Shown here: positions 1-38,507 of the stretch, piece after piece
Layout: each line of letters begins with the position of its first letter
How positions within the stretch are numbered: position 1 is the stretch's first letter
Source of the DNA: a virus
DNA length: 38,507 bases
Direction: 5' to 3' (one strand)
IMG/VR virus record: IMGVR_UViG_3300046689_000737
Location: 1 to 38,507 of that record
Translations under genes and position numbers: made by a program
Notes under the pieces: generated by a model
What the model was told of the DNA's origin: nothing
What the model saw: the letters and a program-made list of their open reading frames with translations, nothing else
Databases searched by the model: none

Positions 1-48
1 GAAGCCTGGTACGACGATGATGACGAGGAGGATAACCGCGGTGAGTGA
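1..48 (+). CDS. C-terminal end of an upstream gene (partial)
   Basis: Reading frame 1 is open from the window edge to a TGA at 46-48 and encodes a very acidic tail, with a run of Asp/Glu residues followed by NRGE. The acidic tail resembles the ends of other proteins in this genome, such as the SSB-like protein and the TS-like protein at 28622. Only 15 residues are visible, so no function can be assigned. The next gene starts inside its last codons, as is usual in this tightly packed operon. Confidence 0.5.
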   Translation, partial: EAWYDDDDEEDNRGE

Positions 49-343
49 GCGATGCTGGGTCTGCGGTTCTGACGACCGGCCCAGGCACGATGAGTTGGTG
101 GCGAACTATGTGATCCACCATCGGTGGTCTCCCAATGGCGACCTGGTGAGGGCGGAACGGCCTTTGCCGGCAAGCCCCAAGCAGCCCCGACAGCAGATCA
201 TGGTGGTGGGGGCGGTAGATACGACTCTCCGCAAGATCTTGATGGACAAGGGGATCATCAGTGACCAGGACTTCGCCGCTCTTCTCGATCCTGGGGACAG
301 CACTGACGGAGATCGAGGCTCTGGGGAGACTCCGAGCCCCTAA
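41..343 (+). CDS. Hypothetical protein with N-terminal CxxC
   Basis: About 100 aa. I chose the GTG at 41 over the ATGs at 17 and 20 because GAGGAGG at 26-32 sits at good spacing in front of it, and the upstream gene ends at 48. The N-terminus carries CWVC, which could bind a metal. The C-terminal half (VDTTLRKILMDKGIISDQDF) looks like a small helical domain that ends in a flexible tail. I do not recognise the family. Its 3' end overlaps the following JAMM gene by 83 nt, so one of the two starts may be misjudged. It sits at the head of the packaging/capsid operon. Confidence 0.55.
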   Translation: MSERCWVCGSDDRPRHDELVANYVIHHRWSPNGDLVRAERPLPASPKQPRQQIMVVGAVDTTLRKILMDKGIISDQDFAALLDPGDSTDGDRGSGETPSP

Positions 344-641
344 CGAGGCTTGCGGGGTTCTCCTCGACATGCCCTGGCGCAAATCTGACGGCACCATGAG
401 CTTCGTGAGGGAGTTGCCCAACCGCTCGATGGAGGGGCCGGGCAGCTATCGAGTCGATGCAGAAGACATCCGGCTAGTGCTGGATGGCCTTGAGGATGTC
501 GAGGATGTCGCTATTTGGCATACTCACCCCTCAGGCTACATCGGACCCTCTCAGCTCGACATGAAAAACCGACCGATGCCCGACATCTGGATGTTGGTCG
601 TAGCCCTGACCGACGAAGGTCCCGTTGCTACCTGGTTCTGA
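261..641 (+). CDS. Stand-alone JAMM/MPN (Mov34-type) metalloprotease
   Basis: 126 aa from GTG 261, with a purine-rich stretch AAGGGG about 7 nt upstream. The complete zinc-metalloprotease signature is visible: Glu29 in NEACG, then H87-T-H89, seven residues, S97, two residues, D100 (HTHPSGYIGPSQLD). This is the E...HxH(7)SxxD pattern of JAB1/MPN/Mov34 proteases and deubiquitinases. The length is that of a bare catalytic domain, without the NlpC/P60 half present in lambda-type tail protein K. It lies two genes upstream of the terminase rather than in the tail module. I see no serine-type prohead protease in the capsid block, so a role in head maturation is conceivable but unproven. Removing a ubiquitin-like host modifier is another possibility. 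The family call is strong; the role is open. Confidence 0.85.
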   Translation: MTRTSPLFSILGTALTEIEALGRLRAPNEACGVLLDMPWRKSDGTMSFVRELPNRSMEGPGSYRVDAEDIRLVLDGLEDVEDVAIWHTHPSGYIGPSQLDMKNRPMPDIWMLVVALTDEGPVATWF

Positions 642-653
642 AAGGAGGTTCCG

Positions 654-1007
654 ATGGAGCCCTTCGGTGTAAACTACAATCGGTTGACCCCCCGTCAGCT
701 GAACGGTTCGGAGTATGGCGGAGTTGGCGAGACGCGGAACACCCTGCAGCCCAAGGGTGCCGATGCTCTGGATGCCTCGGATCGACTTCGACTCGGCTAC
801 CTCGTCGGCGATGAGACTGACACCCTGCAGCTGGGTCTGCTCAGTCTCGAAGACCGCCGGCAGGCACTGGGTCTGAAGCCCGCGAACAACCGCCGCCCGA
901 ACTGGCTGGCCAACACCGGCCGTACCGCGGAGGCCGAGCTCCAGGGCGCCGAGTACCCCGAGGAGATCTCGACCCTCGACCCCTACATCCCCGGACTGGG
1001 TGATTGA
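654..1007 (+). CDS. Hypothetical protein preceding terminase
   Basis: 117 aa. It has an ideal ribosome binding site (AAAGGAGG at 641-648) before the ATG. The protein is hydrophilic, rich in Asn, Gly and Leu, with the central segment DTLQLGLLSLEDRRQALGL and a C-terminal PYIPGLGD. There is no membrane segment, no Cys cluster and no clear helix-turn-helix. Its place directly before the large terminase is where a small terminase subunit is often found, but the sequence gives no DNA-binding signature, so I leave it unassigned. The stop codon overlaps the terminase start. Confidence 0.75.
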   Translation: MEPFGVNYNRLTPRQLNGSEYGGVGETRNTLQPKGADALDASDRLRLGYLVGDETDTLQLGLLSLEDRRQALGLKPANNRRPNWLANTGRTAEAELQGAEYPEEISTLDPYIPGLGD

Positions 1008-2413
1008 GGGTGGAGACTCGATCCCAGTCTGGGCTGATCCTGCCGCAGGGTAAGGTTCTGAAGAAGGACCTTTACTTCCACGAGACAGGCTACCGTCCAC
1101 ACCAGGGTCAGCGCATCATCCACTACGGCACCAACGCCCGTCACCGGGTACTGGTCAACGGCCGACGCTGGGGTAAGACCCTGGCTGGTGCCAAGGAAGC
1201 CGAGCTGATGACGTTCATCCGGAATGGCTTCGGTCAGCCTCAGATCGGGTGGATCATCGGCCCCGAGTACTCCGACTGCGAGAAGGAGTTCCGGGTCATC
1301 TACGACTCGCTGCGCTCCTTGGGTGTGGACCAGGTCAGCACCCGGTTCGTGAACAATGCCGAGAACGGCAACATGCATATCCGGACCAAGTGGGGATTTG
1401 ATCTGCAGTGTAGGTCGGCTCGCCACCCGGAAAGTCTTGTCGGAGAGGGCCTCGACTTCGTCCTCATTGTTGAAGGCGGCAGACATAAGAGGAAGATGTG
1501 GGGCGACTACGTTCGTCCTGCCCTCTCCGACAAGCGAGGCTGGAGTTTCACCTCCGGGGTGCCCGAGGGTGCTACCGAGACCTCGCTGCTGTACTCGCTG
1601 TTCCAGCGCGGCCAGGATGAGACAAAGCGATCCTGGTGGTCCATGCAGATGCCCTCCTGGACCAACGATGTGATCTTCCCCGGCGGCCGCCAGGATCCTG
1701 AGATCGTCGAGGCCCGCGACGACTTGACTGAGGATGAGTTCCGACGCCAGTACGGCGCCGAGTTCGTCGATAACATCGGCCGAGTCATGAAAGAGTGGGA
1801 CAACGACGACCACATCCGGGACCTGGAGTACAACCGGAAGTGGCCGCTGTATGCCGCGGTCGACTTCGGCTACACCAACGACTGGGTGTGGCTATGGATC
1901 CAGACCGATGAGTGGATGAACATCTACGTAATCGGGGAGCACCGCTTCCGACTGCGTGACACCCACGACATCGCCGAGAACGAGCTGAAGCGCCATCCGC
2001 TGATGCCTCGGCTCAACTGCATCTACCCCGACCCGGCCGCCCCGGACGACGCGAACATCCTTCGCAGGGTGCTCGACAAGCCCACCATGTTGGGTACCGG
2101 CGGCGAACTCAAGACCCGCCTGGGCTTGATCCGGAATGCACTGAAGTTGCGTCCGGCTCACCTGCCCGACGGCCACCCCGAGAAGCGCGCTCAGCTCTGG
2201 GTGGACCGGTCATGCACCGACCTCATCTTCGAGATGAACGAGGGTTACCGCTGGCCGGAGAAGCGATCCGACGAGCGCAATGACTCGGAACTACCCATGG
2301 ACAAGGACAACCACGGTCCGGAAGCCCTGGGGCGGTTCTTTAAGGGTCACATGGAAAAGCGAACCGAGGCCAGACGGTCCCGGCAGGCCCAAGTACGAGT
2401 AAGGAGGCGCTGA
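1004..2413 (+). CDS. terL: Terminase, large subunit
   Basis: 469 aa DNA-packaging motor: an N-terminal ATPase powers translocation and a C-terminal RNase-H-fold nuclease cuts concatemers. The Walker A is GRRWGKT (residues 53-59), the terminase form of the P-loop. The Walker-B-like strand is FVLIVEGG, in which the usual Asp is Val but the catalytic Glu is kept. It is followed by the coupling motif SGVPEG. The nuclease acidic residues are in AVDFGYTND, IYPDPAAPDD and the late DKDNHGPEALGR. The start is TTG 1004, overlapping the previous stop, or GTG 1010 two codons in; the sequence does not decide. The portal follows after one base. Confidence 0.95.
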   Translation: MRVETRSQSGLILPQGKVLKKDLYFHETGYRPHQGQRIIHYGTNARHRVLVNGRRWGKTLAGAKEAELMTFIRNGFGQPQIGWIIGPEYSDCEKEFRVIYDSLRSLGVDQVSTRFVNNAENGNMHIRTKWGFDLQCRSARHPESLVGEGLDFVLIVEGGRHKRKMWGDYVRPALSDKRGWSFTSGVPEGATETSLLYSLFQRGQDETKRSWWSMQMPSWTNDVIFPGGRQDPEIVEARDDLTEDEFRRQYGAEFVDNIGRVMKEWDNDDHIRDLEYNRKWPLYAAVDFGYTNDWVWLWIQTDEWMNIYVIGEHRFRLRDTHDIAENELKRHPLMPRLNCIYPDPAAPDDANILRRVLDKPTMLGTGGELKTRLGLIRNALKLRPAHLPDGHPEKRAQLWVDRSCTDLIFEMNEGYRWPEKRSDERNDSELPMDKDNHGPEALGRFFKGHMEKRTEARRSRQAQVRVRRR

Positions 2414-2414
2414 A

Positions 2415-4151
2415 GTGGTTGGCTTTGACGACCAGGGCCCGTACACCAACGCGCTCATCCTGGGCGGGTCTGACGGGTACTCCTGGCTTCCGAAGAAGGC
2501 TCGCGAGCGCGCCCAGGCCTACCAGAAGTACGACCAGATCTACTGGAACGACATCACCCAGTATGCCATCCGGTACCTGGTCGGTGAGCAGCCGGTGTTC
2601 ATCCCGAACGCCCGCACGGTGGTCGACACCACGGCCCACTACTATCTCAAGGGCCTGGCAGTCAGCCTCAAGGAACCCGAGAAGTACACCAAGACCGCTG
2701 AGGCGCTGACCAAGTTCCTCAAGCGTGAGATGTTCCTTTCGAGGTTCCACACCGCGAAGCACACTGGGGTGACCCGGGGCGACTACTGCTTCCACCTGAC
2801 CGCCGACCCGGACAAGCCCGAGGACAGCCGCCTCTCGCTGAACTCGGTGCACCCAGGCAAGGTCATCTTGGACGAGGACCCCGAGAACTGCGAGCGGATC
2901 ATCCGAGCGCACCTCGTCGAGCGGATCCCTCACCCCGACCCGTCCAAGAAGGGCGAGTTTGCCATTAAGGAACTCGTCTACTGGTACGACGACGGCGACA
3001 GCGATGCCGACGACCAGGAAGACCTGGCTCCTTACCCTGACCAGGTAGTTCGGGATGACGACCGATCGGGCACCACCCGGCGGGTCATGCGGGCCGAGCG
3101 CATCTGGTCCACCGAGAAGCCGTGGTATGACGAGGAAGAGCGAGAGCTCATCACCATCACGCTTCCCGAAGAGGCACTGCCTGACCCCATCGACACCATC
3201 CCCGTCTACTGGTTCACGAACCTGGGCTGGGATGATGGACCGTACGGCTACTCTGAGCTCCGCGGCTTCGAGCGGAACTTCCAGAGCATCAGCCAGGTCA
3301 CTACAGACCAGGGTACTTCGCTCTCCCTCGAAGGCCTGGGTGTCTACGCCACCGACGGCGGTAAGCCGGTCAGCAATACCGGTGCCGAGGAGGACTGGGA
3401 GATTGGCCCGGGCAAGGTCATGGAAGTATCCCAGGGCGCGTACTTCCGTCGCGTCGAGGGTGTGGGATCGGTCAAGCCGAACATTGACCACATCGACTAC
3501 CTGGAAGCTAAGATTCGCGAGGCGGGAGGCCTCTCGGATGTGGCTCTGGGCCGAGTCGATGTCCAGACCGCCAACTCGGGCATTGCCCTGGCGATCAAGT
3601 TCATGCCCACGCTCGCCAAGCTCGACGAGCGCGACAAGACCGGCGTCGACCGCTTGACCCAGCTCTTCTATGACTGGCAGAAGTGGTACGAGGCCTACGA
3701 GGGGACCAAGCTCGACGGGGACATCGAGGTCACCATCGGCGACAAGTTGCCGACGGACCGCACGGGGCGGATCAACGAGCTGAACAACATGCTCGACCGC
3801 GGCGTGATCTCGAGGCAGTACTACCGGGCTGAGATGCAGAAGCTCGGGTACGAGTTCCCCGACGACATCGAAGACCAGATCGACGAGGAGAAGCAGAAGG
3901 AGGCCGAACAAGCGGCCGCCATGGCTCCTCCCGGTCTCGCAGAGAATGCGGTCGATGCCTCCACTGGCAACATGCCACCGCCGCCCGGCAACCAGCCGGG
4001 TCAGGTGACTCAGAAGAAGGCAGTCTTCAACCGTAGCAACAACAAGGCTCGGCCCAACGAAAGCGGTGGGACCGAGGCTGGACAGAAGGTCGGTAACCAG
4101 GCGCGGGGCGGGAAGCCCATCGTCACCAAGCGGGTACCGACCGCCAAGTAA
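2415..4151 (+). CDS. Portal protein (SPP1 gp6-like)
   Basis: 578 aa. It forms the dodecameric ring at the capsid vertex through which DNA passes. The GTG start at 2415 is set by AAGGAGG at 2401-2407 and lies one base after the terminase stop. The N-terminal clip/wing region is followed by the long stem helix (roughly residues 340-400) with GLSDVALGRVDVQTANSGIA, typical of SPP1-like portals. The C-terminal 80 residues are low-complexity and basic (NKARPNE..., KPIVTKRVPTAK). Length and position between terminase and scaffold fit the family. Confidence 0.93.
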   Translation: MVGFDDQGPYTNALILGGSDGYSWLPKKARERAQAYQKYDQIYWNDITQYAIRYLVGEQPVFIPNARTVVDTTAHYYLKGLAVSLKEPEKYTKTAEALTKFLKREMFLSRFHTAKHTGVTRGDYCFHLTADPDKPEDSRLSLNSVHPGKVILDEDPENCERIIRAHLVERIPHPDPSKKGEFAIKELVYWYDDGDSDADDQEDLAPYPDQVVRDDDRSGTTRRVMRAERIWSTEKPWYDEEERELITITLPEEALPDPIDTIPVYWFTNLGWDDGPYGYSELRGFERNFQSISQVTTDQGTSLSLEGLGVYATDGGKPVSNTGAEEDWEIGPGKVMEVSQGAYFRRVEGVGSVKPNIDHIDYLEAKIREAGGLSDVALGRVDVQTANSGIALAIKFMPTLAKLDERDKTGVDRLTQLFYDWQKWYEAYEGTKLDGDIEVTIGDKLPTDRTGRINELNNMLDRGVISRQYYRAEMQKLGYEFPDDIEDQIDEEKQKEAEQAAAMAPPGLAENAVDASTGNMPPPPGNQPGQVTQKKAVFNRSNNKARPNESGGTEAGQKVGNQARGGKPIVTKRVPTAK

Positions 4152-4188
4152 ACAGGGCGAGATGCCCTCAGAGTATAAGGAGCGCGGG

Positions 4189-4923
4189 ATGCGCGGCACG
4201 CGGCACAACTGGTGGCTCACCCTCAACACCCCCATCATCGGCTACGACGATGGCCAGAACACGCCGGGCACCGGCGATGGCAACGCCAATTCAGGCGACG
4301 GCCAGGGCGCATCGGGTGAGGGCGCTGGGGGAACTGGTACGGAAGGCCAGGGAGCTGGCAGCACCGGCGACGAAGGTCAGGGGGCCAGCGACGACACCGC
4401 GGGCCTCAAGAGCGCCCTTCAGAAGGAGCGCGACGGCCGCAAGGCTATGGAGAAGGAGCTCGCCCGGTACAAGAAGGCTGAGCAGGACAAGGCAGATGCC
4501 GACAAGTCCGAGGTCGACCGAGCCACTACCCAGGCTCAGCGCGCCGAGGAGAAGGCTGCCAAGCTGGCGGTCGGCTTCAAGGACTCGGCAGTCCGTAGCG
4601 CCATCCTCTCCGCTGCCGGCAAGGCCAAGTTCCTCGACCCTTCCGACGCCCTCCGCCCCGAGGTGATTGCGGCCATCGGTGTGGAACAGGATGAGGACGA
4701 CCCGACCAACGTCACCATCGACGAGGCCACTGTCACCGCCGCGGTCAAGAAGCTCGCCACCGAGAAGAAGCACTACATCGGTACGGGCAACGGCCAGACG
4801 CAGCAGCAGAAGCCCCCGAAGAGCGGTTCCTCCTTCGGCGGTAACAACAACCAGGGCCAGGGCGACCCCGAGAAGGCCGCTCTGCTTGCCAAGTACCCCG
4901 CGCTCCGCGGACGCATCGGATAA
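4189..4923 (+). CDS. Capsid scaffolding protein
   Basis: 244 aa. The start is ATG 4189, preceded by AAGGAG at 4177-4182; the longer frame back to 4066 overlaps the portal gene and lacks a ribosome site. After a short basic, Trp-containing N-terminus comes a Gly/Ser/Asp low-complexity stretch (residues about 20-65). A long charged coiled coil (LQKERDGRKAMEKELARYKK...) runs to about residue 130, followed by a small folded domain and a Gln/Gly/Asn-rich linker. The C-terminal end, KYPALRGRIG, is the likely capsid-binding element. This architecture between portal and capsid genes is that of DUF4355-like phage scaffolds. It is removed or degraded during head assembly in relatives. Confidence 0.88.
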   Translation: MRGTRHNWWLTLNTPIIGYDDGQNTPGTGDGNANSGDGQGASGEGAGGTGTEGQGAGSTGDEGQGASDDTAGLKSALQKERDGRKAMEKELARYKKAEQDKADADKSEVDRATTQAQRAEEKAAKLAVGFKDSAVRSAILSAAGKAKFLDPSDALRPEVIAAIGVEQDEDDPTNVTIDEATVTAAVKKLATEKKHYIGTGNGQTQQQKPPKSGSSFGGNNNQGQGDPEKAALLAKYPALRGRIG

Positions 4924-4947
4924 TCTAGAAAGAAGGAGCTTGCCACC

Positions 4948-5400
4948 ATGGGTGCTGCTCGTTACGACAAGTACGACCCGATCACCGGAGGTTTCCGGGC
5001 GCCCCTCGCCGCGGACCTCACCTTCGACGCCGCGGGCCACTACGGTCCGAAGGCCATCTCGCTGAACGCCAGCGGTCAGGTGGTCGAGGGCACGGCCGGA
5101 CAGTCCGGCGGGCTGGGCATCCTGGTCAAGAACGTCCCGCTCTACCCGAACCTCGGCAACGTCCCGGGTGCGGTCAACGCGGGCGTGCCCATCGGTGGCA
5201 AGGCCGGCAACATCGTCGACGTCATGACCGACGGCGACATCGTCAGTGTCCCCGGCCTGGTCGCCGGCACCGCGTACTACGCGGCGGCCAACGGTACCCT
5301 GACCTCCACCGGTCCGGCTGCGGGGGTCAACGGCTACTACGTCGGTCACACCGTCGAGGCCGATCGTCTCGTGGTCCGCTTCCAGCGGGTCCAGGGCTAA
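4948..5400 (+). CDS. Capsid decoration/head-fibre-like protein
   Basis: 150 aa. AAGGAG precedes the ATG. The protein is Gly/Ala/Val-rich and beta-predicted, with the repeated pattern of the DUF2190-like or head decoration proteins commonly encoded just before the major capsid protein (for example GDIVSVPGLVAGTAYYAA and GYYVGHTVEADRLVVRFQRV). It probably coats the capsid surface. No enzymatic motif is visible. Position and composition support the call; the precise family is not certain. Confidence 0.75.
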   Translation: MGAARYDKYDPITGGFRAPLAADLTFDAAGHYGPKAISLNASGQVVEGTAGQSGGLGILVKNVPLYPNLGNVPGAVNAGVPIGGKAGNIVDVMTDGDIVSVPGLVAGTAYYAAANGTLTSTGPAAGVNGYYVGHTVEADRLVVRFQRVQG

Positions 5401-5445
5401 GCGCCCGAACAACCTGACCCTCTGAGGAGTAAGGACCTCCACACC

Positions 5446-6633
5446 ATGTTGATCGTCAACGAACGGCTCACGCCGCGTCAGCGCCTGCTGCTGGCGTCCT
5501 CGCCCATCCTCGGATACGACGGCCCGGGCAACCAGGCCGGTGTGAACGAGCGCGCCGACATCCTGACGCAGGCCGCGGATGGCTCGGATCTCAACGAGAT
5601 CTGGCGCGAGATCTCGCAGACCCTGTCGATCTGGAACAGCCAGCGCAACACGCTGATCTCGATGCTGACGTACAACGTCAACGAGCCCATCGAGCACGTC
5701 GGCATCCCGGGCCAGACCGACTTCGAGGAAGCCTCCGAGTACGGCCAGCCTCGCGGAGCCTCGGGTTACACCTACGTGAACCGCGGCTACGACTTCAAGT
5801 TCTACGACCTGGCCATGCGGTACACCTGGATGTTCCTGGCCGAGGCCGGCGGGGAGCAGCTCCGGAACCTGAACAACCAGGCGCTGGAGGCGGACAACCG
5901 CCTGCTGTTCAACAAGGTCTTCAAGACCGTGTTCAACCCGACGAACACCGTCGGCATCGCGGACCGCAACATCCCCACTACCGTCGTGAAGTTCTACAAC
6001 GGTGACGGCGAGGTTCCGCCGGTCTACAAGAACAACACCTTCGCCGGCTCTCACACACACTACTCGACCACGAACGCGCTGGCCACGGCCTCCACGCTCA
6101 CGTCGCCCACCATCGACGCGGTCGAGATCGACTTCAAGAAGCACGGCTACACCCCCGCGATCTCCGGCACCCGCCTGGTCCTCATGGTCAACCCCCAGGA
6201 GGGGCAGATCGTTCGCGGCTTCAAGGTCGCCAACGGCTCGAAGTACGACTTCATCCCCAGCGCCAACTACGGCGGCGGGGTGTACCTCCCCTTCAACGGC
6301 GGCATCATCGCGCGGCCGGAGGAGGTCGTCGACAACCAGATCGGTACCTACGGGCCGTTCCAGGTGGTCGAGGAGGAGTACGTCCCGGCGGGCTACATCG
6401 CCTTCTTCGCCTCGGGTGGCAACTTCAGCCTCAACAACCCGATCGGTATCCGGGAGCACTCGAACCCGGCCTACCGCGGTCTCACGCTCATCCCCGGCCA
6501 GCGGTCGGACTACCCGCTCATCGACTCGTTCTACCGTCGCGGCTTCGGCACCGGCATCCGGCAGCGAGGCGCGGGATTCCTCGTGCAGGTCACCAGCTCC
6601 GCGACCTACACCGTCCCGGCCATCTACGCCTGA
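5446..6633 (+). CDS. Major capsid protein
   Basis: 395 aa shell protein, probably with an HK97-type fold. There is no obvious delta-domain that would need cleavage: the sequence starts directly with MLIVNERLTPRQR and moves quickly into the N-arm. Features include the E-loop region (TSPTIDAVEIDFKKHG...), a Gly-rich segment (NYGGGVYLPFNGG) and an ordered C-terminus (RQRGAGFLVQVTSSATY). It follows the scaffold and decoration genes and is followed by a hairpin, as expected for a very highly expressed gene. Codon use is extremely GC-biased at third positions, more so than its neighbours, which also suggests high expression. Confidence 0.92.
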   Translation: MLIVNERLTPRQRLLLASSPILGYDGPGNQAGVNERADILTQAADGSDLNEIWREISQTLSIWNSQRNTLISMLTYNVNEPIEHVGIPGQTDFEEASEYGQPRGASGYTYVNRGYDFKFYDLAMRYTWMFLAEAGGEQLRNLNNQALEADNRLLFNKVFKTVFNPTNTVGIADRNIPTTVVKFYNGDGEVPPVYKNNTFAGSHTHYSTTNALATASTLTSPTIDAVEIDFKKHGYTPAISGTRLVLMVNPQEGQIVRGFKVANGSKYDFIPSANYGGGVYLPFNGGIIARPEEVVDNQIGTYGPFQVVEEEYVPAGYIAFFASGGNFSLNNPIGIREHSNPAYRGLTLIPGQRSDYPLIDSFYRRGFGTGIRQRGAGFLVQVTSSATYTVPAIYA

Positions 6634-6643
6634 CCCTGATCTG

Positions 6644-6682
6644 ACCCGGCGGGTGTGGAGTTCCTACCTACATCCGCCGGGT
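6644..6682 (+). terminator. Hairpin after the capsid gene
   Basis: Arms at 6644-6656 and 6670-6682 form a 13-bp stem with a single G-U pair (ACCCGGCGG outer part) and a 13-nt loop. No U tract follows, and the next ribosome site begins at about 6697. It may act as an attenuator or mRNA 3'-end stabiliser that keeps capsid mRNA in excess over downstream connector mRNA, rather than as a full terminator. Confidence 0.6.
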
Positions 6683-6710
6683 TGGCCCGCCCCGATAAGG
6701 AGAGAAAGAC

Positions 6711-7055
6711 ATGGCGGAGAAGAACCCGCTCGACGAGATCGTCGACGACCTCGTGGTCTTCAAGCACGAGGACCCCACCCACCCCGACGGCCAGTACTTC
6801 AGCAACAACCCGATGTGGCAGGACAGCCGCATCCGGGAGCACTGGATGAGCCGCCACAGCGACGAGGCGGTCGCCGACCGTCAGGCCTCCGAGGCTTCCG
6901 ACGAGGACATCGCCGATCTCGAGGGCGACGACTACGAGACCTGGACCAACGAGCAGCTCCGTACCGAGCTCGCGAGCCGGGAACTCTCGGTCGACGGCAA
7001 GAAGGTCGACCTGGTCAACCGCCTCCGCGAGGACGACGCCGCCGAACAGGAGTAA
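6711..7055 (+). CDS. SAP/HeH-like domain head protein
   Basis: 114 aa. An acidic, flexible N-terminal two thirds leads to a C-terminal helix-extended loop-helix motif (residues about 79-108, WTNEQLRTELASRELSVDG and KKVDLVNRLRED). This has the SAP/HeH/LEM pattern known from rho N-termini and many phage proteins encoded between capsid and connector genes. The motif can bind nucleic acid, and the protein may sit at the head interior or neck. GATAAGGAGAG supplies the ribosome site. Confidence 0.7.
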   Translation: MAEKNPLDEIVDDLVVFKHEDPTHPDGQYFSNNPMWQDSRIREHWMSRHSDEAVADRQASEASDEDIADLEGDDYETWTNEQLRTELASRELSVDGKKVDLVNRLREDDAAEQE

Positions 7056-7058
7056 GCC

Positions 7059-7391
7059 ATGGCGACACCGCCCACTTCGATGGACCTGCTCAGGCTGTAC
7101 ATAGACGATGTGATGCCCACCGATGGCACCGATCCGATGTTCTCAGATGCCGAACTCCAGCTGGTGCTGGACAACGCTCTGGACTCTCCTGAGCGGGCCG
7201 CGGTGGAGGGGTGGCGCTGGAAGGCTGCCAAGTACGCAGCCCTGGTCGACGTGACCGAGGGCAATGCCTCACGAGCCATGTCCGACATGCAGGGTCATGC
7301 CATGGAGATGGTCAAGCACTTCGAGCGGTCTTCCGCAGGACCGACCGAGGGGCGCACGAGGATCGGCACGATCAGGAGAAGGAGCTTCTAA
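7059..7391 (+). CDS. Head-tail adaptor (connector)
   Basis: 110 aa. The mostly helical sequence with FSDAELQLVLDNALDSPERAA followed by EGWRWKAAKYAALVDVTEGNASRAMSDM matches the actinophage family of head-to-tail adaptors that dock beneath the portal (gp15/HK97 gp6-like). It starts three bases after the preceding stop, and its own stop overlaps the next ATG by one base (TAATG), implying coupled translation. The C-terminus is basic. Confidence 0.8.
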   Translation: MATPPTSMDLLRLYIDDVMPTDGTDPMFSDAELQLVLDNALDSPERAAVEGWRWKAAKYAALVDVTEGNASRAMSDMQGHAMEMVKHFERSSAGPTEGRTRIGTIRRRSF

Positions 7392-7795
7392 TGGACGCCA
7401 CCATGACCAAAGCCCTCCGCAAGGTCATGGCGGCGTTCATCGAGGCAGACGGTCGGCCGATCGTACTTCACCGGCCGACCTTCTCGAGGACGGGTACTGG
7501 GGGCTACGTCAAGGGTGCGTGGCAGACGCTAGCCCCCCAGACCTTCCGCCTGGTGATGTATCGCCGCCGCCTGACCGACCTCACGACGCCCAAGGCCGAT
7601 GGAGAGGTTCCGACACTTCCGTATGTGTTGGTGGGAGCATTTTCTAGCGATGTCGAGCGAATGGATGAGTTCTCGCTTGACGGGGTCTATTATCGTATCC
7701 AAGGGATCGAGCCTCACACCAACGACCGGGTCCACACTGATCGAGTAGTGGCACAGCTGATAGCTCTAGACCAGGAGGGCGTCACATGGGTATGA
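7391..7795 (+). CDS. Head-tail stopper / head closure protein
   Basis: 134 aa from ATG 7391, which overlaps the previous stop and has AAGGAG upstream; the upstream extension to 7211 is a shadow inside the adaptor gene. The sequence is beta-rich (DRPIVLHRPT-like strand, LPYVLVGAFSSDVERMDEFSLDGVYYRIQGI), as in the SPP1 gp16/HK97 gp7-type stoppers that plug the connector after packaging. Position between adaptor and gp10-like protein is that of the usual connector series. Confidence 0.7.
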   Translation: MDATMTKALRKVMAAFIEADGRPIVLHRPTFSRTGTGGYVKGAWQTLAPQTFRLVMYRRRLTDLTTPKADGEVPTLPYVLVGAFSSDVERMDEFSLDGVYYRIQGIEPHTNDRVHTDRVVAQLIALDQEGVTWV

Positions 7796-8145
7796 GTGGC
7801 ATGTTCCTCCGGAACTCTATGAGCCGGGGGATCGCACGAGCCGAGGTAGTGGTACCCCAGGAACTCGAGCACAACGTACTAGAAACCGCGATCGATGCCC
7901 TGGAGTTCGCCAAGGAGCAGGCGCCATGGGAAGACCGCACCGGCGACGCCCGAGATGGCCTGGATGTCGACGTCAGCTGGGAGGGCGAGAACATCGTCTG
8001 GCAGATGTTCCATACCGTGGACTACGGCCTCTACCTCGAGACTCGGTGGAATGGCAAGTACTCGGTGATCATGCCGACCCTCGAGCTCTTTGCCCCCCAG
8101 ATAGGCCGCGGGCTGAGCGAGAGCGGAGGTAACTACGGTGGCTAG
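7786..8145 (+). CDS. HK97 gp10-like connector/tail completion protein
   Basis: 119 aa, overlapping the previous gene by 10 nt. The core AKEQAPWEDRTGDARDGL...TVDYGLYLETRWNGKYSVIMP matches the HK97-gp10 family (aPwdTG.ar..i, then YG.yLE), which helps join tail to head. Translation is probably coupled to the upstream gene, since no strong ribosome site is seen at this overlap. The family call rests on the motif plus position. Confidence 0.85.
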   Translation: MGMSGMFLRNSMSRGIARAEVVVPQELEHNVLETAIDALEFAKEQAPWEDRTGDARDGLDVDVSWEGENIVWQMFHTVDYGLYLETRWNGKYSVIMPTLELFAPQIGRGLSESGGNYGG

Positions 8146-8548
8146 CAGCCCCGTTCGAACTTGGGTCCACACTCGGCTCACCACCGATGCGGGGCTCGCC
8201 GCCATAGTCAGCAACCGGGTATTCCAGCAGGGATCCGTCCTGACCGCTCAGTCGGTGAAGCCCTACCTCGTACACCACTTCGGTAACAACACCGACGAGG
8301 GCATGTACGACGAGGACAGCTTCCAGCCGAACCGGCAGTTCCTGCAGATCTACCTGCACTGCGACCAGGGTGACTACGGCCCGATCGACGACATCATGCC
8401 TCTGGTCAAGGTGGCTATGCTGAGCCATGCCGGCAGGCCATCGAACTTGATCCACGTGCAGTACCTCGAGACCAGTCAGGATCTCCAGGACGATCTGCTC
8501 CAGACCTACTTCCGATACATGCGTTTCCAACTGATTCTCTCGAGGTGA
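8138..8548 (+). CDS. Tail terminator / tail completion protein
   Basis: 136 aa. The GTG start at 8138 overlaps the previous stop, with GCGGAGG about 10 nt before. The N-terminus (VRTWVHTRLTTDAGLAAIV...RVFQQGSVL) and central strand (FLQIYLHCDQGDYGPIDDIM) resemble DUF3168/gp17-type tail terminators, which cap the tail tube. It is the last connector gene before the major tail protein region, which fits. GTG TGA-type coupling (GTGA) links it to the next frame. Confidence 0.75.
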   Translation: MASSPVRTWVHTRLTTDAGLAAIVSNRVFQQGSVLTAQSVKPYLVHHFGNNTDEGMYDEDSFQPNRQFLQIYLHCDQGDYGPIDDIMPLVKVAMLSHAGRPSNLIHVQYLETSQDLQDDLLQTYFRYMRFQLILSR

Positions 8549-8553
8549 GAAAC

Positions 8554-8895
8554 ATGGCACTGCTCAAGTACGTCGGTACCTCGCACTTCCGCGAACTGCT
8601 GGCCGAGGACTTCGCCAAGGTGGGTGTGGAGGTCAAGGCGGCTATCGTCTTCGGCCGAAACGAGGCCACCAAGGTCTCCGACGAGGTCGCCGACGCGATC
8701 CACAAGCTGGTCGGGGACGAGTTCGAGCAGGTCTCCGAGGACGTCAAGGCTGAGATCCGCGACCCTGAGAAGACCCCGCCGACCGCTCAGGTGCCGGTGC
8801 CCTTGACTGACGGGGTGAACCCTTCCGAAGTCGACAACCCCGTCAACTCGCCCACGGCCTCGCAGGTCGAGCAGCCCGACGCGCTCGCCGAATAA
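8554..8895 (+). CDS. Hypothetical tail-region protein
   Basis: 113 aa from ATG 8554 with GAGGTGAG just upstream; an alternative GTG at 8545 overlaps the preceding stop (GTGA). The N-terminal half (LLKYVGTSHFRELLAEDFAKVG...) is folded, with an Asp/Glu-rich helix. The C-terminal 40 residues are a Pro/Thr/Ser/Val tail. No family is recognised. The 120-nt gap that follows holds two small hairpins (8907-8921 and 8923-8937) and nothing else I can support. Confidence 0.7.
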   Translation: MALLKYVGTSHFRELLAEDFAKVGVEVKAAIVFGRNEATKVSDEVADAIHKLVGDEFEQVSEDVKAEIRDPEKTPPTAQVPVPLTDGVNPSEVDNPVNSPTASQVEQPDALAE

Positions 8896-9015
8896 GGCGC
8901 GCAATCGCTTCTTAGAGAAGCCTGAGGAAGTCCCTCAATCGCGGGGCACCCTATGCGAGCGTCATTGGGTCACCATTGATGCCGCCCAAATTACGGACTC
9001 GCTAGGAGCTTCGCC

Positions 9016-9228
9016 ATGATCGAGCTTCGATGCGGCGGGACAATGCACGCCAAGCTGAACATCGTGGATGGCAAGCTCGAAGTTAAGTGCGGTCGCCGCA
9101 GTTGCGGGGCAAAGCGAGGGATAGTGGTTCTCCACACCTTCGATCTGACCAGTGGTAACATGGTCGGTACCAAGAGGTTCGCCGACCCCGTAAGAGATGA
9201 GGAGCACCATGCCCACAACGCTGGGTAA
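9016..9228 (+). CDS. Com-like small zinc-finger protein
   Basis: 70 aa with TAGGAGC before the ATG. It has Cys6, His11, Cys25 and Cys30 in the order RCGGTMH...LEVKCGRRSCGAKRG, resembling the Com-type zinc finger of phage Mu (an RNA-binding translational activator of mom) and similar actinophage mini-proteins. A conserved second part follows (VVLHTFDLTSG, ADP). Its last 20 nt overlap the start of the major tail protein gene, so its translation could influence that of the tail tube protein. Function here is inferred from the fold only. Confidence 0.7.
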   Translation: MIELRCGGTMHAKLNIVDGKLEVKCGRRSCGAKRGIVVLHTFDLTSGNMVGTKRFADPVRDEEHHAHNAG

Positions 9229-9751
9229 CTCGCTGCCGTTCGGCCTCCGGGACGTTCGGCTCTACCCCCTGGACGCCACCAGTACCCGAGGTACCGGGGT
9301 TGACCTGCCCGTCTCGCGTACCTTCTCGTTCAAGGAGACGGTCTCCTCGGACCAGCTGGTGGGTGACGATGTCATCCAGGCGGTGCACGACTACAACCCC
9401 CTCGTCGAGTGGGAGCTGGAGGCCGGCGGCATCTCGCTGGAGGCCTACATCGTCCTCACCGGCGGTACCCTGACCACTACCGGCACGACGCCGTCGACGG
9501 TCAAGACTCTCTCCAAGAAGACCACGGACCGACGGCCCTACTTCGAGGTCGAGGGCCAGGCCATCTCCGACAGCGGTGGCGACATGCACTGCGTCGTCTA
9601 CCGTTGCAAGACCGACGGCGACATCGACGGCAAGTTCGAGAACGGCAACTTCTTCCTGACCAAGGCCACGGGCAAGGGCTACGGTCGCCTCGACAACCAG
9701 AAGCTGTACGACTTCGTCCAGAACGAGACCGCGGCGGCCATCGTCCCCTGA
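9209..9751 (+). CDS. Major tail protein
   Basis: 180 aa from ATG 9209, preceded by GAGGAGC; the upstream ATG at 9197 lies in that ribosome site. The beta-sandwich-type sequence (RDVRLYPLDATSTRGTG..., EWELEAGGISLEAYIVLTGG, FEVEGQAISDSGGDMHCVVYRCKTDGDI, and a C-terminal YDFVQNETAAAIVP) matches tube proteins of actinobacterial siphophages. It lies between the terminator/connector genes and the chaperone/tape measure pair. Its codons are strongly GC-biased, like those of the capsid gene, as expected for an abundant structural protein. Confidence 0.88.
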   Translation: MPTTLGNSLPFGLRDVRLYPLDATSTRGTGVDLPVSRTFSFKETVSSDQLVGDDVIQAVHDYNPLVEWELEAGGISLEAYIVLTGGTLTTTGTTPSTVKTLSKKTTDRRPYFEVEGQAISDSGGDMHCVVYRCKTDGDIDGKFENGNFFLTKATGKGYGRLDNQKLYDFVQNETAAAIVP

Positions 9752-10029
9752 TCCACACAGCCGGGGTGATTGAGGTCGCCCCAAAGTAGGACAACCTGCT
9801 AGTCACGAAAAAGTTGACATACCTTCACGGACTCTCAACTTTTCATGATCGGTAGGCATCAAAAATGGATGCCACAGGGCAGCCACCCCGAAAAATGGTT
9901 GGTTGGTCATTGACAGCGCATCAGCTCACTGATTGCGCATGTCATATGAACCATACCGAACCGATTTTATCGGTAGGTTGGCCTTGCCCGAAGGCTAAAG
10001 GGTAAAACGCAAACAAAGGAACGACGGCC
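9752..10029 (+). other. AT-rich non-coding gap with five hairpins
   Basis: This 278-nt gap inside the tail operon is clearly more AT-rich than its surroundings. It holds five short inverted repeats: 9809-9817/9835-9843 (9 bp), 9855-9860/9868-9873 (6 bp), 9916-9924/9929-9938 (9 bp with a bulge), 9960-9965/9969-9974 (6 bp) and 9981-9985/9991-9995 (5 bp). TTGACA occurs at 9814-9819 and 9910-9915, but neither has a good -10 box at 17 bp. A 46-codon ORF (9865-10005) has poor codon use and no ribosome site. It may be a regulatory leader or small RNA that sets the level of the downstream chaperone and tape measure. Confidence 0.5.
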
Positions 10030-10569
10030 ATGACCGCATCCAACCGGACCGGCAAAACCGGAAGCCGCAACCCCGCCAAGAAGGCCACCTCAGTCAGTGC
10101 CTGGAAGAAGGGGGCCGAGGTTCCCCTCCTCGAGCTGCCCTCCGGCAACTACATGCGTATCAAGAAGGTGGGGCTGCAGGCTCTGCTGACTGGCGGCATC
10201 ATGCCGAACTCGCTCATGGGCTTCGCCGAGAAGGCGCTCAAGCGCGGCGGAAGTGCCGCCGAGGGGCCCAGTGAGGATGACCTGGCCGACCTGCTGCAGG
10301 ATCCGAAGAAGGTCAAGGAGATCGGCCTCTTCATGGACAACCTGCTCTGCAAGGTCGCCGCCGAGCCGGTCGTTCACATGCTGCCCGAGGATGGTGTGGA
10401 ACGCGACCCCGAGCTGCTCTACGTGGACGAGGTCGACGAGGAAGACAAGATGTTCATCTTCCAGGTGGTCACCGGGGGTACCACCGACATCGAGGCCTTT
10501 CGCCGCGAAACCGGCTCAACTATGGCTGCTATTCGTGGACGCGAAGACGTGGAGCTGCCGTCCGAGTGA
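10030..10569 (+). CDS. Tail assembly chaperone (gpG-like)
   Basis: 179 aa. AAAGGA lies upstream of ATG 10030. A basic Ser/Thr/Lys N-terminus is followed by a folded core (VPLLELPSGNYMRIKKVGLQALL..., then ELLYVDEVDEEDKMFIFQVV). It is the short product of the G/GT pair that wraps the tape measure during tail assembly. It lies immediately 5' of a frame-2 ORF and of the tape measure gene, the standard arrangement. The stop TGA at 10567 lies inside the overlap with the shifted frame. Confidence 0.85.
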   Translation: MTASNRTGKTGSRNPAKKATSVSAWKKGAEVPLLELPSGNYMRIKKVGLQALLTGGIMPNSLMGFAEKALKRGGSAAEGPSEDDLADLLQDPKKVKEIGLFMDNLLCKVAAEPVVHMLPEDGVERDPELLYVDEVDEEDKMFIFQVVTGGTTDIEAFRRETGSTMAAIRGREDVELPSE

Positions 10570-10789
10570 TCTGCTGAACATCCAGGATGACTACGTAGCC
10601 TACTGCCTCGACCAGGCGGTGGCTTACTTCGGTCGTACTCTGGAATCGGAACTGGAGAAGGCGGGCTCCGGGGCCAAGAACGAGAGTGAAGCCGAGTGGA
10701 AGCGCAAAGCAGTACTGGAGCGCTTCCTCGGTGAAGACGACAAGCCCCAACGCGGTATGTTTGCTGACCCCGCCGCGATGTTTAAATAG
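10559..10789 (+). CDS. Tail assembly chaperone extension read by frameshift (gpT part)
   Basis: Frame 2 continues from at least 10559 (RPSDLLNIQDDYVAYCLDQA) to TAG 10787-10789, giving a segment typical of gpT parts of actinophage chaperones. It has no start or ribosome site of its own, so it is expected as a GT fusion with the 10030 gene. Frame 1 to frame 2 needs a +1 or -2 shift, not the usual -1. Third-position GC suggests frame 2 is already coding at about 10515 (QLWLLF). Possible slip points include GGGGGT at 10474-10479 and the stretch 10500-10565. The exact site cannot be settled by eye. Confidence 0.75.
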   Translation, partial: RPSDLLNIQDDYVAYCLDQAVAYFGRTLESELEKAGSGAKNESEAEWKRKAVLERFLGEDDKPQRGMFADPAAMFK

Positions 10790-10798
10790 GAGGCTCCG

Positions 10799-13639
10799 AT
10801 GGCTGGTTCGCTTGGGACCATATCAGGCCAGGTACGCCTCGACGTGTCTCAGGCGATCGCCGCGTTCGCCGCTCTTCGAACGAGTACGGCGGCATCTTCT
10901 GGAGCCATGGCCGCAGCTGGGTCGAAGATCAGCACCTTTGGTAAAGTTTCCATGGTCGCTGGTCTCGCCCTGGTTGCGGGGTTCGGGGTGGCTATCAAAG
11001 CCGCCGCGGACTTCGAGAAGAAGATGGACTACTTCGGTGCGGTTAACAATGCCACGGCGAAGGAGATGGAACAAGTTCGGGCCAAGGCTCTGCAGCTTGG
11101 TCGAGACTCTCAGTACTCCGCAGGTCAGATAGCCGACGCCTTCGTCGAGATGGGCAAGGCCGGTGTCTCGGTCAAGGACATCACCGGGGGCCTGGCTGAT
11201 GCCATCGTCAACATGGCAGCCGCTGCAGACATCCACCTGGACCAGGCGACTCAGATCGTCACATCCACCATTCAGACTTACGGGCTATCCGTCAAGGATG
11301 CGTCCCATGTTACCGACCTCTTTGCCGGCGCAGCGAACGCCTCGATCGTCGACGTAGAAGACCTCGGGGTATCGCTGAAGTACGTGGGCGGTGTCGCTCA
11401 TGCACTGGGCATATCTTTCGACTCCACGACAACCGCCTTGTCCCTTCTGGGCAAGGCTGGCATTAAGGGGTCGACTGCCGGTACCTCGCTCCGCCAGATC
11501 ATGGTATCTCTGGCGGGTGGTACCCAGAAGGCCAAGGATGAGCTCGAGAGCCTGGGTATCATCACCAAGGATGGTACTAACGAGTTCTTCACCGCGACTG
11601 GCAAGGCTAAGTCCCTCGACCAGGTCTTCCAGATCTTGCAGGACCACACCAGGGGCCTGACTCAGCAGCAGCAGCTGATGGCTTTCCGAACGATCTTCAA
11701 CAACCGGGCCCTCGCCGCGGCTGAGATCTTGACGAAGTCTGGCGCCAAGGGCTTCGCCGACATGAACGCCCAGATGAGCAAGACCACAGCAGCCACTGTC
11801 GCTGCTAAGCGCATGGACAACCTCTCGGGCGACATGAAGAAGCTTAAGTCGTCCATCGATACCCTGATGATCCAGGCCGGCACCCCGTTTCAGAACATGC
11901 TTCGGGGCGTGGTTCAGTGGATAACGAAGCTGGTCAATGCGTTCATCAACATGCCGACCGGGGTACAGACCGCCATCCTGGCCTTCATAGGCATAGCTGG
12001 CGTAGTGCTTACACTCATGGGTGGGTTCATCCTGCTCGCCGGCACCATCCTCAAGTTCGGCTCTACGGTGCGGGAGCTCAGAGCTGCTTTCAGGATCGTG
12101 GATGTGGCCATTAGGGGCGTCGGGACCGCCATGAGGTTCTTGACCGGCACCCTACTGACCAGTCCGATCTTCTGGATAGTCGTGGCTGTCATCGCGGTAG
12201 CTGCGGCTTTCTACCTGCTATACACCCGATGCGAGACCTTCCGGAATGCCGTAAACAAGGTCGGGGCAGCCATCAAGACCGGCTTCATGGCGGTTGTTGA
12301 CTGGTTCAAGGGCCTGCCGAAGTGGTTCTCCGACCGATGGAAGGAGATCAGCAACGCGTTCATGGTCGGGGTGAACTGGGTCAAGAAGAACTGGGACATC
12401 CTCCTAGCTTTGCTGACCGGCCCCTTCGGCTTGGTAATCTTGGTGTGGAGGCGGTTCGGCGACCAGATCGTCAACTTCTTCAAGGCTATCCCCGGTCAGA
12501 TCGCTAGCTTCGCCTCGACTGCCTGGAACGCCATCATCGGCTTCTTCGGCAAGCTGCCGTACTACATCGGCTTTGCCATCGGTTTTACTCTCGGCATCAT
12601 CGCTCGAGGGTTCATGATCGCCGGCTTGGCTATCTGGAACTTCTGCGTCAGCGCGTACAAGAACACGGTCGACTTCTTCAGTAAGCTGCCCGGGCGAATT
12701 GCCTCCTTCTTCACCGAGCTGTACAACGGATTCATCAACTGGGCAATAAGCTTCGGGGCGGCGATCCTCAACTGGGCGACGACCTCGTACACCAACACGG
12801 TCAACTGGTTCCAGAAGCTGCCAGGTAGGATCGCTGAGTTCTTCACAGATGCCTGGCACAAGGCCCAGTCTCTCTGGAATGCCTTCGTCATTGGGGCGGC
12901 ATCTTTCGCCACCCGGACCTACAGCGCCATTGTGAACTGGTTCACCCGACTGCCGGGGCGGATTGCCAGCTTCGTCACGGACATGAAGAACCGGGCGGTT
13001 ACCGGCTTCAACAACCTGGTTAGTTCTGCCGGTACCATGGGCATGAACATGTACAAGGGTATCGTCGACTGGGTCAACAAGATCCCCGGGGCAGTATGGG
13101 ATGCGGTTAACAGCGCCATTAGTGCCTTCGAGAACATGATCTCGTCGGCCTGGAATGCTGCCAAGCAGTTTGCTAGCGGTCTTTGGGATGGCTTCAAGAA
13201 GGGTCTGGGCATCAATTCGCCCTCGCTCATCGAGAAGCAGATGTGGCAGATCACTGACGTCACCCAGACCGAGACCAAGAAGCTCGTCGGCACGGTTAGG
13301 ATGATGCAGAGTCTGCACAACCGCATCTCTGCAGTGAACCCGGCCAAGTCTGCATCCGCCCTTAACATGCGTACCATCTCTGGTATGACTGACAGCATGG
13401 CTCGGCAGGCGGCACTGCTGCAGGCCGCGTCTAACTCCCTCTTCCCGGGAGTGGGGCCCATCGGCCTGGCCTCGCGAGCGGCGCATGCATCGAGCGCCTC
13501 AACGCCTTCCGGAACGGGCTCAGGCAGCGCTCTGGCGCAGCAGAACATCAACGTGCAGGTATTCAACCCGGTCGCTGAACGCGCGTCCGATTCGACCGCC
13601 AGGAAGCTTAGGCAACTCTCCGACATGGGGGCGCTGTGA
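10799..13639 (+). CDS. Tape measure protein
   Basis: 946 aa. GGAGG lies before ATG 10799. It sets tail length and is ejected with DNA. The N-terminal part has a TP901-type tape-measure domain (around residues 75-330; KALQLGRDSQYSAGQIADAF, VEMGKAGVSVKDI). Two strongly hydrophobic segments follow at about 392-420 and 455-477. From about residue 579 there is a repeat of roughly 44 residues with the core (V/I)xWFxxLPGRIAxFF, seen near 579, 624, 667, 712 and 756. The C-terminus is Ser/Ala-rich. Its GTGA end overlaps the distal tail gene. Confidence 0.97.
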   Translation: MAGSLGTISGQVRLDVSQAIAAFAALRTSTAASSGAMAAAGSKISTFGKVSMVAGLALVAGFGVAIKAAADFEKKMDYFGAVNNATAKEMEQVRAKALQLGRDSQYSAGQIADAFVEMGKAGVSVKDITGGLADAIVNMAAAADIHLDQATQIVTSTIQTYGLSVKDASHVTDLFAGAANASIVDVEDLGVSLKYVGGVAHALGISFDSTTTALSLLGKAGIKGSTAGTSLRQIMVSLAGGTQKAKDELESLGIITKDGTNEFFTATGKAKSLDQVFQILQDHTRGLTQQQQLMAFRTIFNNRALAAAEILTKSGAKGFADMNAQMSKTTAATVAAKRMDNLSGDMKKLKSSIDTLMIQAGTPFQNMLRGVVQWITKLVNAFINMPTGVQTAILAFIGIAGVVLTLMGGFILLAGTILKFGSTVRELRAAFRIVDVAIRGVGTAMRFLTGTLLTSPIFWIVVAVIAVAAAFYLLYTRCETFRNAVNKVGAAIKTGFMAVVDWFKGLPKWFSDRWKEISNAFMVGVNWVKKNWDILLALLTGPFGLVILVWRRFGDQIVNFFKAIPGQIASFASTAWNAIIGFFGKLPYYIGFAIGFTLGIIARGFMIAGLAIWNFCVSAYKNTVDFFSKLPGRIASFFTELYNGFINWAISFGAAILNWATTSYTNTVNWFQKLPGRIAEFFTDAWHKAQSLWNAFVIGAASFATRTYSAIVNWFTRLPGRIASFVTDMKNRAVTGFNNLVSSAGTMGMNMYKGIVDWVNKIPGAVWDAVNSAISAFENMISSAWNAAKQFASGLWDGFKKGLGINSPSLIEKQMWQITDVTQTETKKLVGTVRMMQSLHNRISAVNPAKSASALNMRTISGMTDSMARQAALLQAASNSLFPGVGPIGLASRAAHASSASTPSGTGSGSALAQQNINVQVFNPVAERASDSTARKLRQLSDMGAL

Positions 13640-14502
13640 CGAACACGACCACTGAGACCCTCAGTGTCAACGGGGTGGTATTGAACACCCTAGCCAAGAA
13701 CATAACCTCGCTGACAGGCCGACTGAGGGCTCCGGCTCTGAGGACCGACAATGTGACCGTGCCGGGTCGTCATGGCACCATCCGTACGCCTAACAAGCGA
13801 TACGAGGAAGGCCAGATAGTACTTCCGATGTGGGTGAGGGGGTGCGATGACAGCGAGGGTAGTGTAGGCCGGACTCAGTTCTATGCCAACGTCGACATGC
13901 TGAACAACCTCTTTCGTCCCGGTGCCGGGGTGCTGACGGTGCTCCACACATTGCCAGACGGCAGTCAGCGGCGATGCCTTGCGGAGTGCACAGAGGCCAT
14001 CAACCTTACCATGACCTCGGGGGGACAGTTTCCTTACGGTACTTTCTCAGTAGCGCTGAGGGTGCCAGATGCATTCTGGACTGATACCGTAGTCACCAAC
14101 TTTGACATGGCCCCAGGCTTCTCGGGGAATGTGACTCCGCTGAGCGGCATGACGGCACCGTGCGAGGATGCCATCCTCAAGGTCTACGGCCCCTGCACTT
14201 CAGTAACGGTAGAGGCTCGCTACAACGGCGGCCCCATGGATGACCCCCTGTACTTCACCTACAGCGGTACGATCGGCACTGGTCAAACCCTCACGATCAA
14301 CTGCGGTACTTGGGCTCTCACCGGCGGAGGGGGCCTGGTGGTAGACTATACCAAGATGTTCCACACCGGGTCATCGAGGTTCCTTACTATCGCTCCGGGC
14401 CCAGTGGGAGGCATGCCTCAGCTCAATGTGACCATGGCGAACTCTGTGGCAGGCACCTCCAAGGTGAACCTGGCATGCCGACGAAAGTTCTTGGTGGGAT
14501 AA
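13636..14502 (+). CDS. Distal tail protein (Dit-like minor tail protein)
   Basis: 288 aa from GTG 13636, overlapping the tape-measure stop. The N-terminal half has the Dit/SPP1 gp19.1 pattern: a VNGVVLNTLAKNITSLTG strand set, VPGRHGTIRTPNKRYEEG, and later GGQFPYGTFSVALRVPDAFW. The C-terminal half is a beta-rich galectin/CBM-like module, with TYSGTIGTGQTLTINCGTW in the middle. It forms the hub between tail tube and tip. Position directly after the tape measure is canonical. Confidence 0.88.
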   Translation: MTNTTTETLSVNGVVLNTLAKNITSLTGRLRAPALRTDNVTVPGRHGTIRTPNKRYEEGQIVLPMWVRGCDDSEGSVGRTQFYANVDMLNNLFRPGAGVLTVLHTLPDGSQRRCLAECTEAINLTMTSGGQFPYGTFSVALRVPDAFWTDTVVTNFDMAPGFSGNVTPLSGMTAPCEDAILKVYGPCTSVTVEARYNGGPMDDPLYFTYSGTIGTGQTLTINCGTWALTGGGGLVVDYTKMFHTGSSRFLTIAPGPVGGMPQLNVTMANSVAGTSKVNLACRRKFLVG

Positions 14503-14503
14503 C

Positions 14504-17500
14504 ATGGCAGCTGCACCGGTATTCATGCTTCGAACCGTCGCCACAGACGGTACAGTTGACCAGTTCCTGCCCGACTTCAGCACCATCGACATGACCCCCG
14601 TCTATTGTGATGCCGGCACGGTCACCTTCAACTACCCTCTTAAGGGGGTGAACTACAGCCTGTTGAAGGGGGATCTCGAGCTTGCGGTGATGGTGAACGG
14701 GGTAGAGGTTCCTGACCTTCGTTGCAAGATCGAAACCATCGAGGGCAACGATGCGGATGACGCGGAGCAGGGTGCTCTCTGGAAGTACACCTGTCGGACT
14801 ATGGCGGGTCAGCTCGACTACTCAGTAGTATACCCGGCGAACTATGTCTACTGGATTCGCAAGATCATCGGCATGGGCAAGGCCCAGGTCTGGACCAACA
14901 AGACTGCCGGCTTCATCCTCGATGATCTCTTCGCTCAGTCTCAGGCCCGGGGCGGCATGGCTGGGTTCACCTGGGACTTCACAGCCACCCATGACTCAGA
15001 AGGCAATGCCTGGAGCGACCAGATCACCCTGTCGCCCGACGTGGGCAAGTCCTACCTGAGCGTGATGAAAGACCTGGCCTCGACTGGCACGCTGGAGTTT
15101 AATGTCGTCGGTCGCCTGGTCAGGGTGTGGGATCGCAACAAGATGGGCATCGACCGCTCGGTTGGGTCTAGCCCCCTCATCTTCCGTAAGGGCCGAGACG
15201 TCAAGGATGCTCCTCGGAAGATCGACACTCGAGGGCTGGTCACCGCGGCGCTGGTCAGCAACCAGAGCAACAATGCTTATGCGGAGGTACTGGATACCCC
15301 GTCGGCTGCTATGTATGGACGACGTGAGGGTTTCACAACCTTCGGCGATCTCCCCTTCACCAGCGTAGCTAGCACGAGCTTCCTGGAGATCGGGGGTAAC
15401 TTCTACCTCAGCCAGAACGACAAGCCGTCGGTCGAGGTAACTCATGGTCTTCACTTCGAGACTGAGGATCAGCCTCGTCCGGTCACCAACTTCAACGTCG
15501 GCGACTGGGCTTTCACTGACGTCGGCAGGGGCCTCGAACGATTCCGCATTCTCCAGTGGGTGATGTCTGCCGCGGCGGACGGCTCGGTCACAGGTTCGCT
15601 TACCATGGGCTACCTGTTCAACACCCAGCTGAGCCGCATCAACAACTCTGTAAACTCGCTGATCAACGGCGGACTAAATGCCGGGTCGGCCCCGAAGAAT
15701 GACCACGTGGCGCCTGACCAGGTGGGCGCACCGACACCCATATCCGCCACCTACTTCGTCAACAACATCCCCCGCGACAACTTGACCGTCTCTTGGCCGG
15801 CGGTCACTGACAACGCGGATGGTACTGACATCACCGACCTCGACTACTACGAGGTTGCCTGGAAGTATACCTCGGATAGCAGCTGGCGGCCGGCTCAGCG
15901 GGTGGAGCAGGACAGTACGGTCTGTCAGTTCACCAACCTCGACCCCGGGGCTGGGGTACAGATCAGGGTCCGAGCCTCCGACGTATGGAACAACCACGGC
16001 CTCTGGTCGACTACGGTCAATCACACGCTTGCCGGCGACACGATCGCGCCCAACAAGCCGGCCTCGCCGGTGGTCACCTCGAACGTGGGCACGCTCAGGA
16101 TAGTCTGGTCGGGCCTCGACTCGGGCGGGGCGGCAATGCCCGTCGACCTCAAGGGTGTGGAGGTCCATGTCTCGACGTCGGACTTTACTCCCTCGACTGC
16201 CACCAAGAAGGATGTTCTGCCGCCGGGTGTTCTCTCGACCACCATCACCCAGGGTCTCACCTACGGCCAAGAGTACTGGGTCAAGCTGATCGCCTTTGAC
16301 ACCACCGGCAACCGTAGTGCTGCATCGGATACCACCTCGACCTCGCATGTCGTGCTCAAGCAGGTGGTGGCTACCGAGATCGGTACTGGTCAGGTCGGAC
16401 TGTCTCAGGTGGCTTTCAGCGACGTGGGTAACCTGATCGACGACGGTACCTTCGCCCTGGCCGATACTCGGGCAGCTCGGACCGTGCTGATGGGTATTCA
16501 GCACATGGCGTTTGACAATTCTACAGCATCTAATGGCGCCTGGTCCATTCGCTCCGACCCCTGGGCGGGCTCGTCAAGCGAGTCGATACTGCTTCAGGGA
16601 AGCCTTCCGGTCAAGCCTGGGGAGCGAGTGTTTGGCGCTGCCGACTATCGGGTCACTGCTGATGTGCCCGCGGGCTCCTACTTTACCCTGGCGGTGAAGT
16701 GGGTTGACAAGTCGGGCAACTACTTGGATAGCACTGGAGCCATCAGCAACGTTTTCTACACCCTCGCTGACAACGGTTTCACCACGGCAGACAATGCCTG
16801 GCATGCCCGAGTGACGGGTGGTTCGAAGGTCGCGCCGGCAAATGCCGCGTCCATGGAGATCTGGCTCATCACCACCTCGCGTACTGCAGGTACCATCTGG
16901 GTCGACGCGGTCGAGGTCCGTAAGCAGATCGATACCCTGCTGATCCAGACCGCAGCCATTACCACGGCACTGATAGCGGACCTCGCGGTCAATGATGCGA
17001 AGATAGCCTCGGCTTCGATAGGCAAGTTGATCACGGGTACTCTGTCAGCTGACATGGTGCTGGGTGCGCGGATCAAGACGGCAGACACAGGTGCTCGAGT
17101 CGAGGTCAACAGCGGAGGTATCGGGGCCTGGAATGCGGCGGGCACTCAGACCGTGGCTGTTGCGGGGGCAGATGGCTCAGTGACTCTGCTGGGCCAGCTG
17201 AAGTCTGGGGTCTCGGGCAGGCGTATCGAGATTAACCCCACCTCGACTTATCTGCCGGAGATCAGGTTCTACCCTGACTCCGGTAGCAACTTCGGCTTCT
17301 TGAATGCCTACAGCCCAGCCGGATCTTCTTCGGCATACATCGGCCTGAACTCGGGTCAGTTCACCTGGAACAGTCAGACCTGTGAGACCCGTCTCTACAT
17401 GACCGATGTCGCTACCACCTTGGAAGCGGTGAGGGTGGATACTCAGGCTAGGCTGGGTCCCTACTTCGAGCTTACTCCGGCTTCCACTAACATGGGGTGG

Positions 17501-17890
17501 CGAGACCCCAGCGGTATTGACAAGGGCTACCTGACAGCCGGATCTGGTGGGCTAGAGATAGGCTACAATGATACCAGTACGGCCAATGATAACTACATGG
17601 ACTTCCAGAGCGATGGGCGAATCGTAACCCATGGCCGGTACTACAACTACGTGAGTGCCGACAGTGCCCAGGCGCTCTTCACAGGCTCGGTGGGCTGGAC
17701 AGGCGCCTCTGGGGTAATCCTAGGCTTTGGGGTCACCATGCTCTCTCAGCCCATCCCGGTAGCCTGCGGCTACTACACTGGCGCATCCACCCCCAGCTTC
17801 TATGTCGATGACCGGTCTACCACCGGCTTCAGTTTCCACAGCACGGTAAGTGTCAATGCGACCTGCCAGTTCTGGTGCTTCAGGGTATAG
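14504..17890 (+). CDS. Tail-tip protein with FN3 and sugar-binding-like modules
   Basis: 1128 aa. The N-terminal 370 residues resemble Tal/baseplate hub proteins (LRTVATDGTVDQFLP..., GALWKYTCRTMAGQLDY). Two fibronectin-type-III-like domains follow, at about 405-510 (NLTVSWPAV, VQIRVRASDVWNN) and 512-615 (LRIVWSGLDSGG, YWVKLIAFDTTGN). A jelly-roll, carbohydrate-binding-like module lies at about 640-810 (LIDDGTFALAD...WSIRSDP, TIWVDAVEVRKQ). A helical linker (ITTALIADLAVNDAKIASASI) leads to a beta-rich C-terminus. It probably contacts the host surface and determines adsorption. It starts directly after the Dit stop. Confidence 0.88.
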   Translation: MAAAPVFMLRTVATDGTVDQFLPDFSTIDMTPVYCDAGTVTFNYPLKGVNYSLLKGDLELAVMVNGVEVPDLRCKIETIEGNDADDAEQGALWKYTCRTMAGQLDYSVVYPANYVYWIRKIIGMGKAQVWTNKTAGFILDDLFAQSQARGGMAGFTWDFTATHDSEGNAWSDQITLSPDVGKSYLSVMKDLASTGTLEFNVVGRLVRVWDRNKMGIDRSVGSSPLIFRKGRDVKDAPRKIDTRGLVTAALVSNQSNNAYAEVLDTPSAAMYGRREGFTTFGDLPFTSVASTSFLEIGGNFYLSQNDKPSVEVTHGLHFETEDQPRPVTNFNVGDWAFTDVGRGLERFRILQWVMSAAADGSVTGSLTMGYLFNTQLSRINNSVNSLINGGLNAGSAPKNDHVAPDQVGAPTPISATYFVNNIPRDNLTVSWPAVTDNADGTDITDLDYYEVAWKYTSDSSWRPAQRVEQDSTVCQFTNLDPGAGVQIRVRASDVWNNHGLWSTTVNHTLAGDTIAPNKPASPVVTSNVGTLRIVWSGLDSGGAAMPVDLKGVEVHVSTSDFTPSTATKKDVLPPGVLSTTITQGLTYGQEYWVKLIAFDTTGNRSAASDTTSTSHVVLKQVVATEIGTGQVGLSQVAFSDVGNLIDDGTFALADTRAARTVLMGIQHMAFDNSTASNGAWSIRSDPWAGSSSESILLQGSLPVKPGERVFGAADYRVTADVPAGSYFTLAVKWVDKSGNYLDSTGAISNVFYTLADNGFTTADNAWHARVTGGSKVAPANAASMEIWLITTSRTAGTIWVDAVEVRKQIDTLLIQTAAITTALIADLAVNDAKIASASIGKLITGTLSADMVLGARIKTADTGARVEVNSGGIGAWNAAGTQTVAVAGADGSVTLLGQLKSGVSGRRIEINPTSTYLPEIRFYPDSGSNFGFLNAYSPAGSSSAYIGLNSGQFTWNSQTCETRLYMTDVATTLEAVRVDTQARLGPYFELTPASTNMGWRDPSGIDKGYLTAGSGGLEIGYNDTSTANDNYMDFQSDGRIVTHGRYYNYVSADSAQALFTGSVGWTGASGVILGFGVTMLSQPIPVACGYYTGASTPSFYVDDRSTTGFSFHSTVSVNATCQFWCFRV

Positions 17891-17898
17891 GAGGAATC

Positions 17899-18462
17899 AT
17901 GGCTGAGGATTGGCACTTGATCGAGGTGATATCGGAGCCCGTCGAGGGTGGCACTGAGTGCTACCACATGAGGCTCCGTAAGCCGAATGGGGATGACATA
18001 ATCCATGTGATCCCTCATGCTCAGGTCGACATCCGAGCGGGGGAGTATGGCATCGACCACACGACTCCCCAAGGCAATCGGCAGGTACTCGACATCATAC
18101 TTCATGAGATGCATGGGCCCGCTCCCACACATCTCTGGGGACAGCCTACGGTAGCTCAGGCCCTCGACGCGCACCTGAAGCAGTGCGATCAGAACAAGAT
18201 CGACCGGGTCAATGTGATCTGGAGCGGCAACCCGAGGGCCCAGGGAAAGCTGAAGAAGTTCGCTGCTGGCGACCCCGCCCAGGTACTCCTGGATCACCAA
18301 CCCGACATGGCCCGTGTGGAACATCATGCTGCCCAGATCAAGCATCTCCGAGGTAAGCTGGGTCTAGAGAAGGTCGATCAGCCAAGCAACCTGCCGGACA
18401 AGAAATACTATGACCCTTCGATCCGTCGACGAGGTCTGACGGTAAGCCTTCTCGACGGCTGA
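17899..18462 (+). CDS. Hypothetical protein after tail-tip gene
   Basis: 187 aa from ATG 17899 with TAGGAGG upstream; the ATG at 17875 lies inside the tail-tip gene. The N-terminal half is beta-like (WHLIEVISEPVEGGTECYHMRLRK, HVIPHAQVDIRAGEYGI). The middle has VAQALDAHLKQCDQNKIDRVN and the C-terminal half is basic and helical. I do not recognise it. It is the last gene of the long tail operon and may be a minor virion component or a chaperone. A 6-bp hairpin (TTCTCG...CGAGAA) spans its stop codon. Confidence 0.75.
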   Translation: MAEDWHLIEVISEPVEGGTECYHMRLRKPNGDDIIHVIPHAQVDIRAGEYGIDHTTPQGNRQVLDIILHEMHGPAPTHLWGQPTVAQALDAHLKQCDQNKIDRVNVIWSGNPRAQGKLKKFAAGDPAQVLLDHQPDMARVEHHAAQIKHLRGKLGLEKVDQPSNLPDKKYYDPSIRRRGLTVSLLDG

Positions 18463-18508
18463 CGAGAATGTGATCGCGAGCGCCGGATGTAGAAATTCGA
18501 GCGACCGC

Positions 18509-18517
18509 TGATATTAT
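18509..18517 (+). promoter_or_regulatory. Extended -10 promoter for the lysis region
   Basis: TGATATTAT at 18509-18517 is an extended -10 element (TGN plus TATTAT), with only a poor -35 (GTAGAA) 17 bp upstream. It lies in the 92-nt gap after the tail operon and 38 nt before the next start, so it could give the lysis genes their own transcription. Confidence 0.5.
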
Positions 18518-18554
18518 CACATCGAGTCAACACCCCCGAGGAGGGACTGGAACA

Positions 18555-18788
18555 ATGGCCGAGATTCAGGCAGACCCCGAACTGGTGCAACAGGCGTACG
18601 AGCAGAAGCTGACCCAGGCTACCCGAGAGGTGGTACTTCTTCAGGCCGTCGCTACGAAGCTCCAGCAGCAGGTCAATGAGCTGACCGCGGAGAACAAGGA
18701 CCTCACCGCGACCAACCAGAAGCTCGTGACTGAGAGCGGCCGCCAGGACGGGGTGCCGACCGAGGGGGACAAGCTGCCCGAGGGGTAG
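18555..18788 (+). CDS. Small coiled-coil protein
   Basis: 77 aa with GAGGAGGG upstream of ATG 18555. Almost the whole protein is one amphipathic coiled coil (VVLLQAVATKLQQQVNELTA, then ENKDLTATNQKL), followed by a short acidic tail (PTEGDKLPEG). It contains no Cys and no membrane segment. Similar short coiled coils precede lysis genes in Streptomyces phages. No function is known to me. Confidence 0.75.
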   Translation: MAEIQADPELVQQAYEQKLTQATREVVLLQAVATKLQQQVNELTAENKDLTATNQKLVTESGRQDGVPTEGDKLPEG

Positions 18789-18819
18789 CAGACCATGGCG
18801 GGGTTAGGGGAGGGAACAA

Positions 18820-19125
18820 ATGGGAATATCTACCCTACCGCTCGCACCGATTGGGGCAACCGGCATTCTCTGTGTCGCTGTCCTGATGCTTCTCAGGGGG
18901 GCTTTGATTCCGCGTAGGGTCCACGAGGATCGGATGGCGGACAAAGATGCCCAGATCCTTTACTACCAAACTGCCCTCGAACGGGAAATCCAACGTAATG
19001 GAGAGCTCGCCGGTCAGGTTGGGACCCTTCTCGAAGTGGCCCACACCGCGGAGCATGTCTTCACCAGCCTCCCCATTGCTGCCGGTCGAGGTGATGGGAG
19101 CAGGGATGAAATGGCCTCGTCGTAA
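18820..19125 (+). CDS. Single-span membrane protein (lysis region)
   Basis: 101 aa with GGGAGGG before ATG 18820. One transmembrane helix at about residues 8-27 (IGATGILCVAVLMLLRG) is followed by a basic stop-transfer stretch (PRRVHEDRMADKD) and a long cytoplasmic helix that is probably a coiled coil. This architecture is common beside endolysin genes of Streptomyces phages. It may be a holin, antiholin or spanin-like accessory protein; the sequence does not decide. Confidence 0.75.
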   Translation: MGISTLPLAPIGATGILCVAVLMLLRGALIPRRVHEDRMADKDAQILYYQTALEREIQRNGELAGQVGTLLEVAHTAEHVFTSLPIAAGRGDGSRDEMASS

Positions 19126-19312
19126 AAAGCGGATGGTCGACCTGCACAAGGATGAAGCCGTCCAGGCCGCCCGGGAGGCACAACATAGACTTACGGAAAC
19201 AAAAGCCCAGTGGCCCGAGGTTAGGGCCGTAACCGCTAGGCTGGTTGCCATCCGTGAACGGAACCACTTCGCAGAAGCGATACGAGAAGCCATAGTAGGG
19301 GAGGGGAGATGA
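19106..19312 (+). CDS. Small basic helical protein of the lysis cassette
   Basis: 68 aa. I chose ATG 19106, preceded by GGGAGCAGGG, over upstream in-frame starts; it overlaps the previous gene by 20 nt. The sequence opens with a basic patch (KWPRRKKRM), then a single long helix (KDEAVQAAREAQHRLTETKA) and the ending IRERNHFAEAIREAI. The RNHFAE signature recurs in small proteins beside actinophage lysis genes. It ends in an ATGA overlap with the next gene, indicating translational coupling. Confidence 0.7.
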   Translation: MKWPRRKKRMVDLHKDEAVQAAREAQHRLTETKAQWPEVRAVTARLVAIRERNHFAEAIREAIVGEGR

Positions 19313-19623
19313 CCCCCGGTCAGGTAGCCAACGGAATTGCCGCAGCTGTTGCAGCTCTAGGCGCCATGTCTTTCTTCTTTTCCTACGCCTTGTTGGCTCG
19401 ATGGTGGAAGTCGGTAGAGGGTCGATCTCTGATGCTCGCTGCCGGCGGGCTCTGGACCGTTTGCCTTCTCAGCGCTACGCTGACTTTGCTCAAGGCTACG
19501 GATCACCCAGCGGAATGGCTCAGGTTCGTGGGGGCCAGCCTCGTGGGGATGGTAGGCCTGGGCTTCATCTTTCTGACCATCCAGGTGTGGAGAGCTCAAC
19601 TGAACAGGAGACACCGCAGATGA
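19309..19623 (+). CDS. Three-span membrane protein, holin candidate
   Basis: 104 aa. Three hydrophobic helices are visible at roughly residues 8-29 (GIAAAVAALGAMSFFFSYAL), 41-61 and 71-93, with a basic C-terminus (QLNRRHRR). ATGA overlaps join it to the genes on both sides, so it is co-translated with the endolysin. Size and topology fit a class I holin. The gene after the endolysin is also holin-like, so this one may be a partner or antiholin. Confidence 0.75.
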   Translation: MTPGQVANGIAAAVAALGAMSFFFSYALLARWWKSVEGRSLMLAAGGLWTVCLLSATLTLLKATDHPAEWLRFVGASLVGMVGLGFIFLTIQVWRAQLNRRHRR

Positions 19624-20534
19624 TACAGGGCCAAGACTGGTCGGGATACCAGGCAGAGGAACCGGATGTGACCGGGCTGAGCTTCGCCTTCACCAAGATC
19701 ACCGAGGGACTCAGCTACCTCAATCCGAGGTGGATCAAGCAGCGCGACTGGGCGAAGTCACAGGGGCTGGTGTGGGGTGCCTACCATTACCCGCACATGG
19801 CCAACGACCCGGCCAAGGAAGCCGACTACTTCCTCCGTCAGGTCTCCTGGGCGCCGGGCGACATCATCGTCCTCGACTGGGAGGGCTACGACAACGCCAA
19901 CGTGGGCGTCTCCAACACCAGGAAGCTCGCCTACCGCGACGCCTGGCTGAAGTACGTCAAGGGCAAGATGCCCAATCACCGGGTCGGGATGTACTGCAAC
20001 ACCGACTACTGGCTGAACCTCGACAAGACTTCCAACTGCGGCGACTTCCTCTGGATCGCCGACTACACCACCGCCGGGCAGCCGCGGATCAAGGCGAAGT
20101 GGCTGTTCCACCAGTTCAGCGCCAGCCCCGTTGACCGGGACGTCTGCAAGTTCAACACCAAGGCCGAGCTCCAGGCATGGGCCGGCGCCACCTCAGCTCC
20201 CTCAGGAGGAGATCCCATGACCATCAGCAAGGCTGACGCCGCCGAGGTTGCCGCGGCCGTCTGGGAGTACCAGCAAGACGACCCGACACGACCCGGTACC
20301 CAGTACATGAAGGTCAAGGACGTCCTGTGGTGGATCGGCGCGCACTCTAGCCAGTCTGCCGTCCAGATCACGGCCCTGTCCGCCACCGTCACCGCACTGA
20401 CCGCGCAGCTCGGCAAGAACGTCGACACCCCCACCGTCGTGGCCGCCGTCCAGAAGGCCATCGCGGACGCCGTCGTCGAGGTCAACGTCCAGGTCTCCGA
20501 CAAGACCGCCCCCGCAGGAGGTACCACCGCATGA
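19620..20534 (+). CDS. Endolysin, GH25 lysozyme (muramidase)
   Basis: 304 aa from ATG 19620, which overlaps the previous stop and has AGGAG upstream. Residues 1-190 are a glycosyl-hydrolase family 25 domain: QDWSGYQ (Asp6), the catalytic DWE (Asp86, Glu88), FLWIADYT, and HQFS near the end. It cleaves the MurNAc-GlcNAc backbone at host lysis. There is no signal peptide, so it should depend on the holin. The C-terminal 105 residues (MTISKADAAEVAAAVWEYQQ onward) form a helical wall-binding-type module. Directly in front of that module lies a strong internal ribosome site and in-frame ATG at 20217, so a free C-terminal fragment may also be made. Confidence 0.95.
   Translation: MIQGQDWSGYQAEEPDVTGLSFAFTKITEGLSYLNPRWIKQRDWAKSQGLVWGAYHYPHMANDPAKEADYFLRQVSWAPGDIIVLDWEGYDNANVGVSNTRKLAYRDAWLKYVKGKMPNHRVGMYCNTDYWLNLDKTSNCGDFLWIADYTTAGQPRIKAKWLFHQFSASPVDRDVCKFNTKAELQAWAGATSAPSGGDPMTISKADAAEVAAAVWEYQQDDPTRPGTQYMKVKDVLWWIGAHSSQSAVQITALSATVTALTAQLGKNVDTPTVVAAVQKAIADAVVEVNVQVSDKTAPAGGTTA
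20204..20219 (+). promoter_or_regulatory. Internal ribosome binding site and start inside endolysin
   Basis: AGGAGGA at 20204-20210 is followed six bases later by an in-frame ATG (20217-20219) at the exact domain border of the endolysin. It would yield a 105-aa wall-binding fragment ending at 20534. Internal starts that supply an extra binding subunit are known in some Gram-positive phage endolysins. Confidence 0.7.
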
Positions 20535-20821
20535 GCATACCCCAGCCGGCTCAGCCGACGCCGAAGAGCACCGTACAGACGGTCGTCAAGACGGCTCGCA
20601 TCTACTGGAAGGACCTGAGGGAGCGCGCCTTCTCGACCTTCTGGCAGGGTGCCGTACCGATCCTCGTTGCTGCCCCGCCCACGACCGACTGGTCGACCGT
20701 CAAGACCGTCGGCTGGGCTGCGGCGGTTGGTGGAGGTGCTGCCATCCTCTCGATGGCTAAGTCGCTCGTGGTTCGTCGACGCGGCGTGCAGAACTCGGCG
20801 AGCGCCAACACCAACGTCTGA
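20531..20821 (+). CDS. Holin, r1t-like
   Basis: 96 aa, ATGA-overlapping the endolysin stop. A cytoplasmic N-terminus is followed by YWKDLRERAFSTFWQG, a first hydrophobic stretch (about 37-50), a short turn with Pro and Trp (PPTTDWSTVK) and a second helix at about 57-76 (GWAAAVGGGAAILSMAKSLV). This is the pattern of phage r1t-type holins of actinophages (W.DL.ERa..Tf.Qg). It would permeabilise the membrane and release the endolysin. A hairpin follows within 10 nt of the stop. Confidence 0.85.
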   Translation: MSIPQPAQPTPKSTVQTVVKTARIYWKDLRERAFSTFWQGAVPILVAAPPTTDWSTVKTVGWAAAVGGGAAILSMAKSLVVRRRGVQNSASANTNV

Positions 20822-20827
20822 TCCGAT

Positions 20828-20861
20828 GAAGTGGACAGGGTAGGCGGGCCCTGTCTACTTC
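20828..20861 (+). terminator. Hairpin after the lysis cassette
   Basis: Arms 20828-20840 and 20849-20861 make a 13-bp stem with one G-U pair (GAAGTGGACAGGG with its complement) and an 8-nt loop. No U tract follows, and the tail-fibre ribosome site starts right behind it. It is likely a partial terminator or RNA-stability element. Confidence 0.6.
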
Positions 20862-20877
20862 CACCTGAGGAGGGATG

Positions 20878-23070
20878 ATGCCGACCCCGGAAGGCCTCAC
20901 TACCACTACTCTCCACGGTATGTTCGTGGAACCGAACTTGGCGGGGACGCCCCTCCAGGGTACGATCACCTTCACCCCCAACCCCGCCGTCATCACTTTT
21001 CCCACACAGAATGTCATCGTGGCGGGCACCGAGTCGGTAGACCTGGATGTCAACGGTGAGTTCACCCTCTCGCTGGTCTCTACCGACCAGGCCGGTGAGA
21101 ACCCGACGGGGTGGCTCTACACGGTCAGCGAGAAGCTGATCGGTCAGAAGCCCCGCACCTACAACATCGCCCTGCCCTACAACGGCGGGCTCACGATCGA
21201 ACTCGCCGACGTCACGCCGACGGATGCTCTGCCGAACTACATCCCGGTGGTAGGCCCCCAGGGTGCTCCGGGCATTGTCACCACGGTCAACGGGCACAGT
21301 GCCGCGGTCATCACCCTGACCTCAGCTGACGTGGGTGCGATTCCCACAACCGCGATCAACGCTGCAAACGGTGTGGTCGGGATCAGTGCTGCCGGCCGCG
21401 TCGGAGTCGGTATCACCGGCGGGGCACTCTGGGCCAAATTCATGGTCCAGTCTGCTGCCGATGAGATCCTCGCTGCCTTCGTGCAGACCAATGCCGCCGC
21501 GACCAACCCGGGCTTCCTGGTGCAGGGTGCGGCAGCCACTTGGACCGCCTTCGGAGCGAGCGTTGCCGGCGACGCACAGAACCGCTTCAACTTCACCGCC
21601 GGAGGAAACCTCACCTGGGGTCCCGGCACCGGCAACACCGATGTCGGCATGTACCGATCGTCTGCCGGCAACCTGAACACCACGGGGCAGATGAGCTCCG
21701 ACCAGGCTGCCCCGACTCTGCCAAGTCACTTCACGAGGAAAGACTACGTCGACCTCCTCGACTCGACTCAGAACACCAACATCAACACCAAGGATGCCCA
21801 GAACGTCAAGATCACGGGCACCCAGTCTATCGCCGGCGCTAAGAACTTCACTACCTCCACTCAGACTGCTCAGTTCGGTGTGGGAGTAGCTCCCGGTACT
21901 CAGCGAGCTCACATAGTTTCTGTGGTCGACGAGGTTGGGCTCCAAGTCGAGCAGGTCACCGCCACAGGTACCAATGCGGCGATGCTGGTAAATGTCTTCG
22001 ACAACACCATGACCGCCCTGGCGGTGAGGGTATCGGGAGATACATCCAGTCGTCTGGTGATAAAGAGCTCGGGGCAGATAGAGTGGGGTCCCGGCGGTTC
22101 TACTGCTCGAGACGTGAACCTGTACCGCAGCAACGTCGGTACGGTGAACGTCAGCGGTCAACTCTGGATAGACACCACGGCTCCGACCGCTGCCGGGCAT
22201 GTCACCCGCAAGGACTACGTGGACAACAACTTCGACTCGCTGACCGGCAATCAGACCATCAGCGGGGTCAAGACCTTCACGTCAGCCCCGATCCTGCAGG
22301 CGGGTGCTGCAGCGACAATCGTAGGCAACGCCCGGGTAACCGGCGATACGGTCAGCCGACTCACCGTGGGCGCCGACGGTAAGCTGTCCTGGGGCGCGGG
22401 TGGCTCGACGGCCACTGACGTCACGCTGTCTCGCATCTCGGCTGGCCTCCTGAACGTGGGCGGAGGACTGCAGACCCAGAATGCTACGGGTACTGCCGCG
22501 ACCGCTACATCGTTCGCTTCGAACATCACGGGCGACACCTTCGACCGTCTCAGGATCTACGGCGATGGCAAACACGAGTGGGGTACCGGCGCGGCCACCC
22601 GCGACACTAACCTCTATCGCTCGGGTGTGGGCATCCTCAAGACTGACACTGCCCTGGTGGTGGCGGGTCAGCTCACGGTGGGTAGCTCGGGCATCTACGT
22701 GATCTCCGACTGGGCGACACTGGCATCGCTGGGGACTTTCCAGAACGGGGCTACGGTGGGTACCAAGGTACCCAAGGCTCGCAAGATCATGTTCCTCGGC
22801 ATAGAAGTCTGGGAACTCTCTGGTGAAGTGAACATGGGCTCCTGGACAGGAACTACCTTCTTCAGCTTCACCAACGGTGCTTCCTCGGGTTGGGCCCCGG
22901 TTAGGGAACGCGACTACTCTCTCCAGGGTGGTTCCGGCTCGGCGGCGGGAGTGGGCACCCTCCGGGCCTACTGGAACAACGCGGGCAACATGGGCGTCTC
23001 TCCGACCCCTGGTACTCTGCCCACCTACATCAACCTCGAGACCATGAGGGCCGTAGACCCGAACGTCTAA
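20878..23070 (+). CDS. Tail fibre protein with internal repeats
   Basis: 730 aa. ATG 20878 has the better spacing to GAGGAGG; ATG 20875 is the alternative. The N-terminal domain (about 1-120) is followed by a tiny collagen-like element (GPQGAPG) and a repeat-built shaft. A motif of the form (N/S/D)RLxIxxxGxxxWGxG...LYRSxxGxLN occurs four times (around residues 235, 391, 493 and 556). HxTRKDYVD occurs twice (around 287 and 443), and GxQxIxGxKxFT occurs twice. The C-terminal 120 residues form a separate globular head (MFLGIEVWELSGEVNMGSW) that probably binds the receptor. It lies after the lysis genes. Confidence 0.88.
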   Translation: MPTPEGLTTTTLHGMFVEPNLAGTPLQGTITFTPNPAVITFPTQNVIVAGTESVDLDVNGEFTLSLVSTDQAGENPTGWLYTVSEKLIGQKPRTYNIALPYNGGLTIELADVTPTDALPNYIPVVGPQGAPGIVTTVNGHSAAVITLTSADVGAIPTTAINAANGVVGISAAGRVGVGITGGALWAKFMVQSAADEILAAFVQTNAAATNPGFLVQGAAATWTAFGASVAGDAQNRFNFTAGGNLTWGPGTGNTDVGMYRSSAGNLNTTGQMSSDQAAPTLPSHFTRKDYVDLLDSTQNTNINTKDAQNVKITGTQSIAGAKNFTTSTQTAQFGVGVAPGTQRAHIVSVVDEVGLQVEQVTATGTNAAMLVNVFDNTMTALAVRVSGDTSSRLVIKSSGQIEWGPGGSTARDVNLYRSNVGTVNVSGQLWIDTTAPTAAGHVTRKDYVDNNFDSLTGNQTISGVKTFTSAPILQAGAAATIVGNARVTGDTVSRLTVGADGKLSWGAGGSTATDVTLSRISAGLLNVGGGLQTQNATGTAATATSFASNITGDTFDRLRIYGDGKHEWGTGAATRDTNLYRSGVGILKTDTALVVAGQLTVGSSGIYVISDWATLASLGTFQNGATVGTKVPKARKIMFLGIEVWELSGEVNMGSWTGTTFFSFTNGASSGWAPVRERDYSLQGGSGSAAGVGTLRAYWNNAGNMGVSPTPGTLPTYINLETMRAVDPNV

Positions 23071-23076
23071 CAAGCT

Positions 23077-23120
23077 GATACCCCCCGGTTAATTGGCCCG
23101 CCGGGGGGTATCTTTGTGTT
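23077..23120 (+). terminator. Strong rho-independent terminator of the virion operon
   Basis: Arms 23077-23088 and 23101-23112 form a perfect 12-bp stem (GATACCCCCCGG with its complement) with a 12-nt loop, followed by TTTGTGTT. It starts six bases after the tail-fibre stop and closes the plus-strand structural block. The stem is symmetric, so it can also slow transcription from the converging minus-strand genes. Confidence 0.9.
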
Positions 23121-23277
23121 CGCCCTCGATGCAAGCGCGATCGATGCAAGCGCGATGATGCACCGTTGGAAGGCCGTAGGGAGAGTCCTCGCAGGGCGGG
23201 CAATAGGGGCGCGATGAATGAGGCGCATGGGCATGCCTCGCCATGAGGAAGCCGCAGGGACTGTGATGATTCTCCAC
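23089..23277 (-). CDS. Possible small Cys/His-rich protein
   Basis: 62 aa from GTG 23277, or 51 aa from ATG 23244. It has a zinc-binding look: YCPPCED, then HHRACIDRACIEGEH, with two CxxC-like pairs and several His. The stop lies in the loop of the convergent terminator, which fits a real gene end. Against it, no ribosome site is visible at either start, and a terminator for the upstream minus-strand genes lies just in front at 23283-23307. A 15-bp tandem duplication inside it repeats RACI. I treat it as possible only. Confidence 0.35.
   Translation of the reverse strand: MENHHSPCGFLMARHAHAPHSSRPYCPPCEDSPYGLPTVHHRACIDRACIEGEHKDTPRRAN
23127..23156. repeat. Perfect 15-bp tandem duplication
   Basis: CGATGCAAGCGCGAT occurs twice head to tail (23127-23141 and 23142-23156). 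Its length is a multiple of three, so it would keep the minus-strand reading frame at 23089-23277 open, duplicating five residues. It could also be a protein-binding direct repeat. Confidence 0.8.
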
Positions 23278-23282
23278 ACACC

Positions 23283-23307
23283 AAAGAACCCCGCTGGAGG
23301 CGGGGCT
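23283..23307 (-). terminator. Minus-strand terminator after the proline-rich mini-genes
   Basis: Read on the minus strand, AGCCCCGC, a 5-nt loop and GCGGGGTT (stem 23288-23307, one G-U pair) are followed by CTTT. It lies 57 nt downstream of the 30-aa proline-rich gene and should end transcription of that small operon. Confidence 0.7.
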
Positions 23308-23363
23308 CAGTGGTCAGTCGTTGTCAGGCTGGGGCAGAAACTGCGGCCCCATCGGCGGAAGCT

Positions 23364-23456
23364 CTACCGGGTCTGGGGACCCTGGGGCGGCGGAGGGGGC
23401 GGCGGGGCCGGAGGAACCCCCGGCTGCTGCTGGGGCCCCTGAGGAGGCATTGTCAT
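23364..23456 (-). CDS. Proline-rich 30-aa mini-protein
   Basis: The ATG at 23456 has AGGGAGAG at good spacing and opens a 30-residue frame of almost only Pro, Gln and Gly (PPQGPQQQPG, then a run of seven Pro) ending in Arg-TAG. Its composition matches the C-terminal half of the gene just upstream on the same strand, suggesting an ancient duplication. It is too short for family assignment and might be a disordered interaction peptide. The other frame through this stretch lacks a start. Confidence is limited by length. Confidence 0.45.
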   Translation of the reverse strand: MTMPPQGPQQQPGVPPAPPPPPPPQGPQTR

Positions 23457-23494
23457 TGTCGTTTCTCTCCCTAGGTGTGTTGATGACCGGGGTG

Positions 23495-23728
23495 TTACTT
23501 CGGCGGAGGCGGGGGAACCGGCCCCTGCTTGCCCGGGCCCTGGCTCGGGGGCTTACCGGGCGACTTCGGTGTCTGCGGTCCAGAAGGTCCAGGACGCATA
23601 TCGGTGTTCTCCTCTCGGATGGAGTGAGCGCACAGGGCGTGGGTTCGGTACCTCATGGAGAGCTGTGGTCTTCCTGGACCTCGTCCAGCGCGACCGGCGG
23701 GTTGGCCGTCCATGTAGTAGTAACCCAT
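23495..23728 (-). CDS. Hypothetical protein with proline-rich tail
   Basis: 77 aa from ATG 23728, set by GAGGAG six bases upstream. The N-terminal part is basic and Gly/Arg-rich (GYYYMDGQPAGRAGRGPGRP). A middle part with Cys and His follows (RTHALCAHSIREENTD). From about residue 44 the sequence is a Pro/Gly/Ser/Lys disordered tail that ends in six Pro and Lys. It lies downstream of a TTGACG-18-TACTTT promoter. A different, leaderless-type frame starts at 23768 and overlaps it, but codon use and the ribosome site favour this one. No family recognised. Confidence 0.55.
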   Translation of the reverse strand: MGYYYMDGQPAGRAGRGPGRPQLSMRYRTHALCAHSIREENTDMRPGPSGPQTPKSPGKPPSQGPGKQGPVPPPPPK

Positions 23729-23774
23729 GCACTGCTCCTCGTGGTGTGGAATACCCTCGATTGGGCATGGCAGT

Positions 23775-23804
23775 AAAGTACCATTTCCCGTCATACGGCG
23801 TCAA
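23775..23804 (-). promoter_or_regulatory. Minus-strand promoter for the proline-rich genes
   Basis: On the minus strand TTGACG (23799-23804), an 18-bp spacer and TACTTT (23775-23780). The downstream sequence TACTGCCATG places an ATG exactly where transcription should begin, the same arrangement as at the 24173 gene. The two promoter regions are similar over about 40 bp. Confidence 0.65.
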
Positions 23805-23864
23805 GGCTATACAATCGGCCATGATGTAGACACGACTATGGGCCCCTTGCGGAGCCCTGGTCGG

Positions 23865-24173
23865 TTACTTGGTGATGGTCCAGTCGTACCAGTTCTCGTT
23901 GTAGATCCCGACGGCGTTGGGGTTGATGAGCCAGTACCCCTCGCACCCGATCAGCACGAAGTCACCCAGCATGCCGTGTTCCCTCTCAGTGCCCTCCGCG
24001 ATGGGCTCGTGATCGCACTCGGTGCATGTCGTGGTGAGCCATCGGACGATCCGGTCCAGCCGGGTGGTAGCTACAGCCACCATGTACTTCCGGTTCTCGG
24101 CCGTCCGAAAGATCGGCTCCAGGGGCATGGTGGGCAGGGTGCGAGTCGTGATGGGGGTTCCTTGGTTCGTCAT
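23865..24173 (-). CDS. Hypothetical protein, probably leaderless mRNA
   Basis: 102 aa. The ATG at 24173 lies six bases downstream of a perfect TATACT -10 box, so the mRNA should start at the A of the start codon. No ribosome site is present and none would be needed, as is common in actinobacteria. The sequence has a charged middle (FRTAENRKYMVAVATTRLDR), a CTECDHE segment that may bind metal, and a C-terminal EGYWLINPNAVGIYNENWYDW. I do not recognise the family. It is the middle transcription unit of the minus-strand block. Confidence 0.7.
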   Translation of the reverse strand: MTNQGTPITTRTLPTMPLEPIFRTAENRKYMVAVATTRLDRIVRWLTTTCTECDHEPIAEGTEREHGMLGDFVLIGCEGYWLINPNAVGIYNENWYDWTITK

Positions 24174-24179
24174 AGCAGT

Positions 24180-24208
24180 AGTATACCACTCCGGTGCCAC
24201 GGGGGCAA
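24180..24208 (-). promoter_or_regulatory. Minus-strand promoter giving a leaderless mRNA
   Basis: On the minus strand TTGCCC (24203-24208), exactly 17 bp, TATACT (24180-24185), then six bases and ATG. It overlaps no gene and lies directly after the terminator of the upstream minus-strand gene. Confidence 0.8.
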
Positions 24209-24224
24209 GGCAACACAGCAAAGA

Positions 24225-24265
24225 GCCCGAGCAGCCGACCGGGGGGAAGGGTCGGCCACTCGGGC
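24225..24265 (-). terminator. Terminator after the histone-like gene
   Basis: Arms 24225-24240 and 24250-24265 pair as GCCCGAG-CA-GCCGACC with a central 2x2 mismatch and a 9-nt loop. On the minus strand the stem is followed by CTCTTT. It lies 16 nt after the stop of the minus-strand gene at 24282. Confidence 0.8.
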
Positions 24266-24281
24266 CCGTCAGGGGAGGATG

Positions 24282-24938
24282 TTACTCCTCGTCGAAGTCG
24301 AGCTCCTCGTCGTCCTCGACCTCCTCGACCGGCTCCGGCTTCGCGGCGCGCCGGCGGGTCGTCTTCGGGGCGGCGGTGGTCTTCTTCGCGGCGGTACGGC
24401 GGGCCGGCTTGGCCGGAGTCTCGTCGTCCTCCTCGACCTCCTCGACGGCCGCGGTCTTCTTCGCGGCGGCCTTGGCGGCCTTCTGGGCCTTGAGAGCGTC
24501 CAGCTTGGCCTTCTTCTCCGCCTCGAGCTCCCCGCCCTTGTAGGCCTTGAGGATCGCCTGGACCTCGGGGTCGTTCGGGCCGCTCCAGTCGTAGCGGGTG
24601 CGGTTGCCCGGCGTGATCTCGCGGTCGACCCGGGGCTTCTCCTCGCGGGCCATCTTGCGGATCAGGGTGCGGAGCGAGCGGGGGTCGGTGGTCTCCCCGG
24701 TCTCCTGCTTGATGAGGTCGACCAGGTCGCGGATGCCGAAGGTGACTTCCTGGGCGGCGGAGGTCTTGGCCGGCTTGGCCTCGGCGACCTCGTCCTCGTC
24801 CATCTCCTCGAGCTCCTCGTCGGTGCCCTCGTCCTCGACCAGTTCCTCGTCGAAGTCCTCGGCGGGCTCGACCTCGGCGACGGCCGGCTTGGCGGGGGTT
24901 GCCTTGCGGGTGCGGCGGGCAGTTGCGGCGGCAGCCAT
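24282..24938 (-). CDS. Lys/Ala- and Glu-rich protein with a small central domain, histone-like
   Basis: 218 aa from ATG 24938, chosen for the GAGGAG ribosome site; an upstream in-frame extension to 25028 lacks one. The basic N-terminus (ATARRTRKATPAKPA) is followed by a long acidic stretch and then a compact domain at about residues 90-150 (TFGIRDLVDLIKQETGETTD, RSLRTLIRKMAREEKPRV). A Lys/Ala/Pro tail like that of histone H1 alternates with acidic blocks, and the end is strongly acidic. The central domain may bind DNA or RNA. A nucleoid-type or transcription-modulating role is possible. It has its own strong promoter (TTGACG-17-TATATT), suggesting abundant early expression. Confidence 0.8.
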   Translation of the reverse strand: MAAAATARRTRKATPAKPAVAEVEPAEDFDEELVEDEGTDEELEEMDEDEVAEAKPAKTSAAQEVTFGIRDLVDLIKQETGETTDPRSLRTLIRKMAREEKPRVDREITPGNRTRYDWSGPNDPEVQAILKAYKGGELEAEKKAKLDALKAQKAAKAAAKKTAAVEEVEEDDETPAKPARRTAAKKTTAAPKTTRRRAAKPEPVEEVEDDEELDFDEE

Positions 24939-24999
24939 TGGGTTCTCCTCGTACGGTATCTGTGTCATGAGCCCTCGGTGCGGGGCGGTGATAGGTAAG

Positions 25000-25028
25000 A
25001 ATATATACCTCTCGTCGGGGGCCGTCAA
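25000..25028 (-). promoter_or_regulatory. Strong minus-strand promoter
   Basis: On the minus strand TTGACG (25023-25028), 17 bp, TATATT (25000-25005). It drives the histone-like gene at 24938 through a leader of about 55 nt. It is divergent from the plus-strand promoter at 25053, only 25 bp away. Confidence 0.85.
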
Positions 25029-25052
25029 GGCAGCCAGGCGGTTACGGGAACA

Positions 25053-25082
25053 TTGACTCCTTTATGCGCGCAGCATTAGTAT
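25053..25082 (+). promoter_or_regulatory. First plus-strand promoter of the replication block
   Basis: TTGACT (25053-25058), an 18-bp spacer and TAGTAT (25077-25082), followed at 25103 by the leader GACCGAGGAG that recurs before other genes of this block. With the divergent promoter at 25000-25028 it forms a compact control region where the two arms of the genome part. Confidence 0.75.
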
Positions 25083-25118
25083 TGCCTCATCACCGCCCCA
25101 CTGACCGAGGAGCACTTA

Positions 25119-25337
25119 GTGGCATCTAGTTATTGGGTCGATTGGGATGACCAAAGTCACCCTCTAATCCGGCCGGCATCTTCAGCGCCGGAGGGAGTGA
25201 CACCCACGTCGCTCACCATGGCGAAAGTGGAGATCGTCACCCGAGCAAGGGACGAACGGAACCACTGGTTGGCTGTGATTCATCGCACAAAGGCTATGAC
25301 ATCAGCCAAAATCGACCGCGAAGAGGAGTCAAGGTAA
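25119..25337 (+). CDS. Hypothetical small protein
   Basis: 72 aa from GTG 25119, six bases after GAGGAG. A polar N-terminus with Trp (SYWVDWDDQSHPLIRPASSA) is followed by a helical part, AKVEIVTRARDERNHWLAVI. No Cys cluster or membrane span is seen. It is the first gene of the replication block, and its TAA overlaps the next ATG by one base, so the two are coupled. Family not recognised. Confidence 0.7.
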   Translation: MASSYWVDWDDQSHPLIRPASSAPEGVTPTSLTMAKVEIVTRARDERNHWLAVIHRTKAMTSAKIDREEESR

Positions 25338-25705
25338 TGCCGAGGTACCTTCTGGTGGAGGTCGACGATAACGCCAGCGCAGACCGTATGCGCGCGAAGA
25401 TCGATGCTGCCACCGAAGCCGGCAAGGGCATGAGGGTGGTCGGGGTCTTCGCCAAGCCCTCCTCCTTGTGTGGATGCGAGGTTCGGTCGGAGAAGTCGGT
25501 CAGGGGTGCCAAGTTCGGATGGTGGCTCTGCCCGGAATGCCGACGACCCAAGACCGGAGCCCCTCAGACTTTGAGGAGCATGCTGGACGATCCCGAGACA
25601 CCTGCCAAGTACAGGGAGCTGATGCTTTCGATGAGGTGGATTTCCGACACGGTCACGGGCAAGATCCTCACCGCCCTGTCACTCCCGCGCCATGAGTGGC
25701 GCTGA
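25337..25705 (+). CDS. Hypothetical zinc-ribbon-like protein
   Basis: 122 aa. The N-terminal alpha/beta part (RYLLVEVDDNASADRMRAKI, then VVGVFAKPSS) leads into CGC at about residue 46 and CPEC about 25 residues later, a likely four-Cys zinc site. A helical C-terminus follows. Start overlap TAATG couples it to the gene before. A hairpin and a new promoter come directly after. Function unknown. Confidence 0.75.
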   Translation: MPRYLLVEVDDNASADRMRAKIDAATEAGKGMRVVGVFAKPSSLCGCEVRSEKSVRGAKFGWWLCPECRRPKTGAPQTLRSMLDDPETPAKYRELMLSMRWISDTVTGKILTALSLPRHEWR

Positions 25706-25720
25706 CCTCATTCTCTCCCG

Positions 25721-25763
25721 GAAGGCCTGGTTCATTGACCGGGCCTTCTTGGCGTGATAGGGT
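25721..25763 (+). promoter_or_regulatory. Hairpin with embedded promoter before helicase
   Basis: GAAGGCC (25721-25727) pairs with GGCCTTC (25742-25748) and, inside it, GGT pairs with ACC. The -35 TTGACC (25735-25740) lies in the loop and arm, followed by 17 bp and TAGGGT (25758-25763). The hairpin may terminate upstream transcription while the same DNA starts the helicase mRNA, whose ATG at 25769 would be at or next to +1. The -10 box is weak. Confidence 0.55.
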
Positions 25764-25768
25764 CAACC

Positions 25769-27352
25769 ATGGAAACCGACCTCTTCGTTCCCGACGTGGT
25801 CAAGCATCTATATGGGGGACGCCACAGGGTGGCCCGTACTTGGTATGGGCGAAGAAAGGGCAAGATGACAAAGTACCGCTGGAAGACCCGGCCTTACCAC
25901 CACCAGGTCGCTGCGGTCAAGAAGTTGCTGTCTACTGGGTTCGGTGGAGCCCTACTGATGGCGCCGCGTACCGGCAAGACAAAGACCATGATCGACTATG
26001 GGTCCTGCCTCTACGCAGCTGGCAAGGCGCAGCGCATCCTGATCTTCTGTCCCCTCTCGGTCATCGGGGTGTGGGAGCGGGAGATCGCCGCACACTGCCC
26101 CTTCCCCTCCCGGGTGACCGTATGGGACAAGGAGGCGAGGAAGAAGGGGGTTCAGCTCCCCGGCTATGGCAAGGATGTCATAGACTGGGTGATCCTGAAC
26201 TACGATGCGCTCTCCACACCGGGGGCGGTCATTCGCGAGGACGACTACGGCAACAAGCTGAGGTCACGGCGTCGCGGGGGCAAGTACGACATCATGAAAG
26301 CCCTGACTCGGTGGCAGCCCCAGGTGATCTCCCTCGACGAGTCACACCGCATCAAGTCGCCGACCGCGGTCAAGTCCCGAATGTTGCACAAACTGGGACG
26401 ATTGGCTGACTATCGTGTCATCATGACCGGCACCGTGGTCACCAAGAAGAAGCGGATCTTCGACATCTGGTCGCAGTGGAGGTTTCTCTACCCAGCTCGC
26501 TTCGGCAAGATGACCTTCACCGAGTTCAAGTCCACCTACGGTATCTGGCGTCAGATGCAGGGGTACCAGAAGTGGATCAGGAATCAGAACGAGGATGACC
26601 TGCATGCTCTGATTCACCAAGATGCGTTCGCCATCAGTCGCGAGGAATGCTTCGACCTGCCCGAACGCCGGCAGCAGATCATCCCGATCTCCCTGGAAGA
26701 ATCTGGGCCCTTCTACGATCAGATGGCGCGCGATATGGTGGCGCGCATTCACACCGGCGAGATCACCCAGGCATCCATCTCCCTGGTGCAGACGCTTCGG
26801 TTGCGCCAGATCACCTCGGGTATCGCCAAGACCGAGCCCACTGCGGATCATCCCGAAGGCCGCCTCGTTCGTGTGGGACATGAAAAGCTGAACGTCATGG
26901 AGGATATCCTCAGTGACCTCTTCGAGGCTGACGAGAAGGTCGTGGTCGGGGCTCACTTCGTCGGCGACATCGCCGCGATCAAAGCCATGTGCGACAAGAT
27001 GAAGATCGACTGCTTCGTGCTCCGCGGTGGGGTGCCTCGCCGGCAACGCGATGCCGACATCGAGTCGTTCAGGAAGCACCCTGGTCCGGCCTGCTTCGTG
27101 GCTCAGCCCCAGGCGGCATCTCTCGGTATCGATTTGTCGACTGCCTCGATCTGCATCTGGTTCTCTCTGACGCCGAGCTACGTCGACTTCTCTCAGTTCG
27201 AGGACCGCATCGCTCTGTCGAACCGCAGCACCATGTACATGTACCTTCTAGCTGAGGGCACGGTCGACGAACTCCTGTATGAGACGCTACAGGAAGACGG
27301 AGATGTTGCCAAGGCGATCATGGCCTCTCCCGAGCGCCTATTGCGAGAATGA
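25769..27352 (+). CDS. SNF2/DEAD-type DNA helicase
   Basis: 527 aa from ATG 25769; the mRNA is probably leaderless because the -10 box lies only five bases before. Superfamily 2 motifs are visible: PYHHQVAAVKKLL (Q-like), Walker A APRTGKT (residues 65-71), DESH (190-193, motif II), MTGT (motif III), and C-terminal motifs SLGIDLSTASICIWF (V) and FSQFEDRIALSNRS (VI). The C-terminal lobe is SNF2-like and typical of phage replication or recombination helicases. It would use ATP to remodel or unwind DNA. The gene opens the main replication run and is followed by a fresh promoter. Confidence 0.93.
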   Translation: METDLFVPDVVKHLYGGRHRVARTWYGRRKGKMTKYRWKTRPYHHQVAAVKKLLSTGFGGALLMAPRTGKTKTMIDYGSCLYAAGKAQRILIFCPLSVIGVWEREIAAHCPFPSRVTVWDKEARKKGVQLPGYGKDVIDWVILNYDALSTPGAVIREDDYGNKLRSRRRGGKYDIMKALTRWQPQVISLDESHRIKSPTAVKSRMLHKLGRLADYRVIMTGTVVTKKKRIFDIWSQWRFLYPARFGKMTFTEFKSTYGIWRQMQGYQKWIRNQNEDDLHALIHQDAFAISREECFDLPERRQQIIPISLEESGPFYDQMARDMVARIHTGEITQASISLVQTLRLRQITSGIAKTEPTADHPEGRLVRVGHEKLNVMEDILSDLFEADEKVVVGAHFVGDIAAIKAMCDKMKIDCFVLRGGVPRRQRDADIESFRKHPGPACFVAQPQAASLGIDLSTASICIWFSLTPSYVDFSQFEDRIALSNRSTMYMYLLAEGTVDELLYETLQEDGDVAKAIMASPERLLRE

Positions 27353-27368
27353 AGCACCCTCTCGGCAA

Positions 27369-27397
27369 TTGACTGATCAGGCTAGGAAGGATAGCAT
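27369..27397 (+). promoter_or_regulatory. Promoter of the nucleotide-metabolism genes
   Basis: TTGACT (27369-27374), 17 bp, TAGCAT (27392-27397). The leader GACCGAGGAGGTATTCCCG (from 27414) carries the ribosome site and closely resembles the leader at 36357. Confidence 0.75.
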
Positions 27398-27435
27398 TTA
27401 CTAAACCGCCCCCGACCGAGGAGGTATTCCCGCAC

Positions 27436-28053
27436 GTGATCATCATTGAGGGCCCCGATGGAGGTGGCAAATCGACCTTGGTTCAGCTCCTGTCGGAGAG
27501 GCTCAAACTCCCAGTGGCTGACAAGGTCGTTGCCTCGGACACTACCGCCATGGTGGATCTGGTGAAGTGGACCGAGGAGAACGTCGAGAAGGGTTTCCAG
27601 CGGACTATCTTCGACCGCCACCGCCTGATCTCGGAGCCTATCTACGGCCCCATCCTCAAGCCTCGTCAGGACCCCAGCTTCGGCGACCTGGCCTGGATGA
27701 GTGACATGGTCTGGCGATTCTATCAGGCCAAGCCCATCGTCATCTACTGCCTGCCGGACATCCACACCGTACGGGCCAACGTGCTGCGCGAGGACACCGA
27801 CAACTCGGTGGTCCAGAACCGCATCGCGGCTATCTACGTCTCGTATGTGAACCGTGCCGCTCTCGACTTCACTCGAGGTGTGGGGCGGCTGTACAACTAC
27901 AAGACCACCAGGCTCGACGACATTGTCGGCTGGGTAAACCTGAAGCTCATGGAAAGGGCCCCTGATGACCGAGCAGTCTTCTTCCCTCGGCAAGCTGATT
28001 CCGAGGCAGTCGACCGAGGACGCAACGAGGCAGCGAGCCGGGCTCCCCACTGA
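27436..28053 (+). CDS. P-loop deoxynucleoside monophosphate kinase (thymidylate-kinase-like)
   Basis: 205 aa from GTG 27436 behind GAGGAGG. The P-loop GPDGGGKST (residues 6-14) lies right at the N-terminus. A DR-type motif follows (TIFDRHRLISEPIYGP), and the lid region lies around ANVLREDTDNS. This is the thymidylate/dNMP kinase pattern. It should phosphorylate dNMPs for DNA synthesis, possibly including modified ones made by the enzymes encoded downstream. Its 3' end overlaps the next gene by 89 nt, unusually long for this genome. The exact substrate cannot be read from the sequence. Confidence 0.85.
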   Translation: MIIIEGPDGGGKSTLVQLLSERLKLPVADKVVASDTTAMVDLVKWTEENVEKGFQRTIFDRHRLISEPIYGPILKPRQDPSFGDLAWMSDMVWRFYQAKPIVIYCLPDIHTVRANVLREDTDNSVVQNRIAAIYVSYVNRAALDFTRGVGRLYNYKTTRLDDIVGWVNLKLMERAPDDRAVFFPRQADSEAVDRGRNEAASRAPH

Positions 28054-28444
28054 GTTGCCGAAGGTCAACTACCTCGAGATGATCTTCGAGGGCCAGCGCC
28101 ACCTCATGACGAAGTATCATGCCCGGGAGAAGGCCAACGGCAGCCCGGTCATCACCTCGGACATGGAGGGCAACCTCGACGACCGCATGGTGCAGGCCCG
28201 CTGCCACGAGCTCTACGGCTACATGGTGCGCGAGGTCTCCGAGGCCATGCAGGAACTGCGCAACAAGCCATGGAAGAAGAGCGACACGCCGGTCGAGCGG
28301 GACCTCTTCGTCAACGAGATCGGCGACGCTCTGCACTTCTTCGTCGAGCTCTGCATCACCGCCGGCATGACCGCGGAGGACCTGCACCGGGCTTACTTCC
28401 GCATGCACCAGAAGAACAACGAACGCCTCGCCGGCTCGTACTGA
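27965..28444 (+). CDS. Dimeric dUTPase / MazG-like pyrophosphohydrolase
   Basis: 159 aa. All-alpha NTP pyrophosphatase signature: E90-x-x-E93 in REVSEAMQEL and E118-x-x-D121 in NEIGDALHFFVELC, then a long helix ending KNNERL. This matches dUTPase_2/dimeric dUTPases better than trimeric ones. It would hydrolyse dUTP (perhaps also dCTP) to the monophosphate, feeding dUMP or dCMP to the TS-fold enzymes. The start overlaps the kinase gene. The first 35 residues are polar and probably disordered. Confidence 0.85.
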   Translation: MTEQSSSLGKLIPRQSTEDATRQRAGLPTELPKVNYLEMIFEGQRHLMTKYHAREKANGSPVITSDMEGNLDDRMVQARCHELYGYMVREVSEAMQELRNKPWKKSDTPVERDLFVNEIGDALHFFVELCITAGMTAEDLHRAYFRMHQKNNERLAGSY

Positions 28445-28469
28445 CCGAATCAACAACTAGGGGGAAACA

Positions 28470-28622
28470 GTGTCGCGCCGCATAAGCTCCATACGGATGC
28501 ACCAGGTCCGGGAGACCGCGCACACTGTCGGAGCGATCGCCGCCGCAGCCTTCCTCATCTTTATGATGGTGGGCGCGGCGGCTTTCGCGCTTCTGATGGT
28601 AAACCTCAACGAGAAGTTGTGA
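28470..28622 (+). CDS. 50-aa single-span membrane protein
   Basis: GTG 28470 follows TAGGGGG. The frame encodes a basic N-terminus (SRRISSIRMHQVRE), then one hydrophobic helix of about 30 residues (IAAAAFLIFMMVGAAAFALL) and a short polar tail. Its stop overlaps the next ATG (TGATG), so it is coupled to the TS-like gene. It might be an inner-membrane regulator, toxin-like peptide or superinfection factor; nothing allows a choice. Confidence 0.65.
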   Translation: MSRRISSIRMHQVRETAHTVGAIAAAAFLIFMMVGAAAFALLMVNLNEKL

Positions 28623-29656
28623 TGAGAACTTTCCACAGCAAAACCATGACCCAGCTGCACGACCAGATGATCTTGTCTCTGGTTCAGGCCCAGCAGAAGG
28701 ACCTCGACGTGATCTCCAACGTCGACGTTCAGATCCACAACGTCATGGGGTACGCCGAGTCCATGGACTGGGACTTCGACCTCAAGACGCTCTGGCTCAC
28801 CAAGTCGCGGTGGTCCATGATGGTCCGCCAGTACCTCGACCCCGACGAGCTGACGGCCTGGATCGACCAGTGCACCTCGAAGGTAGGCGTTAAGGGCCGT
28901 GGGATCGCCGTCCTGCGAACTCGGATCGTCAAGCCGAGGGGTGGGGCCGCGACGGGCCACACGAACCGCGAGACGCGACGCTGGGGCTCTTGCATGCTGA
29001 CGCTCAGCTACAAGGCCCTGCCCAAGCCGCAGATCACCCTGCACTCCAGGACCTCGTACCTGGGCTACATCGGCGCCCTCGACCTCTCGGTGGCCTGGAT
29101 GGCCGCTCGGTATCTCGCTGAGGAACTGAAGATCGACGTGAAGGACATCTCGTTCCTGTGGTACAACGAGGCCATCCAGTGGCACAACTTCAAGTCGATG
29201 GCCTGGATGCTCTGCAACCCGGACCCCGAGCTGAAGTCCATGTACCGCCGGTTCCTGACCAAGCCGGTCTCCAAGCTCACCGAGGTCGAGAAGGAGATCA
29301 TCGAGGAGTCGCCGGCTCTGCGCATGACCCGGAACTGGCTGACCAAGGTCCGCAAGGAAGATGCGGCCGGCGCCACGTACGGTGACATGACGTACAACAC
29401 CTACCGTCGTATCCGCCGGCGGTGGCACACCGAGGTCCTCGGGTACGAGAAGGCCCAGACCTTCGAGGGATGGTCGCTCTATAAGGTCGGTGAGAAGAAG
29501 GGGGAACAGAAGGAGTTCTTCAAGGCCTACAACCCCCTGCCCTCGGTCATGATCAGCGACTGCGACTTCTCGGCGATCAAGATGCCGCTGGGTGAGCGCT
29601 ACGGTGGCGACTTCGTCTCGGGGGCTGACGACGAGGACGACGATGACGATGAGTGA
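28622..29656 (+). CDS. Divergent thymidylate-synthase-fold enzyme
   Basis: 344 aa from ATG 28622. The segment RRWGSC (Cys124) is followed 19 residues later by SRTS (Arg143), 11 residues later by Asp154 (YIGALDLS), and then by a W...H pair (Trp180, His188 in FLWYNEAIQWHNF). These spacings parallel the thymidylate synthase catalytic Cys, its phosphate-binding QRS Arg, the pyrimidine-selecting Asn177 and the W..H/Y region of E. coli ThyA. Asp replaces Asn at the selecting position, as in dCMP hydroxymethylases. The Asp after the RS pair is missing. The C-terminus is Asp/Glu-rich. It lies with kinase, dUTPase, a second TS-fold gene and dCMP deaminase. The fold is inferred from motifs; the activity is unknown. 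Confidence 0.6.
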   Translation: MRTFHSKTMTQLHDQMILSLVQAQQKDLDVISNVDVQIHNVMGYAESMDWDFDLKTLWLTKSRWSMMVRQYLDPDELTAWIDQCTSKVGVKGRGIAVLRTRIVKPRGGAATGHTNRETRRWGSCMLTLSYKALPKPQITLHSRTSYLGYIGALDLSVAWMAARYLAEELKIDVKDISFLWYNEAIQWHNFKSMAWMLCNPDPELKSMYRRFLTKPVSKLTEVEKEIIEESPALRMTRNWLTKVRKEDAAGATYGDMTYNTYRRIRRRWHTEVLGYEKAQTFEGWSLYKVGEKKGEQKEFFKAYNPLPSVMISDCDFSAIKMPLGERYGGDFVSGADDEDDDDDE

Positions 29657-29969
29657 CGAGGAAGCCTGCACTCACCCCAACGGTTTCGGGGTCTATGGCT
29701 GCCCTTGCGGTGCAGTGAGGGAGGATCAGGGAGTCGCCGGCAGCCTCACGGTAGATGAGTCTCAGCTCATGACCGTCGAGGTCAAGCCGCCGTCTCGCCG
29801 GGTACAGATCGTGGTCCTGCACAACGATGAGACCTACACCTACCACCCGGTGCCGCCGGGCCAGGGCTGGAAGATGGTGAATCCCGGGCTGTTGCTCATC
29901 GGCAGCGGACTTGGTAGGGTACACGTACCACTTATCGGGGTCCGGTATTTCATGCCGGAAGAGTACTAG
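29649..29969 (+). CDS. Hypothetical protein with N-terminal zinc knuckle
   Basis: 106 aa from ATG 29649, overlapping the preceding stop by 8 nt. The N-terminus has CTHPNGFGVYGCPC, with Cys, His and CxC spaced to bind zinc. The rest is beta-rich (VQIVVLHNDETYTYHPVPPG, VHVPLIGVRYFMPEEY). It lies between the two TS-fold genes. Family unknown. Confidence 0.7.
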   Translation: MSDEEACTHPNGFGVYGCPCGAVREDQGVAGSLTVDESQLMTVEVKPPSRRVQIVVLHNDETYTYHPVPPGQGWKMVNPGLLLIGSGLGRVHVPLIGVRYFMPEEY

Positions 29970-29979
29970 GAGAACAGTA

Positions 29980-30825
29980 GTGAGGGTCTACCAAGGTATG
30001 ACCTTCGCCGACATGGTCGGGCAGATGTATCAGGACTTCCTGAGCTCTGCCCGGCCCGTCGACGTGGGGCAGTGGCAGGGGCTCGACATCAGGGGCGATG
30101 CCTCAAAGGTCACTTGGGAGCTCAGGGAAGCAGTCCTGCAGCTCGGGATGCCCGACACGATGAGTCAGGCGCAAGCGATGATCTCGCCGAACCTGCCCTG
30201 GGCTGAGGATCACTTCCAGGAACGAGTCGGTCGTGAACCGCTCAACCCCCCGCCCTCCGCCAAAACCTGGCCGTTCGCCCAGACTGGCCATGAAGACCAC
30301 GTGGATGAGTTCGGCAAGTTCTCCCACACCTACCCCGAACGATTCTGGCCAAAGCATGCGGGTGAGGGTATGGTCGAGTACAACGGGGAGACGGTGACCC
30401 ACGTGGGCATCCGGTTTCGGTACGGCGACCTCGACGATGTGGTATGGAGGCTGATCCAGAACCCGCTGACCAGGCAGGCTTACCTGCCGGTCTGGTTCCC
30501 CGAGGACACTGGGGCGCCGGAGGGCGAGCGAGTACCCTGCACGATCGGCTACCACTTCATGATCCGCGAGGGACGACTCCACGTCAGCTACACCATAAGG
30601 GCCTGCGACTTCATGCGGCACTTCAGGGATGATGTCTACATGGCAGTCCGACTTGGGCAGTGGGTCCGAGATCAGCTTCCCCACGAGGGCCAGCTTGAGA
30701 TGGGCGAACTGACCATGCACGTCGGGTCGTTCCACATCTTCAAGGGGGATCGGCCCATGGTCAAGCACAAGGCCATGGAGTACATCTACCAGCGCAACCA
30801 ACGACTCCTGGAGATCATGCGATGA
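29980..30825 (+). CDS. Thymidylate synthase family, probable dCMP hydroxymethylase
   Basis: 281 aa from GTG 29980, behind AGGAGA. TS-family features occur in order: TWELREAVLQL near the N-terminus, FWPKHAG, LTRQAYLPVWFPED (the RRQ-type arginine), catalytic Cys187 in VPC, and R207-A-C-D210 exactly 20 residues later, as in ThyA Cys146 and Arg166. Asp218 follows 11 residues later where ThyA has Asn177, and then a GSFHIF motif (His252) matches the HxY motif. Asn-to-Asp at this position is the known difference of T4-type dCMP hydroxymethylase. It should transfer a one-carbon unit from methylenetetrahydrofolate to C5 of dCMP. dCMP deaminase follows with an ATGA overlap. A plain dUMP-using TS is the alternative. 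Confidence 0.8.
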   Translation: MRVYQGMTFADMVGQMYQDFLSSARPVDVGQWQGLDIRGDASKVTWELREAVLQLGMPDTMSQAQAMISPNLPWAEDHFQERVGREPLNPPPSAKTWPFAQTGHEDHVDEFGKFSHTYPERFWPKHAGEGMVEYNGETVTHVGIRFRYGDLDDVVWRLIQNPLTRQAYLPVWFPEDTGAPEGERVPCTIGYHFMIREGRLHVSYTIRACDFMRHFRDDVYMAVRLGQWVRDQLPHEGQLEMGELTMHVGSFHIFKGDRPMVKHKAMEYIYQRNQRLLEIMR

Positions 30826-31295
30826 CCCGAGAAAGGCCATCCACCGACTGGGTTCTCATGAACTCGGCATTCATCTGGAAGCACCGCAGCACCTGCGACC
30901 GGGCTCAGGTCGGGGTGGTGATATCACGTAATGGCCGCATCCTGGCCACCGGCTACAACGGTGCGCCCTCGGGTATGGACCACTGCGACCACAGCTGTAA
31001 CTGCAAGGGACTGACCCTTTGGGACAACCCCAACCACCCCCCGACGTGCCAGAGTCAGCAGCCCTGCCGCAAGTCGGTTCATGCCGAGGCGAACGCGTTC
31101 AACTTCGCGGCCCGCTTTGGTGTGGGAGTCGATGGTGCTGAGCTCCACACGACGAGGGTGCCCTGCCTGCCATGCGCCGGCTCGATCATCAATGCGGGTA
31201 TCAGGCGGGTGGTCTGGTACGAGGAACACAGGGAGATGGATGGCTTCCTACTCCTTGGGCAGGCCGGTCTCGAAGTGGTAAGGTGGGAAGCATGA
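30822..31295 (+). CDS. dCMP deaminase
   Basis: 157 aa; ATGA overlap with the TS-family gene. Zinc-site residues are His87-A-Glu89 (HAEAN) and PC115-LPC118, and the substrate loop TGYNGAPSGMDHC is diagnostic of deoxycytidylate deaminases. An insertion with three extra Cys/His (CDHSCNCKG) may hold a second zinc. It converts dCMP to dUMP, so in this operon it competes with or balances the dCMP-using enzyme upstream. It is a little shorter than T4 Cd. Confidence 0.95.
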   Translation: MTRERPSTDWVLMNSAFIWKHRSTCDRAQVGVVISRNGRILATGYNGAPSGMDHCDHSCNCKGLTLWDNPNHPPTCQSQQPCRKSVHAEANAFNFAARFGVGVDGAELHTTRVPCLPCAGSIINAGIRRVVWYEEHREMDGFLLLGQAGLEVVRWEA

Positions 31296-31387
31296 GAGGT
31301 AAATTCTCCAAGCTTCGTAAGTGTCGACGATGCGGATGGACCATAATCCGTACGCCAATGGGCTCAGAATGCGGGTGTACACTGTGA
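31292..31387 (+). CDS. 31-aa zinc-ribbon mini-protein
   Basis: ATG 31292 overlaps the deaminase stop (ATGA), and the next gene starts with a GTGA overlap at its own stop, so it is squeezed into the operon in phase with both. It has a basic start (RGKFSKLRK), CRRC, and C-x-C near the end, enough for a minimal zinc ribbon. It is one of several tiny Cys-rich proteins in this block. Confidence 0.65.
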   Translation: MRGKFSKLRKCRRCGWTIIRTPMGSECGCTL

Positions 31388-33951
31388 GCGACCCCCTTAA
31401 GCCCAACCGAGGCTGCACCGACTGCAAGCTCCACCGTAATGCTGAAGATGTCTGCGTCATGGGTACTGGCCCGCGGGATGCCGAGATCATGGTCGTCGGC
31501 AAGATGCCCAACTCCGACCGCAACCAGGCCGCGATCCAGTCTCAGCTCGAGGAGGTTGGCCTCGACCCCTCTCGGGTGTACTACACCCAGGCTCTGAAGT
31601 GCCGCAACTGGGAGGACAACGCCAGCAACGCGGACATCAAGGCTTGCCGGCAATATCTCGACGCCGAGATCGACGAGGTGATGCCGACGCACATCCTCGC
31701 CCTGGGCAATGAGGGGCTCTTCGCGACCACGGGCCGATCTGGCATCACCAAGTATCGAGGCAAGCCCATCGATCGTGGGGGGCGAACCATCATTCCCACG
31801 ATCTCTCCGATGGCCGTGAATCGCAATCCCGGTCAGCGCCCCGGGTACATCGCCGAGCTCAGGCTCTTTGCCAACGAGTACCTCGGCAAGACCACGGGTA
31901 TTAAGGTACCGCGGTGGGCGGTCATCGACGACCAGAAGAAACTGAAGGCGCTGAAGCAGATCCTCGAGTGGTCTCACACCATCAGCTACGACGTCGAGAC
32001 CACGATCAACCCTCTCGGCGAGTTCGACCCCAAGGCCAAGATCATCTCGCTTGCCGGCACATGCATCGCTGAGTTGGACGGTAAGCAGAAGGTCTTCGGC
32101 TTCGCCCTGCCGCTGTATCACCCCGAGTCGCCCTGGCAGAAGACCTGGAAGTCGGTGCTGAAGTTCCTTAAGCCGGCTCTCGAGAGTATCCCCAAGGGTA
32201 TTGCCCAGAACGGGAAGTTCGACTGCCGCTGGCTCAAGCACTTCGGTGTGGACATGAACCAGGCCTTCGATACGATGTTGGCCATTCACCTCCTCAACGA
32301 GAACATCGCCAAGGGACTGAAGCCCAACGCCCAGTCTCGGCTGGGGGTGGCGCCATGGGGCCGTGACACTAAGAACCTGCTCCTCGACCCCATCTTGGAA
32401 GTGCTGGAGTACAACTTCCTTGACACGTACTACACCTACCTCCTGTACAAGCAGCTGAAGGATGAACTTGTAGAGCAGCCCCGGTTGCTCAGAATCCTCA
32501 GCAAGCTGTACATGCCGGCGAGTCGCGACCTGGTACCGATCGAGCGGCGCGGGATCTGGCTCGATGTCGACCGACTGCGTGAACGCAAGCCTCAGGCCGA
32601 GGCCAAACTCAAGGAGATCGAGGATCGGCTCAATGAGTACCTGCCCGACCCCGAGTCTGAAGAGTGGCCCATGGACTCCAAGGGTAAGAGGAAGCTCGAG
32701 ATCAACTACAACGCGAGCCGATTCGCGAGGTGGTTCCTTTTCGACTGGCTCGAGCTCCCCGTACTCGAACGGGGTAAGGAGAAGCCGAATGGCGACCCCG
32801 GCGACCCCAGCATGGCCGAGTCTATCCTCCTTCACCTCAAGGGTAGGCACCCTGCCGTACAGTTGATGCTCGACCGAGTCGGGTGGCAGAAGAACCTCAG
32901 CTCGTTCTTCAATGCCTACGAGAAGATGTACGACGAGAACCACCGGGTCCACACCACCTTCAAGCTTGCCGGCACGGTGACCGGCCGCCTGAGTTCGGGC
33001 AAGGAAGACGCGGAGAAGGTGGGTGGTCGTACTGACCTGCGGGGGGTCAACCTGCAGCAGGTACCCCGAGACCCATTCATCCGGGGCATGTTCGGGGCGC
33101 CGCCCGGCTGGTCCTTCGTTGAGGCTGACTACTCGCAGATTGAGCTGAGGATCGCCGCGTTCATCGCCAACGAGCGGCATATGCTGCAGCTCTACAACGA
33201 GGGCGCGGACATTCACATGACCACAGCCATGGCGGTGACGGGGCTGCCTCGGTCGGAGGTCACGAAGGAGATCCGCAAGAAGGTCGGCAAGCCGGTTAAC
33301 TTCGGATTCCTCTATGGCATGGGGTGGAAGAAGTTCATCGAAACCGCGTTCAACAACTATGGCGCAGTCTTCACCGAGAGCCAGGCCAGGGCATACCGAG
33401 AGGCTTATTTCGATCTCTTCCCCGACCTGCAGCGGTGGCACGAGAGGCAGCGCAGGCTCGTACGGAATCACGGGAGGGTGCAGAGCCCCCTGGGGCGAGT
33501 GCGCCACCTGCCCGACATCCACTCGCCCGAGAAGGGGGTCCAGGCCGAAGCAGAGAGGCAAGCAATCAACTCGCCTGTGCAGGGCTTCGCCTCCGATATG
33601 GCCCTGCTCTCTATGACTCTGATCAACGAGGAGTTCAGGCGGCAGGACATTGCCGGCAACTGCTTGGGCCTCGTCCACGATGCTATCAACTTCGAGATCC
33701 GAGACGACGACCTTCACCGTGCTCTGCCGATCATCAAAGACACCATGGAGGACCCCGGTCCGCTGAGGAAGAAGTTCGGTACCATCCTCACCATCCCCAT
33801 CATCGCGGATCTGAAGATCGGCCGGCACTGGGGTGACGCCCACGAGGTGGACAACGAAGAGGTCATCTACGACCCCGACCAGTTGAACCACTGGCTGGCT
33901 GAGAATCACCCCAGTTACGACCACATGAAGAAGGAGCTGGCAAGCGCCTGA
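31384..33951 (+). CDS. Family-A DNA polymerase with N-terminal UDG-like domain
   Basis: 855 aa from GTG 31384 (GTGA overlap); ATG 31369 is an alternative. Residues about 1-160 look like a family-4 Fe-S uracil-DNA glycosylase: Cys11/Cys14, Cys73 and Cys88 are kept, but the usual GEAPG-type active-site motif reads GKMPNSDRN. A 3'-5' exonuclease follows (YDVET, Asp203/Glu205; QNGKFDCRW). The polymerase has motif A DYSQIELR (Asp582), motif B KPVNFGFLYGMG and motif C VHDAINFE (Asp766). It is the replicative polymerase. A UDG-like N-domain fused to a phage PolA is known from SPO1-type polymerases and may recognise uracil or a modified base. Confidence 0.95.
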   Translation: MSDPLKPNRGCTDCKLHRNAEDVCVMGTGPRDAEIMVVGKMPNSDRNQAAIQSQLEEVGLDPSRVYYTQALKCRNWEDNASNADIKACRQYLDAEIDEVMPTHILALGNEGLFATTGRSGITKYRGKPIDRGGRTIIPTISPMAVNRNPGQRPGYIAELRLFANEYLGKTTGIKVPRWAVIDDQKKLKALKQILEWSHTISYDVETTINPLGEFDPKAKIISLAGTCIAELDGKQKVFGFALPLYHPESPWQKTWKSVLKFLKPALESIPKGIAQNGKFDCRWLKHFGVDMNQAFDTMLAIHLLNENIAKGLKPNAQSRLGVAPWGRDTKNLLLDPILEVLEYNFLDTYYTYLLYKQLKDELVEQPRLLRILSKLYMPASRDLVPIERRGIWLDVDRLRERKPQAEAKLKEIEDRLNEYLPDPESEEWPMDSKGKRKLEINYNASRFARWFLFDWLELPVLERGKEKPNGDPGDPSMAESILLHLKGRHPAVQLMLDRVGWQKNLSSFFNAYEKMYDENHRVHTTFKLAGTVTGRLSSGKEDAEKVGGRTDLRGVNLQQVPRDPFIRGMFGAPPGWSFVEADYSQIELRIAAFIANERHMLQLYNEGADIHMTTAMAVTGLPRSEVTKEIRKKVGKPVNFGFLYGMGWKKFIETAFNNYGAVFTESQARAYREAYFDLFPDLQRWHERQRRLVRNHGRVQSPLGRVRHLPDIHSPEKGVQAEAERQAINSPVQGFASDMALLSMTLINEEFRRQDIAGNCLGLVHDAINFEIRDDDLHRALPIIKDTMEDPGPLRKKFGTILTIPIIADLKIGRHWGDAHEVDNEEVIYDPDQLNHWLAENHPSYDHMKKELASA

Positions 33952-33980
33952 TTGACCTCTGGTGTGGGAGCTGATATACT
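33952..33980 (+). promoter_or_regulatory. Consensus-like promoter after the polymerase gene
   Basis: TTGACC (33952-33957), 17 bp, TATACT (33975-33980). It begins one base after the polymerase stop codon and lies 20 nt before the next ATG, with AAGGAGG between. Confidence 0.88.
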
Positions 33981-34000
33981 GCTAGGCAAGGAGGTGAACC

Positions 34001-34222
34001 ATGTCTAGGAAGCGTTCCCACACCAAGCTTTGCCCCAAGCACGGCAAGAAGATCTTTACGGATTGGGTCTCAGCTACCCTCACGCTGGAGGAAATTCAGC
34101 TGAGGTCACGACGAGAGATTCACAATGAGGTCAGGTCTCACCCGTGTGAGTTCGGGTACGGCTGGCACCTGACCTCAGAAGAACAGCGAACTGAAGTGCC
34201 GGGAATTCGTCATTCCGCATAA
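34001..34222 (+). CDS. Small Cys/His protein
   Basis: 73 aa. CPKHGKK near the N-terminus and HPCEFGYGWHLT near the C-terminus provide two Cys and several His in a pattern often found in actinophage mini-proteins with a predicted zinc site. A helical middle separates them (ATLTLEEIQLRSRREIHNEV). It has its own strong promoter and ribosome site and is followed three bases later by another promoter, so it is a monocistronic unit. Function unknown. Confidence 0.75.
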   Translation: MSRKRSHTKLCPKHGKKIFTDWVSATLTLEEIQLRSRREIHNEVRSHPCEFGYGWHLTSEEQRTEVPGIRHSA

Positions 34223-34224
34223 GG

Positions 34225-34254
34225 TTGACCCTTAGCCTCCCCGGCCGATATGAT
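34225..34254 (+). promoter_or_regulatory. Promoter of the recombination genes
   Basis: TTGACC (34225-34230), 18 bp, TATGAT (34249-34254). The leader contains GACCGAGGAGG at 34269-34279, shared with other promoters of this block. Confidence 0.85.
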
Positions 34255-34287
34255 CGTCTCACGACATTGACCGAGGAGGAACTGCCC

Positions 34288-35349
34288 ATGCCTGGGCTCT
34301 ACTTTGACGAGAGTGTTGGCAAGTACGTTGTCACCCACTCGATGATAAAGGCTTTCCGGCGCTGCCCCAGGCAGACCATGTACAAGCAGGTCGAGCGGCT
34401 CAAGCCCAGGGTTCTCACCAAGCCGCTGAAGCGCGGCACTTGGATGCACTACCTCCTCGAGGAACACCATGCTGGTCGCGACTGGCAGAAGATGCACCAG
34501 GCCTTGTCGACCAAGTATGACGAGATGTTCGACGAGGAGAAGGCCGAGTACGGCGATCTGCCCACCGAGTGCAAGCAGCTCATGGAGTCGTACATCTGGC
34601 ACTATGCCAACGACCCCTGGAACGTGCTCGAGACAGAGTTCACCCTGGAAGCCGAGTTCCCCGACGGCACTCTTTACCGAGGCAAGATTGACGCCTTGGT
34701 CGAGAACCAATTCGGCCTCTGGATCGTCGACCACAAGACCCACGGGGTATTCCCCGATCGGGCTTTCCGCATCCTCGATGCTCAGTCGGCCCTGTACATC
34801 TGGGCGGCCAAGAGGATGGGCATGGACATCCAGGGCTTCCAATGGAACTACTTGAAGACCAAGGCTCCTTCCAAGCCTACGCTGCTGAAGGACGGCTCTC
34901 GACTGTCCAAGCGCATGGGCGAGACCGACTATCTCACGTACACCCGGGAGATCCAGAAGCTGAAGCGAGAGCGCGGTTACAGGATCACCAAGGCTGACGT
35001 GTTGATGGCCAACCGACTCAAGGCCCAGCGATACGTGCCCGGCGAACCTCAGCTCTCCGAGTTCTTCCGTCGAGACATCCTCGAGAAGGACGACGCGATG
35101 CTGAAGCGAGTCGCGTCCGAGGCCTATCACACCGCCAAGCGGATGGCCAATTACCCCTTCCACCAGAGGGACATCGTCGAGCGCAACACGGATGACCGGG
35201 GCTGCCGTTACATGTGCAGCTACACCGATCTCTGCACCGTCGAACTGGTGGGCGGTAACACCCGACCGCTGATGAAGAACTACAAGGTCGGCGACCCGCA
35301 GGACTACTACCAGGACCGTGCCGGCGAACTGCGAGGCTCCAATGCCTAA
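34288..35349 (+). CDS. Cas4/RecB-type exonuclease
   Basis: 353 aa from ATG 34288. PD-(D/E)XK nuclease core: GKIDALV (Asp135) and VDHKT (Asp148, Lys150), preceded by RGTWMHYLLEEHHAG. Four cysteines positioned as in Cas4/AddB Fe-S nucleases are visible: Cys26 (RRCPRQ), Cys306, Cys310 and Cys316 (CRYMCSYTDLC). It probably resects DNA ends for recombination and replication together with the Sak4-like ATPase encoded two genes downstream. Confidence 0.9.
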   Translation: MPGLYFDESVGKYVVTHSMIKAFRRCPRQTMYKQVERLKPRVLTKPLKRGTWMHYLLEEHHAGRDWQKMHQALSTKYDEMFDEEKAEYGDLPTECKQLMESYIWHYANDPWNVLETEFTLEAEFPDGTLYRGKIDALVENQFGLWIVDHKTHGVFPDRAFRILDAQSALYIWAAKRMGMDIQGFQWNYLKTKAPSKPTLLKDGSRLSKRMGETDYLTYTREIQKLKRERGYRITKADVLMANRLKAQRYVPGEPQLSEFFRRDILEKDDAMLKRVASEAYHTAKRMANYPFHQRDIVERNTDDRGCRYMCSYTDLCTVELVGGNTRPLMKNYKVGDPQDYYQDRAGELRGSNA

Positions 35350-35467
35350 GGCCCCTGTCTGCAACCGCTGCGGGGACGACCCCGGAACCGAGCCTCAAGA
35401 CCATCGGATACCCTGTAAGGTACAGGGTTGTCCGGACCGCAAGAACCACGCCACCTGCGAACACTGA
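35342..35467 (+). CDS. 41-aa Cys-rich protein
   Basis: ATG 35342 overlaps the nuclease stop by 8 nt. The frame contains CNRC, then CKVQGC and a final Cys with nearby His (KNHATCEH), enough for one or two zinc sites. It ends eight bases before the next gene. It is too short to classify and may be an accessory of the nuclease or the ATPase. Confidence 0.6.
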   Translation: MPKAPVCNRCGDDPGTEPQDHRIPCKVQGCPDRKNHATCEH

Positions 35468-35474
35468 AGGAACC

Positions 35475-36278
35475 ATGGCAGAAAAGGACTACAACGCAAT
35501 CGCGAGGAAGCGGATCCACCGACCCGCCTCCATCCAGCGACTGCCCAAGATCCACATCTACGGGCGACAGAAGAAGGGCAAGACCACCTTCAGTGTCAGC
35601 GCCGGCATCGAGAAGACTCTGGTCCTCGACCCGGAGCACGGCACCGACCTCATGAGGGCCAAGAACCCCCACGTCTGGCCCATCGAGCGGTGGGAGGACA
35701 TGGATGAGGCCTACAACTTCATCCGTGGGGGCGATCACCCCTACGAGTGGATCTCGGTCGACGGCCTGACCAAGCTCTCCAACATGGCCCTGAAGTACAC
35801 CATGCGGCTCCAAGAGGAGCGATCGATCGACCGCATCCCTGGCATGGTGCAGCTGAAGGACTATGGCAAGTCCGGTGAGGTCATGAAGACCATGCTGGAC
35901 AACTTCCACAACCTGAAGTACGGGGTCATCTTCACCTCCCAGGAGCGCATGCAGGAGGGTGTGGACAGCGAGGAGGACGAGGACGTTGAGTCGGAAGGCG
36001 CGGAGTTCGTGCCCGATCTGCCGAGGGGCGTTCGCGGCCATGTCAACTCCATCGTCGACGTCATCGGTCGTATTTACGTGGCGAAGGTGGATGCGCCTGA
36101 CGGTACGACGAAGCCGCAGCGGCGGCTCTGGGTCGGTGAGACGCTGAAGTACGACACCGGCGCCCGCTCCGACTACTCCCTGCCCGACATGATCAAAGTC
36201 CCCAGCATCCCCAAGCTGGTGGCCCTCATGGAGTCCGGCAAGCTGCCGGCTCGAGCCCCCAAGGCTAAAGCCAGCTGA
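35475..36278 (+). CDS. RecA-like ATPase (Sak4-type recombination protein)
   Basis: 267 aa. Walker A GRQKKGKTT (residues 30-38) follows an N-terminal strand (KIHIYG). Walker B-like EWISVDGL and the sensor strand GVIFTSQER follow. Between them lies a region with charged helices, and the C-terminus is basic (ARAPKAKAS). The size and the neighbouring SSB-like gene fit phage Sak4/AAA_24 RecA-like annealing ATPases. It would act in recombination-dependent replication. Confidence 0.85.
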   Translation: MAEKDYNAIARKRIHRPASIQRLPKIHIYGRQKKGKTTFSVSAGIEKTLVLDPEHGTDLMRAKNPHVWPIERWEDMDEAYNFIRGGDHPYEWISVDGLTKLSNMALKYTMRLQEERSIDRIPGMVQLKDYGKSGEVMKTMLDNFHNLKYGVIFTSQERMQEGVDSEEDEDVESEGAEFVPDLPRGVRGHVNSIVDVIGRIYVAKVDAPDGTTKPQRRLWVGETLKYDTGARSDYSLPDMIKVPSIPKLVALMESGKLPARAPKAKAS

Positions 36279-36300
36279 GAATGGCACTTGCCATGGTCGG

Positions 36301-36329
36301 TTGATCTCCACACGACCGGGCGATAAGAT
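36301..36329 (+). promoter_or_regulatory. Promoter of the SSB-like gene
   Basis: TTGATC (36301-36306), 17 bp, TAAGAT (36324-36329). The leader forms a small hairpin (TGCCCC...GGGGCA, 36340-36356) directly before GACCGAGGAAGG, which serves as ribosome site for GTG 36377. Confidence 0.78.
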
Positions 36330-36376
36330 CATCCATACATGCCCCGATTGGGGGCAGACCGAGGAAGGTATTACCC

Positions 36377-37063
36377 GTGGCCGAAGCAGCAACCACCGCG
36401 ATTCTTGACTTCTCTGGGGTCAAGGAAGGCGGAGCCTCTTTCAACAAGAAGCGCGTCCCCACCGGCGACTACCTGGCGAAGATCACCAAGGTCCAGGACT
36501 CGCCGACGAAGGACGAGAAGGAGCCCCAGTGGCTCTACACTATCGAGCTGGTCGACAAGTACACCGACCGCAAGTTCCCCTTCTACTGCAAGCTGGTGCC
36601 GAACCAGCTCTGGAAGCTGCGGAACCTCTTCCTCGCCGCCGGCATCACCATCCCGAAGCAGAAGGTCAAGCTCAACCCCAACCGCGTGGTCGGCAAGCTG
36701 ATCGGCATCACGCTCGAGGACGACGAGTACGACGGCAAGCTTCAGTCCAACATCTCGCAGACCTTCCCGGCGTCCGAGCTCGAGGACGGCGAGGACCCAG
36801 AGGGTGACGAGGAGGACACCGACGACGAGGCGACGGACCTCGACGAGGAGGACGAGGAGCAGGTCGACGACGCCGAGGAAGAAGAGGACGAGGAGGAAGA
36901 GGAGGAGCCCGAGCCGGAGCCGGTGAAGACCAAGGCTCGCATCCCCGGCCAGCGCAAGACCTCCCCGGCCGCGGCCAAGAAGGCGCCGGCTCGACGTGCC
37001 GCGGCGAAGGTCGCCGAGGTGGATGACGACGAGCTCGAGGAGCTTGACCTCGACGACCTCTAG
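36377..37063 (+). CDS. SSB-like protein with long acidic tail
   Basis: 228 aa from GTG 36377. Residues about 1-130 match the DUF669-type phage ssDNA-binding fold found next to Sak4 proteins (VPTGDYLAKITKVQDSPTKD, LVPNQLWKLRNLFLAAGI). A stretch of some 50 almost uninterrupted Asp/Glu follows. Next comes a basic Lys/Ala/Arg segment, and the end is acidic and Leu-rich (DDDELEELDLDDL), like the protein-recruiting tip of bacterial SSB. It probably coats ssDNA and recruits the polymerase, helicase or Sak4. Confidence 0.85.
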   Translation: MAEAATTAILDFSGVKEGGASFNKKRVPTGDYLAKITKVQDSPTKDEKEPQWLYTIELVDKYTDRKFPFYCKLVPNQLWKLRNLFLAAGITIPKQKVKLNPNRVVGKLIGITLEDDEYDGKLQSNISQTFPASELEDGEDPEGDEEDTDDEATDLDEEDEEQVDDAEEEEDEEEEEEPEPEPVKTKARIPGQRKTSPAAAKKAPARRAAAKVAEVDDDELEELDLDDL

Positions 37064-37301
37064 GCCGAGACGGGCGAGCGATTGACTCAAAGTCTATCCC
37101 CCGTCCCTAGCTCGTCCTTGACCTCTCATAGACCGAGATGAGATGATCATACTGCTGGATCGAGGGCCTTACCCCGAGGCTGGTCTCCCACCTGCTGAGG
37201 TCCTCGACCTGGTATAAGTTTGGGCAGCCCGGTTTCAAAATGCCTCCTCGGTCAAAGAAGGTCGACTCCGGGCTGCCCTCTCTCATGTATTAGGCGGGAA
37301 C
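37064..37301 (+). other. Structured 238-nt gap with promoter and long inverted repeat
   Basis: No gene is seen. A promoter candidate is TTGACC (37118-37123), 18 bp, GATGAT (37142-37147), which would give a leader of about 150 nt before ATG 37302. The leader contains an outer TCGAGG...CCTCGA pair. Further on there is a perfect 11-bp inverted repeat (37222-37232 with 37268-37278, GGGCAGCCCGG) enclosing 35 nt, directly before the VRR-NUC gene. It could be an attenuator, a small RNA or a protein-binding site. Confidence 0.55.
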
Positions 37302-37646
37302 ATGTCTCAACCAGAGTCCAAGCTATCCCGAGCAATCCTCACCGCCCTCCGCAAGGAGGGGGTCTTCTGCTTCAAGTTCCACGGCGGACCACTCACGATG
37401 GTCGGGGTTCCCGACATCATCGCATGTGTGGACGGTCGCTTCGTGGGCATCGAGACGAAGATGCCGGCGAAACGCAAGAACGTCAGCCCCGCGCAGAGGC
37501 GCATTCACGAGCTCATCGTGCAGGCGGGCGGCGTCGCTGTGGTAGTCTGCGGCGTCCGTGAAGCGCTGGGCATCGTGCATGAACTGCGCATCGCGCCAGG
37601 TGCGCCGCCCGTCCGTGCGATCATCCAGGAGGATACCGCATCATGA
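37302..37646 (+). CDS. VRR-NUC domain nuclease
   Basis: 114 aa. The PD-(D/E)XK core is visible: GVPDII (Asp38) and GIETK (Glu51, Lys53), followed by SPAQRRIHELIVQAGG, the conserved helix of stand-alone VRR-NUC proteins. These are structure-specific nucleases and are candidate Holliday-junction resolvases in phages. It would resolve recombination intermediates or debranch DNA before packaging. It sits after a structured leader, and its stop overlaps the DUF2829 gene (ATGA). Confidence 0.9.
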   Translation: MSQPESKLSRAILTALRKEGVFCFKFHGGPLTMVGVPDIIACVDGRFVGIETKMPAKRKNVSPAQRRIHELIVQAGGVAVVVCGVREALGIVHELRIAPGAPPVRAIIQEDTAS

Positions 37647-38038
37647 AGCTCGAAGAGGTTTGGTCTGAGCTTCGCCGGGGTAAGCGTCTCGGCAACGGCC
37701 ATTGGGACTCGGGGATGTACATCGTCCTCCAGCCGGGGTACCCCGAGGGCATCCCGATCAACAAGAACACCTCAGATGCCACCGGCCTCCCGATGGGCAC
37801 GGTCAAGCGATTCCGGCCCTACGTGATGCTCCACACCCTCGACGACGCCTTCGTGCCCTTCGTCATGACCCAATCCGACATGCTCAGCGAGTACTGGTTC
37901 ATCATCCCCGACAACCCTCAGGGTGCTGCGCCTACCCCGAACCCCGCGGTCATCGGCTACAACTTCGAGGATCCTCAGCCCGCGATCCGTGTGAACCGAT
38001 GCAAGAACCCCAACTCCGAGGGCGACTGCAACTGCTGA
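37643..38038 (+). CDS. tad2: DUF2829 protein, Tad2-like (anti-Thoeris candidate)
   Basis: 131 aa. DUF2829 features occur in order: an N-terminal WSELRRGKRLGNGHWDSGMYI (GKxxxxxxWxxGM), the insert PINKNTSDATGLPMGT, PYVMLHTLDDAFVPF and the closing SDMLSEYWFIIP. Tad2, a DUF2829 protein, sequesters cyclic ADP-ribose-type signals and so blocks Thoeris defence. The C-terminal 40 residues (with NRCKNP...GDCNC) are extra compared with the shortest members and carry three Cys. It is coupled to the VRR-NUC gene by ATGA and followed by a terminator. The family is clear; the anti-defence activity in this phage is inference. Confidence 0.82.
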   Translation: MKLEEVWSELRRGKRLGNGHWDSGMYIVLQPGYPEGIPINKNTSDATGLPMGTVKRFRPYVMLHTLDDAFVPFVMTQSDMLSEYWFIIPDNPQGAAPTPNPAVIGYNFEDPQPAIRVNRCKNPNSEGDCNC

Positions 38039-38047
38039 CACACCACC

Positions 38048-38081
38048 GAGCCCCGGCCCAGGAGATCTGAGGTCGGGGCTC
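38048..38081. terminator. Bidirectional terminator between convergent genes
   Basis: Arms 38048-38058 and 38071-38081 form an 11-bp stem (GAGCCCCGGCC, one G-U pair) with a 12-nt loop. It lies between the plus-strand DUF2829 gene and the end of the minus-strand gene at 38089. Confidence 0.75.
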
Positions 38082-38088
38082 AGTAGCG

Positions 38089-38412
38089 TCAGCCGACGGG
38101 GCGGATGAGCTCCTTGTCGATCTTGCCGGTGAGGATGTCCCGCATGGAGCGGAAGACGTCGACCATGTTGACCGTGTTGAGATCGGGAAGGTCAGCCCAG
38201 TTGTTCACCCCCGGCATCAGTCGCTGGGCGACCCAGATGCCATCCTCGAGCGTCCACTGAACCTGTACCACCCAGTTGCTGCCCTCGACCTTGCGGGCAA
38301 CTTCCAGCCTCTTCAGGGTCTTCTGTGCCATCTTCCTCAGCTCCTCGCACTTGATGCAGATTGTACCCCAACTACCACCATGGCGGGGGCATTTGAACTT
38401 CGGCTGACCCAT
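38089..38412 (-). CDS. Hypothetical zinc-binding protein
   Basis: 107 aa. The N-terminus CPRHGGSWGTICIKC gives a CxxH...CxxC-type zinc site. The rest is mixed alpha/beta (LKRLEVARKVEGSNWVVQVQ, MVDVFRSMRDILTGKIDKEL). Its ATG overlaps the stop of the next minus-strand gene upstream (TGATG), so both belong to one operon running towards the terminator. Function unknown. Confidence 0.75.
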   Translation of the reverse strand: MGQPKFKCPRHGGSWGTICIKCEELRKMAQKTLKRLEVARKVEGSNWVVQVQWTLEDGIWVAQRLMPGVNNWADLPDLNTVNMVDVFRSMRDILTGKIDKELIRPVG

Positions 38413-38507
38413 CAGAGTCGCTCGAGGATCAGGGCCGTGTCGGTGTGGGATCGCACGGTCACTCCGTCGACTCCGTAGTGTCGCTTCAGCCAGTAGATCC
38501 AGACCTC
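38412..38507 (-). CDS. C-terminal end of a minus-strand gene (partial)
   Basis: The minus strand is open from the window edge (38507) to a TGA at 38412-38414 and encodes 31 residues (VWIYWLKRHYGVDGV..., ending ALILERL). The coding character is good and the stop overlaps the start of the 38089 gene. The start and most of the protein lie outside the window. Confidence 0.65.
   Translation of the reverse strand, partial: EVWIYWLKRHYGVDGVTVRSHTDTALILERL

Follow-up and report, generated by a model that had tools for sequence, protein, structure and literature searches.

Proteins of the Tad2 family have been linked to the signals that underlie bacterial immunity. The Tad2 of SPO1 binds gcADPR, and that of Myroides (ModTad2) is reported to bind His-ADPR and to block type II Thoeris (PMC13299392). 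HgmTad2 also binds cyclic dinucleotides, and its PDB entries have been solved with cADPR and cGG. An insertion present in HgmTad2 and SptTad2 has been reported for cyclic dinucleotide binding, and the gcADPR pocket of the SPO1 structure has been assigned to the β1-β2 loop, the β3-β4 loop, strand β4, the β4-α3 loop and helix α3 (review, PMC12043709). We analysed a 38,507-nt stretch of viral DNA (the whole stretch is referred to below as the window) carrying a Tad2-like gene whose product keeps the scaffold of this family and departs from it at residues of the pocket-forming elements.

Family, fold and tail of the Tad2-like protein

A 131-codon open reading frame on the plus strand (37643-38038; ATG at 37643, stop ending at 38038) lies where the original prediction, made from the sequence, had placed a DUF2829/Tad2-like gene. 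Its 131-aa product matched PF11195 (Tad2-like, formerly DUF2829) over residues 1-88 and across the full model (Pfam, E = 1.5e-10, 41.9 bits against a curated cut-off of 25 bits), a profile score that places it in the family and that, at sequence level, is far above chance. PHROG 1048 and the PDB Tad2 chains concurred with Pfam on a Tad2-like protein; NCBIfam and PADLOC returned no name for it. No other PF11195 gene was counted in the 38.5-kb viral contig.

An AlphaFold2 model built on an alignment with 77 homologues comprised a predicted folded domain (residues 1-90, pLDDT ~ 97) and a tail predicted to be disordered (residues 91-131, pLDDT 50-60). Tad2 entries ranked first in comparisons of the model by Foldseek and VIA-align (Z 10.2-11.6), the best solved matches being 9eib (Z = 11.6), 8v3e, 8wje, 8wjd, 8kbi and 8smf, while the first unrelated chain scored 6.4 and the remaining unrelated rows lower. 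Among these matches, 9eib is Tad2 with His-ADPR, 8smf contains gcADPR and 8kbi-k are HgmTad2/AcrIIA7. The modelled protein has the Tad2 fold.

Codons 32-48 (GYPEGIPINKNTSDATG; 37736-37786, plus strand) encode an insertion which is conserved in most relatives and missing from the solved Tad2 sequences aligned. A large PF11195 subfamily with a YP[DE]GIPxN insertion was found in at least 133 viral stretches (A3 alignment), and no solved structure of the YPEGIPIN subfamily was present among the PDB matches found. Other domain arrangements were also encountered: four stretches (L070, L085, L094 and L104) encode proteins with a tandem pair of DUF2829-like domains, of which the first has 'HW' in place of 'GWNG', and a Vibrio phage protein (L006, 2734-3246) fuses a crAss001_48 domain to a Tad2-like one.

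The Cys-containing C-terminal extension that had been noticed in the sequence is present and in frame (approximately residues 91-131, with Cys at 119, 129 and 131). Most homologues have no tail, those of L012, L030 and L032 are short and different, the Pro/Ala-rich tail shows only a loose likeness to that of L011, and no homologue shares its Cys pattern. A zinc site or second domain formed by the Cys residues was considered and found unsupported, given the low pLDDT and the lack of a conserved Cys pattern. The proposal that this extension might confer an altered ligand range or a second function survives in part: an altered range is suggested by changes in the pocket described below, whereas the tail is modelled at low confidence and its Cys pattern is not conserved, so that at the level of sequence and model it lends no support to a second function.

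Gene order and leader

The gene lies, as predicted, directly beside a nuclease. This VRR-NUC/Holliday-resolvase-like protein (114 aa; 37302-37646, plus strand) is encoded by a gene whose stop overlaps the start of the Tad2-like gene (ATGA), an arrangement which suggests coupled translation of the two. It is 54.7% identical to Shrew gp87, annotated as 'VRR-Nuc domain protein', and matches the PHROG 93 endonucleases (E = 1e-20); a PD-x-ExK pattern is visible in PDIIACVDGRFVGIETK. Pfam named no VRR-NUC domain and gave only a sub-threshold Hjc match, and the assignment to VRR-NUC is made from homology together with the PD-(D/E)xK residues. Upstream lie an SSB-like gene (36377-37063, plus strand; 64% and 74% identity to L011 and L012, respectively; Shrew gp86 is annotated 'SBB protein') and, further away, genes for a Sak4-like ATPase, a Cas4-like exonuclease and DNA polymerase I. 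Downstream, on the minus strand (38089-38412), a 107-aa protein carries a Cys/His cluster (CPRHGG...CIKCEE) resembling a small zinc-binding motif; no family matched it above threshold.

The order SSB, leader, VRR-NUC, Tad2 is kept in the related phage contigs L011, L012 and L032. A fourth contig, L030, has the same SSB and nuclease with an RNase AS-like gene between nuclease and Tad2 (an RNase AS/Rv2179c-like 3'-5' exoribonuclease, 2409-2993, plus strand, in what is the closest relative). The possibility that every phage of this type carries Tad2 was considered and rejected: in Shrew the nuclease is followed by gp88, unrelated to Tad2, and around the nuclease of L013, L014, L022 and L023 we found no Tad2-like gene. 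Since the Tad2-like gene is present in L011, L012, L032 and L030 but was not seen at the nuclease of these other phages, the slot behind the nuclease is variable, as expected of an accessory gene, with Tad2 present across several phages. An actinobacterial host is likely from sequence comparison, because, among named phages, Curtobacterium phage Shrew is the closest at DNA level and relatives of the nuclease occur mostly in Gordonia and Microbacterium phages.

The early expression that the original prediction drew from placement at the end of the replication block is not supported by the sequence, nor is transcription together with that block, as the VRR-NUC/Tad2 pair is separated from it by a 238-nt intergenic leader (37064-37301, between SSB and nuclease) with conserved promoter-like and hairpin elements of its own. 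The putative promoter-like element preceding the pair (TTGACC-N18-GATGAT, 37118-37147, plus strand) matches the consensus, and the TTGAC and TGAG..GAT blocks of the leader are conserved in L011, L012, L030 and L032. The same four contigs share, at the same place, a hairpin which in the window reads GGGCAGCCCGG...CCTCCTCGGTCAAAG...CCGGGCTGCCC (37222-37278, plus strand; 11-pair stem, z = -4.7) and which occurs in L023 in a diverged form. All cells of the 11-pair stem pair in five phages, five pairs being changed on both sides, compared to 29-49% in slid controls. Rfam had no match for the leader.

The hairpin loop (CCTCCTCGGTCAAAG in the window, TCCTCGGTCAAAG in the relatives) is the reverse complement of CTTTGACCGAGGAGG, and CCTCCTCGGTCAAAG is antisense to a start-associated motif of the ribosome site (TTGACCGAGGAGG) that precedes many genes in these phages. 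In the four relatives TGACCGAGGA occurred 26 times, against none for a reversed-pattern control; by our count, four sites were the hairpins, 18 lay 6-13 nt before a gene start and four were elsewhere. The window contained 11 matches to the motif against 1.7 expected, several of them inside genes; it is exact before the exonuclease gene and mismatched before the SSB gene, and the copies on the plus strand before the exonuclease (34267-34279), SSB (36355-36365), a small ORF (25101-25111) and a nucleotide-kinase-like ORF (27412-27422) are exact or carry one to two mismatches. In the more distant L023 the motif is CGACCGAGGA and the hairpin loop is altered to match. These data suggest a candidate trans-acting phage RNA regulator that would pair with many ribosome-binding leaders; loop and motif may instead represent a DNA-binding site.

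In cluster K mycobacteriophages, a single opposite-facing copy of the Start Associated Sequence was reported in 2011 as having no obvious tie to a gene start (PMC3203893). We observed that such a copy sits within a strong hairpin loop in Anaya (L200, JF704106, 59870; z = -3.0) and Adephagia (L201, JF704105, 58682; z = -6.7), an arrangement matching that of the window phage, and Rfam gave no match in Adephagia. A 2019 study by Dedrick is cited for regulation by these motifs (PMC12699233), and the arrangement may have been described before.

Replaced pocket residues and possible ligands

Conservation was assessed across 114 aligned copies, of which 110 were distinct, with pocket positions mapped from the element list of the review (PMC12043709) and the secondary structure of the model, not from coordinates. 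The β1-β2 loop is nearly invariant in these copies (R18 in 109, G20 in 105, N22 in 106, the next glycine in 104 and W21 in all 114), and W73, S76 and D84 are retained in 111/114, 105/114 and 110/114, respectively. In the window copy, codons 18-24 of this loop (37694-37714, plus strand) read N G H W D S G where the canonical loop is R x G W N G K/x G, so that one residue is missing, and codons 73-85, covering the end of β4, the β4-α3 loop and α3 (37859-37897, plus strand), read F V M T Q S D M L S E Y W against W x x S Q T D x L A E D W. The family signatures are thereby shifted from RxGWNG to NxHWD, from VPW to VPF and from (E/D)DW to EYW; W21, Q77, D79, W85, P59, Y60 and the insertion YPEGIPINxNT are kept. 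Judged on the model, the seven changes (R18N, G20H, N22D, the glycine deletion, W73F, S76T and D84Y) lie inside or border the listed pocket elements. As all the conserved residues of these elements (RxGWNG loop, W73, S76 and D84) except W21 are replaced, we do not file the window copy as a gcADPR or His-ADPR sponge. The DUF2829 landmarks of the original prediction are thus borne out by profile and fold, but not at several near-invariant residues of the family; likewise, the structure prediction it proposed for the Tad2 ligand pocket returned the fold (Z up to 11.6) with near-invariant residues of the pocket elements changed.

At 18 conserved positions the window copy departs from the family nine times and L030 eight times, compared to a mean of 0.99 for the other 112 rows; the Tad2 of SPO1L3 departs at three, and only very divergent second-domain or outlying copies approach 8-9 of 18. 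Changes were found at seven of ten such positions in pocket elements versus two of eight elsewhere, a difference which alone is not significant (Fisher p = 0.15).

Nearly all of these changes recur in the L030 copy (N18, H20, Y73, T76 and H84, with a loop one residue shorter), which groups with the window copy in a supported clade (bootstrap 100, SH-aLRT 98, stem 0.57). An altered pocket was seen in these two members only: scans with P0001, A2 and L030 as queries yielded no third one, and a single-sequence search of the genome contigs found no relative of the window protein. The tree is compatible with an origin of the pair from the canonical copies of this locus as well as with their replacement by it. 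The two genes (dN = 0.32, dS ~ 1.1) appear, as far as can be told from their sequences, to be under purifying selection. Pseudogene decay is disfavoured by the open frame, the identity of 53 of 90 aligned residues between the two and a dN/dS of ~ 0.3, read with dS near saturation; in our reading of sequence and model, the pocket would have been rebuilt rather than have decayed in both.

Family, fold, gene order and the concerted replacement of near-invariant residues, with scaffold and insertion kept, are established here. The explanation we prefer, with moderate confidence, is a small-molecule sponge of Tad2 fold with a rebuilt pocket for a non-canonical or differently bound ligand. By analogy with known Tad2 proteins, such a sponge would be an oligomer (we infer a tetramer) with ligand pockets between its subunits, in which a small signalling molecule of the host could be captured so that the host effector would stay off; binding of a small molecule, a counter-defence role and a changed ligand are likewise what we infer. 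Because the pocket is rebuilt in both the window copy and L030, the molecule would be other than the canonical Thoeris signal, or would be held differently, and the protein probably has another ligand than the textbook signal, or a new job. Equally, with N22 and W73 gone, the protein may no longer bind a ligand.

Our second choice, which we consider unlikely, is an ordinary anti-Thoeris Tad2 that has kept its ability to sequester gcADPR or His-ADPR and to block Thoeris. It would account for the common fold, the retention of W21, Q77, D79 and W85 and the best structural match being the His-ADPR-bound 9eib, and Tad2 proteins of low mutual identity do bind ADPR-type signals (PMC13299392). However, R18, N22, the loop glycine, W73 and D84 are gone, though kept even in the distant SPO1L3 Tad2, and with near-invariant residues of pocket-forming elements changed, a direct anti-Thoeris function is not made likely by the sequence.

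A lost pocket on a re-used scaffold, which might for example bind the co-translated nuclease or serve as a structural or DNA-metabolism part, is our third choice and seems improbable. The concerted loss of pocket residues, the start overlapping the nuclease gene and the conserved gene order are consistent with it, but the same slot holds canonical copies in L011, L012 and L032, L030 is altered even though a different gene separates its nuclease and Tad2, and the altered copies show strong conservation of the subfamily insertion. A direct AcrIIA7-like anti-CRISPR action on Cas9 is very improbable: AcrIIA7 is of PF11195 type and matches the window protein, in sequence only and weakly at single-sequence level (E = 0.23), but in the PDB AcrIIA7 and HgmTad2 are the same sequence, with structures containing cADPR and cGG, and the Acr label is therefore no pointer to a Cas9 interface.

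Within the preferred reading of a sponge with a rebuilt pocket, we raise tentatively a more specific possibility, namely that in the window/L030 lineage a Tad2-fold sponge was retargeted to an immune signal bound by no known Tad2, at a locus that is canonical in relatives. If true, the ligand would point to a signalling molecule or a defence of Actinomycetota that has yet to be described.

Comparison with described Tad2 proteins

The window protein shares with the Tad2 of SPO1 and SPO1L3 (8sme-8smg, 8wje) the PF11195 fold, the order of elements and W21, Q77, D79 and W85, whereas SPO1 Tad2 has RxGWNG, W73 and D84 and is without the YPEGIPIN insertion and the tail. ModTad2 (8v3e, 9eib) is the best structural match (Z = 11.6), but has canonical GWNGKGM and AEDW, no YPEGIPIN insertion and ~ 25% identity. 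HgmTad2/AcrIIA7 (8kbi-8kbm, 9kzr) and SptTad2 (8wjd) share the fold and bear an insertion at the same place; that insertion, however, is unlike YPEGIPINKNTxxATG, and their GWNGKGM and AxDW are canonical. The orthologues that occupy the same slot in L011, L012, L032 and L030 have the same succession of SSB, leader hairpin, VRR-NUC (then the extra gene in L030) and Tad2-like gene and the same insertion; their tails differ, and the pocket residues are canonical in L011, L012 and L032 and altered only in L030. An intact scaffold with a deeply changed pocket, set beside canonical orthologues from the same slot, forms a natural pair for testing how the ligand of a sponge changes.
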